A stretch of DNA of 49,657 bases. Origin: Rhodobiaceae bacterium. Its GTDB lineage: Bacteria; Pseudomonadota; Alphaproteobacteria; Rhizobiales; Tepidamorphaceae. Below, in pieces: positions 1-49,657 of the stretch. The position numbers were made by a program, and so were the translations under genes. Positions within the stretch are counted from its first letter, which is position 1; each line of letters starts with the position of its first letter. The stretch spans positions 1 to 49,657 of the forward strand of contig JAGRLC010000074.1 in NCBI GenBank assembly GCA_020441995.1, given 5' to 3'. The notes beneath the pieces are model-generated. The model worked only from the letters and a program-made list of their open reading frames with translations, had not been told where the DNA came from and did not search any database.

Positions 1-806
1 TCAAGAAGGACAAGCTGACCCTCGACCAACTGGTCAAATTCGGTTCGATTTCCCCCGAAGGCGCAAGGATCCTGAAGATCATCGGCCGATGCCGTTGCAA
101 CGTGATCATTTCCGGCGGTACCGGCTCCGGCAAGACGACACTGCTCAACTGCCTGACGCAGTATATCGACACGGACGAACGCATCATCACATGCGAAGAT
201 TCCGCCGAACTCCAGCTGCAGCAACCGCACGTTGTCCGGCTCGAAACCCGCCCGCCTAACCTCGAAGGTACCGGCGAGATCACGATGCGCGATCTGGTCA
301 AGAACTGTCTGCGTATGCGTCCCGAACGCATCATCGTGGGCGAAGTGCGCGGACCCGAGGCCTTCGATCTGCTTCAGGCGATGAACACCGGCCACGACGG
401 ATCGATGGGCACGCTGCACGCTAACTCCCCGCGAGAGGCGCTGTCGCGTGTTCAGGGCATGATCACCATGGGCGGCTACGCGCTGCCTCCGGCAACGATC
501 CGCGAGATGATCGTCTCATCGGTCGATGTGATCGTCCAGGCCCAGCGCCTGCGCGACGGTTCGCGCCGTATCACCCACATCACCGAAGTGCTCGGCAGCG
601 AGGGCGAGGTCATCACGACGCAGGACATCTTCCTCTACGATATCGAGGGCGAGGACGCGAACGGCAAGATCCTCGGGACCCACCGCTCGACGGGCATCGG
701 GCGCCCGCGCTTCTGGGAGCGCGCGCGCTACTACAACGAGGAAAAGAACCTGGCCGCGGCGCTCGATGCGGCCGCTGCGCCGGAAAAAGACGGCATGGGG
801 GTCTGA
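1..806 (+). CDS. cpaF: Tad pilus assembly ATPase CpaF/TadA (5' end outside window)
   Basis: This is the secretion ATPase that powers assembly of the Tad/Flp pilus from the cytoplasmic face of the inner membrane. The reading frame is open from base 3 onward, so the N-terminus lies upstream of the window. The Walker A motif GGTGSGKT is at 114-137. Downstream come the conserved blocks [20 protein letters not shown] and [14 protein letters not shown], which carry the Walker B and His boxes of the PulE/VirB11 superfamily in its CpaF subfamily. It ends three bases before tadB, and tadC follows, the standard Tad gene order. The family and role are secure; only the missing N-terminal domain cannot be judged. 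Confidence 0.96.
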
Positions 807-809
807 TCC

Positions 810-1799
810 GTGCCATCCGACATTCTCGTCCAGATCGCCGTTATCGCTTTTGCCATGGCCTGCATCGGCGGGCTGGCATGGGTTTTCCTCATGCCGCGCC
901 TCGACGGTTCGGCCAATGCCGCCAAGCGCGTTGAGCGCATCAGCACGCGTAGCGCCGCCGCAGTGGCCGGCGGCCGCGAGCGTGACGGGGTCAAGCGCAA
1001 GCGGCAGGTCGAGGAAACGATCAAGGATATCGAGCAGCGCAGCCGCAAGAAGAAAAAGCGCGACCTGAAAATGGTCATCCGCGGCGCCGGTCTTTCGTGG
1101 TCGGTGAAGAAGTTCTGGGTCATCTCCGTCATCATCGGGGTCGTGGCAACGGCGGGGAGCTATATTGCCGGAGCGCCGTTTGCCGTCACCGTTGCCTGTC
1201 TTTTCATTTTCACGCTCGGCTTTCCGCGCTGGCTGCTGAAGTTCCTGACAGCCCGGCGCGAGCGCGCCTTCCTCAACGAGTTCGCCAACTCGGTCGATGT
1301 GATCGTGCGCGGTGTCAAGGCGGGTCTGCCCCTTGGCGATTGTCTGCGCATGGTCGCGCAGGAGTCAGTTGACCCTGTGCGCTCGGAGTTTCGCCACATC
1401 ATAGAAACGCAGGCGCTGGGCGTGCCGCTGGGGGACGCGGTTGCGCGTATGTATGACCGTATGCCCCTGGCCGAGGTGTCGTTCTTCGTGATTGTCATCA
1501 CGATCCAGCAGAAGACCGGCGGCAACCTTTCCGACACGCTGTCCAACCTGTCGAAGGTGTTGCGTGACCGCAAGAAGATGAAGGGCAAGATCGTGGCCAT
1601 GAGCCAGGAGGCCAAGTCCTCGGCTGCGATCATCGGCTCATTGCCGCTGATCGTGATGGGTCTCATCTCGCTGACGACGCCGAGCTACATTTCGCTGCTT
1701 TGGACCGAGCAGCTTGGCCAGCTGATGCTGATGGGCTGTGCCTTCTGGATGTTCTGCGGCGTGATGATCATGCGCAAGATGATCAATTTCGATTTCTAG
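810..1799 (+). CDS. tadB: Tad pilus inner-membrane protein TadB
   Basis: TadB is one of the two polytopic proteins that form the inner-membrane platform of the Tad/Flp pilus machine. The 329-residue product has an N-terminal hydrophobic segment, a basic linker (residues 60-90, rich in Lys and Arg), a membrane block near 98-145, a T2SSF (GspF-like) cytoplasmic domain at about 155-285 containing FANSVDVIVRGVKAGLPLGD, and two C-terminal membrane segments. The start is GTG at 810, three bases after the cpaF stop, which points to translational coupling. Length and order fit the family. Assignment as TadB rather than TadC rests on its place directly after cpaF and on the longer basic linker. Confidence 0.94.
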   Translation: MPSDILVQIAVIAFAMACIGGLAWVFLMPRLDGSANAAKRVERISTRSAAAVAGGRERDGVKRKRQVEETIKDIEQRSRKKKKRDLKMVIRGAGLSWSVKKFWVISVIIGVVATAGSYIAGAPFAVTVACLFIFTLGFPRWLLKFLTARRERAFLNEFANSVDVIVRGVKAGLPLGDCLRMVAQESVDPVRSEFRHIIETQALGVPLGDAVARMYDRMPLAEVSFFVIVITIQQKTGGNLSDTLSNLSKVLRDRKKMKGKIVAMSQEAKSSAAIIGSLPLIVMGLISLTTPSYISLLWTEQLGQLMLMGCAFWMFCGVMIMRKMINFDF

Positions 1800-1811
1800 G
1801 GCCGGGAACCG

Positions 1812-2786
1812 ATGAGCCTAACCCAAATTCTTCTCGACCCGGCTTTCCTCGCAAGCATGCTTGCGGCTCTTGCCGTGGGTGCGACGGTGATGACGCTGGC
1901 CGGTCCGCTTGTGGCGCCGGACAAGCTGAAATCGCGAATGAAATCGGTTTCCACCGAGCGCGAGCAACTGCGCCTGCGCGAACGAGCGCGATTGAACGAG
2001 AAAGAGAAGCAGGCGCATCTGCGCAGTGCGCCGAAAGCGAATGTTCAGCGCTTCGTCGACAAGTTCAACTTGCGCAAGCACCTTGAGGACGGCGAACTCA
2101 AGGACCGGCTGCGGATGGCCGGCATGCGCGGCGAAGCTCCGCTTTACATGTTTTTGTTCATGCGCATCGCCTTGCCACCGATCGTCTTTCTCGTCGCGGT
2201 CTTCTATTTCTTCGTGCTCGGCGTGTATGGCGAACTCCCCGCGATGCTGCGTCTTGCCATCAGCGCCGGCATCTCGCTTCTGGGCTTCTTCGGCCCCAGC
2301 ATCTTCCTGACCAACCAGATCAAGAAACGCCAGATGGAGATCCAGCGCGTTTTTCCGGATGCGCTCGACCTGATGCTGATCTGCGTTGAGTCCGGCATGT
2401 CGATCGAACAGGCGATGCGCAAGGTTTCCGAGGAGGTTGGGCAGCGTTCGGTTGCGGTTGCCGAGGAGTTCGCTCTGGCGACCGCCGAGCTGTCCTATTT
2501 GCAGGACCGCCGCGTTGCGTACGAAAATCTCGCAAAGCGGACCGGCCTGTCGGGCGTGAAAGCGGTAACGACGGCGCTTATCCAGGCCGAGCGCTACGGT
2601 ACGCCGCTTGCCCATGCGCTGCGTGTCATGGCCCAGGAAAATCGCGACATCCGCATGGCCGAGGCCGAAAAGAAGGCGGCTGCCCTGCCGCCGAAACTGA
2701 CCGTCCCGATGATCGTGTTCTTCCTGCCGGTCCTGTTCGTGGTTATTCTCGGCCCGGCGGCCATCAAAGTCATGGCGATCCAATAA
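1812..2786 (+). CDS. tadC: Tad pilus inner-membrane protein TadC
   Basis: TadC is the second GspF-like platform protein of the Tad secretion system and is thought to pair with TadB. The 324-residue product has an N-terminal membrane segment (about 10-32), a charged linker with many Glu, Arg and Lys residues (45-95), a double membrane block (about 113-165), a T2SSF domain (about 180-300, with FPDALDLMLICVESGMSIEQ) and a C-terminal hydrophobic helix. The ATG is preceded by GGGAA and lies 12 bases after the tadB stop. It is the last gene of the visible rightward tad operon and faces tadD across a palindromic spacer. Confidence 0.94.
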   Translation: MSLTQILLDPAFLASMLAALAVGATVMTLAGPLVAPDKLKSRMKSVSTEREQLRLRERARLNEKEKQAHLRSAPKANVQRFVDKFNLRKHLEDGELKDRLRMAGMRGEAPLYMFLFMRIALPPIVFLVAVFYFFVLGVYGELPAMLRLAISAGISLLGFFGPSIFLTNQIKKRQMEIQRVFPDALDLMLICVESGMSIEQAMRKVSEEVGQRSVAVAEEFALATAELSYLQDRRVAYENLAKRTGLSGVKAVTTALIQAERYGTPLAHALRVMAQENRDIRMAEAEKKAAALPPKLTVPMIVFFLPVLFVVILGPAAIKVMAIQ

Positions 2787-2794
2787 TCATTATA

Positions 2795-2894
2795 TCTCAC
2801 GGCTGTTCCCCGCTTCGCCCGGACCTGTGAATGGCGCGCGCAAAAACGCGCGGCGCCCGGCCGGAGCCGTGAGCGAAGCGAAGTGAATGAGATA
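2795..2894. repeat. Interleaved palindromic spacer between tadC and tadD
   Basis: The 118-base gap between the convergent tadC and tadD stops contains three sets of inverted repeats. CTCACGGCT (2796-2804) pairs with AGCCGTGAG (2865-2873). CGCTTCGC (2811-2818) pairs with GCGAAGCG (2873-2880). TATCTCA (2793-2799) pairs with TGAGATA (2888-2894). A small hairpin GCGCG-N6-CGCGC sits in the middle near 2835-2850. The first two pairs interleave (A, B, A', B'), so they cannot all form as one simple stem. It could be a bidirectional terminator or a REP-like mosaic element; which one depends on copy number in the genome. Confidence 0.6.
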
Positions 2895-2904
2895 AATTAA
2901 AACC

Positions 2905-3711
2905 CTACCCGCGCGATTTGCCGGCTTTTTTGATCGCGTCCCAGCTGTTGTTCTGGGACATCATCTGGCGCATGTAGTTCACGTTCGCGGCAGCGGCTTC
3001 CGCCCCGAGATCCTTGGCAAGTTCGCTTTGGGCTTCCTTGAACTTGCCCTGCATTCCGTAGACGAGGGCGAGGTTCTGGCGCACCTGGGGCGCCGCGTCG
3101 GGAGACCGGCTAGCCTGTTTCAGGGTGGTTTCGGCGGCCTTGATGTCGCCGGCAAGGGCCTGACTCAAACCCATGTTCGACAGAACGGCGGATTCGCCGG
3201 GCTTCAGCGCCAGAGCCTTCTTGTAGGCATTCTGTGCGTCCTTGTGGCGGCCGACGGCATCATAGGAAGCGCCCAGCGCCGAATAGGCGGACCAGTCGCG
3301 GCTGCCGGATTTCTCCGCCCGTTCCAGAACGGCGATCGACTGCGGTCCCGGGGTTTCTCGGGCAAGAGCGCGGCCATAGACGGAGAGCAGTTCCGGATCG
3401 TTCGGATTGTGGCTGATGGCCTGCGCGTAGACGCCGATGGCCTCGCGGCCGCGTCCCGTGGCGGCCAGCGCCTGACCGTATCCGAGCGCGATCTGCGCGT
3501 TTTCCGGATCGCGCTTGTAGGCCTTTTCCCACTTCTCGGCGATGGCGAGGTTCTGTGTCAGCTGCCCGTTGGCCTGTCCCGCTTCGGACTGCGCCAGCGA
3601 GCCGGTCGTCATCTGTTTCTGGCTGCAGCCTGCAAGCGCAAGCGCCAGCGCGGTGGTGGCGGCCAATGCGCCCATCCGGGCACGGCGGGCGGTGAATACG
3701 CGATGCAACAT
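2905..3711 (-). CDS. tadD: Tad pilus lipoprotein TadD with TPR repeats
   Basis: TadD is an outer-membrane-associated lipoprotein needed for Tad pilus assembly or secretin stability. Starting at ATG 3711 the product has 268 residues, with a basic N-terminus, a hydrophobic core and a lipobox ending LALAGC, so it should be lipidated after signal peptidase II cleavage. The rest is built of tetratricopeptide repeats, for example PENAQIALGYGQALAATGR, PNDPELLSVYGRAL and VLSNMGLSQALAGD. An in-frame GTG at 3771 would add 20 residues before the signal peptide, so the later ATG is preferred. It is convergent with tadABC and so is transcribed separately, although its product belongs to the same machine. 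Confidence 0.88.
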   Translation of the reverse strand: MLHRVFTARRARMGALAATTALALALAGCSQKQMTTGSLAQSEAGQANGQLTQNLAIAEKWEKAYKRDPENAQIALGYGQALAATGRGREAIGVYAQAISHNPNDPELLSVYGRALARETPGPQSIAVLERAEKSGSRDWSAYSALGASYDAVGRHKDAQNAYKKALALKPGESAVLSNMGLSQALAGDIKAAETTLKQASRSPDAAPQVRQNLALVYGMQGKFKEAQSELAKDLGAEAAAANVNYMRQMMSQNNSWDAIKKAGKSRG

Positions 3712-3858
3712 GACAACTCGTCCCGTACTTTTACAGCCTGCCCGGATACGCATTGACGGCAGGCGCGACACTCAGGAAATATCCTGTTAACCCTAATTTC
3801 CGGTTAAAGGCGGCATCCCTGCCGCCCGTGTCCCCCTTCGATGAGGTTCAAGGAAATC

Positions 3859-5268
3859 ATGCCAGCAGCCAGTCCCTATGCGTTCAATCCGACCGTCACC
3901 GATTGCCTCGTGGAGAAAACCAAGGGGGCGGTGCCGGTCGCAGCCATGGACAAGGCTGCGCTCAAGGCGCTGAAGAAATCCGACAAGCCGCTGTTCCGCT
4001 GGGCCGAGGCGGCGGGCTTTACCGCCGGCGCGGGACAGGTGCTGCTTGTCCCCTCCGACAAGGGCGGGCTGGAGCGCGTCCTGTTCGGGCTCGGTGACGA
4101 CCCCGCGCCCTTCCTCCCCGGCAAGCTGGCCACCGCCTTGCCCGCCGGAACCTATGCGCTGGAGAGCGGCTTTGCCGATCCGCGCATGGCCGTGCTGGCC
4201 TTCTGTCTCGGCAGCTACCGTTTCGAGCGCTACCGTAAACAGGCCAAGGACGGGCCGCGCCTCGTGTGTCCCGATGGAGTGGACCTGGCCGAGGTCAGGC
4301 GCATTGCCGCGGGCGCGGCGCTTGCCCGCGATCTTGTCAATACGCCGGCCAACGACATGGGGCCGCAGGAGCTGGAGGATGCGGCGCGCGGCGTCGCGGC
4401 GCGTCACAAGGCGCGCGTGAAGGTCATCAGGGGCGACGCGCTGCTGAAGCAGAACTTCCCGATGATCCACGCGGTCGGGCGCGCCAGCCCGCGCGAGCCG
4501 CGCCTGATCGACATCACCTGGGGCAAAGCCTCGGCGCCGAAGGTGACGCTTGTCGGCAAGGGCATCGTGTTCGACACCGGCGGCCTCGACCTGAAGCCTT
4601 CCAGCAACATGCGCCTGATGAAGAAGGACATGGGTGGCGCCGCCAACATGCTGGGCCTGGCCCACATGATCATGGATGCCGGGCTCGATGTAAGGTTGCG
4701 CGTGCTGATCCCGTCGGCGGAGAACGCCGTGTCCGGCAATGCCTTCCGCCCCAGTGACATTCTGCAAAGCCGCAAGGGTATCACGGTCGAGGTCGGCAAT
4801 ACCGATGCCGAAGGCCGTCTCGTCCTTGCCGACGCGCTGGCGCTCGCCGACGAGGAAGGCCCCGAAATCATCGTCGATCTGGCGACCCTGACGGGGGCTG
4901 CCCGCGTCGCGCTCGGACCGGACCTTCCGGCGGTCTTCTGTCACGACGACCTGCTGAGCGCGGAGCTGATGGCAGCCGGTGCCGCCGAGAACGACCCGGT
5001 CTGGCGACTGCCTCTTTATGGCCCTTACGCCAGGCTGCTCGACAGCAAGGTCGCTGATATCTGCAACATTTCCGGCGGCGGATTTGGCGGCGCCATAACG
5101 GCGGCCCTGTTCATGGAGAAATTCGTCGAGAAGACGAAAATCTGGCTGCATGGCGACATTTTCGCATGGCGTCCGAGCGCCGAGCCGGGCCGGCCTGAAG
5201 GTGGCGAAGCCCATGCGATCCGGGCGCTTTTCCGTGTCCTGAGCAGCCGTTACGCGGTAAAAAGCTGA
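3859..5268 (+). CDS. Leucyl aminopeptidase family (M17) metallopeptidase
   Basis: A cytoplasmic two-metal aminopeptidase of family M17 that releases N-terminal residues from peptides. The 469-residue product contains the family signature NTDAEGRL (residues 314-321) and the metal and substrate block VGKGIVFDTGGLDLKPSS (about 232-249), with the expected Lys234, Asp239, Asp257, Asp316 and Glu318. Residues 1-150 form the variable N-terminal domain. ATG 3859 follows AAGGA closely and is preferred; an in-frame ATG at 3841 lacks any ribosome site. MarR and NlpC/P60 genes follow in the same direction, an order I recall from other Rhizobiales. It resembles the PepB-like subgroup more than classic PepA, so no symbol is given. 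Confidence 0.93.
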   Translation: MPAASPYAFNPTVTDCLVEKTKGAVPVAAMDKAALKALKKSDKPLFRWAEAAGFTAGAGQVLLVPSDKGGLERVLFGLGDDPAPFLPGKLATALPAGTYALESGFADPRMAVLAFCLGSYRFERYRKQAKDGPRLVCPDGVDLAEVRRIAAGAALARDLVNTPANDMGPQELEDAARGVAARHKARVKVIRGDALLKQNFPMIHAVGRASPREPRLIDITWGKASAPKVTLVGKGIVFDTGGLDLKPSSNMRLMKKDMGGAANMLGLAHMIMDAGLDVRLRVLIPSAENAVSGNAFRPSDILQSRKGITVEVGNTDAEGRLVLADALALADEEGPEIIVDLATLTGAARVALGPDLPAVFCHDDLLSAELMAAGAAENDPVWRLPLYGPYARLLDSKVADICNISGGGFGGAITAALFMEKFVEKTKIWLHGDIFAWRPSAEPGRPEGGEAHAIRALFRVLSSRYAVKS

Positions 5269-5316
5269 ATCTTGCGACTCGCATTGGCGCTGGCTTTCCC
5301 GTTAGAATAGACCGCT

Positions 5317-5347
5317 TCCGTAACGACCATGGGGGTAGCGTTACGGA
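5317..5347. promoter_or_regulatory. Perfect 9-bp inverted repeat before marR gene, candidate operator
   Basis: TCCGTAACG at 5317-5325 and CGTTACGGA at 5339-5347 form a perfect inverted repeat with a 13-base spacer, ending 15 bases before the MarR-type start codon. A TAGAAT hexamer at 5303-5308 resembles a -10 box and would place transcription start just in front of the repeat. MarR proteins are dimers that usually bind such palindromes in their own promoters, so autorepression is the natural inference. The right arm also overlaps the GGAGGA ribosome-binding region, so a mRNA hairpin that limits translation is an alternative. Confidence 0.6.
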
Positions 5348-5362
5348 GGACAGGACTTAGAC

Positions 5363-5710
5363 GTGATCGAACTCAGGCCGACAGAAGCGCTCAAGCTCTG
5401 GCATGACGTGCATCTTGATCTGGTACGCGACGGTGAGACCGACCTCACCGCGCGCCAGATGACCATATTGCTGACCATCTATCTCGATCCGCCGCCGCAC
5501 ACCGTGCGCGGTCTTGCCAAGAAACTCGCCGTGACCAAGCCGGTGATCACCCGCGCGCTTGATACCATGGGCAAGGCCGGCCTCGTCACCCGCCGCCGCG
5601 ACGATGCGGACAAGCGCAACGTCATCATCCAGCGCACGGTGAATGGTTCGCTCTATCTCGACCGGCTGAGCGATCAGGTCATCGCCCGCGCGCGCAGCCT
5701 GCGGCCATAA
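5363..5710 (+). CDS. Short MarR-family transcriptional regulator
   Basis: A 115-residue winged-helix DNA-binding protein. The centre reads as a MarR helix-turn-helix and wing: VRGLAKKLAVTKPVITRAL followed by GLVTRRRDDADKRNVIIQ, where the Asp and Arg residues form the wing. It is shorter than the usual 140-160 residues, mainly because the C-terminal dimerisation helix is brief. The start is GTG at 5363 after TTACGGAGGACAGG. It lies between the aminopeptidase gene and the NlpC/P60 gene, 10 bases before the latter. The inverted repeat directly upstream suggests autoregulation. The ligand is unknown. Confidence 0.85.
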   Translation: MIELRPTEALKLWHDVHLDLVRDGETDLTARQMTILLTIYLDPPPHTVRGLAKKLAVTKPVITRALDTMGKAGLVTRRRDDADKRNVIIQRTVNGSLYLDRLSDQVIARARSLRP

Positions 5711-5720
5711 GCACCCAGCC

Positions 5721-6620
5721 ATGAGCGACGGCAGACCCGATCCCCGCATTCATGCCTGGCGCAGCGATCTCGCCGATACAAGTTTACGCGGCAGGGTCGA
5801 TGCGACACGCTTCGTTGACGGCGTGCCCGCCCGCGTGCGCGACGGCGTCGTCAATCTGCTGCGGGCCCCGCAGCAGGATGCCCCGGCGGACAGCCAGCTC
5901 CTGATGGGCGAACCGGTGCTTGTGTTCGAGGAAACCGCCGAAGGCTGGGCCTGGGTTCAATCGCGGGCGGACGGCTACGTTGGCTGGTGCGCCAGCGAAG
6001 GACTGGATTATTCCAGTCCCGAACCGACCCATCGTGTCAGTGCGCTCTGGGTCCATCTCTACCCGGCGCCGGACATCAAGATCGCTCCCGTCGGTTTTGC
6101 GCCGATGAATGCGTTGCTCACGGTTGCCGATCTGGCATCGGCGGGCGGTGAAAGCCGCGCCGGTGGCGCCACGGCGGGCGGTGAGCGTTTTGCACGGCTC
6201 GCGGACGGCCGGTTTGCCGTTGCCCGTCATTTACAGCCGGTTGGCAAACCATCCGGCGATTTTGTCGATGTGGCGCGCAAGTTCCTTGGCACGCCCTACC
6301 TTTGGGCCGGGCGCAGCGCCCGGGGCATCGATTGCTCGGGGCTTGTGCAAATGGGGCTCGTGGCCTGCGGCGTCCACGCTCCGCGCGATTCCGACATGCA
6401 GGAAGAGGGGCTTGGCGCGCTGGTGAACGAAAGCGACCCGGAAGCCTGGCGGCGCGGCGATCTCGTCTTCTGGAAGGGGCACGTTGGCATCGTGTCCGCT
6501 CCCGGCATGCTCCTGCATGCCAACGCGCACCACATGGAGACAGTGGAAGAACCTCTCAAGCCCGCCCTGGAGCGGATCGCCGGCGCGGGCCTTGAGGTTA
6601 CGAGCGTCAAGCGGCTCTAG
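5721..6620 (+). CDS. NlpC/P60 (C40) peptidase with SH3b domain
   Basis: Probable murein peptide hydrolase of the dipeptidyl-peptidase VI type. The 299-residue product has an N-terminal SH3b-like region (about 40-170) that would bind cell-wall peptide, followed by an NlpC/P60 catalytic domain (about 175-299). The catalytic Cys is Cys205 in GIDCSGL, the His is His254 in WKGHVGIV, and the third polar residue is probably in the HANAHH stretch (266-271). There is no obvious signal peptide, so it may act on recycled muropeptides in the cytoplasm or be exported by another route. It starts 10 bases after the MarR gene and is probably co-transcribed with it. Confidence 0.9.
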   Translation: MSDGRPDPRIHAWRSDLADTSLRGRVDATRFVDGVPARVRDGVVNLLRAPQQDAPADSQLLMGEPVLVFEETAEGWAWVQSRADGYVGWCASEGLDYSSPEPTHRVSALWVHLYPAPDIKIAPVGFAPMNALLTVADLASAGGESRAGGATAGGERFARLADGRFAVARHLQPVGKPSGDFVDVARKFLGTPYLWAGRSARGIDCSGLVQMGLVACGVHAPRDSDMQEEGLGALVNESDPEAWRRGDLVFWKGHVGIVSAPGMLLHANAHHMETVEEPLKPALERIAGAGLEVTSVKRL

Positions 6621-6632
6621 AGTGTGCGGCCT

Positions 6633-7580
6633 CTAGTAACCCTTGCCGCGATCCACGGTGTAACGCAGTGGCTCGCCGCGCTCATACCGCGTGATCTCCT
6701 CGACGACTCCATCGGCGATGGCCTGCGGATCGCTTTCAGCGGCGACATGCGGCGTGACCGTGACGTTCGGATGCGGCCAGAACGCACTGTCCGACGGCAG
6801 GGGCTCGATGTGGAACACGTCGAGACTTGCGCCCTTGAGGCTTCCATCGTCGAGGGTTGCGAGAATGTCCGCCTCGACCTGGAGTGCGCCGCGCCCGGCA
6901 TTGATCAGTACGGGAAAGCGCTCCGGCAGGACGCCATCCCGTGCCAGCCCGCGGATGAGCTCCGCGTTGATGATACCCGACGTGTCCGGTGTCGAGGGCA
7001 GCAGCACGACAAGTATGTCGGTGCGGGCGAGGAATGTCTTCAGGCCTTCGTCGCCGCTGTAGCAGGTAATGCCGGAGATCTCTTTCTGGCTGCGGCTCCA
7101 GCCCGCGACGTCGAAACCGAGCGAGGCGAGTTTTTCAACCGCATCGCGGCCCAGAACGCCGAGCCCCATGACACCGACCCGAACCCTGGACGCCACCGGC
7201 TGCCAAAGCGGTTCCCACTTGCCTGCGCGCTGGAAGGCGTCGTAGGCGCGCTGCTGGCGGTGATGCAGCAGCACCTGAAGCGTAACCCATTCCGTCATCC
7301 GCATGGTCAGGTCGTCGTTGACGACGCGGACAACGGGCGCGTCAGGCAGGTCGCCGCGCTTCAGCAGGTGATCGACGCCGGCTCCGAGCGAGAAGACGAT
7401 TTCGACATTCGGCAGGTTTGCGAAGATCCCTTCCGGCGCGTTCCACGCAGCCGCATAGCGGACCGTGGCGGGATCGAATGTGCCGTCTGCCGTGACGATG
7501 TCGAGGCCGGGCGCCGCGGTGCGGAAGCGCTCGACCCAAGGTCCGTAGTCCCAGCCGGTGACTGCTAATAGCAGGCTCAT
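6633..7580 (-). CDS. ghrA: D-2-hydroxyacid dehydrogenase, glyoxylate/hydroxypyruvate reductase A type
   Basis: NAD(P)H-dependent reductase of small 2-oxoacids such as glyoxylate and hydroxypyruvate. The 315-residue product has the Rossmann fingerprint VGVMGLGVLGRDAVEKL, the active-site Arg in NAGRGALQVEADIL, the acidic residue in the FHIEPLP block and the catalytic His in HPNVTVTPHVAAES. The C-terminus (VDRGKGY) matches what I recall of GhrA proteins. ATG 7580 is preceded by CAGGGAATC and its first bases overlap the Nudix stop as ATGA. It is the last gene of the long Yej operon, an odd place for this enzyme; substrate preference cannot be read from the sequence. Confidence 0.88.
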   Translation of the reverse strand: MSLLLAVTGWDYGPWVERFRTAAPGLDIVTADGTFDPATVRYAAAWNAPEGIFANLPNVEIVFSLGAGVDHLLKRGDLPDAPVVRVVNDDLTMRMTEWVTLQVLLHHRQQRAYDAFQRAGKWEPLWQPVASRVRVGVMGLGVLGRDAVEKLASLGFDVAGWSRSQKEISGITCYSGDEGLKTFLARTDILVVLLPSTPDTSGIINAELIRGLARDGVLPERFPVLINAGRGALQVEADILATLDDGSLKGASLDVFHIEPLPSDSAFWPHPNVTVTPHVAAESDPQAIADGVVEEITRYERGEPLRYTVDRGKGY

Positions 7581-8194
7581 GATTCCCTGTCCGTGAGTTG
7601 TTTGCGATGCCGCGCGAACCACAGCAGCGCGATGGCCGTGTAGCCGTTCCTGATCCTGCCCGCATCGAGCGCTGCCAGCGCTTCATCCGGATCGGCAAGG
7701 AACGGGCGGATCACTTCGGTTTCGGATTCGATGCCGGTCTCCTCCGGCAGGTTCGCCGCATCCACCTCGGCGAAATACAGATGCCCGCGCTCGGCGATGA
7801 AGCCTGCGGACGGCACAAAGTCCATTGCGTGGCTGAGCGAACGCGCGGTGAGGTGCGTTTCCTCGGTCAGCTCGCGGCGTGCGGTTTCCAACAGGTCTTC
7901 GCCTTCATCGACGAGGCCGGCGGGAATCTCTACCATCTCGCCGCCGCCGCCGGTCAGATGCGCCCCGAGCCGGAACTGGCGCATAAGCACCAGCTTGTTG
8001 CGTTCGGGATCATAAGGGAGGATCGCCACCACATGGCCGATCTCGAACAGGTAGCGCTCCTGCTCCACGGTCCGTCCGTCGAGCCTCTGGAGTCTGACCT
8101 TGTGGCGCGTCAGCGGGCGAAAGCCTTCATAGGCCACCGTCCGCTCCGTCGTCACATCGAGGTCCGCATCGGCGATTGGCGCGCGTCTGCTCAT
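7577..8194 (-). CDS. Nudix hydrolase, ADP-ribose pyrophosphatase-like
   Basis: A 205-residue Nudix hydrolase that probably cleaves a nucleoside diphosphate sugar such as ADP-ribose. The Nudix box GLVDEGEDLLETARREL is followed by TEETHL: the REUxEE core is intact, but the usual Gly near the end of the box is His. The preceding beta-strand segment VLMRQFRLGAHL and the block EIPAGLVDEG are typical of the ADP-ribose and GDP-mannose pyrophosphatase group. The start at 8194 (MSRRAPIADAD) overlaps the ATPase stop as ATGA, and its own stop overlaps the next start, so all three are translationally coupled. The same strand is open further upstream, but only as an alternative frame of the ATPase gene. 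Confidence 0.88.
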   Translation of the reverse strand: MSRRAPIADADLDVTTERTVAYEGFRPLTRHKVRLQRLDGRTVEQERYLFEIGHVVAILPYDPERNKLVLMRQFRLGAHLTGGGGEMVEIPAGLVDEGEDLLETARRELTEETHLTARSLSHAMDFVPSAGFIAERGHLYFAEVDAANLPEETGIESETEVIRPFLADPDEALAALDAGRIRNGYTAIALLWFARHRKQLTDRES

Positions 8195-9822
8195 TGCGCG
8201 ACAACGCCCTCGGGCGCGGCCTCGAGGTCGAAGGCCGCCGCCATCAGCGCCTTGGTGTAATCGGTCTCGGGGTGGTCGAAGACCTTTTCCGAGGGGCCGG
8301 ATTCCACCACCTCGCCCATGCGCATGACGATGATCTCGTTGGCGAGCGCGCGGACAACCTTCAGGTCGTGCGAGATGAACAGATAGGCGAGGTTGCGCTT
8401 CTTCTGCAGGTCGCGCAGCAGGTCGACGATCTGCGCCTGCACGCTCATGTCTAGCGCGCTTGTCGGCTCGTCCAGCATGATGAAGCGCGGCTCCAGAACC
8501 AGCGCGCGGGCAATCGCGATACGCTGGCGCTGGCCACCGGAAAACTCGTGCGGGTAACGGTCCATGGTCGAGGGGTCGAGACCCACCTCCTTCAGCGCGG
8601 ACGCAACGCACGCGCGTCTTTCTTCACGCGTCAGCCCGGCGCCGTGAACATTCAGTCCTTCCGACACGATGTCGGCAATCGACATGCGCGGGCTCAGCGA
8701 ACCGTAGGGGTCCTGGAAGACGATCTGGATATCCTTGCGCAGCGGCCGCATCTGCTTGAACGACTTGTCGTCGATCGTGCCGCCCTCGAACCTGATCTCG
8801 CCCTCGCTGGAGATCATCCGCGTCAGTGCAAGCCCCAGCGTCGTCTTGCCGGAACCGGATTCGCCGACCACGCCAAGCGTCTGCCCGGCGCGCACGGTGA
8901 CGTCGATGCCGTCCACCGCCTTGATGTGACCGACGGTCTTGCGGAAGAAGCCGCGCTTGACCGGGAACCAGACCTTAACGTCGTCGCCTTCCATGACGAC
9001 GGGCGCTTTCGTGTCGAGCTTCGGCGGATTGCCCTTGGGCTCGGCCGCCATCAGATGCTTTGTGTAGGCGTGCTTCGGTTTTTCGAAGACCTGCTTTGTC
9101 GTTCCGGTTTCGACAATCTCGCCCTTGCTCATGACGCAGACGCGGTTAGCGACCTTGCGCACGATACCCAGATCGTGGGTGATCAGCAGGATCGCCATGT
9201 GATGTTTCTTCTGCAGCTCGCCCAGCAGCTTCAGGATCTGCGCCTGAACGGTCACGTCGAGCGCTGTTGTAGGTTCGTCGGCGATCAGCAGGTCCGGCTC
9301 GTTGGCAAGCGCCATGGCGATCATGACGCGCTGACGCTGGCCGCCGGAAAGCTGATGCGGATAGCTTTGCAGCCGCTGTTCGGGATCGCGGATGCCGACC
9401 TGGTCGAGCAGTTCCACCGTGCGTGCGCGGGCGTCCAGTCCGGTCAGACCTTTGTGCAGTTCGAGAATTTCGCCGATCTGCTTTTCCACTGTATGCAGCG
9501 GATTGAGCGAGGTCATCGGTTCCTGGAACACCATGGTGATGTCGTTGCCGCGAACGCTGCGCATGTCGCGGTTCGACAGGCCCATCAGGTCCTTGCCCTT
9601 GAACAGAATCTTGCCGGAGGGGTGCTTTGCGGCGGGGTAAGCCAGCAGTTGTAGAACCGACAGCGCGGTCACAGACTTGCCGGAACCGGATTCGCCCACC
9701 AGCGCGACCGTCTCACCCGGCTTGATGTCGAAAGAGACGTTCTTCACCGCATGGGTGACACTGCCCCCTTGCGTGAAATCGACGCTGAGGTTTTCCACGG
9801 AGAGGATCGGTTCGCGCGTCAT
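8191..9822 (-). CDS. yejF: ABC transporter ATPase with two nucleotide-binding domains, YejF-type
   Basis: Energising subunit of an oligopeptide or microcin C type importer at the inner membrane. The 543-residue product is a tandem fusion. Domain 1 has Walker A GESGSGKS (43-50), signature LSGGQ (157-161) and Walker B LLIADE (177-182). Domain 2 has Walker A GESGSGKT (319-326), signature FSGGQ (426-430) and Walker B FIMLDE (446-451). Each domain ends in an oligopeptide-transporter C-terminal extension (near 243-275 and 515-543). Both sites look competent. It starts inside the end of the CDF gene by an ATGA overlap, and the permease and binding-protein genes lie upstream in the same operon. Confidence 0.95.
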   Translation of the reverse strand: MTREPILSVENLSVDFTQGGSVTHAVKNVSFDIKPGETVALVGESGSGKSVTALSVLQLLAYPAAKHPSGKILFKGKDLMGLSNRDMRSVRGNDITMVFQEPMTSLNPLHTVEKQIGEILELHKGLTGLDARARTVELLDQVGIRDPEQRLQSYPHQLSGGQRQRVMIAMALANEPDLLIADEPTTALDVTVQAQILKLLGELQKKHHMAILLITHDLGIVRKVANRVCVMSKGEIVETGTTKQVFEKPKHAYTKHLMAAEPKGNPPKLDTKAPVVMEGDDVKVWFPVKRGFFRKTVGHIKAVDGIDVTVRAGQTLGVVGESGSGKTTLGLALTRMISSEGEIRFEGGTIDDKSFKQMRPLRKDIQIVFQDPYGSLSPRMSIADIVSEGLNVHGAGLTREERRACVASALKEVGLDPSTMDRYPHEFSGGQRQRIAIARALVLEPRFIMLDEPTSALDMSVQAQIVDLLRDLQKKRNLAYLFISHDLKVVRALANEIIVMRMGEVVESGPSEKVFDHPETDYTKALMAAAFDLEAAPEGVVAQ

Positions 9823-10715
9823 GCGTGGGCCTTTGCGTGGTTGTCGGCGCAGGTCTCGAACTCGACCTCCACCGTGGCGTGCTCGATACCGAAGCGGTCA
9901 TGCAGCAGGGTCTTGATGGCGACGACGGCGCGGGCAACGGCGGTATCAGGCACAAGCTGCGCATGCAGCGTCGCCATCGGCTTGCTGTCGGTCAGCATCC
10001 AGACGTGGACGTGATGCACGCCTTTCACTTCATCGATTGACTCAACGAGCGCCGGGCCGATCTCGTCCGTGTCGATCTCCGGCGGGGCGGCTTCGATCAG
10101 CACACGTCCCGCATCTCGGGTGACGATATAGCCGCTGCGCAGGATGATCAGCGCGACCAGAACCGACAGCAGCGGATCGATCGGGGTCCAGCCGGTCCAG
10201 ATGATCACCGCGCCCGCCGTGATCGCGGCAAGCGAGCCGAGCAGGTCGCCCATGACGTGGGCGGCGGCGGCGCGGATGTTGACGTTGTCATCGCCATGGC
10301 CGTGCAGCAGGGCGAAGGCGGCGATGTTGACGCCAAGCCCGAGGATTGCAATCGCCAGAAGCATGCCGCCGGCAACGGGGACGGGATCGTTGATGCGGTG
10401 CCAGGCCTCGGCGACGATCCAGATCGCGATGGGCACCAGCGCCAGCCCGTTGACGAACGCGGCCAGCACCTGCAGCCGCCCGAATCCGTAGGAGCGTTTG
10501 CCGTCGGCGGGGCGCTTCGCCATCCGCGTTGCGAGGAACGCCAGACCCAGCGACAGGAAGTCGGTGACCATGTGGCCGGCGTCCGCCAGCAGCGCCAGCG
10601 AGCCGGAGACGATGCCGCCGACGACCTCGGCGAGCATGAAGCCGCCGATGATCAGGCTTGCCAGCAGCAGCCTGCGCTCGTGTCCTTCACCACCGTGACT
10701 GTGTGCGTGCGCCAT
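9819..10715 (-). CDS. Cation diffusion facilitator (CDF) metal efflux protein, ZitB/CzcD-like
   Basis: Inner-membrane proton-coupled exporter, most likely for Zn2+ and related divalent metals. The 298-residue product opens with a His-rich stretch (MAHAHSHGGEGH), has six hydrophobic segments, and carries the two HxxxD metal-site motifs: His48-Asp52 in the second membrane segment and HVMGD in the fifth. The C-terminal cytoplasmic domain (about 210-298) has HHVHVWML and ends in a His-containing tail. The HxxxD type favours zinc. It sits between the yejE permease gene (7-base gap) and the yejF ATPase gene (4-base overlap), so it is cotranscribed with a peptide transporter, an unusual placement. 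Confidence 0.93.
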   Translation of the reverse strand: MAHAHSHGGEGHERRLLLASLIIGGFMLAEVVGGIVSGSLALLADAGHMVTDFLSLGLAFLATRMAKRPADGKRSYGFGRLQVLAAFVNGLALVPIAIWIVAEAWHRINDPVPVAGGMLLAIAILGLGVNIAAFALLHGHGDDNVNIRAAAAHVMGDLLGSLAAITAGAVIIWTGWTPIDPLLSVLVALIILRSGYIVTRDAGRVLIEAAPPEIDTDEIGPALVESIDEVKGVHHVHVWMLTDSKPMATLHAQLVPDTAVARAVVAIKTLLHDRFGIEHATVEVEFETCADNHAKAHA

Positions 10716-10722
10716 CGATCGG

Positions 10723-11892
10723 TTACTCGAAGGTCTTGCGCGGATCGAGCGCGTCGCGCACGGCCTCGCCGATGAAGATCAGCAGGCTCAGCATGATGGC
10801 GATGACGAAGAAGCCGGTGAGGCCGAGCCACGGCGCCTGAAGGTTCGACTTGCCCTGCGCCAGAAGTTCGCCGAGCGAAGGCGAGCCGGGCGGCAGGCCG
10901 AATCCGAGGAAGTCGAGCGAGGTCAGCGTTGTGATCGAGCCGTTGAGGATGAACGGCATGAAGGTCAGCGTCGCGACCATGGCGTTGGGCAACAGGTGCC
11001 GCCACATGATGGTGGCGTTGCGCACGCCAAGCGCGCGCGCGGCCTGCACATACTCGAAGTTTCGCGCCCGCAGGAATTCCGCACGCACCACGCCGACCAG
11101 CGCCACCCAGGAAAACAGCAGCAGGATGCCGAGCAGGATCCAGAACGTCGGCTCGATGACGGCGGCGATGATGATCAGCAGGTAGAGCGCCGGGATCGAT
11201 GTCCAAATTTCGAGGAAACGCTGGAAGATGAGGTCGGTCCAGCCGCCGAAATAGCCCTGCACTGCGCCCGCCGCGATGCCGATGACCGACGAGATCGCAG
11301 TCAGCACCAGGCCGAACAGCACCGACAGCCGGAAACCGTAGATCAGCCGGGCAACCACATCGCGCGCCTGATCGTCGGTGCCCAGCAGATGCCAGTTGCC
11401 GAAGGTGCAGTTGCGGTCATCGACGCCGCTTTCGTATTGCGCGCAGCGGTCTTCCTTCGACAGGAGCCAGAAGGGCGGCGAGGGCGCCGGCGTCGGGATC
11501 TCGTTGTTGACCGTGCGGTACGAGTAGCGGATCAGCGGCCAGATCATCGTGCCGCCATTGTCGAGGATAAGGTCCTGCACGAAGGGATCGCGGTACTCGG
11601 CTTCGGTCTCGAAATCACCGCCGAAAGCCGTCTCCGGATAGAACTTGAAGATCGGCATGTAGATGCCGCCGTCGTGGCGGATCAGGATCGGCTTGTCGTT
11701 GGCGATGAATTCTGCGCCGAGGCTGAGAACGAACAGCACCAGGAACAGCCAGAACGACCAGTAGCCGCGCCTGTTTTTCTTGAAATTGTTCCAGCGCCGC
11801 TGATTGATCGGCGACAGGTTGAAAAGGCCCTTGCGCTGCGGCGGGGCTACCGCGGCGCGCGATGATTCAAGCTGATCCGGCGTCGTATCCAT
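10723..11892 (-). CDS. yejE: ABC transporter permease, YejE-type
   Basis: Second permease of the oligopeptide or microcin C importer. The 389-residue product has a long cytoplasmic N-terminus, a membrane segment near 40-60 (GYWSFWLFLVLFVLSLGAEF), a large periplasmic insert (about 60-175, characteristic of YejE), then five membrane helices. The EAA loop for ATPase contact is in EYVQAARALGVRNATIMWRH. ATG 11892 is chosen because GGAGG lies at good distance, inside the end of yejB; a start 16 codons earlier has no such site. It begins five bases after the yejB stop. Confidence 0.93.
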   Translation of the reverse strand: MDTTPDQLESSRAAVAPPQRKGLFNLSPINQRRWNNFKKNRRGYWSFWLFLVLFVLSLGAEFIANDKPILIRHDGGIYMPIFKFYPETAFGGDFETEAEYRDPFVQDLILDNGGTMIWPLIRYSYRTVNNEIPTPAPSPPFWLLSKEDRCAQYESGVDDRNCTFGNWHLLGTDDQARDVVARLIYGFRLSVLFGLVLTAISSVIGIAAGAVQGYFGGWTDLIFQRFLEIWTSIPALYLLIIIAAVIEPTFWILLGILLLFSWVALVGVVRAEFLRARNFEYVQAARALGVRNATIMWRHLLPNAMVATLTFMPFILNGSITTLTSLDFLGFGLPPGSPSLGELLAQGKSNLQAPWLGLTGFFVIAIMLSLLIFIGEAVRDALDPRKTFE

Positions 11893-11897
11893 TACGC

Positions 11898-13007
11898 TCA
11901 GACCTCCCGGCTCTCGAAATCGATACGCGGGTCGATCCATGTGTATGTGAGATCCGAGATCAGGTTCACGAGCAGGCCCATCAGCGAGAAGATGTAGAGC
12001 GTCGCGAAAACGACGGGATAGTCGCGGTTGACGATCGACTCAAACGACAGCAGCCCGAGCCCGTCGAGCGAGAAGATCGTCTCGATCAGCAGCGCGCCGG
12101 TGAAGAACGAGGATATGAACGCGCCCGGAAAGCCGGCGATGACGATCAGCATGGCGTTGCGGAAAACGTGGCCGTAGAGCACCTGGCGTTCGGTCAGGCC
12201 CTTCATCCGCGCGGTGATCACATATTGCTTGCGGATCTCGTCGAGGAACGAGTTCTTGGTCAGCAGGGTCGTTGTCGCGAAGGCGCCGAGCGCCATGGCG
12301 GTGATCGGCAGCGCCAGATGCCAGAAGTAATCGACGATGCGTTCCGGCCATGACAAGTCGGCCCAGTTGTCGGAGGTGAGCCCGCGCAAGGGGAACCAGT
12401 CGAGGAAGCTTCCCCCCGCAAACAGCACGATCAGCAGCACGGCGAACAGGAAGCCGGGGATGGCGTAGCCTATGATGACGATGGCCGATGTCCAGGTGTC
12501 GAAACTGCTGCCGTCGCGCACGGCCTTCGAGATGCCGAGCGGAATCGAGATCGCGTAGGACAGGAAGGTCAGCCACAAGCCCAGCGAGATCGAGACCGGC
12601 ATCTTCTCCTTGATCAGGTCTATGACCGAGATATCGCGGAAATAGCTCTCGCCGAAATCGAACCGCAGGTAATTGCCGATCATCAGCGCGAAACGTTCAT
12701 GCACCGGTTTGTCGAAGCCGAACTGCTTTTCCAGTTCCTTGATGAACTCCGGATCGAGGCCCTGCGCGCCGCGGTATTGCGAGTTGATCGCATCAGTTCC
12801 CGCGCTGCCCGGCGCCTGTCCGCCGAAATCGCCGCCCGAGGACCCGCTGACGCGGCCGATGGCGGAAACGTCGGAACCCTGAAGTTGCGCGATGATGCGT
12901 TCGATCGGTCCGCCCGGCGCGAACTGGATGATGGCGAAGGATACCAGCATGATCCCGAGCAGCGTCGGGATCATCAGCAACAGCCTGCGTGCGATGTAAG
13001 CGCCCAT
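11898..13007 (-). CDS. yejB: ABC transporter permease, YejB-type
   Basis: First permease of the importer. The 369-residue product starts MGAYIARRLLLMIPTLLGIM, typical of DppB/YejB proteins, has six predicted membrane helices, and has the EAA loop in ITARMKGLTERQVLYGHVFR. A polar insert between helix 1 and helix 2 (about 45-105, including SGSSGGDFGGQAPG) matches the extended periplasmic loop of YejB. The end RIDFESREV is also YejB-like. It lies 23 bases downstream of the second binding-protein gene and directly upstream of yejE. Confidence 0.94.
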   Translation of the reverse strand: MGAYIARRLLLMIPTLLGIMLVSFAIIQFAPGGPIERIIAQLQGSDVSAIGRVSGSSGGDFGGQAPGSAGTDAINSQYRGAQGLDPEFIKELEKQFGFDKPVHERFALMIGNYLRFDFGESYFRDISVIDLIKEKMPVSISLGLWLTFLSYAISIPLGISKAVRDGSSFDTWTSAIVIIGYAIPGFLFAVLLIVLFAGGSFLDWFPLRGLTSDNWADLSWPERIVDYFWHLALPITAMALGAFATTTLLTKNSFLDEIRKQYVITARMKGLTERQVLYGHVFRNAMLIVIAGFPGAFISSFFTGALLIETIFSLDGLGLLSFESIVNRDYPVVFATLYIFSLMGLLVNLISDLTYTWIDPRIDFESREV

Positions 13008-13030
13008 GAAGTGTCCGCTGTGTCCCTTCG

Positions 13031-14914
13031 TTAACCCGCCAGGCCGTTTTCTTCCGCCTTTGCGGCGTCATACCACCACGTGTCGTTCAAACCCAGATCG
13101 TATCGGGGTTTGTTTTCCGGGTGCGCATAGACATCCCAGTAAGCCAGCGTGTGCACGGGCTTGTACCATTGCGGCACCCAGTAGCGCCCGGCACGCAGTA
13201 CACGGTCCAGCGCACGCGCCACCGTTACCTGTTCGCCGCGTGATTGGGCATCAATGAGGCGTTGCGTCAAATCGTCGATCACCGGGCTCTTGATGCCGGA
13301 CAGGTTCCGGCTGCCCGGTGTATCCGCATTGTCCGAGGTCCAGTAAACGCGAACCTCCTCGCCAGGTGTCGCCGGGATCGCAAAACGCTGGATGACGATG
13401 TCGAAATCGAAGTCGACGATGCGCTTTCTGAACTGCGAAGCGTCAACCGTGCGGGAACGCGCGTCAATTCCAAGCGCCTTCAGCCGCTGGATATAGGGCT
13501 GCACGACACGGTCGAACGTCGGCTCGTCGTCGAGGAACTCGATGCGAAAGACGTCGCCGTCCGGCGTGTGGCGCACGCCGTCGCGAATCTCGTAGCCCGC
13601 TTCCTCAAGCAGCTTCGCAGCCGCGCGCTGAAGCTTGCGGTCGCGCCCGGAGCCGTCGCTGACCGGCGGCGTGTAGGGTTCGCCGAAAACCTCCTCGGGA
13701 AGCCGGTCGCGGTAGAGCTCCAGCAGGGACAGTTCTTCCGGCGAGGGCGGCCCTTCCGCCATCATGTCGGAGTTCTGGAAGTAGCTCCATGTACGTTGAT
13801 AAAGGCCGTAGAAAAGCGTCTTGTTGGTCCACTCGAAATCGAATGCGTTGATTAGCGCTTCGCGGACGCGTGGATCGGACAGCTTTTTCAGGCGCGTGTT
13901 GAGGAACCAGCCCTGCGCGCCTGACGGCCGGTCGTCGGGCAGGGTTTCCAGTTTCACCCTGCCGTCTTTTACAGCGGGAAAATCGTATCCGGTCGCCCAG
14001 ACGCGGGAAGTGAATTCCTCGCGCAGATTATAGGCGCGGCCCTTGAAGCCCTCGAACGCGACATCGCGGTCGCGGAAGAACTCGAAGCGGATCGTATCGA
14101 AATTGTGCTGCCCGCGATTGATCGGCAGATCGCGGGCCCAATAGTCCTCGACCCGGTCGTATTCGATATAGCGCCCGGCCTCGAACTGCCCGACGCGGTA
14201 AGGGCCGGACCCGAGCGGAATGTCGAGCCCCGCTTCCTCGAAGTCGCGGCTCTCGTGAAACGTCTTCGATAGGATCGGCAAGGTGGCGATCGCCATCGCA
14301 AGGCTGACGGGAGTGCCGTCCTCAAGCGTTACGACGAGGGTTTTTTCGTCTTCCGCAACCGCGCTTTCCATCCGCCGGATGGTCTGGCGGATCAGGGCGT
14401 GACCCTTGGCTTTCAGCGTTTCCAGCGTGAAGGCGGCGTCTTCCGCTGTCAGCGGCGTCCCATCGTGGAAACGCGCTTCGGGGCGCATGGTGAAGCGGTA
14501 GCTGCGCTTGTCGCCGGAGACCGCCACACGTTCCGCTGCAAGCCCGTAAACGGCATCGGGCTCGTCCAGCGCGCGCCGCATCAGCGAGTCGTAGATGATG
14601 TCCAGCGCGACCGGCGCGTCGCCCTTTTGCACCAGTGTGTTCAAGGTGTTGAAGGTCGTTGGGTTCTGGTTGTAGGCCCAGACCGAGGGCGTGCGCGAAA
14701 GCTTGCCGCCCTTCGGCGCATCGACGTTGACGTAGTCGAGATGGGCGAAGTCCAAGCCGTATTTCAGCTCGCCGAAGACCGAGATACCGTGGCGCGGCGG
14801 GCCGAATTCAGCCCGCGCGGGCACTATGCCGGCAGCCACCGCCCCCGCCAAGGCGGCGCTGCCCGCAAGCATCTCGCGGCGGTTCGGGCGGAAGCGGGAA
14901 TCACCCTGCGCCAT
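13031..14914 (-). CDS. yejA: Family 5 extracellular solute-binding protein with Tat-like signal, YejA-type
   Basis: Periplasmic peptide-binding component of the Yej importer. The 627-residue product carries a twin-arginine signal (NRREMLAGSAALAGA, about residues 11-25) with cleavage expected near PARAEF, so it is probably exported folded. The rest is an SBP_bac_5 fold with the hallmark segment FTMRPEARFHDGTPLTAED and the YejA-specific start HGISVFGELKYGLDFAH. It is one of two adjacent paralogues; the upstream copy has a Sec-type signal. Only four bases separate the two genes. Ligand differences between the two cannot be told from sequence. Confidence 0.94.
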   Translation of the reverse strand: MAQGDSRFRPNRREMLAGSAALAGAVAAGIVPARAEFGPPRHGISVFGELKYGLDFAHLDYVNVDAPKGGKLSRTPSVWAYNQNPTTFNTLNTLVQKGDAPVALDIIYDSLMRRALDEPDAVYGLAAERVAVSGDKRSYRFTMRPEARFHDGTPLTAEDAAFTLETLKAKGHALIRQTIRRMESAVAEDEKTLVVTLEDGTPVSLAMAIATLPILSKTFHESRDFEEAGLDIPLGSGPYRVGQFEAGRYIEYDRVEDYWARDLPINRGQHNFDTIRFEFFRDRDVAFEGFKGRAYNLREEFTSRVWATGYDFPAVKDGRVKLETLPDDRPSGAQGWFLNTRLKKLSDPRVREALINAFDFEWTNKTLFYGLYQRTWSYFQNSDMMAEGPPSPEELSLLELYRDRLPEEVFGEPYTPPVSDGSGRDRKLQRAAAKLLEEAGYEIRDGVRHTPDGDVFRIEFLDDEPTFDRVVQPYIQRLKALGIDARSRTVDASQFRKRIVDFDFDIVIQRFAIPATPGEEVRVYWTSDNADTPGSRNLSGIKSPVIDDLTQRLIDAQSRGEQVTVARALDRVLRAGRYWVPQWYKPVHTLAYWDVYAHPENKPRYDLGLNDTWWYDAAKAEENGLAG

Positions 14915-14918
14915 CGGT

Positions 14919-16781
14919 TTAGTCGGCGCCCTTGATGCTGCCGGCCTTTTCCGCGTCCCACCACCAGGTATCCGTGGTGAAACGGTAGTCCGGCATGGTT
15001 TCAGGCCGCGAAAAACGGTTCCAACGCGCGGTGCGTATGTCGGGCGAATAGAATTGCGGCACCACGTAGTGATTCCACAGCAACACGCGGTCGAGCGCCT
15101 TGCATGCGGCGACCAGCGTCTCGCGGTCCTTGGCGAACACGATGGCCTCGACCAGTGTGTCGACCGCTTCGTCCTTGATGCCGATCAGGTTGCGGCTGCC
15201 GCGCCGGTCCGCTGAAGCCGACGACCAGTAGTCGCGCTGTTCGTTGCCGGGCGAAAGCGACTGCGCGAATTGACCGGTGATGACCTCGAAGTCGAAACCG
15301 TCGGTGCGCGCCTGATACTGCGAGCTGTCGACGACGCGGATCGTGCCCTTGATGCCAAGGCGCTCCAGCGACTGGATATAGGGAGCGATAATGCGCTCGC
15401 TGTCCGGACTGACAGTCAGGAATTCCAGCGTCATGGTCTCGCCGTCGGCGTTCTTCAACACGCGGTCCTGGATGGTCCAGCCGGCTTCTTCGAGGAGCTT
15501 CTTGGCTTCCCGCAGGTTGCCGCGCATCGCCTTGGGGCCGCCGCCAACCGGGTTGTGATACTCCTCGGTGAAGACTTCCGGCGGAATTTTATCGCGCAGC
15601 GGCTCGAGCAACTCCAGTTCCTTCGGCCCGGGCAGGCCGGTCGCCTGGAGTTCGGAATTCTGGAAATAGCTTTCCGTGCGCTTGTACTGGTCGAAGAACA
15701 CGTTTTCGTTCATCCACTCGAAATCGAAGGCGTAGTTGAACGCCTGGCGCACGCGCGGATCGGCAAACTTCTTCAGCCGGGTGTTGAAGACGAAAGCCTG
15801 CATCGGCTCGGCCTGTTTCGTCTGGAACGTCTCGGTGATGACGTCGCCGCGTTTGACCGCAGGGAACCCATATTCGGTCGCCCAGCGCTTGGCGCTGTTT
15901 TCCATATGGAAGTCGAAACTGTCGGCCTTGAAGGCTTCCACCATGACATTGAGGTCACGGAAGTACTCAACCGTCAGCCGGTCGAAATTGTTCTGTCCCA
16001 CGTTAACGGGCACATCCTTGCCCCAGTAATCCTCGACGCGCTCGAACGAGACCGAGCGGCCCGGCTGGATCTCTCCGAACCTGTAGGGGCCCGAACCCAT
16101 CGGCGGTTCGAGTGTCGAGGCCTTGAAATCGCGCGGGGTCCCGTCCTTGCCGGTGCTTTCCCAGTAAGCCTTGGGCAGCACGGGCATCTGGCCGACGATC
16201 AGCGGCAACTCGCGGTTTCCGGTCTGGTCGAAGGTGAAGGTCACCTCGTTCGGCGCGGAGACGACGGCGCCGGTCACATTGCGATAATAGGCATTGTAGA
16301 AGGGATGAGCTTCCTTCAGCGCGCTCAACGACCAGACGACATCGTCGACGGTCACCGGTGTGCCGTCATGCCAGCGTGCGTTCTCGCGCAGCTTGAACGT
16401 GACGGAGGAGAAATCGTCCGGGTATTTCACCGCTTCCGCCAGCAGCCCGTATTCGCTCGACGGTTCGTCCGCCGCATCGGCCAGCAGCGTGTCATAGATG
16501 GCGGATGAGAGCGCCGCTGGATTGCCCTTGATGTTGAAGGGGTTCAGCGTGTCGAAGGTGCCGATGGTGGCGCGGCGGAACGTGCCGCCCTTGGGCGCGT
16601 CGGGGTTCACATAATCGTAGTGCGAAAACCCGGCGGGATATTTCAGCTTTCCGAACAGCGAAAGCCCGTGCCGCCATTCATCGCCCTGGGCCTGCGCGGC
16701 GCCGCAAACGATCGCGAGAAATGCCGCGGCAACCGTTGCGATGCGCCAATTGCGGGTGAATATGCCCGAAAAAAAGGTCAT
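14919..16781 (-). CDS. yejA: Family 5 extracellular solute-binding protein with Sec signal, YejA-type
   Basis: First gene of the transporter operon and the second peptide-binding paralogue. From ATG 16781 the product has 620 residues, with a Sec signal peptide (WRIATVAAAFLAIVCGAAQA, cleavage before QGDEWRHG). The mature protein has the same HGLSLFGKLKYPAGFSHYDY opening as its neighbour and the SBP_bac_5 segment FKLRENARWHDGTPVTVDD. ATG 16781 follows AGAGGACAGGA; an in-frame GTG at 16805 would overlap this site and is less likely. The operon promoter must lie between this gene and the cytochrome gene, where a strong hairpin is also found. Confidence 0.94.
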   Translation of the reverse strand: MTFFSGIFTRNWRIATVAAAFLAIVCGAAQAQGDEWRHGLSLFGKLKYPAGFSHYDYVNPDAPKGGTFRRATIGTFDTLNPFNIKGNPAALSSAIYDTLLADAADEPSSEYGLLAEAVKYPDDFSSVTFKLRENARWHDGTPVTVDDVVWSLSALKEAHPFYNAYYRNVTGAVVSAPNEVTFTFDQTGNRELPLIVGQMPVLPKAYWESTGKDGTPRDFKASTLEPPMGSGPYRFGEIQPGRSVSFERVEDYWGKDVPVNVGQNNFDRLTVEYFRDLNVMVEAFKADSFDFHMENSAKRWATEYGFPAVKRGDVITETFQTKQAEPMQAFVFNTRLKKFADPRVRQAFNYAFDFEWMNENVFFDQYKRTESYFQNSELQATGLPGPKELELLEPLRDKIPPEVFTEEYHNPVGGGPKAMRGNLREAKKLLEEAGWTIQDRVLKNADGETMTLEFLTVSPDSERIIAPYIQSLERLGIKGTIRVVDSSQYQARTDGFDFEVITGQFAQSLSPGNEQRDYWSSASADRRGSRNLIGIKDEAVDTLVEAIVFAKDRETLVAACKALDRVLLWNHYVVPQFYSPDIRTARWNRFSRPETMPDYRFTTDTWWWDAEKAGSIKGAD

Positions 16782-16816
16782 TCCTGTCCTCTGCAAGTGA
16801 AACACTTCACATGCAA

Positions 16817-16854
16817 ACGAACATAGGACATCGCCGTGGCGATGTCCTGTTCGT
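16817..16854 (-). terminator. Strong hairpin after cytochrome c gene
   Basis: AGGACATCGCC (16825-16835) and GGCGATGTCCT (16838-16848) are perfect inverted copies, and ACGAAC (16817-16822) pairs with GTTCGT (16849-16854) across a two-base bulge. The structure lies 20 bases beyond the cytochrome c stop and 36 bases before the first binding-protein start. On the minus strand it is followed by only a short T run (TTT), so it is a weak intrinsic terminator by sequence. It could alternatively be an attenuator in the leader of the Yej operon. Confidence 0.65.
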
Positions 16855-16873
16855 GTAACGGAATGACCAAAAT

Positions 16874-17677
16874 TTAATTCTGCGTCGTGCCGCCTTCCGG
16901 AGCCGGCGCGCTTTCGGCGGGCGCGGCAGGCATCGCGGGTTCAGCCGCGGGCTCGGCCGGGGCCGCATCCGCTGGAGCAGTCGGTGCCGTATCGGCAGGA
17001 GCAGCAGGCTCTGCAGGTTCGGCCGGAGCTGCCGGTGCTGCGGGCTCGGCGGGTTCCGCCGGGGCAGCGTCCGCCGGTGCGGCGGGTGCCGCCGGTTCCG
17101 CGGCGGGGGCGGCAGGCTCTTCCGCTGCGACCTGCGGCAGCTCTGCCGGGCTGTCGGACAGGGTGCGCAGATACATCAGCAGATCGCCGCGATCGCCCGG
17201 CTTCTTGACGCCGGCGAAGCCCATGATCGTGCCGGGCATGTATCCCTTCGGGTCTTCGAGGAAGTGATTGAGGTTCTCGAAGGTCCATGACTGATCGGCA
17301 ACGGCCTTGATCGCGTCGGAATAATTGAAGCCCTCGTGAGAAGCTTTGGGCCGGTTGACGATGTTCCAGAGGTTGGGGCCGACCTTGTTGGCGCCGCCCT
17401 GCTCGAACGTGTGGCAGGCCTGGCACTTCTTGGCGACCTTTTCGCCCTTGGCGGGATCGCCTTCGGCAAGAAGCTGGGCGACAGGGATCGGCTTGTCTTC
17501 GGCGGCCGCAGCGCCGCCGCCGTGATCGTCACCGCTATCGGCGACCTGAACGTCAAAACCCGGTGTTTCCGGCGTCTCCGAATGGAACAGTTCTGTTGCC
17601 AGCGTGTGCACGCCGAGCGTCAGAAGCACCGTACCGAGCACCGCGCCGGCAATCTTGTTCAGTTCGTAGCTGTCCAT
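16874..17677 (-). CDS. Membrane-anchored class I cytochrome c with Ala/Pro/Glu-rich tail
   Basis: Electron carrier tethered to the periplasmic face of the inner membrane, CycM-like. From ATG 17677 (267 residues) there is an uncleaved N-terminal membrane anchor (about 8-28), a linker, and a cytochrome c domain (about 70-175). Haem attaches at Cys85 and Cys88 with His89 (KCQACH), and Met152 in PGTIMGF is the expected sixth ligand. Residues 185-260 are almost only Ala, Pro and Glu, with PAEPAEPAAPA present twice; the core family lacks such a tail. The divergent neighbours are kdsB and pheA, an order I recall from many Rhizobiales. An upstream in-frame extension of 50 codons has no membrane or signal character and is rejected. 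Confidence 0.92.
   Translation of the reverse strand: MDSYELNKIAGAVLGTVLLTLGVHTLATELFHSETPETPGFDVQVADSGDDHGGGAAAAEDKPIPVAQLLAEGDPAKGEKVAKKCQACHTFEQGGANKVGPNLWNIVNRPKASHEGFNYSDAIKAVADQSWTFENLNHFLEDPKGYMPGTIMGFAGVKKPGDRGDLLMYLRTLSDSPAELPQVAAEEPAAPAAEPAAPAAPADAAPAEPAEPAAPAAPAEPAEPAAPADTAPTAPADAAPAEPAAEPAMPAAPAESAPAPEGGTTQN
16890..17125 (-). repeat. Low-complexity Ala/Pro/Glu coding repeat in cytochrome c tail
   Basis: This segment encodes residues of about 185-262 of the cytochrome and repeats short Ala-Pro and Ala-Glu-Pro units. The codons vary (for example GCG, GCC, GCT and GCA for Ala), so at DNA level it is degenerate rather than a clean tandem array. That suggests long-term maintenance instead of recent slippage. 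The likely product is an extended flexible chain in the periplasm. Confidence 0.7.
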
Positions 17678-17908
17678 GGTCCAGTTCCCGCAATCGTCCC
17701 CAAATGCGCGACAATGCCGCTTCGCTATTAAAGGCATTGTTGTCAGCAGGGCGCAAATCCATACTGGCCGCGCCCGCACGCGTCCCTGCCGCTGTATGTG
17801 CGCCAAACGCGCTGCGGTCAAGGCCAAGATAAAGGGTTTTTGGTCGCAGTCTTTTCTCGAAACGGCACAACTCGTATAACGCGCCGCCTATAAACCTGAA
17901 GAGTTGCT

Positions 17909-18655
17909 GTGTCTGTGAACCCGCCAATGAATCCAATTGTCATCATCCCGGCCCGCATGGCGTCGACCCGGCTGCCCGGCAAGCCCATGGCGGACATCGC
18001 CGGTGCGCCGATGATCGTACATGTCGCCCGGCGCGCCGCCGAAGCGCAACTTGGTCCGGTGGCTGTTGCCACGGACAGCGATGAAATCGCCGAAGCGGTC
18101 GATCGGGCCGGTTTCAAGGCGGTCATGACCCGCGCCGATCACCCTTCCGGTTCCGACCGGGTTCACGAAGCGGCCTGCGTTCTCGATCCCGAAGCCAAGC
18201 ACGATGCGGTCGTCAACCTGCAGGGCGATCTGCCCGCGATCGATCCCGCGGATATTCGCGCCGTGGCAGACGCGCTTGAGGCTTCGAAAGCCGATATTGC
18301 GACCCTCGCAGCCCGAATTGTCGAGGAGCATGAGCGCTTGAGCCCCAATGTGGTGAAGGCGGTGGTGTCAAGTCTTGGTGCCGGGCCGATGCGCGCGCTC
18401 TATTTCACCCGTGCGACCGCGCCGTGGGGCGAGGGGCCGCTTTGGCACCATATCGGCATTTATGCCTGGAGCCGCGCTGCCCTTGAACGCTTCGTCGCCC
18501 TGCCGCCGGCGCCGCTGGAAAGCCGCGAGCGCCTGGAACAGCTGCGCGCGCTGGAACATGGCATGAGCATTGCCGTTGCCGAAGTCGCCCATGCGCCGTT
18601 CGGCGTCGACACGCCGGAAGATCTCGAACGCGCCCGCATGCTGTTGAAGGGATGA
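17909..18655 (+). CDS. kdsB: 3-deoxy-manno-octulosonate cytidylyltransferase
   Basis: KdsB activates Kdo with CTP to CMP-Kdo in the cytoplasm, the donor for the inner core of lipopolysaccharide. The 248-residue product has the nucleotide-binding signature [21 protein letters not shown] (19 residues from Ile-Pro to Ala-Gly), the QGDLPAIDP metal site and the late block [12 protein letters not shown]. The frame opens at GTG 17909; ATG 17927 ([11 protein letters not shown]) is an alternative, and neither has a strong ribosome site. It is divergent from the cytochrome gene and 66 bases before pheA, probably in one transcript with it. Confidence 0.95.
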
Positions 18656-18721
18656 TTGGCGCTCCGTCGCGGCCTTTGCTAAAGGCTGTGCGCAGTAATC
18701 AGTTCAGGAATACGAAAACCG

Positions 18722-19609
18722 ATGATGAGCCGTCCACGCCGTATAGCGTTTCAGGGAGAGCCGGGCGCCAACTCCCATATCGCCTGCCACGATGTCTATC
18801 CCGACCACGAGGCCATGGCCTGCCCGACATTCGAGGATGCGTTTCAGGCTGTGAGCACCGGCACGGCGTCTCTCGGCATGATCCCGATCGAAAACTCCAT
18901 TGCCGGCCGCGTCGCCGACATCCATCACCTGTTGCCGGATTCCGGGCTGCACATCATCGGCGAGTACTTCCTGCCCGTGCATTACTGCCTCGTTGCCCCC
19001 AAGGGCGCTACGCTCAAGACGATTCGGAAGGTCCGCAGCCACCCGCAGGCTCTTGGCCAGTGCCGCAAGCGCTTGCGCGAGCATGGGTTCGAACCGGAGA
19101 TCGGCGCCGATACGGCGGGTTCCGCCCATCAGGTCGCGAACATGAACGACCCCGCCTATGCGGCGCTCGCGCCGCGTCTGGCCGCCGAAGTCTACGGTCT
19201 CGATATTCTTGGCGAGAACTGGGAGGACGAGGAGCACAACACGACCCGCTTCGTCGTGCTGTCCAATGAAAAGGCCTGGGTGGCGCGCGGGCTGGGCCCC
19301 GTTGTGACCACCTTCGTCTTCCGTGTGCGCAACGTGCCCGCCGCGCTCTACAAGGCCATGGGCGGTTTTGCCACCAACGGCGTCAACATGACGAAACTGG
19401 AATCCTACCAGCTCGACGGCGAGTTCTTCGCAACCCAGTTCTATGCCGATATCGAAGGCCATCCCGACGACAGGAATGTCGCGCTGGCGCTGGAGGAACT
19501 GGCGTTCTTCTCGGCGGAGTTCCGCATTCTCGGTGTCTACCGCGCCAGCCCCTTCCGCGAGAAGGTCGCGGCCAAGGTTGCGGCGCGCATGGCGGCGGAA
19601 CCTTCGTAA
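18722..19609 (+). CDS. pheA: Prephenate dehydratase with ACT domain
   Basis: Converts prephenate to phenylpyruvate in phenylalanine synthesis. The 295-residue product is monofunctional (no chorismate mutase domain). The dehydratase domain (about 5-190) starts RIAFQGEPGANSH and holds the catalytic motif NTTRFVVLS. The ACT regulatory domain (about 203-285) contains the effector-site segment KLESYQLDGEF, so phenylalanine feedback is expected. Two adjacent Met codons (18722, 18725) are both possible starts. The 3' end, encoding VAARMAAEPS, recurs as a diverged copy 91 bases further on, beyond a palindromic repeat. Confidence 0.95.
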   Translation: MMSRPRRIAFQGEPGANSHIACHDVYPDHEAMACPTFEDAFQAVSTGTASLGMIPIENSIAGRVADIHHLLPDSGLHIIGEYFLPVHYCLVAPKGATLKTIRKVRSHPQALGQCRKRLREHGFEPEIGADTAGSAHQVANMNDPAYAALAPRLAAEVYGLDILGENWEDEEHNTTRFVVLSNEKAWVARGLGPVVTTFVFRVRNVPAALYKAMGGFATNGVNMTKLESYQLDGEFFATQFYADIEGHPDDRNVALALEELAFFSAEFRILGVYRASPFREKVAAKVAARMAAEPS

Positions 19610-19610
19610 A

Positions 19611-19654
19611 GCAATCGCAGGAAAAGTGCTTTGCGGTTTTCCGTCCGCGATTGC
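19611..19654. repeat. Rhizobiales-type intergenic palindrome after pheA
   Basis: GCAATCGC (19611-19618) pairs with GCGATTGC (19647-19654), and inside it GGAAAA (19620-19625) pairs with TTTTCC (19637-19642), leaving the loop GTGCTTTGCGG. From memory, GGAAAAGTGC-N-GCGGTTTTCC followed by an ATTGCG...AAAGAG stretch is a very frequent extragenic repeat of Rhizobiales genomes; the bases after 19654 keep that pattern. It also lies between convergent pheA and nudC, so it could act as a bidirectional terminator. Copy number in this genome would confirm the family. Confidence 0.6.
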
Positions 19655-19696
19655 GCCGGATAAAGAGCCTGCGGCGCGTATGGCGGCGGCACCGTC

Positions 19697-20617
19697 CTAA
19701 CTTTCCAGGATCGCCTCGTTCTCGATAAAGCTCGTCACCAGCTGATGCGCGATCGCGCTTGGCGGCGGCACCATGCGGCCCTGTTCGTCTTCGAATGCCA
19801 GCATCGCGGTGATTTCATCGCGGGTGAACCATGCCGCGTCGGCGATCTCGTCGGCGTCGATGGTCAGCTCCGTGGTTTCGGCGCGGGCGAAGCAGCCGAT
19901 CATCAGCGTTGAGGGGAAAGGCCAGGGCTGGCTTGAATGATAGCGCACCTGGCCCACCCGGATACCGGCTTCCTCGAACAGTTCGCGCCGCACGGCGTCC
20001 TCGATTGTCTCGCCGGGTTCGATGAAGCCTGCAAGCGCGGAATACATGCTGTTGATGAAGTTGCTGCCGCGCGCCAGCAGGGCGCGGTCGCCATCCACCG
20101 CCAGCATGATGACAACCGGATCGACGCGGGGGAAATGCTGCGCGTTGCAGCCTGCGCAATCGCGCCGCCAGCCGCCATGAGAGCTTTTGGTCTTGGCGCC
20201 GCAATTGGCGCAGAAACCGTGCCGGGCGTGCCAGCTGATCAGCGATTTCGCCGTGCCGACCAGCGCAAGCTGATCTTCCGTCAGCAAGCCTTGCGTGGCG
20301 ATCGAGCGCATGTCGATCGCCTTGACGCGGGGAAAGCGTTCGACTTCGGGCAGAGGAGCGTAAACGCCATAAAGCGGGCCGCCGGCGTCATTACCCAGAA
20401 AAACGGATTTTCCCAGGTTGCCGCCCAGCGCAATCGCCTCGCTGCGGTTGTGCATCGCCTTGAAATGCTCTGTTCCGGTGAGTTCGATCAGCGCGCGCTC
20501 GCCGCTGACGATGACGAATCGCGCGTGCTCTTCCTTGCCGGCCATCTGCGGCCGCTGCTTGTCGGCGCGGTCGGCTGTGAACAGCGCGTAAGCGTTGCGC
20601 CTGCTGCGTTCATCCAT
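19697..20617 (-). CDS. nudC: NADH pyrophosphatase / NAD-capped RNA hydrolase
   Basis: NudC cleaves the pyrophosphate of NADH and of NAD-capped RNA 5' ends. From ATG 20617 the product has 306 residues: a variable N-terminal domain, a zinc ribbon formed by CANCG and CAGCNAQHFPR (Cys pairs about 15 residues apart), then a Nudix domain with the box GFIEPGETIEDAVRREL followed by FEEAGI. The SQPWPFPS segment after the box is the NudC-specific SQPWPFPxS motif. The reading frame stays open 57 codons further upstream, but that part runs antisense through the SRP RNA region and is rejected; GGAG lies 11 bases before ATG 20617. Confidence 0.95.
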   Translation of the reverse strand: MDERSRRNAYALFTADRADKQRPQMAGKEEHARFVIVSGERALIELTGTEHFKAMHNRSEAIALGGNLGKSVFLGNDAGGPLYGVYAPLPEVERFPRVKAIDMRSIATQGLLTEDQLALVGTAKSLISWHARHGFCANCGAKTKSSHGGWRRDCAGCNAQHFPRVDPVVIMLAVDGDRALLARGSNFINSMYSALAGFIEPGETIEDAVRRELFEEAGIRVGQVRYHSSQPWPFPSTLMIGCFARAETTELTIDADEIADAAWFTRDEITAMLAFEDEQGRMVPPPSAIAHQLVTSFIENEAILES

Positions 20618-20688
20618 CCTGTGCGTTTCTCCCGGAAGTGCTTTGCGACTTTTATGCGCTGCTGAAGGACATGGGCGCAACCGCCCCC

Positions 20689-20719
20689 TTGCGTTCGGGG
20701 TGCTCACGTCTGATATAGT
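20689..20719 (+). promoter_or_regulatory. Candidate sigma70-type promoter of SRP RNA
   Basis: TTGCGT at 20689-20694 and GATATA at 20712-20717 are spaced by 17 bases; TATAGT at 20714-20719 is an overlapping alternative -10. Either would start transcription near 20725, exactly where the SRP RNA stem begins. Position supports the call more than the sequence match. Confidence 0.5.
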
Positions 20720-20725
20720 CGCCTC

Positions 20726-20821
20726 GGGAGGCTGGCGGCGGACGAGTTCCTCGCCAACCGGGTCAGGTCCGGAAGGAAGCAGCCCCAACGAGTTTTGCTC
20801 GGGTTGTCCGTTCAGTCTCCC
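20726..20821 (+). ncRNA. ffs: Signal recognition particle RNA, small bacterial type (4.5S)
   Basis: The conserved SRP domain IV core GGTCAGGTCCGGAAGGAAGC (20761-20780), followed by AGCC, is unmistakable. The ends close a stem: GGGAGGCTG at 20726-20734 pairs with CAGTCTCCC at 20813-20821 with one G-U pair. The ~96-base size is that of the short bacterial hairpin. It binds Ffh and helps target membrane proteins at the ribosome. It lies just upstream of dnaX in the same direction, an arrangement I recall from alphaproteobacteria. No protein should be called across it, although two frames are open. Confidence 0.95.
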
Positions 20822-20885
20822 ACCTGATTTCCGCGCTGGTGCGAAAGCATCGAAGGAACCTCACGAAAAGCGATACCCGCGACGC

Positions 20886-22745
20886 ATGGACACCCGCACA
20901 CCGCCCGAAGGGTCTGACAAAGACGGTCGCGGCGCGGCCTACCGGGTTCTCGCGCGCAAATACCGCCCCTCCGGATTTGAAGACCTGATCGGCCAGGAGC
21001 CGATGGTGCGCACGTTGCGCAACGCGTTCCAGTCGGGCCGTATCGCGCAGGCCTATATGCTGACCGGCGTGCGCGGGGTGGGCAAGACGACGACGGCGCG
21101 CATCCTTGCCCGGGCGCTCAATTACGAGCCGATGGAAGGCAAGGGCGAAGGCCCGACCCTCGACATGCCGGAGCCCGGCAAGCATTGCAAGGCGATCCTG
21201 GAATCGCGCCATGTCGACGTGATGGAGATGGATGCCGCCTCGCATACCTCCATCGACAACATCCGCGACATCATCGATTCGGTGCAGTACCGCCCGCTGG
21301 AAGCGCGCTACAAGGTCTACATCATCGACGAAGTGCACATGCTGTCGAAATCGGCCTTCAACGCGCTGCTGAAAACGCTGGAAGAGCCGCCGGAACATGT
21401 GAAGTTCGTCTTTGCCACCACAGAGATCAGGAAAGTCCCGATCACGGTGCTGTCGCGCTGCCAGCGTTTCGATCTGCGCCGGGTCGATGCGGAGATGCTC
21501 GTTACGCATCTGGCGCGCATCGCGGAATCCGAAGGCGTCGAGGTCGAAGCGGATGCGCTCGCCATGGTCGCGCGTGCCGCGGAAGGCTCGGTGCGCGATT
21601 CCCTATCCATTCTCGATCAGGCGATCGCCCATGGCGGCGGCAAGGTCATGGCCGAAACCCTGCGCGACATGCTCGGTGTTGCCGACCGCGCCCGTGTCGC
21701 CGACCTGTTCGAGGCGTTGATGAAGGGCGATATAGCCAGCGCCCTGACCCAGTTCGACGCGCTCTATGCCGAGGGTGCAGATCCCTCCGCCGTGCTGACC
21801 GATCTTGCCGCCTTCACGCATACGGTGACCAGGCTTAAGGCGCTGCCCGATGCTGCCTCCGATGCGAGCCTGTCGGAAGACGAGCGCACCCGTGGCGCGG
21901 CTTTTGCGCAAGCGCTCGCCATGGCCGCGCTGAACCGCGCCTGGCAGATTCTCACCAAGGGCATTCCCGAGGTCGATACATCGGCGCGGCCGCGAGACGC
22001 CGCGGACATGGTGCTGATCCGTCTTGCTCATGCAGCGTCTCTTCCCGACCCGGAAGAAGCCGCACGTATCCTGCGCGAAGGCGGTGGCGCATCCGGTGCC
22101 GGCGTGCCCGGCGTGCCCGGCGGAACGGGCGGTGGGGGAGCGCGTGCGCAAGCCGCATCCGCCCCGGTGGCCATTGCCCGCGAGCGTCATGGCCTTGCGC
22201 TGGCCACCAACAGCGCACCTGCACCGAGGCGGGAGCCGGTGGTGGCCCAGGCGCCGGCCGCAGCGGTGCGCAGGCTGAAGCATTTCGAGGAAATCCCCGC
22301 ACTTGCTGCGGAAAAGCGCGAGCTGAAGCTCAAGCACGACATCGAAACTTTCGTGCGGCTGGTGCGGTTCGATCCGCCGCGCATAGAGTTTGGCCTTGAA
22401 GATTCGGCGCCCGCCGGTCTCGTGCAGGAGATCGGCGCGAAGCTGACCGAATGGACCGGCGAACGCTGGATCGCGATCCTGTCGCGCGAGATCGGCGATA
22501 TGCCGATCCGCGCCCAGCGCGACCAGGCGGCCCAGGCCGAAATGGACGAAGTGTTGCGCAGCCCTATGGTTATGGCGGTCAGGGATCTTTTCCCCGACGC
22601 CGAGGTTGTCAGCGTCAAGACGGTTGCCGAACTGGCGGCACCCGCAGCAGCGCAAGAGGCTTTGCCGCCCGCCGACGACGGCGATGACGATGAATTCTTT
22701 GAAGCCGGTTTTCCAGCTGGCGAGGACGAGGATCCCTTTGCATGA
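20886..22745 (+). CDS. dnaX: DNA polymerase III gamma/tau subunit
   Basis: Clamp-loader ATPase and replisome organiser. The 619-residue product has Walker A GVRGVGKT (61-68), Walker B VYIIDEVH (144-151), the sensor 1 region FATTE and the SRC motif (about 190-192). The usual four-Cys zinc knuckle is reduced to a single Cys101 (PGKHCKAIL). After about residue 390 there is a Gly/Ala/Pro linker, then a tau-type C-terminal domain (about 460-600) and an acidic tail. I see no A-rich slippery site, so a short gamma form by frameshift is not evident. ATG 20886 (MDTRTPPEG) is chosen; longer frames would read through the SRP RNA. It overlaps ybaB by ATGA. Confidence 0.95.
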
Positions 22746-23062
22746 AAGACTTCATGGGCATGATGAAGCAGGCGCAGCAGCTTCAGGCCAAAATGGCCGA
22801 GATGCAGCAGCAGCTTGAACAGACGGAAATCGAGGGCAGCGCCGGTGGCGGTCTCGTTTCCGTGACGTTGGATGGCAAGGGCGGCCTCAAGCAGGTCAAG
22901 ATCGACGACAGCCTGATGAAGCCCGATGAGCGCGAGATCGTCGAGGACCTGCTGGTCGCGGCTCACGCAGACGCGCGCGCGCGTCTCGAGGACGTCATGC
23001 AGGAGCGCATGAAGGAAGTGACCGGCGGCCTGCCGCTGCCGCCCGGCATGAAGCTGTTCTGA
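22742..23062 (+). CDS. ybaB: YbaB/EbfC family nucleoid-associated protein
   Basis: A 106-residue dimeric DNA-binding protein of the YbaB/EbfC family. The N-terminus is a Met/Gln-rich helix ([20 protein letters not shown]), followed by the beta core with [16 protein letters not shown] and a C-terminal helical part ending [10 protein letters not shown], all typical. It starts inside the dnaX stop (ATGA) and is followed 11 bases later by recR, the conserved dnaX-ybaB-recR order. It is thought to shape DNA or assist recombination and repair; the exact role is unresolved in most species. Confidence 0.95.
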
Positions 23063-23073
23063 CGCAAGCCACG

Positions 23074-23679
23074 ATGAGTGGTTCAGCAGCCAGTCCCGAA
23101 ATCGAACGGTTGATCCAGCTTCTGGCGCGCCTGCCGGGGCTTGGACCCCGTTCCGCGCGCCGCGCCGCCCTGCACCTGATCCAGAAGCGCGGTACGCTGC
23201 TGGAGCCGCTGGCCGATGCGATGAAGGTTGCCGCTGAACGCATCGTCACCTGCTCGCAATGCGGCAATATCGACACCGCCGACCCTTGCGCCATCTGCCG
23301 CGATCCGCGCCGCGAGACGGGGCTCATCTGCGTGGTTGAAACGGTCGCCGACCTGTGGGCGCTGGAGCGAGCCTCCGCGGTTTCCGGCCGCTATCACATT
23401 CTCGGCGGAACATTGTCCCCGCTCGACGGCGTCGGCCCGGACGATCTCAATGTTGCGGGTCTGGTTGCGCGGGTGAAAGCCGGCGGCATCACCGAAGTGG
23501 TGCTGGCGATGAACGCCACCGTCGACGGCCAGACCACCGCCCATTACGTCACCGATCTTCTGGAAGGCACCGGCGTATCCGTATCCCGGCTTGCCCACGG
23601 TGTGCCGGTTGGCGGTGAACTCGATTATCTCGACGAGGGCACACTGTCCGCCGCGATCCGCTCGCGCAGACCTTTTTAA
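23074..23679 (+). CDS. recR: Recombination mediator RecR
   Basis: RecR acts with RecO/RecF to load RecA on gapped single-stranded DNA. The 201-residue product has the N-terminal helix-hairpin-helix ([16 protein letters not shown], about 20-35), the four-Cys zinc finger (Cys60, Cys63, Cys72, Cys75) and a TOPRIM domain (about 83-175) with the block [20 protein letters not shown]. Length is standard. Its stop is one base away from the convergent rmuC stop. Confidence 0.95.
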
Positions 23680-23680
23680 A

Positions 23681-24886
23681 TTACTCGCCTGCGGCCAAGG
23701 TCTTCCGCATCGTGTTTGGAAGCGGTTCGGCCTCTTCCGAAAACTCCATGCTTTCGATCCGCGTACCGCGTTTGCTGATCTTGTCGGCAGAAGTGACGAT
23801 CTGTTCGATGTCCTTGTTGGCCTGCCCGAAATGGGCCTGGAGATTGTTCACCCGGTCGCGCAGCCGCCCGACATCCTCCAGCAGCCGTGTGACTTCGGTC
23901 TGGATCACATGCGCCTGCTCGCGCATGCGCTGGTCGCGCAGGATCGCCTGCACGACCTGGATCGCCAGCATCAGCAGGCTTGGGCCGACGATGACGATGC
24001 GCGACTTGTAGGCTTTCTGCGCAACATCCTCGAAATGCTCGTGCAGTTCGGCGTAGATCGATTCCGACGGTACGAACATCAGCGCGATGTCCTGCGTCTC
24101 GCCGGGAATGAAATAGCGCTCGCAAATATCCGAGATGTGCTTGCCGACGTCTGCCTTGAGCCGCTGCGACGCGGTTTTCTTGTCGGAGTCGTTTTCCGCC
24201 TCGCGGAAGGCGTTGAAGGCTTCCAGAGGAAATTTCGCATCGACGATAAGCCCCGGCGCGCCGTTCGGCATGCGGATCAGGCAGTCGGGCCGCTTGTCAT
24301 TGGTAAGCGTCGCCTGGAAGGTATAGGCATCCGACGGCAGGCCGTCTGAGATGATCGCCTCCATGCGTACCTGCCCGAAGGCGCCGCGCCGCTGCTTGTT
24401 GGAGAGAATCTCCTGCAGGGAAACAACGCCGCGCGAAAGTTCGGTGATGTTTTGCTGGGCGGCGTCGATCACCGCGAGACGCTCGTTGAGCTTGGTCAGG
24501 TTGTCGTGGGTCGCCTGCGCCTGCGTTGTCATGTTCTGGCCCAGGCGATGGCCGAAGCCCTCGATCTGGTCGCGCAGGCCCTTGGCGAGTTCCGACTGCC
24601 GCGAGCCGAAGACTTCCGCCATGGTCGCCATGCGCCCGGTCATTTCCGCCTGCTGGCGGGTCAGTTCGCCGAGCCGGGTTTCAAGTTCCTGCGCCTGCGC
24701 CTGTTCGGCAGCTTGCTGGCGTGCGGCATCCTCGCGCGCCTGCGCGCGGGCGCGCCACGCGGTGACGAGCGCGATCAGCGCGGCAAACGCCAGCACGGCG
24801 AATGCGCCGATGACGCCGGTCAGCGCCTGCGCATAGGTCAGCGAATACTCGCCGATGGCGAGGAATATGGTGTCGAGATCAAGCAT
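23681..24886 (-). CDS. rmuC: DNA recombination protein RmuC
   Basis: RmuC is a membrane-anchored protein with a PD-(D/E)XK-like nuclease fold that limits inversion and rearrangement at inverted repeats. The 401-residue product has an N-terminal membrane helix (about 23-45), a Gln/Ala/Glu-rich coiled coil (about 48-150), then the conserved RmuC domain with KRRGAFGQVRMEAII, GLIVDAKFPLEAFNAF and YFIPGETQDIALMFVPSE. The C-terminal coiled coil contains the block VTRLLEDVGRLRDRVNNL. Convergent with recR with a single base between the stops. Confidence 0.93.
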   Translation of the reverse strand: MLDLDTIFLAIGEYSLTYAQALTGVIGAFAVLAFAALIALVTAWRARAQAREDAARQQAAEQAQAQELETRLGELTRQQAEMTGRMATMAEVFGSRQSELAKGLRDQIEGFGHRLGQNMTTQAQATHDNLTKLNERLAVIDAAQQNITELSRGVVSLQEILSNKQRRGAFGQVRMEAIISDGLPSDAYTFQATLTNDKRPDCLIRMPNGAPGLIVDAKFPLEAFNAFREAENDSDKKTASQRLKADVGKHISDICERYFIPGETQDIALMFVPSESIYAELHEHFEDVAQKAYKSRIVIVGPSLLMLAIQVVQAILRDQRMREQAHVIQTEVTRLLEDVGRLRDRVNNLQAHFGQANKDIEQIVTSADKISKRGTRIESMEFSEEAEPLPNTMRKTLAAGE

Positions 24887-24931
24887 GCGGGAGCGATTCT
24901 AACGCGATTCGCAACCCCGGTGCCGGAAGGA

Positions 24932-25411
24932 TTACTGACCCGGATTGCGCCTGAGGATATCGAGCGAGGAGGGGTCGAGCGCGATGATCACGCCGATGAT
25001 CATCAGCACCGCCAGCCCGCCGATGATCGCCATGATGATCCCGAAGGAGAGACGGCTCTCCTCGTATTCGTTCAGCAGCTCATCGACATTGCGCCCCTGC
25101 CTTGGCGGCAATTGCGTCAATGTGCCCCCATGCGGCGGTTGGGGAGGCTGATAGGCGGGCGGCTGCTGTCGCGGCGGCTGTGGCTGACGTGCGGCGAAAA
25201 GGCGGTCGATATTGCCTTCGATATCCTTGATGGCGTCTTCCAGTTCCTGCATCTGCTTGAGGCGCTGGTAAGCCGACATCGGCGGATCGGCCCGCGCGAT
25301 CAGCTGATCGAGGTGCGTTCGCGTTTGCGCGTAGAGCTCCTGGCGTGCGTCCGCGTTGTCCGGGCCAAGTTCGACTGCCCGCCGCGCAAGTATCGCGTGA
25401 AACCGGTTCAT
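24932..25411 (-). CDS. Uncharacterised membrane protein with Pro/Gln-rich linker
   Basis: I do not recognise a characterised function. The 159-residue product has a helical N-terminal region (MNRFHAILARRAVELGPDNA to about residue 70) that resembles a motif I recall at the N-terminus of many hypothetical Rhizobiales membrane proteins (ALYERAR-like, here ELYAQTR). A Pro/Gln-rich linker follows (about 75-105), and then one membrane helix (about 124-145, FGIIMAIIGGLAVLMIIGVI). There is no signal peptide, so the N-terminus is probably cytoplasmic. It stands alone between rmuC and sqdB on the same strand. Confidence 0.75.
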   Translation of the reverse strand: MNRFHAILARRAVELGPDNADARQELYAQTRTHLDQLIARADPPMSAYQRLKQMQELEDAIKDIEGNIDRLFAARQPQPPRQQPPAYQPPQPPHGGTLTQLPPRQGRNVDELLNEYEESRLSFGIIMAIIGGLAVLMIIGVIIALDPSSLDILRRNPGQ

Positions 25412-25551
25412 TGCCGTTTACGCTGTCCGCACCATGCCGCAACGCGGCACCGGCCCGGTGCGCGTTGCCCCCCACATCTATGAACATGTCGGGGTAATGG
25501 GCGCCGGTGTCAATAAACAGACAGAGGTTTTCCGCTGTGTATCCCTGAAGA

Positions 25552-26733
25552 TCAGAGTGCCGCGGCGCGGGTTTTGTTCCATGCCGAGCGGCATGGAATC
25601 TTGGCCCGGTCGCAGCGATCGGCGTAGTGCCGCGCGATTTCCGTCACTTCGTTGAGCAGCCCGCCTTCCAGAGTGATCGGCTCAAGGCCCATCGCCAGGA
25701 ACCGGTCGTTGGCGACGTGCAGGTCGTTCTCGTCGGCTTCCTGGCGCGGATTTGCGACATAGTCGATTGTCGCGCCAGTCAGTTCCGCGATCATCTCGGC
25801 CAGGTCGCGGACCCTGTGGGTTTCGGTCATCTGGTTGAGAATGTTGACCCGCCCCCCTGTCTGCGGCGGGTTGTCGATGGCCAGCTGGATGCAGCGCACC
25901 GTGTCCTGGATGTTGATGAAGGCGCGGGTCTGCCCGCCGGTGCCATGCACCGTCAGCGGAAACCCGACGGCGGCCTGCATGAGGAAACGGTTCAGCACCG
26001 TGCCATAGTCGCCATCATAGTCGAAACGGTTGATGAGACGCTCGTCGAGGCGGGTTTCCGCCGTCTGCGTGCCCCAGACGATGCCCTGATGCAGGTCGGT
26101 GACCTTGATCTGGTCGTTCTTGTTGTAGAAGTGGAAGAACAGCTGATCCTGCGTCTTGGTCATATGGTAGATCGAGCCGGGATTGGCCGGGTAGAGGATT
26201 TCCTGGTCGATGAGGTTGCCGTCGTCGGTTTCAAGCTTGATCGGCAGGTAGCCTTCGGGAATGCGCATGCCCGCGCTGCCGTAGCCATAGACGCCCATGG
26301 TGCCCAGATGTACCAGATGAACGTCGATCCCCGACTCAACGATCGCCGCGCAGACGTCGTTGGTCGCCATCAGGTTGTTGCGCACGGTGTAGCGCTTGTG
26401 GCCGCTTGATTTCATCGAATAGGGCGCGGCGCGCTGCTCGGCGAAATGCACGATGGCATCGGGCACGGTTTCGCGGATCAGGCCCAGAAGGCGGTCGTAG
26501 TCCTCGCCCACGGTCAGCGTTTCGACGCGGATGTCGCGGCCGGAAATGTCCTTCCATGCACCGATGCGTTCGCTCAAAGGACGGATCGGCGTCAGTGAAT
26601 CGACTTCCAGCTCGATGTCGATTTTCCGCCGCGACAGATTGTCGACGATGGTGATCTCGTGGCCGAGCTTGGACAGATGCAGTGCCGTCGGCCAGCCGCA
26701 GAAACCGTCGCCTCCGAGTACGATGATGCGCAT
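25552..26733 (-). CDS. sqdB: UDP-sulfoquinovose synthase
   Basis: Forms UDP-sulfoquinovose from UDP-glucose and sulfite, the head-group donor of the sulfolipid SQDG. The 393-residue short-chain dehydrogenase has the NAD-binding motif GGDGFCGW (7-14), SqdB-specific blocks NLSRRKIDIELEVDSLTPI and AEQRAAPYSM, and the catalytic Thr145 with Tyr189-x3-Lys193 (YHMTK). These match the SQD1/SqdB family closely. No sqdC, sqdD or sqdX glycosyltransferase is adjacent, so the transfer step must be encoded elsewhere. It is divergent from a HisD paralogue. Confidence 0.93.
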   Translation of the reverse strand: MRIIVLGGDGFCGWPTALHLSKLGHEITIVDNLSRRKIDIELEVDSLTPIRPLSERIGAWKDISGRDIRVETLTVGEDYDRLLGLIRETVPDAIVHFAEQRAAPYSMKSSGHKRYTVRNNLMATNDVCAAIVESGIDVHLVHLGTMGVYGYGSAGMRIPEGYLPIKLETDDGNLIDQEILYPANPGSIYHMTKTQDQLFFHFYNKNDQIKVTDLHQGIVWGTQTAETRLDERLINRFDYDGDYGTVLNRFLMQAAVGFPLTVHGTGGQTRAFINIQDTVRCIQLAIDNPPQTGGRVNILNQMTETHRVRDLAEMIAELTGATIDYVANPRQEADENDLHVANDRFLAMGLEPITLEGGLLNEVTEIARHYADRCDRAKIPCRSAWNKTRAAAL

Positions 26734-26974
26734 GAAGTTCTAACCCTGTTTACGCCGTGCGGGCCGGAAAGCGGCCGCATGTATTTCGATATGATTTTGT
26801 GCGGTTTAAGCACATTCCGGCGTGCGGCCAAAGCCCCGGAACGTCGCATGGTTGACATGCGCGGAGTGTTTGCGGCCATTTGCGCTCTTCCAAAGCGCCT
26901 GACAGGGGTGTTCTCATCGCCTGTTCGCGACTAATGTGCGCGCGATTTTAAAGCCCAGATCCCGGAAAATTCCG

Positions 26975-28300
26975 ATGCCCTCTACACCGCGAATGCTGCG
27001 TCTTGAGACGCTTGACGCCGCCCAGTACCAGCAGCTTCTCAAGCGCACCGAGGACGACCTTGAGCCCTATATGGATGCCGTGCGTCCCGTTGTCGCCGAT
27101 GTTGCCGAGCGTGGCGATGCGGCGCTCGCCGATTGCGCCAAACGCTTCGACGGCGCCGATGTCGCGGTGGATGCGATCCGCGCGACGAAGGAGGATTTCG
27201 AGCGCGCCGAAGCCCGTCTCGACGACGATATCAAGGAAACACTTCGCTTTGCCGCCGATGCCATCCGCCGGTTCCACGAGGCGCAGATGCCCGAGGAGAT
27301 GTGGCTGAAGGAAATGTCGCCCGGCGTGCTGGCCGGTGAGCGCTGGACCTCGATCCGGGCCGTTGCCTGCTATGTGCCTCGCGGCAAGGGCGCGTTTCCC
27401 TCTGTGGCCTTGATGACGACCATTCCCGCCGTTGTTGCCGGCGTCGAGGAAATCGCCGTGCTGACGCCGCCGACTCCCGATGGCGGCATCGACGATGCCA
27501 CGCTCTATGCCTGTTCCCTGTCCGGCATTTCCTCGGTTTACAAGGCCGGTGGCGCGCAGGCGGTGGCGGCTGCCGCATATGGGACGCAAACCATTCCCCG
27601 CTGCGACAAGATCGTCGGACCGGGCAGCCCCTGGTTCATGGCGGCAAAGCGATTGCTGGCCGGCAAGATCGACCCCGGGTCCCCCGCAGGCCCGAGTGAA
27701 TCCATTGTGCTCGCCGATAACTCGTCCGATGTGCGCAAGGTTGCGCTCGACGTGCTCAACGAGGCCGAGCACGGCGATGATTCATCGGTTTATTTCGTCA
27801 CCGACGACGAAGCCTTCGCCGACAAGGTGCGCAGCGAAATCATGGCGCTTTTCGAGCACATGAGCGAGCAGCGCGTCGGATTCGCCTCCGCCGTCCTCTC
27901 CGGCGACCATGGCGGCATCGTCGTTGCGCCGGATCGCGATGCGGCCTGCCGCTTTGTCGATGATTACGCGCCGGAACATCTCATGGTGCATGCCGCCGAT
28001 CCCTGGCCGTATCTGTCGCAACTGCGTCATGCCGGCGAGATATTGCTCGGCGAGCATGCCGCAATCTCGATCGCCAATTTCGTGCTCGGGCCCAACCATG
28101 TTCTGCCGACCTCCGGCGGCGCGCGGACCGCATCTCCGCTGTCGGTTTTCGACTACATGAAGCGGCAGACGATTGCGCATCTGTCGGAAAGCGGCTATCG
28201 CGCCCTTGCGCCGCACGCGCGCACGCTCGCCCGCTACGAAGGCTTTGATGCCCATGCCAATGCGGTTTCGCCGCTGCGCGAAGGAAAAGACCGGCCCTGA
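26975..28300 (+). CDS. Histidinol dehydrogenase paralogue with altered zinc ligands
   Basis: A 441-residue NAD-dependent dehydrogenase of the HisD family. The general fold, the GPSESIVLAD block, the catalytic Glu334-His335 (APEHLMV), Glu422 and His427 are retained. Compared with E. coli HisD, the metal ligand equivalent to Gln259 is Glu263 (NEAEHG) and that equivalent to Asp360 is Asn368 (IANFVLGPNHVLPT). The swap conserves net charge and argues against a plain histidine-pathway enzyme. The family also includes sulfopropanediol 3-dehydrogenase (HpsN), and the gene is next to sqdB, so a sulfonate or other polyol substrate is a reasonable guess. No other his genes are near. ATG 26975 is preferred to an upstream GTG at 26936. 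Confidence 0.82.
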   Translation: MPSTPRMLRLETLDAAQYQQLLKRTEDDLEPYMDAVRPVVADVAERGDAALADCAKRFDGADVAVDAIRATKEDFERAEARLDDDIKETLRFAADAIRRFHEAQMPEEMWLKEMSPGVLAGERWTSIRAVACYVPRGKGAFPSVALMTTIPAVVAGVEEIAVLTPPTPDGGIDDATLYACSLSGISSVYKAGGAQAVAAAAYGTQTIPRCDKIVGPGSPWFMAAKRLLAGKIDPGSPAGPSESIVLADNSSDVRKVALDVLNEAEHGDDSSVYFVTDDEAFADKVRSEIMALFEHMSEQRVGFASAVLSGDHGGIVVAPDRDAACRFVDDYAPEHLMVHAADPWPYLSQLRHAGEILLGEHAAISIANFVLGPNHVLPTSGGARTASPLSVFDYMKRQTIAHLSESGYRALAPHARTLARYEGFDAHANAVSPLREGKDRP

Positions 28301-28326
28301 CCGGGCCTGCCGGGAAGCCGCCGCTG

Positions 28327-30909
28327 ATGACTGAGATGTCCGCCTCGGCGATGGCCGGTTCGCGTGAAAAGCTCTGGCGCTGGGTTGCCGCCGGCGCCAG
28401 CCTGATCGTCTTTGCGGCCGCGCTTTTCGCGCTCAACCGCCTGCTGGCGGATGTGCGTATCGGCGAGGTCATGGCGGCCTTTTCCTCGGTGACGCGCCAG
28501 TCTCTTTTATACAGCATCGGTCTCACGGCGCTCAGCTACCTGACGCTCACCGGTTATGATGCGGTGGCGCTTCGGCATCTGAGCCTGCGGGTGCCTTATG
28601 GCCATACGGCGCTCGCCTCTTTCACCAGCTACGCCTTTTCCAACAATATCGGGCTGGCGCTGCTGACCGGCGGCTCCATACGTTACCGGATCTATTCCCT
28701 GGAAGGCCTGACCGCGGTCGATATCGCCGCCCTGACGGGCATATCGACCCTGACCTTCTTCCTTGGCGCCTTGTGCGCGCTAGGCATCGTGATGGTTGCC
28801 GAGCCGGTGACGCTTGGCGCGATCGATCACCTGCCGATCACGCTCAACCAGATGATCGGCATCGCCATGCTCAGCGCGCTTGCCGCCTATTGCATCTGGG
28901 TGTCGCTGCGCCAGCGCGCCATCATGGTGCGCGGATTCCGCCTGCGGCTTCCCGGTGCCGGGCTGACGCTGAGCCAGATCGCCATCGCGGTGACCGACAT
29001 CGTGTTCGCGTCCGCAGCCCTCTATGTGCTGATGCCGCCGGAACTCGGCGTCGACTATACCGCCTTCGCCGGCATCTTCGTGGCAGCCCTGACGCTTGGC
29101 ATTCTCGCCCATACGCCCGGTGGCATCGGCGTGTTCGAGGCAATGATCCTCATCGCGCTGCCCCATGCGCCGCCCGACGTGATCCTCGGGCGCCTGATCC
29201 TGTTTCGCTGTGTCTACTATCTCTTGCCGCTCGGCGTCGCCGCCGGGCTTTTCGCGCTCAACGAGGCGCTGCACCCTGCCGGTGTCGCGCGCCAGCTCGG
29301 CGACCGGGCGCTGGCGGTTGGCGGCGCGGCGGCGCCCCAACTGATCGGTGTGCTGGTGCTGGCCTGCGGCGCGCTTGTGCTGCTGTCTGGCGCGGCGACA
29401 CCTGACCATGCCCGCCACGACTGGATATCCGGCCTGCTGCCGGGCTTCCTCCGCGATGGTGCCCACATGATTGCCGGCCTTGCCGGCGTTTCGCTGGTAA
29501 TCCTGTCGCGCGGCCTGTTCCGGCGCTTGACCCGTGCCTGGCGTTTTGCGGCCATTGCGCTTGGTATCGGGGCCGTATCGGTTGTGTTGCGCGGTTTCGA
29601 TTTCGAGGAAGCCGGCGTTCTTGTCTTCGTGCTGTTTGTCCTGCTGGGCACGCGGCGCGGGTTTGCCCGCCGTGGGCGGGTCCGCGCCCAGACCTATTCC
29701 GCGGCATGGATCGCGGTGATCGTCACCGTGATCGGTTTCTCGCTGTGGATCGGCGTACTTGCCTATGGCCAGCTGGGTCTCGACCCGGAGGCGCTGATGC
29801 GCTTCGGCCCGCAGGAGGATGCGTCCCGCTTCATGCGCACCTCGCTCGCGGTCGTGCTATGCGCACTGATCTTCATCGCCATCACCACGCTGCGTCTGCA
29901 TGAACATCCTGCCGGCACACCGTTCATTCCGCTGGCGGTGCGCGCCATCGTGCGCAAATCGTCGGACCCCACGGCGCGGCTCGCCTTTTCAGGAGACAAG
30001 CGGTTTCTCGTTGATGATGCCGACACCGCCTTCCTGATGTACGCGGTGCAGCGCCGCTCATGGGTTGCCGTCGGCATGCCGCAGGGGGCGCCGGCGGCGG
30101 CATCAGGTCTTCTGTGGCGCTTCCGCGAGCTTGCCGAACTGGAGGGCGGCGTTCCCGCGGTCTTCAACGTTGCCGCGTCCGATGGCCCCGCGCTGGAGGA
30201 AATCGGCCTTGTGCTTGCCCACACGGGCGACCGGGCCGTGGTTTCAACGTCAAGGTCCGCCGCGCCGCCGAAGCTTCCGGCCGGCTGGTCGGTATCGCCG
30301 GCGGCGGCGATGGATGGCGATGTGCCATCGGGAAGGCTTGCCGACATCGAGGTTTCGTGGCGCGGACGCCACCCTTATGCCGAAACGGGCTTCATGCAGG
30401 GCCGCCTGTCGCCCGACGGCGCCGCGCGCGGCGATCTCGTTCTGCTGGTGAAGGATCACCGCATCGAAGGCTTTGCCGTTATCTGGACGGAAGGCACCGA
30501 CGAAGCGGTTCTGGATGTGCTCCGTCTTTCCCAGGAGGCCGAGGAGACGCTGGGCGAAGCCGCGCTCGAAGCATTGGCTCATTGCGCGATTGCGCATGCG
30601 CACAGTGCCGGGGCTGCGCGTTTGCGCCTTGGCCTCGTTCCCCCCGAAGGTCTCGACAAACTCTTGCTGGCGCCTGCGCTGCAGCACGCCGGGCCGGCAT
30701 TCTGGTCTCATGGCGGGCATTTTACCGCCCCCGGCGACCTGCGCCGTTTCATCCTTTCCTTCGATCCCGAATTGCAGCCGCGCCACATCGCGACGGCCGG
30801 TGGCGTTGCCTTGAGCGCGGCGGTCATGGATACCGCGACCCTGCTGACAGGGCGCCCCGTGCCGCGCCGTCCGCGCATCGACATTCGCCCCGAAACGCCC
30901 GCAACGTGA
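28327..30909 (+). CDS. mprF: Bifunctional phosphatidylglycerol lysyltransferase/flippase
   Basis: MprF transfers an amino acid, usually lysine from Lys-tRNA, to phosphatidylglycerol and flips the product, lowering negative surface charge and giving resistance to cationic peptides. The 860-residue protein has an N-terminal flippase region with about 13-14 membrane helices (to about 530; block HTPGGIGVFEAMIL is characteristic) and a C-terminal DUF2156 GNAT-like synthase domain (from about 540, with SDPTARLAFSGDKRFL and YAETGFMQGRLSPDG). In rhizobia the lpiA/acvB operon includes a second gene; none is present here. It starts 26 bases after the HisD paralogue, so cotranscription is likely. Confidence 0.93.
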   Translation: MTEMSASAMAGSREKLWRWVAAGASLIVFAAALFALNRLLADVRIGEVMAAFSSVTRQSLLYSIGLTALSYLTLTGYDAVALRHLSLRVPYGHTALASFTSYAFSNNIGLALLTGGSIRYRIYSLEGLTAVDIAALTGISTLTFFLGALCALGIVMVAEPVTLGAIDHLPITLNQMIGIAMLSALAAYCIWVSLRQRAIMVRGFRLRLPGAGLTLSQIAIAVTDIVFASAALYVLMPPELGVDYTAFAGIFVAALTLGILAHTPGGIGVFEAMILIALPHAPPDVILGRLILFRCVYYLLPLGVAAGLFALNEALHPAGVARQLGDRALAVGGAAAPQLIGVLVLACGALVLLSGAATPDHARHDWISGLLPGFLRDGAHMIAGLAGVSLVILSRGLFRRLTRAWRFAAIALGIGAVSVVLRGFDFEEAGVLVFVLFVLLGTRRGFARRGRVRAQTYSAAWIAVIVTVIGFSLWIGVLAYGQLGLDPEALMRFGPQEDASRFMRTSLAVVLCALIFIAITTLRLHEHPAGTPFIPLAVRAIVRKSSDPTARLAFSGDKRFLVDDADTAFLMYAVQRRSWVAVGMPQGAPAAASGLLWRFRELAELEGGVPAVFNVAASDGPALEEIGLVLAHTGDRAVVSTSRSAAPPKLPAGWSVSPAAAMDGDVPSGRLADIEVSWRGRHPYAETGFMQGRLSPDGAARGDLVLLVKDHRIEGFAVIWTEGTDEAVLDVLRLSQEAEETLGEAALEALAHCAIAHAHSAGAARLRLGLVPPEGLDKLLLAPALQHAGPAFWSHGGHFTAPGDLRRFILSFDPELQPRHIATAGGVALSAAVMDTATLLTGRPVPRRPRIDIRPETPAT

Positions 30910-30994
30910 ACCGGGCTTGCGGGCAGGGCGGATCATCGCCATCTTTGGCTTGTCCGATTTCCGTTTCCGGCTTGCCAGGTCCGCCGATCTCCGA

Positions 30995-32083
30995 ATGCCA
31001 AAAACCCGTTTTTTCACTCCGCTGATTGCCCGTCTTTCGCGCTGCCTGGCTATTGTCTTGGCGTTCGCTGTTGTGCCCAGTCTGCCGGTTACGGCCCAGG
31101 AACAGAAAGTCCTGTCGCTCTACAACTGGGCCAACTATTTCCCGCCTGCCCTGCTGCGCCGTTTCGAACAGGAGACGGGAATTCGTGTTCAGCTCGGCAT
31201 CTACGATTCCAACGAGCAGATGCTCGAGCGCATCCGAAAGCCCGATCACGGCTATGATCTCGTAGTGCCGAGCGACTATGCCACCGCGCTGATGATCCGC
31301 GAGGGGCTGGCCGAAACCCTCGACACGCCGAAACTGCCGAATTTCGCAAACATCCTGCCACCGCATGACGCGCCGGACTTCGATCCGGCCCGCAAGTTCT
31401 CCGCGCCCTATCTGTGGGGAACGGTTGGCTTTGCCTACGATGCGCAGGCTGCGGGAGACGCGCCGCTGCCGGAAAGCTGGTCGGTCCTGTTCGAACCCGG
31501 CGATGCCCTGAAAGGCAAGATCGGCATGCTCGACGACGAGGTCGAGGTGTTCAACGCGGCGGCCTGGTATCTCGGCATCGACCCGTGCAGCGGCGATGAG
31601 GCGGAACACGCGCGCATTCTCGATCTGTTGCAGAAACAGGCCGCCGATGTCGAGGTCTACGATTCAAACGGCACCGTAACGCGGATGCTGACCGGAGCGG
31701 TCGCGGTGCACATGCAATGGAACACCTCCGCCCACAGGGTGCGCCAGTCCCGTCCTGCGACTGTCTATGTGTACCCGCGCGAGGGCATGAACTGGTGGCA
31801 GGACAATTTCGTCATTCCCGCCGGCGCGCCCCATGTCGAGGAGGCGCGTACCTTCGTGAACTGGATGCTCAGCCCCCGCAATGCGGCTGAAGCCTCAAAC
31901 TTCACCGGCTACATGAACGCTGTTCGTGGATCGGTCGAATTCATGGAGCCGGCCCTGCGTGACGATCCGGCGATCAACATGCCCGAGGATTTCGCGGACC
32001 GCCTGCGGACCGCGCCGGTCTGTCCGTCCGCCATCCAGAACATGCGCCACGAGCTGTGGCAGAAGCTGCGCGGCGGTGCGTAA
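30995..32083 (+). CDS. PotD/PotF-type polyamine-binding periplasmic protein
   Basis: A 362-residue extracellular solute-binding protein for spermidine, putrescine or a similar cation. It has a Sec signal peptide (LSRCLAIVLAFAVVPSLPVTA, 21 residues overall, cleavage before QEQK), then the PotD-like opening LSLYNWANYFPPALLRRFEQ, DLVVPSDYATALMIREGL and YLWGTVGFAYD. The permease-docking block WWQDNFVIPAGAPH is present. No permease or ATPase gene is adjacent, so it is an orphan or serves a transporter encoded elsewhere. Its stop is two bases from the convergent yihA stop. An upstream in-frame start (30917) has no signal peptide logic and is rejected. Confidence 0.9.
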   Translation: MPKTRFFTPLIARLSRCLAIVLAFAVVPSLPVTAQEQKVLSLYNWANYFPPALLRRFEQETGIRVQLGIYDSNEQMLERIRKPDHGYDLVVPSDYATALMIREGLAETLDTPKLPNFANILPPHDAPDFDPARKFSAPYLWGTVGFAYDAQAAGDAPLPESWSVLFEPGDALKGKIGMLDDEVEVFNAAAWYLGIDPCSGDEAEHARILDLLQKQAADVEVYDSNGTVTRMLTGAVAVHMQWNTSAHRVRQSRPATVYVYPREGMNWWQDNFVIPAGAPHVEEARTFVNWMLSPRNAAEASNFTGYMNAVRGSVEFMEPALRDDPAINMPEDFADRLRTAPVCPSAIQNMRHELWQKLRGGA

Positions 32084-32085
32084 GT

Positions 32086-32739
32086 TCAAGCGCCGGGGGC
32101 GAGCGCCAGCGTATGGATCGCCTGTCTCAGATTCTCGATCCCCGCACCGGTATTACTCGATGTGGAGATGATGCCGGGAAAGGCCGCCGGGTGCTTTGCG
32201 ACCGCGGCTTCGGTTTCCGCGATCCGCTTTTCCAGTTCCGCGGGTTTGAGTTTGTCGGCCTTGGTCAGCACGGCCTGCCAGGAGACGGCGGCGACGTCCA
32301 GTGTTTCCATCACCGGCTCGTCGGCCTTCTTCAAACCGTGCCGGGCATCGATCAGCAGGAAGACGCGGGCCAGATTGACCCGTCCGCGCAGGTAGTCGTG
32401 GATCAGCCCGGTCCAGGCTTTCACCACTGCCTTCGGCGCGCTGGCATAGCCATGTCCGGGCAGGTCGACGATGCGGATGCGCCCGCCGACATCGAAGAAA
32501 TTGATTTCGCGCGTGCGTCCCGGCGTCCCCGACGTGCGGGCGAGTTGCCGGCGTCCGGTGACGGCGTTGATCAGGCTCGACTTGCCGACGTTTGAGCGCC
32601 CGGCGAAGGCGACCTCGGGGACGTCGGTGCCGGGCAGGGCCGGCATTGACGTGACGCCGAGCATGAAGTCGATGCGGCCCGCAAACAGCTTGCGCGCGTC
32701 CTCCAGCCTGTCCGGGTCTGCGTCCTGAGGCCCGCCCAT
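32086..32739 (-). CDS. yihA: Ribosome biogenesis GTPase YihA/YsxC
   Basis: EngB-family GTPase for late assembly of the large ribosomal subunit. The 217-residue product has G1 GRSNVGKSS, G2 Thr in TSGTPGRTREINFF, G3 DLPGHG and G4 TKAD, in the right order. ATG 32739 lies seven bases after the yidC stop, matching the rpmH-rnpA-yidC-yihA operon. A longer open frame runs back into yidC and is rejected. It is the last gene of this operon; argB, which I recall following in many Rhizobiales, is absent here. Confidence 0.94.
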   Translation of the reverse strand: MGGPQDADPDRLEDARKLFAGRIDFMLGVTSMPALPGTDVPEVAFAGRSNVGKSSLINAVTGRRQLARTSGTPGRTREINFFDVGGRIRIVDLPGHGYASAPKAVVKAWTGLIHDYLRGRVNLARVFLLIDARHGLKKADEPVMETLDVAAVSWQAVLTKADKLKPAELEKRIAETEAAVAKHPAAFPGIISTSSNTGAGIENLRQAIHTLALAPGA

Positions 32740-32746
32740 TGCCACG

Positions 32747-34580
32747 CTATTTCTTGGCTTCTTCTGTCTTGTTCCTGCGGAAAAGCGCGCGCGTGTTCTC
32801 CCAGATGTCCACATCCACGCCCTGCCGCTTCATGATCGTGTACTGCTGCAGGATCGAGAGCGTGTTGTTCCAGCTCCAGTAGATCACGAGGCCCGCCGGG
32901 AACGAGGCCAGCATGAACATGAAGATCAGCGGCATCCAGGCGAAGATCATCGCCTGTGTCGGGTCCGGCGGCGGCGGGTTGAGGCGCATCTGGATGAACA
33001 TCGTGATGCCCATGATCAGCGGCCAGATACCGAGCATGAGAAACTGCGGCGGATCCCACGGAATGGCGCCGAACAGGTTGAAGATGGTTGTGGGATCGGG
33101 GGCCGAAAGGTCCTTGATCCAGCCGAAGAACGGCGCGTGGCGCATTTCGATGGTGACGAACAACCTTGTAGAGCGCGAAGAAGACGGGGATCTGCACCAG
33201 GATCGGAAGACAGCCCGACAGCGGGTTGATCTTCTCTTTCTTGTACAGCTCCATCAGCGCCTGCTGCTGCTTCATCTTGTCGTCGGCATAGCGCTCGCGG
33301 ATTTTCGCCATCTCCGGCTGCACTTTCTTCATGCCCGCCATCGACTTGTAGGACTTGTTGGCGAGCGGGAAGAAGGCAAGCTTGATCAGAACCGTGACAA
33401 GCAGGATGGCGATGCCGAAATTGCCGAAAAGCTTGAAGAAATAGTCGATCGCGTAGAACAGCGGCTTGGTGATGAAATAGAACCAGCCCCAGTCGATCAG
33501 CAGTTCGAAGCGGTCGATGCCGAGGTTGTTCTCGTAGCCATCGATGATCGCGACCTGTTTGGCGCCGGCGAAGAAACGGTTGGTCACGCTGGCTTCGCCG
33601 CCGGCGGGAACGCTGAGTGCTTCGCGCAGGTAGTCCGACTGGTAGGTCGTGGTGGATCCCGAGGCGGCCTGGCCGGAAGCGAAACGCGCCTTGAAGCTGG
33701 AAGCCTGATCCGGGATCAGGGCCGTGGCCCAATACTTGTCGGTGATGCCGAGCCAGCCGCCTTTCGTATCAAAGTTCTGCGGGCCGTCATCGGTCAGATC
33801 CTTATAGTCGATCTCCTGAAGGCCGCTCTCGCCGAGAACGCCGATCAGGCCTTCGTGCAGGATGTAGAAGCTCTTCGTGTCCGGTTTTCCGTGCCGGGAA
33901 ATAAGCCCATAGGGAAACAGCGATACGGCCTGCCCGGAGGCGTTCGTGACGGTGTCCGTCACGGTGAACATGAACTGCGGATCGACTTCGATCTTGCGGC
34001 GGAACGTCAATTCCCCGGCCTCATACACCAGCGTGACCGGGTTGCCCGGCGTCAGCTTGTCGCCGGATTCAACCCGCCACAGCGTGCCGGCGTCAGGCGT
34101 CGGGACATTCTGGCCCGCCGCGCCCACGAAGCCGAACTCGGCGTAATAGGGGTGCGGGCTTGCCGACGGAGACAGCAGGACGATCTGTTTGCTCGCGGGA
34201 TCGACCGTTTCGCGGTAGTTGCGCAGCACCACGTCATCGATGCGTCCACCCTTGAGCGAGATCGAACCGGACATTTCCGGTGTTTCGACAGTGATGCGCG
34301 GTGTTTGCGCAAGCGCGGTCTGCCGGTCCATCGGCGGCTGCGTTCCCGCCGGGCTTTGCACGCCCGTTGCCGGTGCGGCGTCGCCGGGCTGCGGTACGCC
34401 GACGCCGCCCTGCTGGGGCGCGTCCGCGGCCTTGCCGGCTTCCAGCGCCGCCTGCTGCTCGCGCAGCGCCTGTTCCTGCTGCTGGCGCTCCATCTGCGGA
34501 ACGTTGTAGGCGTAGTGCCAGCTGATCAGCACTATGAAGGACAGCGCGATCGCGATCAGGTAGTTCCGGTTATCGATCAT
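32747..34580 (-). pseudogene. yidC: Membrane protein insertase YidC, interrupted by a frameshift
   Basis: YidC inserts membrane proteins with or without SecYEG. The reading frame from ATG 34580 encodes an N-terminal membrane anchor, the Pro/Gln linker, the periplasmic P1 domain and the first insertase helices up to FFALYKV near 33165. There the frame is lost, and the remaining core ([20 protein letters not shown] to NKTEEAKK) continues in another frame down to 32747. The shift lies within 33158-33167; restoring KVLFVTIEM needs two added bases, or one removed. Both halves are otherwise well conserved, together about 609 residues, a normal length. Because yidC is essential, a sequence error is more likely than a true pseudogene. 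Confidence 0.9.
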
Positions 34581-34996
34581 CGGGAGCTCATTTTGTGTGC
34601 TGGCCCTGGCGTATGGGCCGGGCGTGAGGCGTTACCTGTTCGGTGCACGCTCACGATGGCGCTTTCAAGGTCTTTTGCCAGTAAATCGAAGGAAAGGGTT
34701 AGCGCGGCCGGGCGGGCGATGACCACATAGTCATGTCCGGGCTGCAGTGTTCCGGGTTTCAGGCCACGCAGGATATGGCGCAGGCGCCGCTTGATCCTGT
34801 TGCGCTGGACGGCGCCGCCTGTCTTGCGGCTGACGGTAAGACCTGCGCGCGTCTCCCGGACGCCTTCTTCCCCGCGTGGCCGTGCCCGCAGGACAAAGCC
34901 GGCGCGAACCGCCTTGCGGCCAGCCTGCGCGCGCAGAAAATCAGCCCGGCGTCGCAGGATTTTAACCTCCGCGGGCTGGTGATTTCCGGCGTTCAT
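34577..34996 (-). CDS. rnpA: Ribonuclease P protein component
   Basis: RnpA is the protein cofactor of RNase P, which matures tRNA 5' ends. The 139-residue product has the family opening ILRRRADFLRAQ, the RNR motif region GAVQRNRIKRRLRHILR and the block GHDYVVIARPAA. The stop overlaps the yidC start as ATGA, and rpmH is directly upstream, the classic arrangement. ATG 34996 is chosen with GGAG at some distance upstream; an ATG at 35029 (11 codons earlier) is also possible. Confidence 0.93.
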   Translation of the reverse strand: MNAGNHQPAEVKILRRRADFLRAQAGRKAVRAGFVLRARPRGEEGVRETRAGLTVSRKTGGAVQRNRIKRRLRHILRGLKPGTLQPGHDYVVIARPAALTLSFDLLAKDLESAIVSVHRTGNASRPAHTPGPAHKMSSR

Positions 34997-35049
34997 GAGT
35001 GACGCTGGCTCCGTCTGGCCGGTGATCATGTCACCGGCATCCGGTACGC

Positions 35050-35184
35050 TCAGGCCGACAGCCGCTTGCGGCCACGGGCGCGGCGGCGGGCAAGAACCTT
35101 GCGGCCGTTCTTGGTGGCCATGCGGGCGCGGAAGCCATGACGGCGTTTGCGCACGAGGCGGCTCGGTTGAAAGGTCCGTTTCAC
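35050..35184 (-). CDS. rpmH: 50S ribosomal protein L34
   Basis: The 44-residue product [20 protein letters not shown] to GRKRLSA is a textbook L34: basic, with the invariant opening and end. The start codon is GTG at 35184, preceded by GGAGATGTGCC. It is the first gene of the rpmH-rnpA-yidC-yihA operon, with a long leader of about 210 bases from the promoter at 35404-35432. A longer open frame exists upstream but the conserved start is clear. Confidence 0.96.
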
Positions 35185-35601
35185 GGCACATCTCCATCCA
35201 TTTCGGTGCGCCGGCTGTTTGCTGGCCGCATCGGCCGCCGCATTCCGCACGCATTCTGATCATCTTGCAGGCTGTCCGGGTGTTCCCGTGAGGAAAACAT
35301 CGGGCATTTGCCGTTTTCTGTCCGCCGCTGCGCATGACCGCACCCTGACGGGTTCTTGTGGCAAACGCATAACGCGCGGGCGCTGGCGCCTGCGTTGCGC
35401 GGCTTATAAGGGAGGGCGGCACGACAAGTCAACGCGCCATGCCCCTTCTTGAGGGTGGAATCGCACTTCTTTCGCTCCGATCACGCAAAGCGTGGCGATT
35501 CTCACTTGTCGGTGAAAGCTCCGCGAGAACCGGTGCAGTTTGCCAAAGAGTGGTTACCTAATGTCCCTGAGATGCTACTTGGGCTGAAGGATCGGGATCA
35601 G
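35185..35601. other. Intergenic region with rpmH leader and compound hairpin
   Basis: No gene is seen here beyond the rpmH promoter and its leader (about 35185-35397). To the right, before the TVP38 gene, GAATCGC (35458-35464) pairs with GCGATTC (35495-35501), and between them CACGC (35482-35486) and GCGTG (35490-35494) form a small hairpin. The compound structure could be a regulatory site for either divergent transcript. The frame of the TVP38 gene is open through part of it (from 35449), so its start is uncertain. Confidence 0.5.
35404..35432 (-). promoter_or_regulatory. Sigma70-type promoter of rpmH operon
   Basis: On the minus strand TTGACT (35432-35427) is followed after exactly 17 bases by TTATAA (35409-35404), a near-consensus housekeeping promoter. 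Transcription would start near 35397 and leave a 5' leader of about 210 bases before rpmH. A strong promoter is expected for a ribosomal protein operon. Confidence 0.8.
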
Positions 35602-36426
35602 ATGACGATGCGCGAAGTGACCGGAACATCGGACTATAAAACCGGAGATACACCCTCGCCCAGGCGCAGCCTTGTCAGGCGGCTGGCGCCGGTCGCGGTT
35701 ATTGCCGCGCTCATGGCTCTGGTCTTCGCAACGGGTTTGCACAACTATCTCTCGCTGACCGCACTGGCCGAAAACCGCGCCCTGCTGGGCGAATATGTTG
35801 CAAGTCACATGGGCCTGTCGGTGCTGATCTTTGCCGCCGCCTATATTGTCGCCGTTGTGCTGTCTCTGCCCGGCGCGACGATCCTGACAATTGCCGGCGG
35901 GCTGCTCTTCGGCTGGTTCTGGGGCGGAACCGTATCGGTTCTTGCCGCGACGGCTGGCGCCCTGGGCGTATTTCTCGTTGCCCGCTCGGCTTTCGGCAGC
36001 GCGCTGACGGCCCGTGCTGGGCCGTGGCTGGACAAGCTTGCCGCCGGTTTTCGCGAGGATGCGTTCAATTACCTCCTGTTTTTGCGTCTTGCGCCGATCT
36101 TTCCCTTCTGGCTGGTCAATCTCGCGCCGGCCATGCTCGGGGTGAAACCCTCGACCTATCTGATCGCGACGCTGGTTGGTATCATTCCCGGCACGTTCAC
36201 GTATTCGGTGGTGGGGGCGGGCCTCGACAGTGTGATCGAGGCGCAGCGCGCGGCGTGCGGCGGCGCGGAAACCTGCGCGTTCGACCTCAGCGTTTCTTCC
36301 CTGGTAACACCGCAGATCATTGCCGCTTTCGTATTGCTGGCCCTGCTGGCGCTGATACCACCCGTTGCAAAGCGCTTTCTTGCCCGCAAAGGTAAGCCTG
36401 ATAACACCAGCAACGCTGCCGGCTGA
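35602..36426 (+). CDS. TVP38/TMEM64 family membrane protein
   Basis: A polytopic DedA-superfamily (SNARE-associated) protein, thought in that superfamily to move lipids or ions across the membrane. From ATG 35602 it has 274 residues: a first helix (about residues 25-45), the conserved block VVLSLPGATILTIAGGLLFG, then FLVARSAFG, FNYLLFLRLAPIFPFWLVN and ATLVGIIPGTFTY, with a C-terminal helix. These are the family hallmarks. The frame is open from 35449, but no helix is gained. A MerA-like flavoprotein gene follows after 40 bases; the two are known as a fused protein in other bacteria, so they probably work together. Confidence 0.87.
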   Translation: MTMREVTGTSDYKTGDTPSPRRSLVRRLAPVAVIAALMALVFATGLHNYLSLTALAENRALLGEYVASHMGLSVLIFAAAYIVAVVLSLPGATILTIAGGLLFGWFWGGTVSVLAATAGALGVFLVARSAFGSALTARAGPWLDKLAAGFREDAFNYLLFLRLAPIFPFWLVNLAPAMLGVKPSTYLIATLVGIIPGTFTYSVVGAGLDSVIEAQRAACGGAETCAFDLSVSSLVTPQIIAAFVLLALLALIPPVAKRFLARKGKPDNTSNAAG

Positions 36427-36466
36427 GATTCGGCGCGGGATCCTGGAAGACCACCGGAAAAAGATC

Positions 36467-37891
36467 ATGAGTGAAACCATCAAGACCGATATCTGCGTCA
36501 TCGGCGGCGGGTCGGGCGGGCTTTCCGTCGCCGCCGCGGCGGCCGCCTTCGGGGTGCCGGTTGTGCTTGTCGAGAAAGGCAAGATGGGCGGCGACTGCCT
36601 GAACTATGGCTGCGTCCCCTCAAAGGCGCTGATCGCGGCGGGCAAGCGTGCCCACGCCATGCGCACGGCAGCCAAGTTCGGCAGCACCAATGCCCGCCCG
36701 CGCGTCAATTACGAAGCCGTGCACGACCATGTCCACGGCGTCATCGCGGCAATTGCCCCCAACGATTCCGTCGAGCGCTTCACCGGCATGGGTGTGCGGG
36801 TCATCAAGGCGGCGGCCCGCTTCATCAATCGCAACACCGTCGAGGCGGGCAATGTCACCATCCGAGCCCGCCGCTTCGTCATTGCCACGGGGTCTTCGCC
36901 GATGGTTCCGCCCATTCCGGGGCTGGACAAGGTGCGCTTTCTCACCAACGAGACCTTCTTCGATCTCAAGGAGCGCCCCGAGCATCTTATGATCATTGGC
37001 GGCGGGCCCATCGGCATGGAGCTGGCGCAGGCCTCCAGGCGTCTCGGGTCCGAGGTCACCGTGCTGGAAGCCTTTCAGCCGCTTGGCAAGGACGATCCCG
37101 AACTGGCGCGGATCGTGCTCGACCGGGTCGCCGAGGAAGGCGTCGAGGTGCGCGGCGGCGCCAAGGTTGCCGGTGTGCGCCGCGTCAAGGCGGGCATTGA
37201 ACTGACCATCGAGACCGAAGCCGGTGAGGAAAAGATCGTCGGCTCGCACCTGCTCGTTGCCGCGGGCCGCAAGGCAAACGTCGAAGGCCTCGGGCTCGAC
37301 GAAGCAGGCATCAAGCACGACAAGCGCGGCATCAAGGTAAGCAAGGGGCTGAAGACGTCCAACCGGCGCGTCTATGCCATTGGCGATGTCACTGGCGGGC
37401 TGCAATTCACCCATGTGGCCAACTATCACGCGGGGCTGGTAATCCGGAACGCACTGTTCCGGCTCCCTGTAAAAGTGGAGACCGCCCACATTCCCTGGGC
37501 GACCTATACCGATCCCGAACTTGCCCATGTCGGCATGAGCGAGGTGGACGCACGCGAGAAAAAGAAGCACATCCACGTGCTGCGCTGGCCCTATGCGGAG
37601 AACGACCGCGCCCAGGCCGAACGCGAGACCAGCGGCTTCATCAAGGTCGTGACCGACGCGAAGGGCCGCATTCTGGGCGCGACGATTGCCGGTGCCCATG
37701 CCGGGGAACTGATCCAGATGTGGGGCTTCGCAATTCTCAACAAGATGAAGATCGGCGCCATGACGTCATTCGTCTCGCCCTATCCGACCCTGACGGAAAT
37801 CGGCAAACGCGCCGCGATAAATTACTATAAGCCGAGCCTGAGCAATCCCTGGCTGCAGCGCGCGATCCGCTTCGTGCGCTGGCTGGGTTAA
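36467..37891 (+). CDS. MerA-like FAD-dependent pyridine nucleotide-disulfide oxidoreductase
   Basis: A 474-residue flavoprotein of the lipoamide dehydrogenase / mercuric reductase class. It has an FAD motif GGGSGG (13-18), a redox-active pair Cys44 and Cys49 (GGDCLNYGCVPSK), an NAD(P) motif GGGPIGMELAQ and the second FAD block VYAIGDV. The C-terminal dimer domain has SPYPTLTE (437-444), where the catalytic His of the His-Glu dyad is Tyr439, as in MerA-like rather than lipoamide dehydrogenases. There is no N-terminal metal-binding domain and no C-terminal Cys pair, so mercury reduction is unlikely. ATG 36467 follows GGAAAAAG. The TVP38 partner upstream supports a shared membrane role of unknown substrate. 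Confidence 0.9.
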   Translation: MSETIKTDICVIGGGSGGLSVAAAAAAFGVPVVLVEKGKMGGDCLNYGCVPSKALIAAGKRAHAMRTAAKFGSTNARPRVNYEAVHDHVHGVIAAIAPNDSVERFTGMGVRVIKAAARFINRNTVEAGNVTIRARRFVIATGSSPMVPPIPGLDKVRFLTNETFFDLKERPEHLMIIGGGPIGMELAQASRRLGSEVTVLEAFQPLGKDDPELARIVLDRVAEEGVEVRGGAKVAGVRRVKAGIELTIETEAGEEKIVGSHLLVAAGRKANVEGLGLDEAGIKHDKRGIKVSKGLKTSNRRVYAIGDVTGGLQFTHVANYHAGLVIRNALFRLPVKVETAHIPWATYTDPELAHVGMSEVDAREKKKHIHVLRWPYAENDRAQAERETSGFIKVVTDAKGRILGATIAGAHAGELIQMWGFAILNKMKIGAMTSFVSPYPTLTEIGKRAAINYYKPSLSNPWLQRAIRFVRWLG

Positions 37892-37924
37892 ATCTGCGCA
37901 AAAAGCCGCCACAGGAAGGAAGCA

Positions 37925-39442
37925 GTGGACGACAACGGCACGCAAACCACAGGAGTTGATGACGCGGAGCCCCGCCGTCCGCCGCGCGGCATGGGGCTGT
38001 CCGCCAAGCTGCTGGTGCTGACGATCCTGTTCGTCATGCTGTCGGAAGTGCTGATCTTCGTGCCGTCGATGGCGAATTTCCGCGTCACTTGGCTCAACGA
38101 CAAGCTCAACCAGGCCCGCCTTGCCGCCAACGTGTTCGAGGCCGCCCCCGATGCCATGGTGCCGCCGGACCTGCAGCGCGAAATTCTCGATTCCATCGGC
38201 GCGCTGACGCTGGCGCTCAAGCGGGGCGACCGCCGCCAGTTTCTGGCGATCTCCGACATGCCGGCCAAGGTCGACAAGGATATCGATCTGCGCGCGCCCG
38301 GCGCGGTCGATTCGATCATGGCCGCTTTCGACACGCTGGCGGCACCAACGGGCCGGGTCTTGCGGCTGATGGGCGATACGAACAAGTCCGGCGCGATGGT
38401 GGAAGCCGTGATCGCCGAGGGGCCCTTGCGCAAGGCCATGATCGGCTATGCGACCAACATCCTCAGCCTGTCGATCCTGATCTCGGTATTCACCGCGGCC
38501 CTGGTCTATTTGAGCCTCAATTCCTTGCTGGTGCGCCCGATGCGCCGGCTGACCGGCAAGATGGTGGCCTTCAGCGGCAATCCGGAAGACGCCCGCCACA
38601 TCATTCATCCCTCGCGCCGCCGCGACGAGGTCGGCATTGCCGAACGCGAGCTTGAGGCCATGCAGCGCCAGATCGCGGGAACGTTGCAGCAGAAGAACCA
38701 CCTTGCGGCCCTCGGGCTTGCCGTCAGCAAGATCAATCACGACCTGCGCAACCTGCTGTCCGCGGCGCAGCTGATCGGCGACCGGGTCGGCGCCATCAAG
38801 GACCCGGCGGTGCAGCGCTTTGCGCCGCGGCTCGTTGCGACGCTGGACCGCGCCATCGAGTTCTGCACCAACACCTTGCGTTACGGGCGCGCCCAGGAGG
38901 CGCCGCCGGAACGCAGCAGGTTCGCGTTGCGCGAGCTCGCCGCCGAGGCCGGCGAGACGCTGCTGATCGACGGCAGCGATGGCATCGCCTTCGTCAACGC
39001 GGTTGATACCGGTCTCCAGGTCGATGCCGACCGCGACCAGTTGTTCCGTGTGCTGATGAATCTCGCCCGCAATGCCCGCCAGGCCCTGGCGACGCGCGGC
39101 GATATCGACGAAAAGACGGATTACATCCGCATCGATGCCCGCCGCGACGGCACCACCGTCACCGTGGCGGTATCTGATACCGGTCCCGGCGTGCCGCCTG
39201 CCGCGCGCGCCAAGCTGTTCCAGGCGTTCGCCGGTTCCGCCCGTCCCGGCGGCACCGGGCTCGGGCTGGCGATCGCGGCGGAACTCGTGCGCGCCCATGG
39301 CGGCGAGCTGCACCTTGTCGAAAGCGCCATGGGCGCGGTGTTTGAATTCACGATCCCCGACCGCATCCCCGACATTGCGTCCGCGCGCAAGGCGGGCGCG
39401 AAGGAAAACGGCAGGGCGGCATCCGGACGGCAGGCCGGATAA
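37925..39442 (+). CDS. Orphan membrane sensor histidine kinase
   Basis: A 505-residue histidine kinase. It has a first membrane helix (about 28-48), a periplasmic sensor region of about 125 residues, a second helix (about 177-198), a HAMP-like linker (199-255), a dimerisation domain with phospho-acceptor His272 (INHDLRNLLS) and an ATPase domain with Asn383 (N box), DTGPG (418-422) and GTGLGL (443-448). The start is GTG after AGGAAGGAAGC. No response regulator gene is adjacent. It follows the TVP38 and flavoprotein genes by 33 bases and may sense a signal tied to them; that is inference. Confidence 0.9.
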   Translation: MDDNGTQTTGVDDAEPRRPPRGMGLSAKLLVLTILFVMLSEVLIFVPSMANFRVTWLNDKLNQARLAANVFEAAPDAMVPPDLQREILDSIGALTLALKRGDRRQFLAISDMPAKVDKDIDLRAPGAVDSIMAAFDTLAAPTGRVLRLMGDTNKSGAMVEAVIAEGPLRKAMIGYATNILSLSILISVFTAALVYLSLNSLLVRPMRRLTGKMVAFSGNPEDARHIIHPSRRRDEVGIAERELEAMQRQIAGTLQQKNHLAALGLAVSKINHDLRNLLSAAQLIGDRVGAIKDPAVQRFAPRLVATLDRAIEFCTNTLRYGRAQEAPPERSRFALRELAAEAGETLLIDGSDGIAFVNAVDTGLQVDADRDQLFRVLMNLARNARQALATRGDIDEKTDYIRIDARRDGTTVTVAVSDTGPGVPPAARAKLFQAFAGSARPGGTGLGLAIAAELVRAHGGELHLVESAMGAVFEFTIPDRIPDIASARKAGAKENGRAASGRQAG

Positions 39443-39495
39443 GGCGCCTTTGCATAAAGAGTGACGTGAAGAGCGCCGCTTTGCGCAATCGCCTC

Positions 39496-39524
39496 TTGAA
39501 ATACGCGTCGGCTACCGCTAGACA
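39496..39524 (+). promoter_or_regulatory. Candidate promoter of tRNA-Arg
   Basis: TTGAAA (39496-39501) and TAGACA (39519-39524) are spaced by 17 bases and would start transcription near 39531, just before the tRNA. The -10 match is moderate; the position relative to the tRNA is the main support. Confidence 0.5.
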
Positions 39525-39535
39525 ACCGGCTCCGC

Positions 39536-39612
39536 GCGCCCGTAGCTCAGCTGGATAGAGCACCAGACTACGAATCTGGGGGTCAGAGGTTCGAATCCTT
39601 TCGGGCGCGCCA
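39536..39612 (+). tRNA. tRNA-Arg (anticodon ACG)
   Basis: The acceptor stem GCGCCCG (39536-39542) pairs with CGGGCGC (39602-39608), followed by discriminator G and an encoded CCA. The D arm has GCTCAGCTGGATAGAGC, the anticodon stem is CCAGA/TCTGG with loop CTACGAA, giving anticodon ACG, and the T arm has GGTTCGAATCC. The 77-base cloverleaf is complete. It should read CGN arginine codons after deamination of the wobble A. Confidence 0.96.
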
Positions 39613-39680
39613 TTTCCTTTATACGTTTTGAGCTTCCATTTTCGCGCATGGCATCTCCGGAGCCCGCTCCGGCGGATGGA

Positions 39681-40667
39681 TCAGTCGCGGAAATTCTTGC
39701 CCAGCGTATCTGCAACGAACGCGCCGCGCTCGCCCATCGGGCGGTCGCGGCCGATGGTTGAATCCTCCGCCGTCTGGTGTTCGATTGCCGCGTTGATTTC
39801 GGCGCCGAAGATGATCGCGAACGAGGAGATGAACAGCCAGATCAGCAGGCCGATCACCGCGCCCAGCGAGCCGTACGTCGCGGTGTAGTCGCCCCAGTTC
39901 GAAAGGTAGAATGCAAACGCGGCGGAGCCTGCAAACCACATCAGTGTGGCGGCAAGCGAGCCAGGCGTGATCCACTGCCATTTTGCCGGCTTGCGGTTTG
40001 GTCCGAAGCGGTAGAGGAGCGAAACGGCGATATTCAGCAAGACGAACATGGTCAGCGGAACGGCGGCTCCCCCGATGAAGGTGAAAGTCCCGAATGTGAC
40101 GAGCGTCAGCACGATCGGCGCAACGACAACCACGTTGAGGGCCACGATACTGAAAGCGATGCCGGAAACGGTGAAGATGAGGGACATCGCGACCTGACGC
40201 AGAAAAGGGCGTGATTCCGTTTCGCCATAGGCGATGTTCATGGCCTCGAACATGGCTCGCACAGCGTTGTTCGTACTCCATATCGACAAGACCAGCGACA
40301 CGGCAAAAGACAGGCTGAGGGCATTGCGCGGAACCTGCGCTATGCGGGTAAGTTCATCGCGCATAAGCTCCAGGCTTTGCCCGGGCACAATGCCGGCGAG
40401 CAGATCGAGCTGGGCGGGTATGGATGTCACATCGGTCAGCAGGCCATAGATCGAAACGAATGCAACCATCGTCGGCAGCATGGCCAGCATCGCGTAGAAG
40501 GCCACGCCCGCGGATGTCAGGCTGATGCGGTGGTCGCCGATACGGTTCCACAGACGCAGCGCGATATCGCGCCATCCCGGAAACGGGATGGCGGAGGGCC
40601 TGCGTGCATCGCGGCCGAGAAGGGCCGCTTCATCGGAATCGCTTTTTTCAGGCCGGCTTTGAGACAT
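39681..40667 (-). CDS. YihY/BrkB family inner-membrane protein
   Basis: A 328-residue polytopic protein of the YihY family (formerly mislabelled RNase BN). It has a cytoplasmic N-terminus, about six membrane helices, and the family signature segments HRISLTSAGVAFYAMLAM, FAVSLVLSIWSTNNAVRAMF and YGSLGAVIGLLIWLFISSFA followed by IIFGAEINA. Function is not established in the family; roles in transport or virulence have been proposed. It is convergent with tRNA-Arg and its C-terminus is hydrophilic. Confidence 0.93.
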   Translation of the reverse strand: MSQSRPEKSDSDEAALLGRDARRPSAIPFPGWRDIALRLWNRIGDHRISLTSAGVAFYAMLAMLPTMVAFVSIYGLLTDVTSIPAQLDLLAGIVPGQSLELMRDELTRIAQVPRNALSLSFAVSLVLSIWSTNNAVRAMFEAMNIAYGETESRPFLRQVAMSLIFTVSGIAFSIVALNVVVVAPIVLTLVTFGTFTFIGGAAVPLTMFVLLNIAVSLLYRFGPNRKPAKWQWITPGSLAATLMWFAGSAAFAFYLSNWGDYTATYGSLGAVIGLLIWLFISSFAIIFGAEINAAIEHQTAEDSTIGRDRPMGERGAFVADTLGKNFRD

Positions 40668-40711
40668 GAATTTTATTGTAGTTTCGATTTGAGATTGCGA
40701 CGGCGGTTATA

Positions 40712-40729
40712 CGATGGTTCTCACCATCG
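40712..40729. repeat. 7-bp palindrome upstream of YihY-type gene
   Basis: CGATGGT (40712-40718) and ACCATCG (40723-40729) form a perfect inverted repeat with a four-base loop TCTC, located 45 bases before the YihY-type start and upstream of the small membrane protein gene on the other strand. It may be an operator or a transcript hairpin; there is no further evidence. Confidence 0.4.
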
Positions 40730-40904
40730 CCTTAGCCAACGGCATGGCCGCACCGCCAGTTCCATGAAGCCGGAAGTGCTGCGCGTTGCCGCGCATGGAA
40801 CCCGGGTGCATTCAAAAGCGTTTCTTCAAGACAAGCAATTACCCGCTCCGCTCAGGCGGTGCGGGTGACAAGGCATGAAAATTTCAGCCAGGAAAGGACA
40901 GACA

Positions 40905-41036
40905 ATGACAATCAAGGCGGACAAAATCGACGCCCGGCAGGGTGACCGCAAAAAGGAAAACCTGAGAGTTCTGATTGCCTCGGCCGTGGTTCTGATCATT
41001 GCCGTTGCAATGGGTGGCATTTTCCTGGCCGCCTGA
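40905..41036 (+). CDS. Small single-pass membrane protein, 43 residues
   Basis: A short frame encodes MTIKADKIDARQGDRKKENL then one hydrophobic helix (about 21-42, RVLIASAVVLIIAVAMGGIF) ending LAA. A strong ribosome site, AGGAAAGGACAGACA, precedes ATG 40905; an in-frame ATG at 40875 would add 10 residues but would place that site inside the gene. The charged N-terminus followed by a clean transmembrane helix and an immediate stop is typical of real small membrane proteins. I do not recognise the family. It lies alone between the divergent YihY-type gene and pabB. Confidence 0.7.
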   Translation: MTIKADKIDARQGDRKKENLRVLIASAVVLIIAVAMGGIFLAA

Positions 41037-41250
41037 CGGCGAGCGGCGGACACCATGCGATACTGAACCCGGCAGGAAAGGTTTTTGCTTTTTCTTCGTA
41101 TAGTCTGCCATGAAACAGCTTCTTTCGAAGTGGGATCAGGCAATCCCTTGCCGGTCGACCTGAACCGCACGATGCGATAGCAGAAGGCGGCGTGATTTTC
41201 TCCTGTCCGCATCCGGCGGGATGGGATAACAGCGGCGCTCATGGACCTGT

Positions 41251-42441
41251 GTGGCAGGTTCCATTCCCGGTCGCCGTAACAGGTCTTTGCCGTTGATTGC
41301 CAATACCGACAAGCAGGTGGTGTTCGACCGCGGGCCGCTGGCGGGCGGGACGGCCTTTGTCATGCCGGAGACAATCATCTGTGCTGTCACGCCCGAAGAG
41401 GTCGCGCCGGCCTTTGCCGCACTGGAGCATGCAAGGCGGAATGGCAAATGGCTTGCCGGTTACGCGAGCTTCGAGCTTGGCTATCTGCTGACAGGACGCC
41501 TGCGCCCCCTGCTGCCGTCCTTGCGGCCCGAGCCACTGCTGCTGTTTGGCGTTTTCGATGCGCCGCGTCCGGCAGAGCCTTTTCGTGCGAGGGGAGGCGA
41601 ACCCAACGCCGGGTTCTCCGCTTTCCAGCCCGGCTGGGATTTTGATCGCTACCGCGATGCGTTCGGCCGCGTTCACGCATATATCGGCGCTGGCGACATC
41701 TATCAGGCGAACCTGACCTTCCCCCTCACGGCCGAAGCCCACGGCACGCCGGCGGCGCTTTATGTCGCGCTCGCCGCGCATCAGCCGGTCCCCCATGGCG
41801 CATTTGTCGACCTCGGCGGACCGGTGCTGCTGTCGCGGTCACCGGAGAGCTTCTTTCGGATCAGCGCTACTGGCGAAATCGAGACGCGCCCGATGAAGGG
41901 AACGCAGCTGCGTTCCCAGAACGCGGCAACAGATGCCGGGCGGCGGGCGTGGCTCGCCGCCGACCCCAAGAACCGTGCCGAGAACCTGATGATCGTGGAT
42001 CTCCTGCGCAACGATCTCTCCCGCGTGGCTGAGGTCGGTTCGGTGCGCGTGCCGGAGCTTTTCACCGTGGAAACCTTTGCCACGGTCCATCAGATGACCT
42101 CGCGTATCGTGGCGCAGCTGCGCGCGGGCTGGTCGCTCGATAGCCTCTTCGCGGCGCTGTTCCCCTGCGGCTCGGTGACCGGCGCGCCGAAGATCCGGGC
42201 AATGGAGATCATCCGTGAGCTTGAGCCGGAGGCGCGGGGCGCTTATTGCGGAGCGATCGGCTGGGTTTCGCCGGACGGTGCTATGGAGTTCAACGTTGCG
42301 ATCCGCACGCTGGTTCTGCCCGGGGACGGCAGCGTACGGCTCAACGTCGGCGGCGGCATCGTCCACGATTCGACAGCGCAGGCGGAATATGAGGAAGCCC
42401 TATGGAAAGCGCGCTTCGCAACCTCACTGAGCGCGAGCTGA
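41251..42441 (+). CDS. pabB: Aminodeoxychorismate synthase component I
   Basis: PabB aminates chorismate to 4-amino-4-deoxychorismate for folate synthesis. The 396-residue product contains the chorismate-binding core: ETRPMKGT, KNRAENLMIVDLLRNDLSRV, VHQMTSRIVAQL and PCGSVTGAPKIRAMEII. The N-terminal TrpE-like region is shorter than in enterobacterial PabB. Position 41251 is GTG with no strong ribosome site; TTG 41287 is an alternative. The gene overlaps pabC by 40 bases in another frame, so the two are certainly coupled. Confidence 0.92.
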   Translation: MAGSIPGRRNRSLPLIANTDKQVVFDRGPLAGGTAFVMPETIICAVTPEEVAPAFAALEHARRNGKWLAGYASFELGYLLTGRLRPLLPSLRPEPLLLFGVFDAPRPAEPFRARGGEPNAGFSAFQPGWDFDRYRDAFGRVHAYIGAGDIYQANLTFPLTAEAHGTPAALYVALAAHQPVPHGAFVDLGGPVLLSRSPESFFRISATGEIETRPMKGTQLRSQNAATDAGRRAWLAADPKNRAENLMIVDLLRNDLSRVAEVGSVRVPELFTVETFATVHQMTSRIVAQLRAGWSLDSLFAALFPCGSVTGAPKIRAMEIIRELEPEARGAYCGAIGWVSPDGAMEFNVAIRTLVLPGDGSVRLNVGGGIVHDSTAQAEYEEALWKARFATSLSAS

Positions 42442-43049
42442 ATAGCCTTGAGCTGATCGAGACCTTCCGGTTTTCACCCGATGAGGGCTTCGTGCGGCTC
42501 GCGATGCATTTGCGCCGCATGGAGAAAAGCGCCGCCGCGTTCAAGATTTCATTTGATCGCGATGACGCGCTGCGGGTGCTGAAGCGGGTTGGCGGCGAGA
42601 CGGCTTTGCGCGTGCGCCTGTCGCTGAAGGCTGCGGGCGAGTTCATGGCTCTGACCGCCCCCCTCGCGCCCAACCCGCCGCTTTGGCGGTTCATCGTTTC
42701 CACGGCGCGGCTCGATCCCGCGGACCCCTGGTTGCGCCACAAGACCAGCCGCCGCGCGCGCTATGACGATGCGCGAGCAAACCTGCCGGCAGGTGTCGAC
42801 GAAGCCGTTTTCTGCAACATCGAAGGGCGGCTGTGCGAGGGCGCCATCACCAATGTTTTCATCGAGCGCGGCGGCCGCCTTCTGACGCCTGAACGCGACG
42901 CGGGGCTGCTGCCCGGCGTGCTGCGCGAAGACTTGTTGGCGGACGGTCGTGCTGAAGAGGCGGATCTGACACTTGATGATCTCGCCGGCGCCGATGCGGT
43001 TTTCCTTGGAAATTCGCTGCGCGGATTGATCCCCGCGCGGGCGGCTTGA
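42402..43049 (+). CDS. pabC: Aminodeoxychorismate lyase (class IV aminotransferase fold)
   Basis: PabC splits aminodeoxychorismate to 4-aminobenzoate and pyruvate, the step after PabB. The 215-residue PLP enzyme has the Lys that binds PLP in RHKTSRRARYD, the NIEGRLCEGAITNVFIE block and the cofactor phosphate region LLPGVLREDLL. It is shorter than E. coli PabC at the N-terminus. It starts inside the 3' end of pabB (40-base overlap), and the pair may form a complex, as is known from fused PabBC proteins. Confidence 0.88.
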   Translation: MESALRNLTERELNSLELIETFRFSPDEGFVRLAMHLRRMEKSAAAFKISFDRDDALRVLKRVGGETALRVRLSLKAAGEFMALTAPLAPNPPLWRFIVSTARLDPADPWLRHKTSRRARYDDARANLPAGVDEAVFCNIEGRLCEGAITNVFIERGGRLLTPERDAGLLPGVLREDLLADGRAEEADLTLDDLAGADAVFLGNSLRGLIPARAA

Positions 43050-43071
43050 AGATCTATGGAACGAAATACGC

Positions 43072-43086
43072 CCTGATAGAATCAGG
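43072..43086. terminator. Small hairpin between convergent pabC and pentapeptide gene
   Basis: CCTGAT (43072-43077) and ATCAGG (43081-43086) form a six-base stem with a three-base loop, 23 bases after pabC. A T-rich tract (TTCTTTTAT, about 43100) follows at a distance. It is weak for an intrinsic terminator and is listed for its position only. Confidence 0.35.
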
Positions 43087-43158
43087 ACGCCTGTTCCCTT
43101 CTTTTATGGCCGCATCGTTTTCGTGAATAACCGGCATCCAGTTTTCCGCAACGAGGCT

Positions 43159-43896
43159 CTAGTCCTCGCAGAACCATTTTTCCGGTGCAGTGACGCCGTC
43201 TGGGAGCTTCGTCGCGTCATTGCCGCAGGCAAGTGCCACCTGTTCCGTTTTCAGGCCCTTCACGCCGCTGAGATCGAGATCCTCAAGGTCGGTGCGATAG
43301 AGATAGGCCCCGGTCCAGTCCGAGCCGGCAAGTTTCGCGCCCTTGAAGGAGGCGCGCGCGACAATCGCGTAGTTCAGGTCCGCGTTGGTGAGATCGGCAT
43401 CGTCGAATGTGCCGCGAATGGCGTCGATCTTGGCGAGGTTGGCGCCGCTGAGATTCGCGCCTGAAAAATTCGCGCGCGGCAGGCCTGCGCGCGACAGGTC
43501 GGCGCCCGAGAAATTCGCGGCGGAAAAATTGCCGCGGTAGAACTCGGCATAGGCGAGATCGCTTCCGCTGGCGTCCACGCCGGACATGTTGGTGCGTGAG
43601 CCGGAGGTCTTGTGCATGGAAACACCGGTCATGACCGCGTCCTTCAGTGAAGCGTAGGTCAGGTTCGCCTCGTCAAGCACGGCGCCCTGAAGCTTTGCTC
43701 CGCTGAGGTCGGTGCTGGTCAGATTCGCGCCCGTTAGCTTGGCGCCGGTCATGTCCGAGCCCGAGATGACGATCAGTTTCTTCTCGCACCCGGTCCAGTC
43801 GACACCCGGCTTCGCACCATCGCCGCAGCCGGCCAGAACGGGGCCTGTCAGCATTGTTGCGGAGCCGAAAAGAAACACAGCGATCAACCGGTTCAT
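43159..43896 (-). CDS. Exported pentapeptide-repeat protein
   Basis: From ATG 43896 (preceded by GGAGGG) the 245-residue product has a signal sequence MNRLIAVFLFGSATMLTGPV with a lipobox-like LAGC, so it may be a periplasmic lipoprotein. Most of the rest is pentapeptide repeats, A(D/N)LxX, for example TGAKLTGANLTSTDLSGAKL and FSGADLSRAGLPRANFSGAN, which would form a right-handed quadrilateral beta helix. Two Cys before the repeats (GC, TGC) and two near the C-terminus (ALACG, FCED) could form disulfides. Many family members are cytoplasmic, so export is notable. Function unknown. Confidence 0.87.
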   Translation of the reverse strand: MNRLIAVFLFGSATMLTGPVLAGCGDGAKPGVDWTGCEKKLIVISGSDMTGAKLTGANLTSTDLSGAKLQGAVLDEANLTYASLKDAVMTGVSMHKTSGSRTNMSGVDASGSDLAYAEFYRGNFSAANFSGADLSRAGLPRANFSGANLSGANLAKIDAIRGTFDDADLTNADLNYAIVARASFKGAKLAGSDWTGAYLYRTDLEDLDLSGVKGLKTEQVALACGNDATKLPDGVTAPEKWFCED

Positions 43897-44094
43897 GCCT
43901 TGCGGCCCTCCATGTCCGGAACATTGATATTGCAGAGAATGGTAGAGCAACGCCGCTTGCAGGGAAACTGTTGCATGATCGGCGCGTTCACATTGGCGAG
44001 AGCGTACGGCACAGGCTCACTGTTGCCATCGATCGCAGCCGGTACGATAGTGAATTCAAAATACAAAACGTTCTCGCTCGAGGGAGGAGTTGCC

Positions 44095-45291
44095 ATGCCG
44101 GGACCGCTTGCCGGATGCCGTGTCGTCGAGCTTTCGCACATCATGGCGGGGCCCGTCTGCGGACTGATGCTCGCCGACATGGGCGCGGATGTCATCAAGG
44201 TGGAAAAGCCGAACGGCGACGACACCCGCCGCACGCTGCCGCCCGACATCAACGGCGAAAGCGCCGCCTACATGATGATGAACCGCAATAAGCGGGGAAT
44301 TTCACTCGACCTGAAAAAACCGGAAGCCATCGAAGCGCTGAAGCGGTTGATCGCCGATGCGGATGTGGTGATCGAGAACTACCGCAAGGGGACGATGGAA
44401 AAGCTGGGGCTTGGCTATGATACCCTGAAGGCCATCAATCCCGGCATCATCCTGACCGAGCTTTCAGGCTTCGGCCGCACCGGTCCCTATGCCGAGCGCG
44501 GCGGCTTCGACCTGATCGCGCAAGGCATGTCCGGGCTGATGTCCGTGACCGGTGTTGCCCCCGGTGAGCCGCCGGTCAAGGTCGGTCCCCCTGTGACCGA
44601 CATCACCGCCGGCATCATTGCCGCCATGGGGACGCTTGCCGCCTACGTCCACAAGCTGAAAACGGGAGAGGGGCAGAAGGTCGATACTTCGCTGCTGGAG
44701 GCCGGAATTACCCAAACCTATTGGCAGTCCGCCATTGCCTTCGCGACGAAGATCGATCCCGGGCCAATGGGCTCGGCGCATCCGCTCAACGCGCCCTATC
44801 AGTCATTCAGGACCGCCGATGGCTGGATCAACATCGGGGCTGCCAACCAGTCCAACTGGGAGCGCACGGTCAGGCTGATCGATGCGGAACATCTTGCCGC
44901 AGATCCGCGCTTTGCAACCAATGCCGACCGCATGGGCCATCGCATTGAACTCGAGTCGGAACTCAACGCCATATTCTGTACAAAGACCACAGCCGAATGG
45001 CTCGACATCATGGAAGCCGGCAGCATGCCTGCGGGCCCCGTGCTGTCCATTTCCCAGATGCACGCCGATCCGCAGGTGATCGCCCGCGACATGGTTCCCA
45101 GCGTCGATCATCCCAAGGCCGGAAAAATGCAGACGATCGGCTTGCCGGTAAAATTCTCGGCAACGCCGGGCGGTGTGAATCGCGCGGCGCCGCTGCTGGG
45201 TCAGCACACGCGCGAAATACTGGCCGAAGCCGGCTTCGACGACACGGGCGTGGATGCGATGATCGCGTCGGGCGCGGCGATCCAGGCCTGA
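44095..45291 (+). CDS. Family III (CaiB/BaiF) CoA-transferase
   Basis: A 398-residue enzyme that moves CoA between carboxylic acids. It opens with GPLAGCRVVELSHIMAGPVC and has the family blocks LADMGADVIKVEKP, the catalytic Asp region in MNRNKRGISLDLKKPEA, and GQKVDTSLLEAGI. Formyl-CoA, oxalyl-CoA, succinyl-CoA or other donors cannot be told apart by sequence alone. ATG 44095 follows AGGGAGGAGTTGCC, a strong site; longer open sequence upstream (from 43900) has no start logic. It stands alone, divergent from the pentapeptide gene. Confidence 0.91.
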   Translation: MPGPLAGCRVVELSHIMAGPVCGLMLADMGADVIKVEKPNGDDTRRTLPPDINGESAAYMMMNRNKRGISLDLKKPEAIEALKRLIADADVVIENYRKGTMEKLGLGYDTLKAINPGIILTELSGFGRTGPYAERGGFDLIAQGMSGLMSVTGVAPGEPPVKVGPPVTDITAGIIAAMGTLAAYVHKLKTGEGQKVDTSLLEAGITQTYWQSAIAFATKIDPGPMGSAHPLNAPYQSFRTADGWINIGAANQSNWERTVRLIDAEHLAADPRFATNADRMGHRIELESELNAIFCTKTTAEWLDIMEAGSMPAGPVLSISQMHADPQVIARDMVPSVDHPKAGKMQTIGLPVKFSATPGGVNRAAPLLGQHTREILAEAGFDDTGVDAMIASGAAIQA

Positions 45292-45369
45292 GGCATTAAT
45301 TCCGCGCAATTCCGAACGGAACCGAAGGTCCGCGTCAGCGAAAACGGCTCACACTTTTTCTGGAATTGC

Positions 45370-46215
45370 TTATCTCTTCAGCCGCTCCGCGTGCCATGCG
45401 ATGTGATCGGCCATGAAGGTCGAGATGAAATAATAGGAATGATCGTAGCCCGGCTGCATGCGCAGGGTGAGCGGAATGCCCGCTGACTTGCAGGCCTCTT
45501 CCAGCAACCACGGCCGCAGACCCGACTCGAGGAACTCGTCGGCATCGCCCTGGTCGACGAGAATCTCGCCAGGCTTCTTGCCATCCTCGATCAGCGCGAC
45601 GCTGTCCCAAGCCCGCCAGGCGGACGTGTCGGCGCCGAGATACTTTGTGAAAGCGTTGGCGCCCCATTCCGTGCCGGACGGGTTGCAGATCGGCGCGAAG
45701 GCGGAAACCGATTTGTACCGCCCCGGATTGCGCATGGCGGTGATGAGCGCGCCGTGCCCGCCCATGGAGTGGCCGAAGAGCGACTGCCGGTTCGCGTCGG
45801 TGGGGAATGCGGAATTGACGATGCCCGGCAGCTCATCGGCGACATAACCGGCCATGTTGTAGTGGCGGTCATACGGGCTCTCGCTCGCATCGACATAGAA
45901 GCCCGCGCCGGAGCCGAAGAAATAGACATCCTCGTCCGGCACGTCATCGCCGCGCGGGCTGGTGTCCGGGCACACTATGATGATGCCGTGTTTTGCGGCC
46001 GCCGCGCGGAACTCGCCCTTCTCGGTGACATTGGCATGGGTGCATGTCAGGCCGGACAGGTAATAGAGAACCGGGCAGGGGCCGTCCTTGGCCTGTGGCG
46101 GCACGAAGACCGAGAACGTCATGTCGCAATGGCAGGTGGCGGACGCATGCTTGTAAACGCCCTGTGTGCCGCCGTGCGAAGTCCATTGCGATACCGTCTC
46201 GAGTTCTGCCGTCAT
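45370..46215 (-). CDS. fghA: S-formylglutathione hydrolase
   Basis: FghA hydrolyses S-formylglutathione to formate and glutathione, the second step of glutathione-dependent formaldehyde oxidation. The 281-residue alpha/beta hydrolase has the nucleophile Ser150 in GHSMGGHGAL, the acid in the DQGDAD block (221-226) and His259 in GYDHSYYF, plus the family segment YYLSGLTCTHANVTEKGEF. ATG 46215 follows CCGGGAGAAG. The first enzyme, class III alcohol dehydrogenase, is at the right edge of the window on the same strand, 3.3 kb upstream. The frame is open further upstream through the DUF188 gene but that part is not coding. Confidence 0.94.
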   Translation of the reverse strand: MTAELETVSQWTSHGGTQGVYKHASATCHCDMTFSVFVPPQAKDGPCPVLYYLSGLTCTHANVTEKGEFRAAAAKHGIIIVCPDTSPRGDDVPDEDVYFFGSGAGFYVDASESPYDRHYNMAGYVADELPGIVNSAFPTDANRQSLFGHSMGGHGALITAMRNPGRYKSVSAFAPICNPSGTEWGANAFTKYLGADTSAWRAWDSVALIEDGKKPGEILVDQGDADEFLESGLRPWLLEEACKSAGIPLTLRMQPGYDHSYYFISTFMADHIAWHAERLKR

Positions 46216-46262
46216 GCCCGCTTCTCCCGGTGTTCGATCCAGATTTGCGGGCAGAGTACCGA

Positions 46263-46706
46263 TCAGCGCAGACGGCGCAACAGCCGATCCAGCGATTGCC
46301 GGAAATGCGAGCGGTCTTTTGCGGAAAACGCCGCATGATGGTTGGTCACCGCGCCCTGTTCGCGCAGATCCGCCATCAGGTTGCGGGTTGCAAGCACGGC
46401 GCCGATATTGGCCTCGCTCAAGGCCTCGCCGTTGGGCTTGAGAACGCTGCCGCCGGCCTTGATGCAGCGGCTGGCGAGCGGGATATCGGTGGTGATGCAA
46501 ATGTCGCCCGGGGCCACGCGCCCGGCAATCCAGTCGTCGGCGACGTCCGGGCCCTCCGCCACATAGACCATTTCGACGAGCGGATGGCGTATCGGACGAA
46601 GCCCGCCATTGGAAACGATCTTCACCTGGACGCCATGCCTCTCGGCAACGGCGACCGTTTCCTCCTTCACCGGGCAGGCGTCCGCATCGATATAGATAAT
46701 CGTCAT
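46263..46706 (-). CDS. YaiI/YqxD family protein (DUF188)
   Basis: A 147-residue protein of the YaiI/YqxD family, whose members resemble PIN-type nucleases but lack an assigned role. It begins IYIDADACPVKEETVAVAER and has the conserved blocks VEMVYVAEGPDVADDWI, GDICITTDIPLASRCI and AVTNHHAAFSAKDRSHFRQS. These match the family throughout and the length is normal. It lies between the BCCT transporter and fghA on the same strand, separated from BCCT by a terminator, so it may be cotranscribed with fghA. Confidence 0.93.
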   Translation of the reverse strand: MTIIYIDADACPVKEETVAVAERHGVQVKIVSNGGLRPIRHPLVEMVYVAEGPDVADDWIAGRVAPGDICITTDIPLASRCIKAGGSVLKPNGEALSEANIGAVLATRNLMADLREQGAVTNHHAAFSAKDRSHFRQSLDRLLRRLR

Positions 46707-46739
46707 GGCTGGACGTTATCCGCACCGGGCGGAAATGAA

Positions 46740-46763
46740 AACGGCGGCCCGAAGGCCGCCGTT
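46740..46763 (-). terminator. Intrinsic terminator after BCCT gene with UUCG-type loop
   Basis: AACGGCGGCC (46740-46749) and GGCCGCCGTT (46754-46763) form a perfect ten-base stem. On the minus strand the loop is TTCG and the stem is followed by TTTCATTT, so it is a convincing rho-independent terminator 24 bases beyond the BCCT stop. It separates the usp-BCCT unit from the DUF188 gene. Confidence 0.85.
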
Positions 46764-46786
46764 CCCTGATTTTCATGCATGCGGTT

Positions 46787-48430
46787 TTATCCGCGCGGCT
46801 CGCTCATCAGGCCTTTAAGGGTCGCCCAGCACATCAGCAACAGCACGAGTGTGAAGGGCAGGCCGGTCGAGATCACCATTGCCTGCAATGATGTGAGACC
46901 GCCGCCGAGCAAAAGCACGATGGCAACCGCGCCCTCGAAGGTGCACCAGAACACACGCTGGGGAATCGGAGCCTCGACCTTGCCGCCGGCGGTGATGGTG
47001 TCGATGACCAGCGAACCGGAGTCCGACGAGGTCACGAAGAACACGATCACCAGGACGATGCCGATTGTCGATGTGATGGCCGACAGCGGCAGGCCCTCGA
47101 GCATCGCGAAGAGCGAGATCGGCGGGTTGTAGCTGTCGATCACCTCTGCCTTGACGGCCGAGGTCATGGGATCGGCGAGCACCTGCTCGATGGCTGCGCC
47201 ACCGAAAGTCGCCATCCACAGCACGCAGACGATCGAGGGGATGATCAGCACGCAGACGACGAACTCGCGCACGGTGCGGCCACGGCTGACGCGGGCGATG
47301 AACATGCCGACGAACGGTGACCAGGAAATCCACCAGGCCCAGTAGAAGGCGGTCCAGCCCTGCATGTAGCCGGTGTCCTCGCGGCCGAACGGGTTCGACA
47401 GCGGGATGATGTCCTTGGCGTAGCCGATCATGCCCTGGACGAATTCGCTCAGGATGTTTCCCGCGCCCGCTGCGAACAGAACGAAGAACAGCAGAACCGC
47501 CGCGATCACCATGTTGATTTCCGACAGCACTTTCACGCCGCCATCGAGGCCGCGCACCACCGAGATCAGCGCGATGCCGGTGATGATGGTGATCAGGATG
47601 ACCTGGACGGTGGTGTCATTGGGAATGCCGAAGACGTGTTCGAGACCGGCATTGGCCTGCTGCGCGCCAAAGCCAAGCGAGGTGGCAAGACCGAACAGCG
47701 TGGCGAAAACCGCCAGCACGTCGATGATGTGGCCGGTCCAGCCCCAGACCCGCTCGCCGAAGATCGGATAGAAGGCGGAGCGGATCGTCAGCGGCAGGCC
47801 CTTGTTGTAGGAGAACAGGGCAAGCGCCAGGGCCACGATGGCGTAGATCGCCCAGGGGTGCAGGCCCCAGTGGTAGATCGTTGCCGCAAGGCCCATCTGC
47901 CGGGCCGCATCGACGTTCTCCGCGATGATCGTGCCGTCTTCGGCGAACGGGGACGGTACCCCCAGGGGCTGGCTGATGGCCATGTGATAGACCGGCTCCA
48001 GCACGCCGAAGAACATCAGGCCGATGCCCATGCCGGCGGCAAACAGCATCGCGAACCAGCCCATATAGCTGTAGTCCGGCGTTGCGTCCGCGCCGCCCAA
48101 CCGCACGCTGCCCCAGGGGGTAACGATGAGCATGAGGCAGAACAGCACGAAGATGTTTGCCGCGCCCAGGAAGAACCAGTCAAACGTGGATGTGAGTGCC
48201 GGACGCAGCCAGCCGAAGAAAGCTTCGGCCTGTTCGGGCAACGCCAGCGCGTAGAACACGAAGGCGATGATGGTCAGCCCGGAAATCATGAAGACCGGGT
48301 TGTGAATGTCGAGCCCGAAGGGGCCGACCTGGGTGACGATATTGTCCTGACCGATTTCGTAATCGGTATCAATCGGGTTTACGGCGCCTTCGGGACTTGG
48401 AATGCCGTGTGAGTCTTCTGTCGAGCTCAT
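46787..48430 (-). CDS. BCCT family betaine/carnitine/choline transporter
   Basis: A 547-residue secondary transporter for a compatible solute such as glycine betaine. It has about 12 membrane helices and the BCCT substrate-box Trp-rich segments TAFYWAWWISWSPFVGMFIA and GWFAMLFAAGMGIGLMFFGV, with the choline/betaine motif in YHWGLHPWAIYAIV. The GMGIGLMFFG stretch contains Met and Gly in the places that in BetP-like members bear the sodium site. The N-terminus (about 45 residues) is acidic, while the C-terminus is short, unlike osmosensing BetP. It follows a universal stress protein gene by 36 bases and is ended by a strong terminator. Confidence 0.93.
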   Translation of the reverse strand: MSSTEDSHGIPSPEGAVNPIDTDYEIGQDNIVTQVGPFGLDIHNPVFMISGLTIIAFVFYALALPEQAEAFFGWLRPALTSTFDWFFLGAANIFVLFCLMLIVTPWGSVRLGGADATPDYSYMGWFAMLFAAGMGIGLMFFGVLEPVYHMAISQPLGVPSPFAEDGTIIAENVDAARQMGLAATIYHWGLHPWAIYAIVALALALFSYNKGLPLTIRSAFYPIFGERVWGWTGHIIDVLAVFATLFGLATSLGFGAQQANAGLEHVFGIPNDTTVQVILITIITGIALISVVRGLDGGVKVLSEINMVIAAVLLFFVLFAAGAGNILSEFVQGMIGYAKDIIPLSNPFGREDTGYMQGWTAFYWAWWISWSPFVGMFIARVSRGRTVREFVVCVLIIPSIVCVLWMATFGGAAIEQVLADPMTSAVKAEVIDSYNPPISLFAMLEGLPLSAITSTIGIVLVIVFFVTSSDSGSLVIDTITAGGKVEAPIPQRVFWCTFEGAVAIVLLLGGGLTSLQAMVISTGLPFTLVLLLMCWATLKGLMSEPRG

Positions 48431-48466
48431 GTAATATCTCCTGCCGGATTGTTGCTTTCGGCGTCT

Positions 48467-48880
48467 CTAGCGGACGACGAAGACGGACACCTTGGCGTGG
48501 CTTGCCACGTATCCGGCGTTAGAACCGAAGATGTGTTCCAGAACGCCTGGAACGTGCGATGCCATGACGACGAGGTCGGCGCCGGTTTCGTTAACGGCGT
48601 CAAGCAGCTTGCTGTCGAGATCGACGGCCGGATCGTGGCTGACGATCTCGAGGGTCGAAACCTCGGCGCCGTGCGCCTTTGCCTGCGCTGCGGCCAGTTC
48701 GTCGAGACGCTGCTGGAATTCGGCCGGGTTATGCGCGACCGAGCCGGGCGCCGCCGACGTGACGCCGACATAGCAGACCGGCGCGCCATAGTGCTTGGCG
48801 AGATCCGCGGCTGTCTTCAGCGCCTTCTCAAGACGCTCGACATGTCCCAGATCGACTGGGACCATGATCTTTGAGTACAT
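48467..48880 (-). CDS. Universal stress protein (UspA fold)
   Basis: A 137-residue UspA-domain protein. It opens MYSKIMVPVDLGHVERLEKA and ends with the block ASHVPGVLEHIFGSNAGYVA. In ATP-binding members the motif is G-x2-G-x9-G-S/T; here the first two Gly are Ala and Val (ASHV), while GS is kept, so nucleotide binding is doubtful. ATG 48880 has a perfect AAAGGAGG site. It precedes a BCCT gene in the same transcript. Usp proteins next to osmolyte transporters can regulate transport (as known for TeaD with TeaABC), so a similar job is inferred here. Confidence 0.92.
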   Translation of the reverse strand: MYSKIMVPVDLGHVERLEKALKTAADLAKHYGAPVCYVGVTSAAPGSVAHNPAEFQQRLDELAAAQAKAHGAEVSTLEIVSHDPAVDLDSKLLDAVNETGADLVVMASHVPGVLEHIFGSNAGYVASHAKVSVFVVR

Positions 48881-48996
48881 GAAGTTGCCTCCTTTTCCCG
48901 CACGTGTCGCTGCACGCGCGTTTTCGCCGGCTGGTGCGGGATCTTGCGCCTTTCGGGCACGCCCCTTCTGGAAAACCGCCGGTCTGGTGAAGCGTA

Positions 48997-49109
48997 CGCG
49001 GCATTTCGCCGCGTCCAACCTGCGTCAGGCGACGCAGTGTTGATCGTATGCGACAGGCTTGTCGCATTAAGGACAGATTTTAGCTTGTGGACGACTCGGT
49101 CCGTCCACA
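48997..49109. promoter_or_regulatory. Four consecutive hairpins upstream of usp
   Basis: Four perfect inverted repeats lie in a row: CGCGGC/GCCGCG (48997-49002, 49008-49013), TGCGTC/GACGCA (49021-49026, 49031-49036), ATGCGACA/TGTCGCAT (49048-49055, 49060-49067) and TGTGGACG/CGTCCACA (49086-49093, 49102-49109). Loops are 5, 4, 4 and 8 bases. The rightmost is 14 bases beyond the stop of the secreted protein gene and may be its terminator. The others lie in the likely leader or promoter of usp. No T tract follows any of them. Confidence 0.6.
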
Positions 49110-49122
49110 GGCGAGGACGGGC

Positions 49123-49536
49123 TTAGTTGGGGTACCAGTACTCGTACCCGATATCGTCACCGCCACTGTAGCTCCAGGCGCCAGTCCACGAGCCGTCTTC
49201 CTGCTCCACATAGAGTGCGGTGCCGGAGGAATTGCCGGCGCTGTAGCCGACGGAGATGACGGTGTCGTCGGATTGCGCCTCTCCTACCAGGAGACTGCCG
49301 TCGGTGAAGGACGCGCCAAGCCCGGTGCCGGTATAGGTTGTCCCGCCGATGTCCCAGATCACATGATAGGTGTTGCCTGTCCGGGTGACGGTCACCGTAC
49401 CCTTGTATTCATCGCCGGTGCCTGGATTCGTTCCTTCGACACGGAAGGTGCCTGTCGGGTCCGCCATTGCCTGCCCTGCCGCAAGCGTCAACAGCAGGGC
49501 GGCAAAGACAGCGCGGATGATGCCCATTGGCCGCAT
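49123..49536 (-). CDS. Small secreted beta-rich protein, unknown function
   Basis: A 137-residue product with a Sec signal peptide (MGIIRAVFAALLLTLAAGQA, cleavage near AMADPTG). The mature part is rich in Gly, Thr, Ser and aromatic residues with alternating polar and nonpolar residues (TVTVTRTGNTYHVIWDIGGT), so a beta-sandwich or barrel is likely. It has no Cys in the mature part. I do not recognise a characterised family, although small proteins of this kind occur next to formaldehyde dehydrogenase genes. Its ATG overlaps the dehydrogenase stop (TGATG), so it is translationally coupled to it. Confidence 0.78.
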   Translation of the reverse strand: MRPMGIIRAVFAALLLTLAAGQAMADPTGTFRVEGTNPGTGDEYKGTVTVTRTGNTYHVIWDIGGTTYTGTGLGASFTDGSLLVGEAQSDDTVISVGYSAGNSSGTALYVEQEDGSWTGAWSYSGGDDIGYEYWYPN

Positions 49537-49657
49537 CAGTACAGCACGACCGAGCGGATCGACTTGCCCGCATGCATCAGATCGAAGGCGTCGTTGATCT
49601 TGTCGAGTGGCATGGTGTGGGTGATCAGGTCATCGATGTTGATCTTGCCGTCCATGT
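49536..49657 (-). CDS. frmA: S-(hydroxymethyl)glutathione dehydrogenase / class III alcohol dehydrogenase (3' end only)
   Basis: Only the last 39 codons are in the window. They read [20 protein letters not shown] then [19 protein letters not shown] and stop, which is the typical end of glutathione-dependent formaldehyde dehydrogenase. The enzyme oxidises S-hydroxymethylglutathione to S-formylglutathione, the substrate of FghA encoded at 45370-46215. The stop codon overlaps the start of the secreted protein gene. The short visible part keeps the confidence below that of complete genes, but the context agrees. Confidence 0.85.

Follow-up and report, generated by a model that had tools for sequence, protein, structure and literature searches.

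What do four hairpin-like inverted repeats do when they follow one another within little more than a hundred bases, directly upstream of genes for a universal stress protein (usp) and a BCCT-family (betaine/carnitine/choline) transporter: do they act as folded RNA or as binding sites on the DNA, and in the latter case, which regulator would bind them? A preliminary description of this locus had offered two readings, a structured RNA leader for osmotic or stress control and a terminator followed by operators. The genes lie in a stretch of DNA of 49,657 nucleotides, here called the window, and are arranged on its minus strand in the order frmA (C-terminus, to 49536), a gene for a LIC10280-like small protein (49123–49536), a gap of 242 bases, usp (48467–48880, start at 48880) and the transporter gene (46787–48430). 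Usp is recognized by PF00582 (E 4.3e-21), with AGGAGG before its start, and the transporter by PF02028 (E 1.7e-175) and TIGR00842 (460 bits, cut-off 407.55), with a score for the betaine equivalog NF047988 that stays under the cut-off of that model. The LIC10280-like protein matches NF050085 (E 1.1e-10) at 41.8 bits, under the curated cut-off of 100, and its gene is present in the same place in a related genome (G001). Between 45370 and 49657, usp and the transporter gene are flanked by frmA (best match TIGR02818) and fghA (TIGR02821, above cut-off), the two genes of glutathione-dependent formaldehyde oxidation, and this order is retained by sequence in G001 (L133) and in another genome, G077 (L134). 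Because betaine demethylation yields formaldehyde, the grouping may be functional.

The repeats, which we number IR1 to IR4 in minus-strand order from the LIC10280-like gene towards usp and the transporter gene, occupy 48996–49109 and are all perfect, with arms of 7, 7, 8 and 8 bases in coordinate order; the stem lengths of 6, 6, 8 and 8 given earlier thus hold for the latter pair, while the first two are actually 7. IR1 has its perfect core at 49086–49109 (TGTGGACG-N8-CGTCCACA, arms of 8) and can be extended to 49083–49112 with arms of 11 and one mismatch, so that it starts 10 bases past the stop codon of the LIC10280-like gene. IR2 (49048–49067, ATGCGACA-AGCC-TGTCGCAT, arms of 8) and IR3 (49020–49037, CTGCGTC-GCCT-GACGCAG, arms of 7) each have a loop of four bases, and IR4 (48996–49014, ACGCGGC-GAAAT-GCCGCGT, arms of 7) has a loop of five; these three are given on the minus strand. 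Short open frames traverse the stretch and none is supported as a gene, in line with the initial view that it is non-coding.

Could such a series have arisen by chance, as functionless short palindromes that happen to cluster in G+C-rich DNA? Inverted repeats with arms of at least 6 bases are common, at about 3 per kb, and the closest relative lacks the IR3 and IR4 stems, both of which would fit this explanation. Against it, none of 1000 dinucleotide shuffles of 48881–49122 reached four non-overlapping perfect repeats with arms of at least 7 and loops of 3–8 bases (shuffle mean 0.12), and a cluster of four within 130 bases is unique in 449,657 bases, made up of the window and 20 further 20-kb pieces of the same genome, where only two other places hold three (L104 and L105). 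The repeats are thus real and far denser than chance would give, as first described, and three of them share a half-site, so that we regard an accidental origin as improbable.

A structured RNA leader would require transcription from upstream of IR1 or IR2, or read-through from frmA, with the hairpins controlling usp and the transporter gene, for example through mRNA stability or attenuation. Read as RNA, the minus strand from 48990 to 49120 does fold well (z −4.70), as any row of perfect palindromes must; the z-scores are −3.26 for the whole leader (48870–49115) and −3.58 for the 250 bases before usp. The same 250-base test over 35 usp loci also gave low scores elsewhere (L029, −3.89; L020, −2.8; L044, −2.77), so that the window does not stand out by a low score alone. 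No Rfam family matched 48400–49657 up to E = 1. The only RNA-family matches in the whole window are a small SRP RNA and a tRNA gene, at 20727–20823 and 39536–39609. At 48896–48941, just 5′ of the usp ribosome binding site, TCCCGCAC and GTGCGGGA stand 30 bases apart, and the predicted fold there is not unusual.

The sole alignable relative is the usp locus of G001 (L010), which has a Usp 77% identical and the same gene upstream; a search of the family brought up no other genome from the genus of the window. There the core of IR2 and its flanking bases are kept, with a T-A pair beside the core changed to a G-A mismatch, and from this alignment IR2 is the best conserved of the four repeats; neither IR3 nor IR4 persists as a stem, and within this one relative no compensatory change in IR2 was seen. 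The retention of IR2, together with a whole 250-base upstream region whose fold is somewhat more stable than those of its shuffles (z −2.22), speaks for an RNA element, whereas the 96 bases matching the repeats (z −1.2) and the counterpart of IR1 (z +0.86) are unremarkable. Similarity searches with the leader DNA across 101 genomes returned only six short matches outside its own genome, which we took as chance as they sit in stop-free frames of 309–490 codons. Nor did any of 57 other usp upstream regions (34 of a first set and 23 examined later) contain more than one perfect repeat with arms of at least 7 in 260 bases. With no Rfam match, no IR3 or IR4 stems in the relative, no T tract of the terminator type on the minus strand, no unusual structure nearest the ribosome binding site and a promoter-like site where the series ends towards usp, the leader that had been suggested is not supported, and we consider it unlikely. 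That IR2–IR4 are DNA operators rather than an RNA leader is, judged from these comparisons, quite probable.

IR1 is best treated apart from the other three. The frmA stop codon and the ATG of the LIC10280-like gene overlap (49534–49538), a sign that the two genes may form a coupled operon with its end at IR1, and IR1 itself folds well (z −3.10). No T tract follows it, as the minus strand continues TAAAATCTG, and a terminator pattern scan, which found no terminator-like T tract on this strand, did not call it. IR1 is a probable separate 3′-end hairpin of the preceding LIC10280-like gene. The other early proposal, a terminator followed by operators, fits best in this modified form: IR1 lies directly past the upstream gene but is without a T tract, and IR2–IR4 resemble operators of the RegA/PrrA type.

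The repeats also lie at a putative promoter. A −35-like hexamer, TTGGAC (49013–49018, minus strand), and a −10-like hexamer, TACGCT (48991–48996, minus strand), both pattern matches only, form a TTGGAC-N16-TACGCT pair that brackets IR4, which fills the spacer, while IR3 ends 1 base before the −35-like hexamer. Transcription of usp would be expected to start near 48984, so that the hairpins would not be transcribed with usp, and the sequence from the promoter-like site to the usp start has an unremarkable predicted fold (z −0.33). Comparable TTGNNN-N16/17-YACGCT pairs, with the TTG at −152 to −128, were seen in two loci of the same family, L016 and L019, and in L011 and L041, and a GNCGC half-site stands three bases before a TTG in L009, L016, L019 and L020, with a further case in L015 much nearer the gene. 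The promoter pattern was spotted by eye, its −10 part was chosen after inspection and the GNCGC-TTG spacing was likewise noticed afterwards; in 23 later orthologues TTG-N16..18-YACGCT occurred 0 times (0.1 expected), and it is also absent from L010. The promoter assignment thus rests on the window and a few relatives.

IR2, IR3 and IR4 all carry GCGNC-N4..6-GNCGC, with gaps of 6 (GCGAC-N6-GTCGC), 4 (GCGTC-N4-GACGC) and 5 bases (GCGGC-N5-GCCGC), respectively, which is the consensus form of binding sites for the redox response regulator RegA/PrrA, and each is proposed here as a RegA-type site. In the Rhodobacter capsulatus RegA ChIP study (PMC5359404), the site GCGACCGTTCGTCGC at usp (rcc_01156)/ccoNOPQ, marked as repressed, contains an exact GCGAC-N5-GTCGC. 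The 33 sites with expression changes from that study are degenerate in form: GCGNC-N5-GNCGC is exact in 5 of 33, and at least one exact half is found in 22 of 33. For Rhodobacter sphaeroides PrrA, the authors of a ChIP study reported being unable to identify a strong consensus motif (PMC4263372), and a variable half-site gap is described for RegR and PrrA/RegA sites (PMC4064962; PMC4263372).

A matrix built from the 33 published R. capsulatus RegA ChIP sites was scored at 148,929 placements in the window. IR2 reached the top score, tied with two others, and only 7 placements scored above IR3. For IR4, 464 placements scored higher, a low score although it fits GCGNC-N5-GNCGC, because few ChIP-site halves (5 of 66) have a G at position 4. 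Within 450 kb, 15 of 373 perfect inverted repeats hold the pattern, and 3 of those 15 are found among the four studied here (hypergeometric P 2e-4). The 260 bases 5′ of usp contain three pattern sites (0.15 expected), a number reached by 0 of 5000 shuffles, and the density measured in 450 kb (0.17 per 260 bases) agrees with the shuffles. In L010, the same length before usp also contains three (0.19 expected; fraction 0.0002 of 5000 shuffles). Half-sites in these two leaders are in convergent order in 6 cases vs 1 in the three other orders (background 302 vs 792; P 0.002). These values are to be read with the fact that the pattern was brought in once the sequence had been seen and was then checked, and that L010 had been viewed before the pattern was fixed.

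Beyond this pair, the signal is much fainter. The 33 further usp orthologues of the first set contain 6 sites (2.8 expected, P 0.07) with no excess of convergent order (6 vs 5, 4 and 6), and the 23 later ones contain 4 (1.26 expected, P 0.055), where the convergent order does not stand out either (4 vs 1, 3 and 4); these counts omit L030–L038 and L053 (distant Usp paralogues) and L054 (the second Usp of G001). Genome-wide, GCGAC-N4..6-GTCGC is not enriched relative to a reversed control (49 vs 49; 76 vs 105 in G001), while a longer IR2 pattern with at most 2 mismatches is (20 vs 5). Inside the window the core with at most 2 mismatches exceeds shuffles as well (14 vs 5.6), a hint that shuffling coding DNA by dinucleotides may give too low a background. 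A search for a regulon by the exact GCGACA..TGTCGC core recovered none from the copies examined: five other exact copies, among the 49 places, and one with a single mismatch lie within or overlap long open frames. A second three-box cluster (L095) was rejected since it falls inside a stop-free frame. Given these results, the three-site array is, on present comparisons, particular to the window and to L010, the relative nearest to it.

As a positive control for the pattern, the 350-base regions preceding ccoN were taken from six genomes of the family and together contained 7 sites (1.4 expected; reached in 0 of 500 shuffles), with at least one site in five of the six and none in one; L083 alone gives 3 of the 7, and L083 and L085, which are of one genus, share a site. 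The orientation control was weaker (7 of 13 convergent, P 0.04). The count omits cut, split or second ccoN copies (L084, L086, L087, L088 and L089), and the genome of the window is outside this control because both halves of its ccoN, at contig ends, were among those omitted. Some omitted loci hold sites, at positions 256 and 311 (L084), 163 and 752 (L086) and 1034 and 3063 (L087) of the locus listing. Each of the six counted loci (L079–L083 and L085) also has TTGA-N6-TCAA, like an FNR box, 73–133 bases before ccoN. The regulator and its sensor kinase are both encoded in the genome of the window, with RegA at 320.4 bits (NF033791, cut-off 250) and RegB, whose gene adjoins that of RegA, at 560.3 bits (NF033792, cut-off 350). 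All 8 genomes of the family that were searched have a RegA above the curated NCBIfam cut-off. The 60 residues at the C-terminus of RegA match a chain of solved structure, 1umq, which is PrrA, the photosynthetic apparatus regulatory protein (E 6.7e-29).

IR2–IR4 might instead be operators for a different dimeric regulator, such as a TetR-, MarR- or LysR-type protein, answering betaine, formaldehyde or stress, a range of signals proposed because the unit sits between frmA and fghA. Perfect dyads with centers of 4–5 bases around a promoter-like pair would suit such a protein, the frmA–fghA neighborhood is kept in G001 and G077, and another dimeric regulator with GCGNC half-sites would fit equally well. 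A rigid dimer, however, tolerates differing half-site gaps badly. The gap between the GCGNC halves varies here (6, 4 and 5), a variation described for RegR and PrrA/RegA sites in the parts of the reports cited (PMC4064962; PMC4263372), and no regulator gene was found beside the unit among the open frames inspected by eye. We hold this explanation to be possible but doubtful. RegA is the best candidate regulator predicted from the sequence, with roughly even chances of being the right one, and we place about the same confidence in the whole proposal that IR2–IR4 are operators at the usp-transporter promoter whose regulator is most likely RegA (PrrA/ActR).

RegB would phosphorylate RegA once the respiratory chain is reduced. 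Under such conditions, phosphorylated RegA would bind as dimers to the three GCGNC-N4..6-GNCGC sites at the promoter of usp and the transporter gene. IR2 would lie about 52–71 bases upstream of the −10 hexamer, IR3 would abut the −35 hexamer and IR4 would be inside the spacer. From its position, we infer that the spacer site IR4 would repress, and RegA bound at IR2 and IR3 might serve to hold or build up the complex; IR1 would be a separate 3′-end hairpin of the gene before. The lead points to redox or oxygen control of usp and the transporter gene; the titles and opening lines of abstracts screened for this included no paper on redox control of a usp-BCCT unit. More speculatively, and with low confidence, the three-site operator might make the import of betaine-type solutes, along with a stress protein, subject to the redox state of respiration within a formaldehyde-oxidation cluster, such that the uptake of methyl-rich solutes is tuned to the capacity for oxidizing the formaldehyde from their breakdown. 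If RegA control is true, the RegB/RegA regulon would extend to a betaine-type transporter, and the locus would provide a compact natural promoter whose three sites differ in spacing, on which the tolerance of RegA to gap length could be studied. A striking run of hairpins can, on this account, be a row of operators.

Compared with known systems, IR1 shares with intrinsic (Rho-independent) terminators a strong G+C-rich stem just after a stop codon but differs in having no T run on the minus strand. The series as a whole resembles a riboswitch or structured 5′ leader in its several stable stems within the non-coding leader of a transport unit, yet matches no Rfam family, showed no covariation in the one alignable relative and has a promoter-like site at the downstream end of its stems. 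The closest likeness is to the sites of RegA, PrrA, ActR and RegR, with inverted GCGNC halves and a short gap, at a usp gene and in a genome with regB-regA. The R. capsulatus usp/ccoN site differs in that the locus described here packs three perfect dyads into 68 bases at a usp-BCCT unit, with gaps of 4 and 6 as well as 5, and the Rhodobacter usp listed with ccoN is another usp than that of the window.
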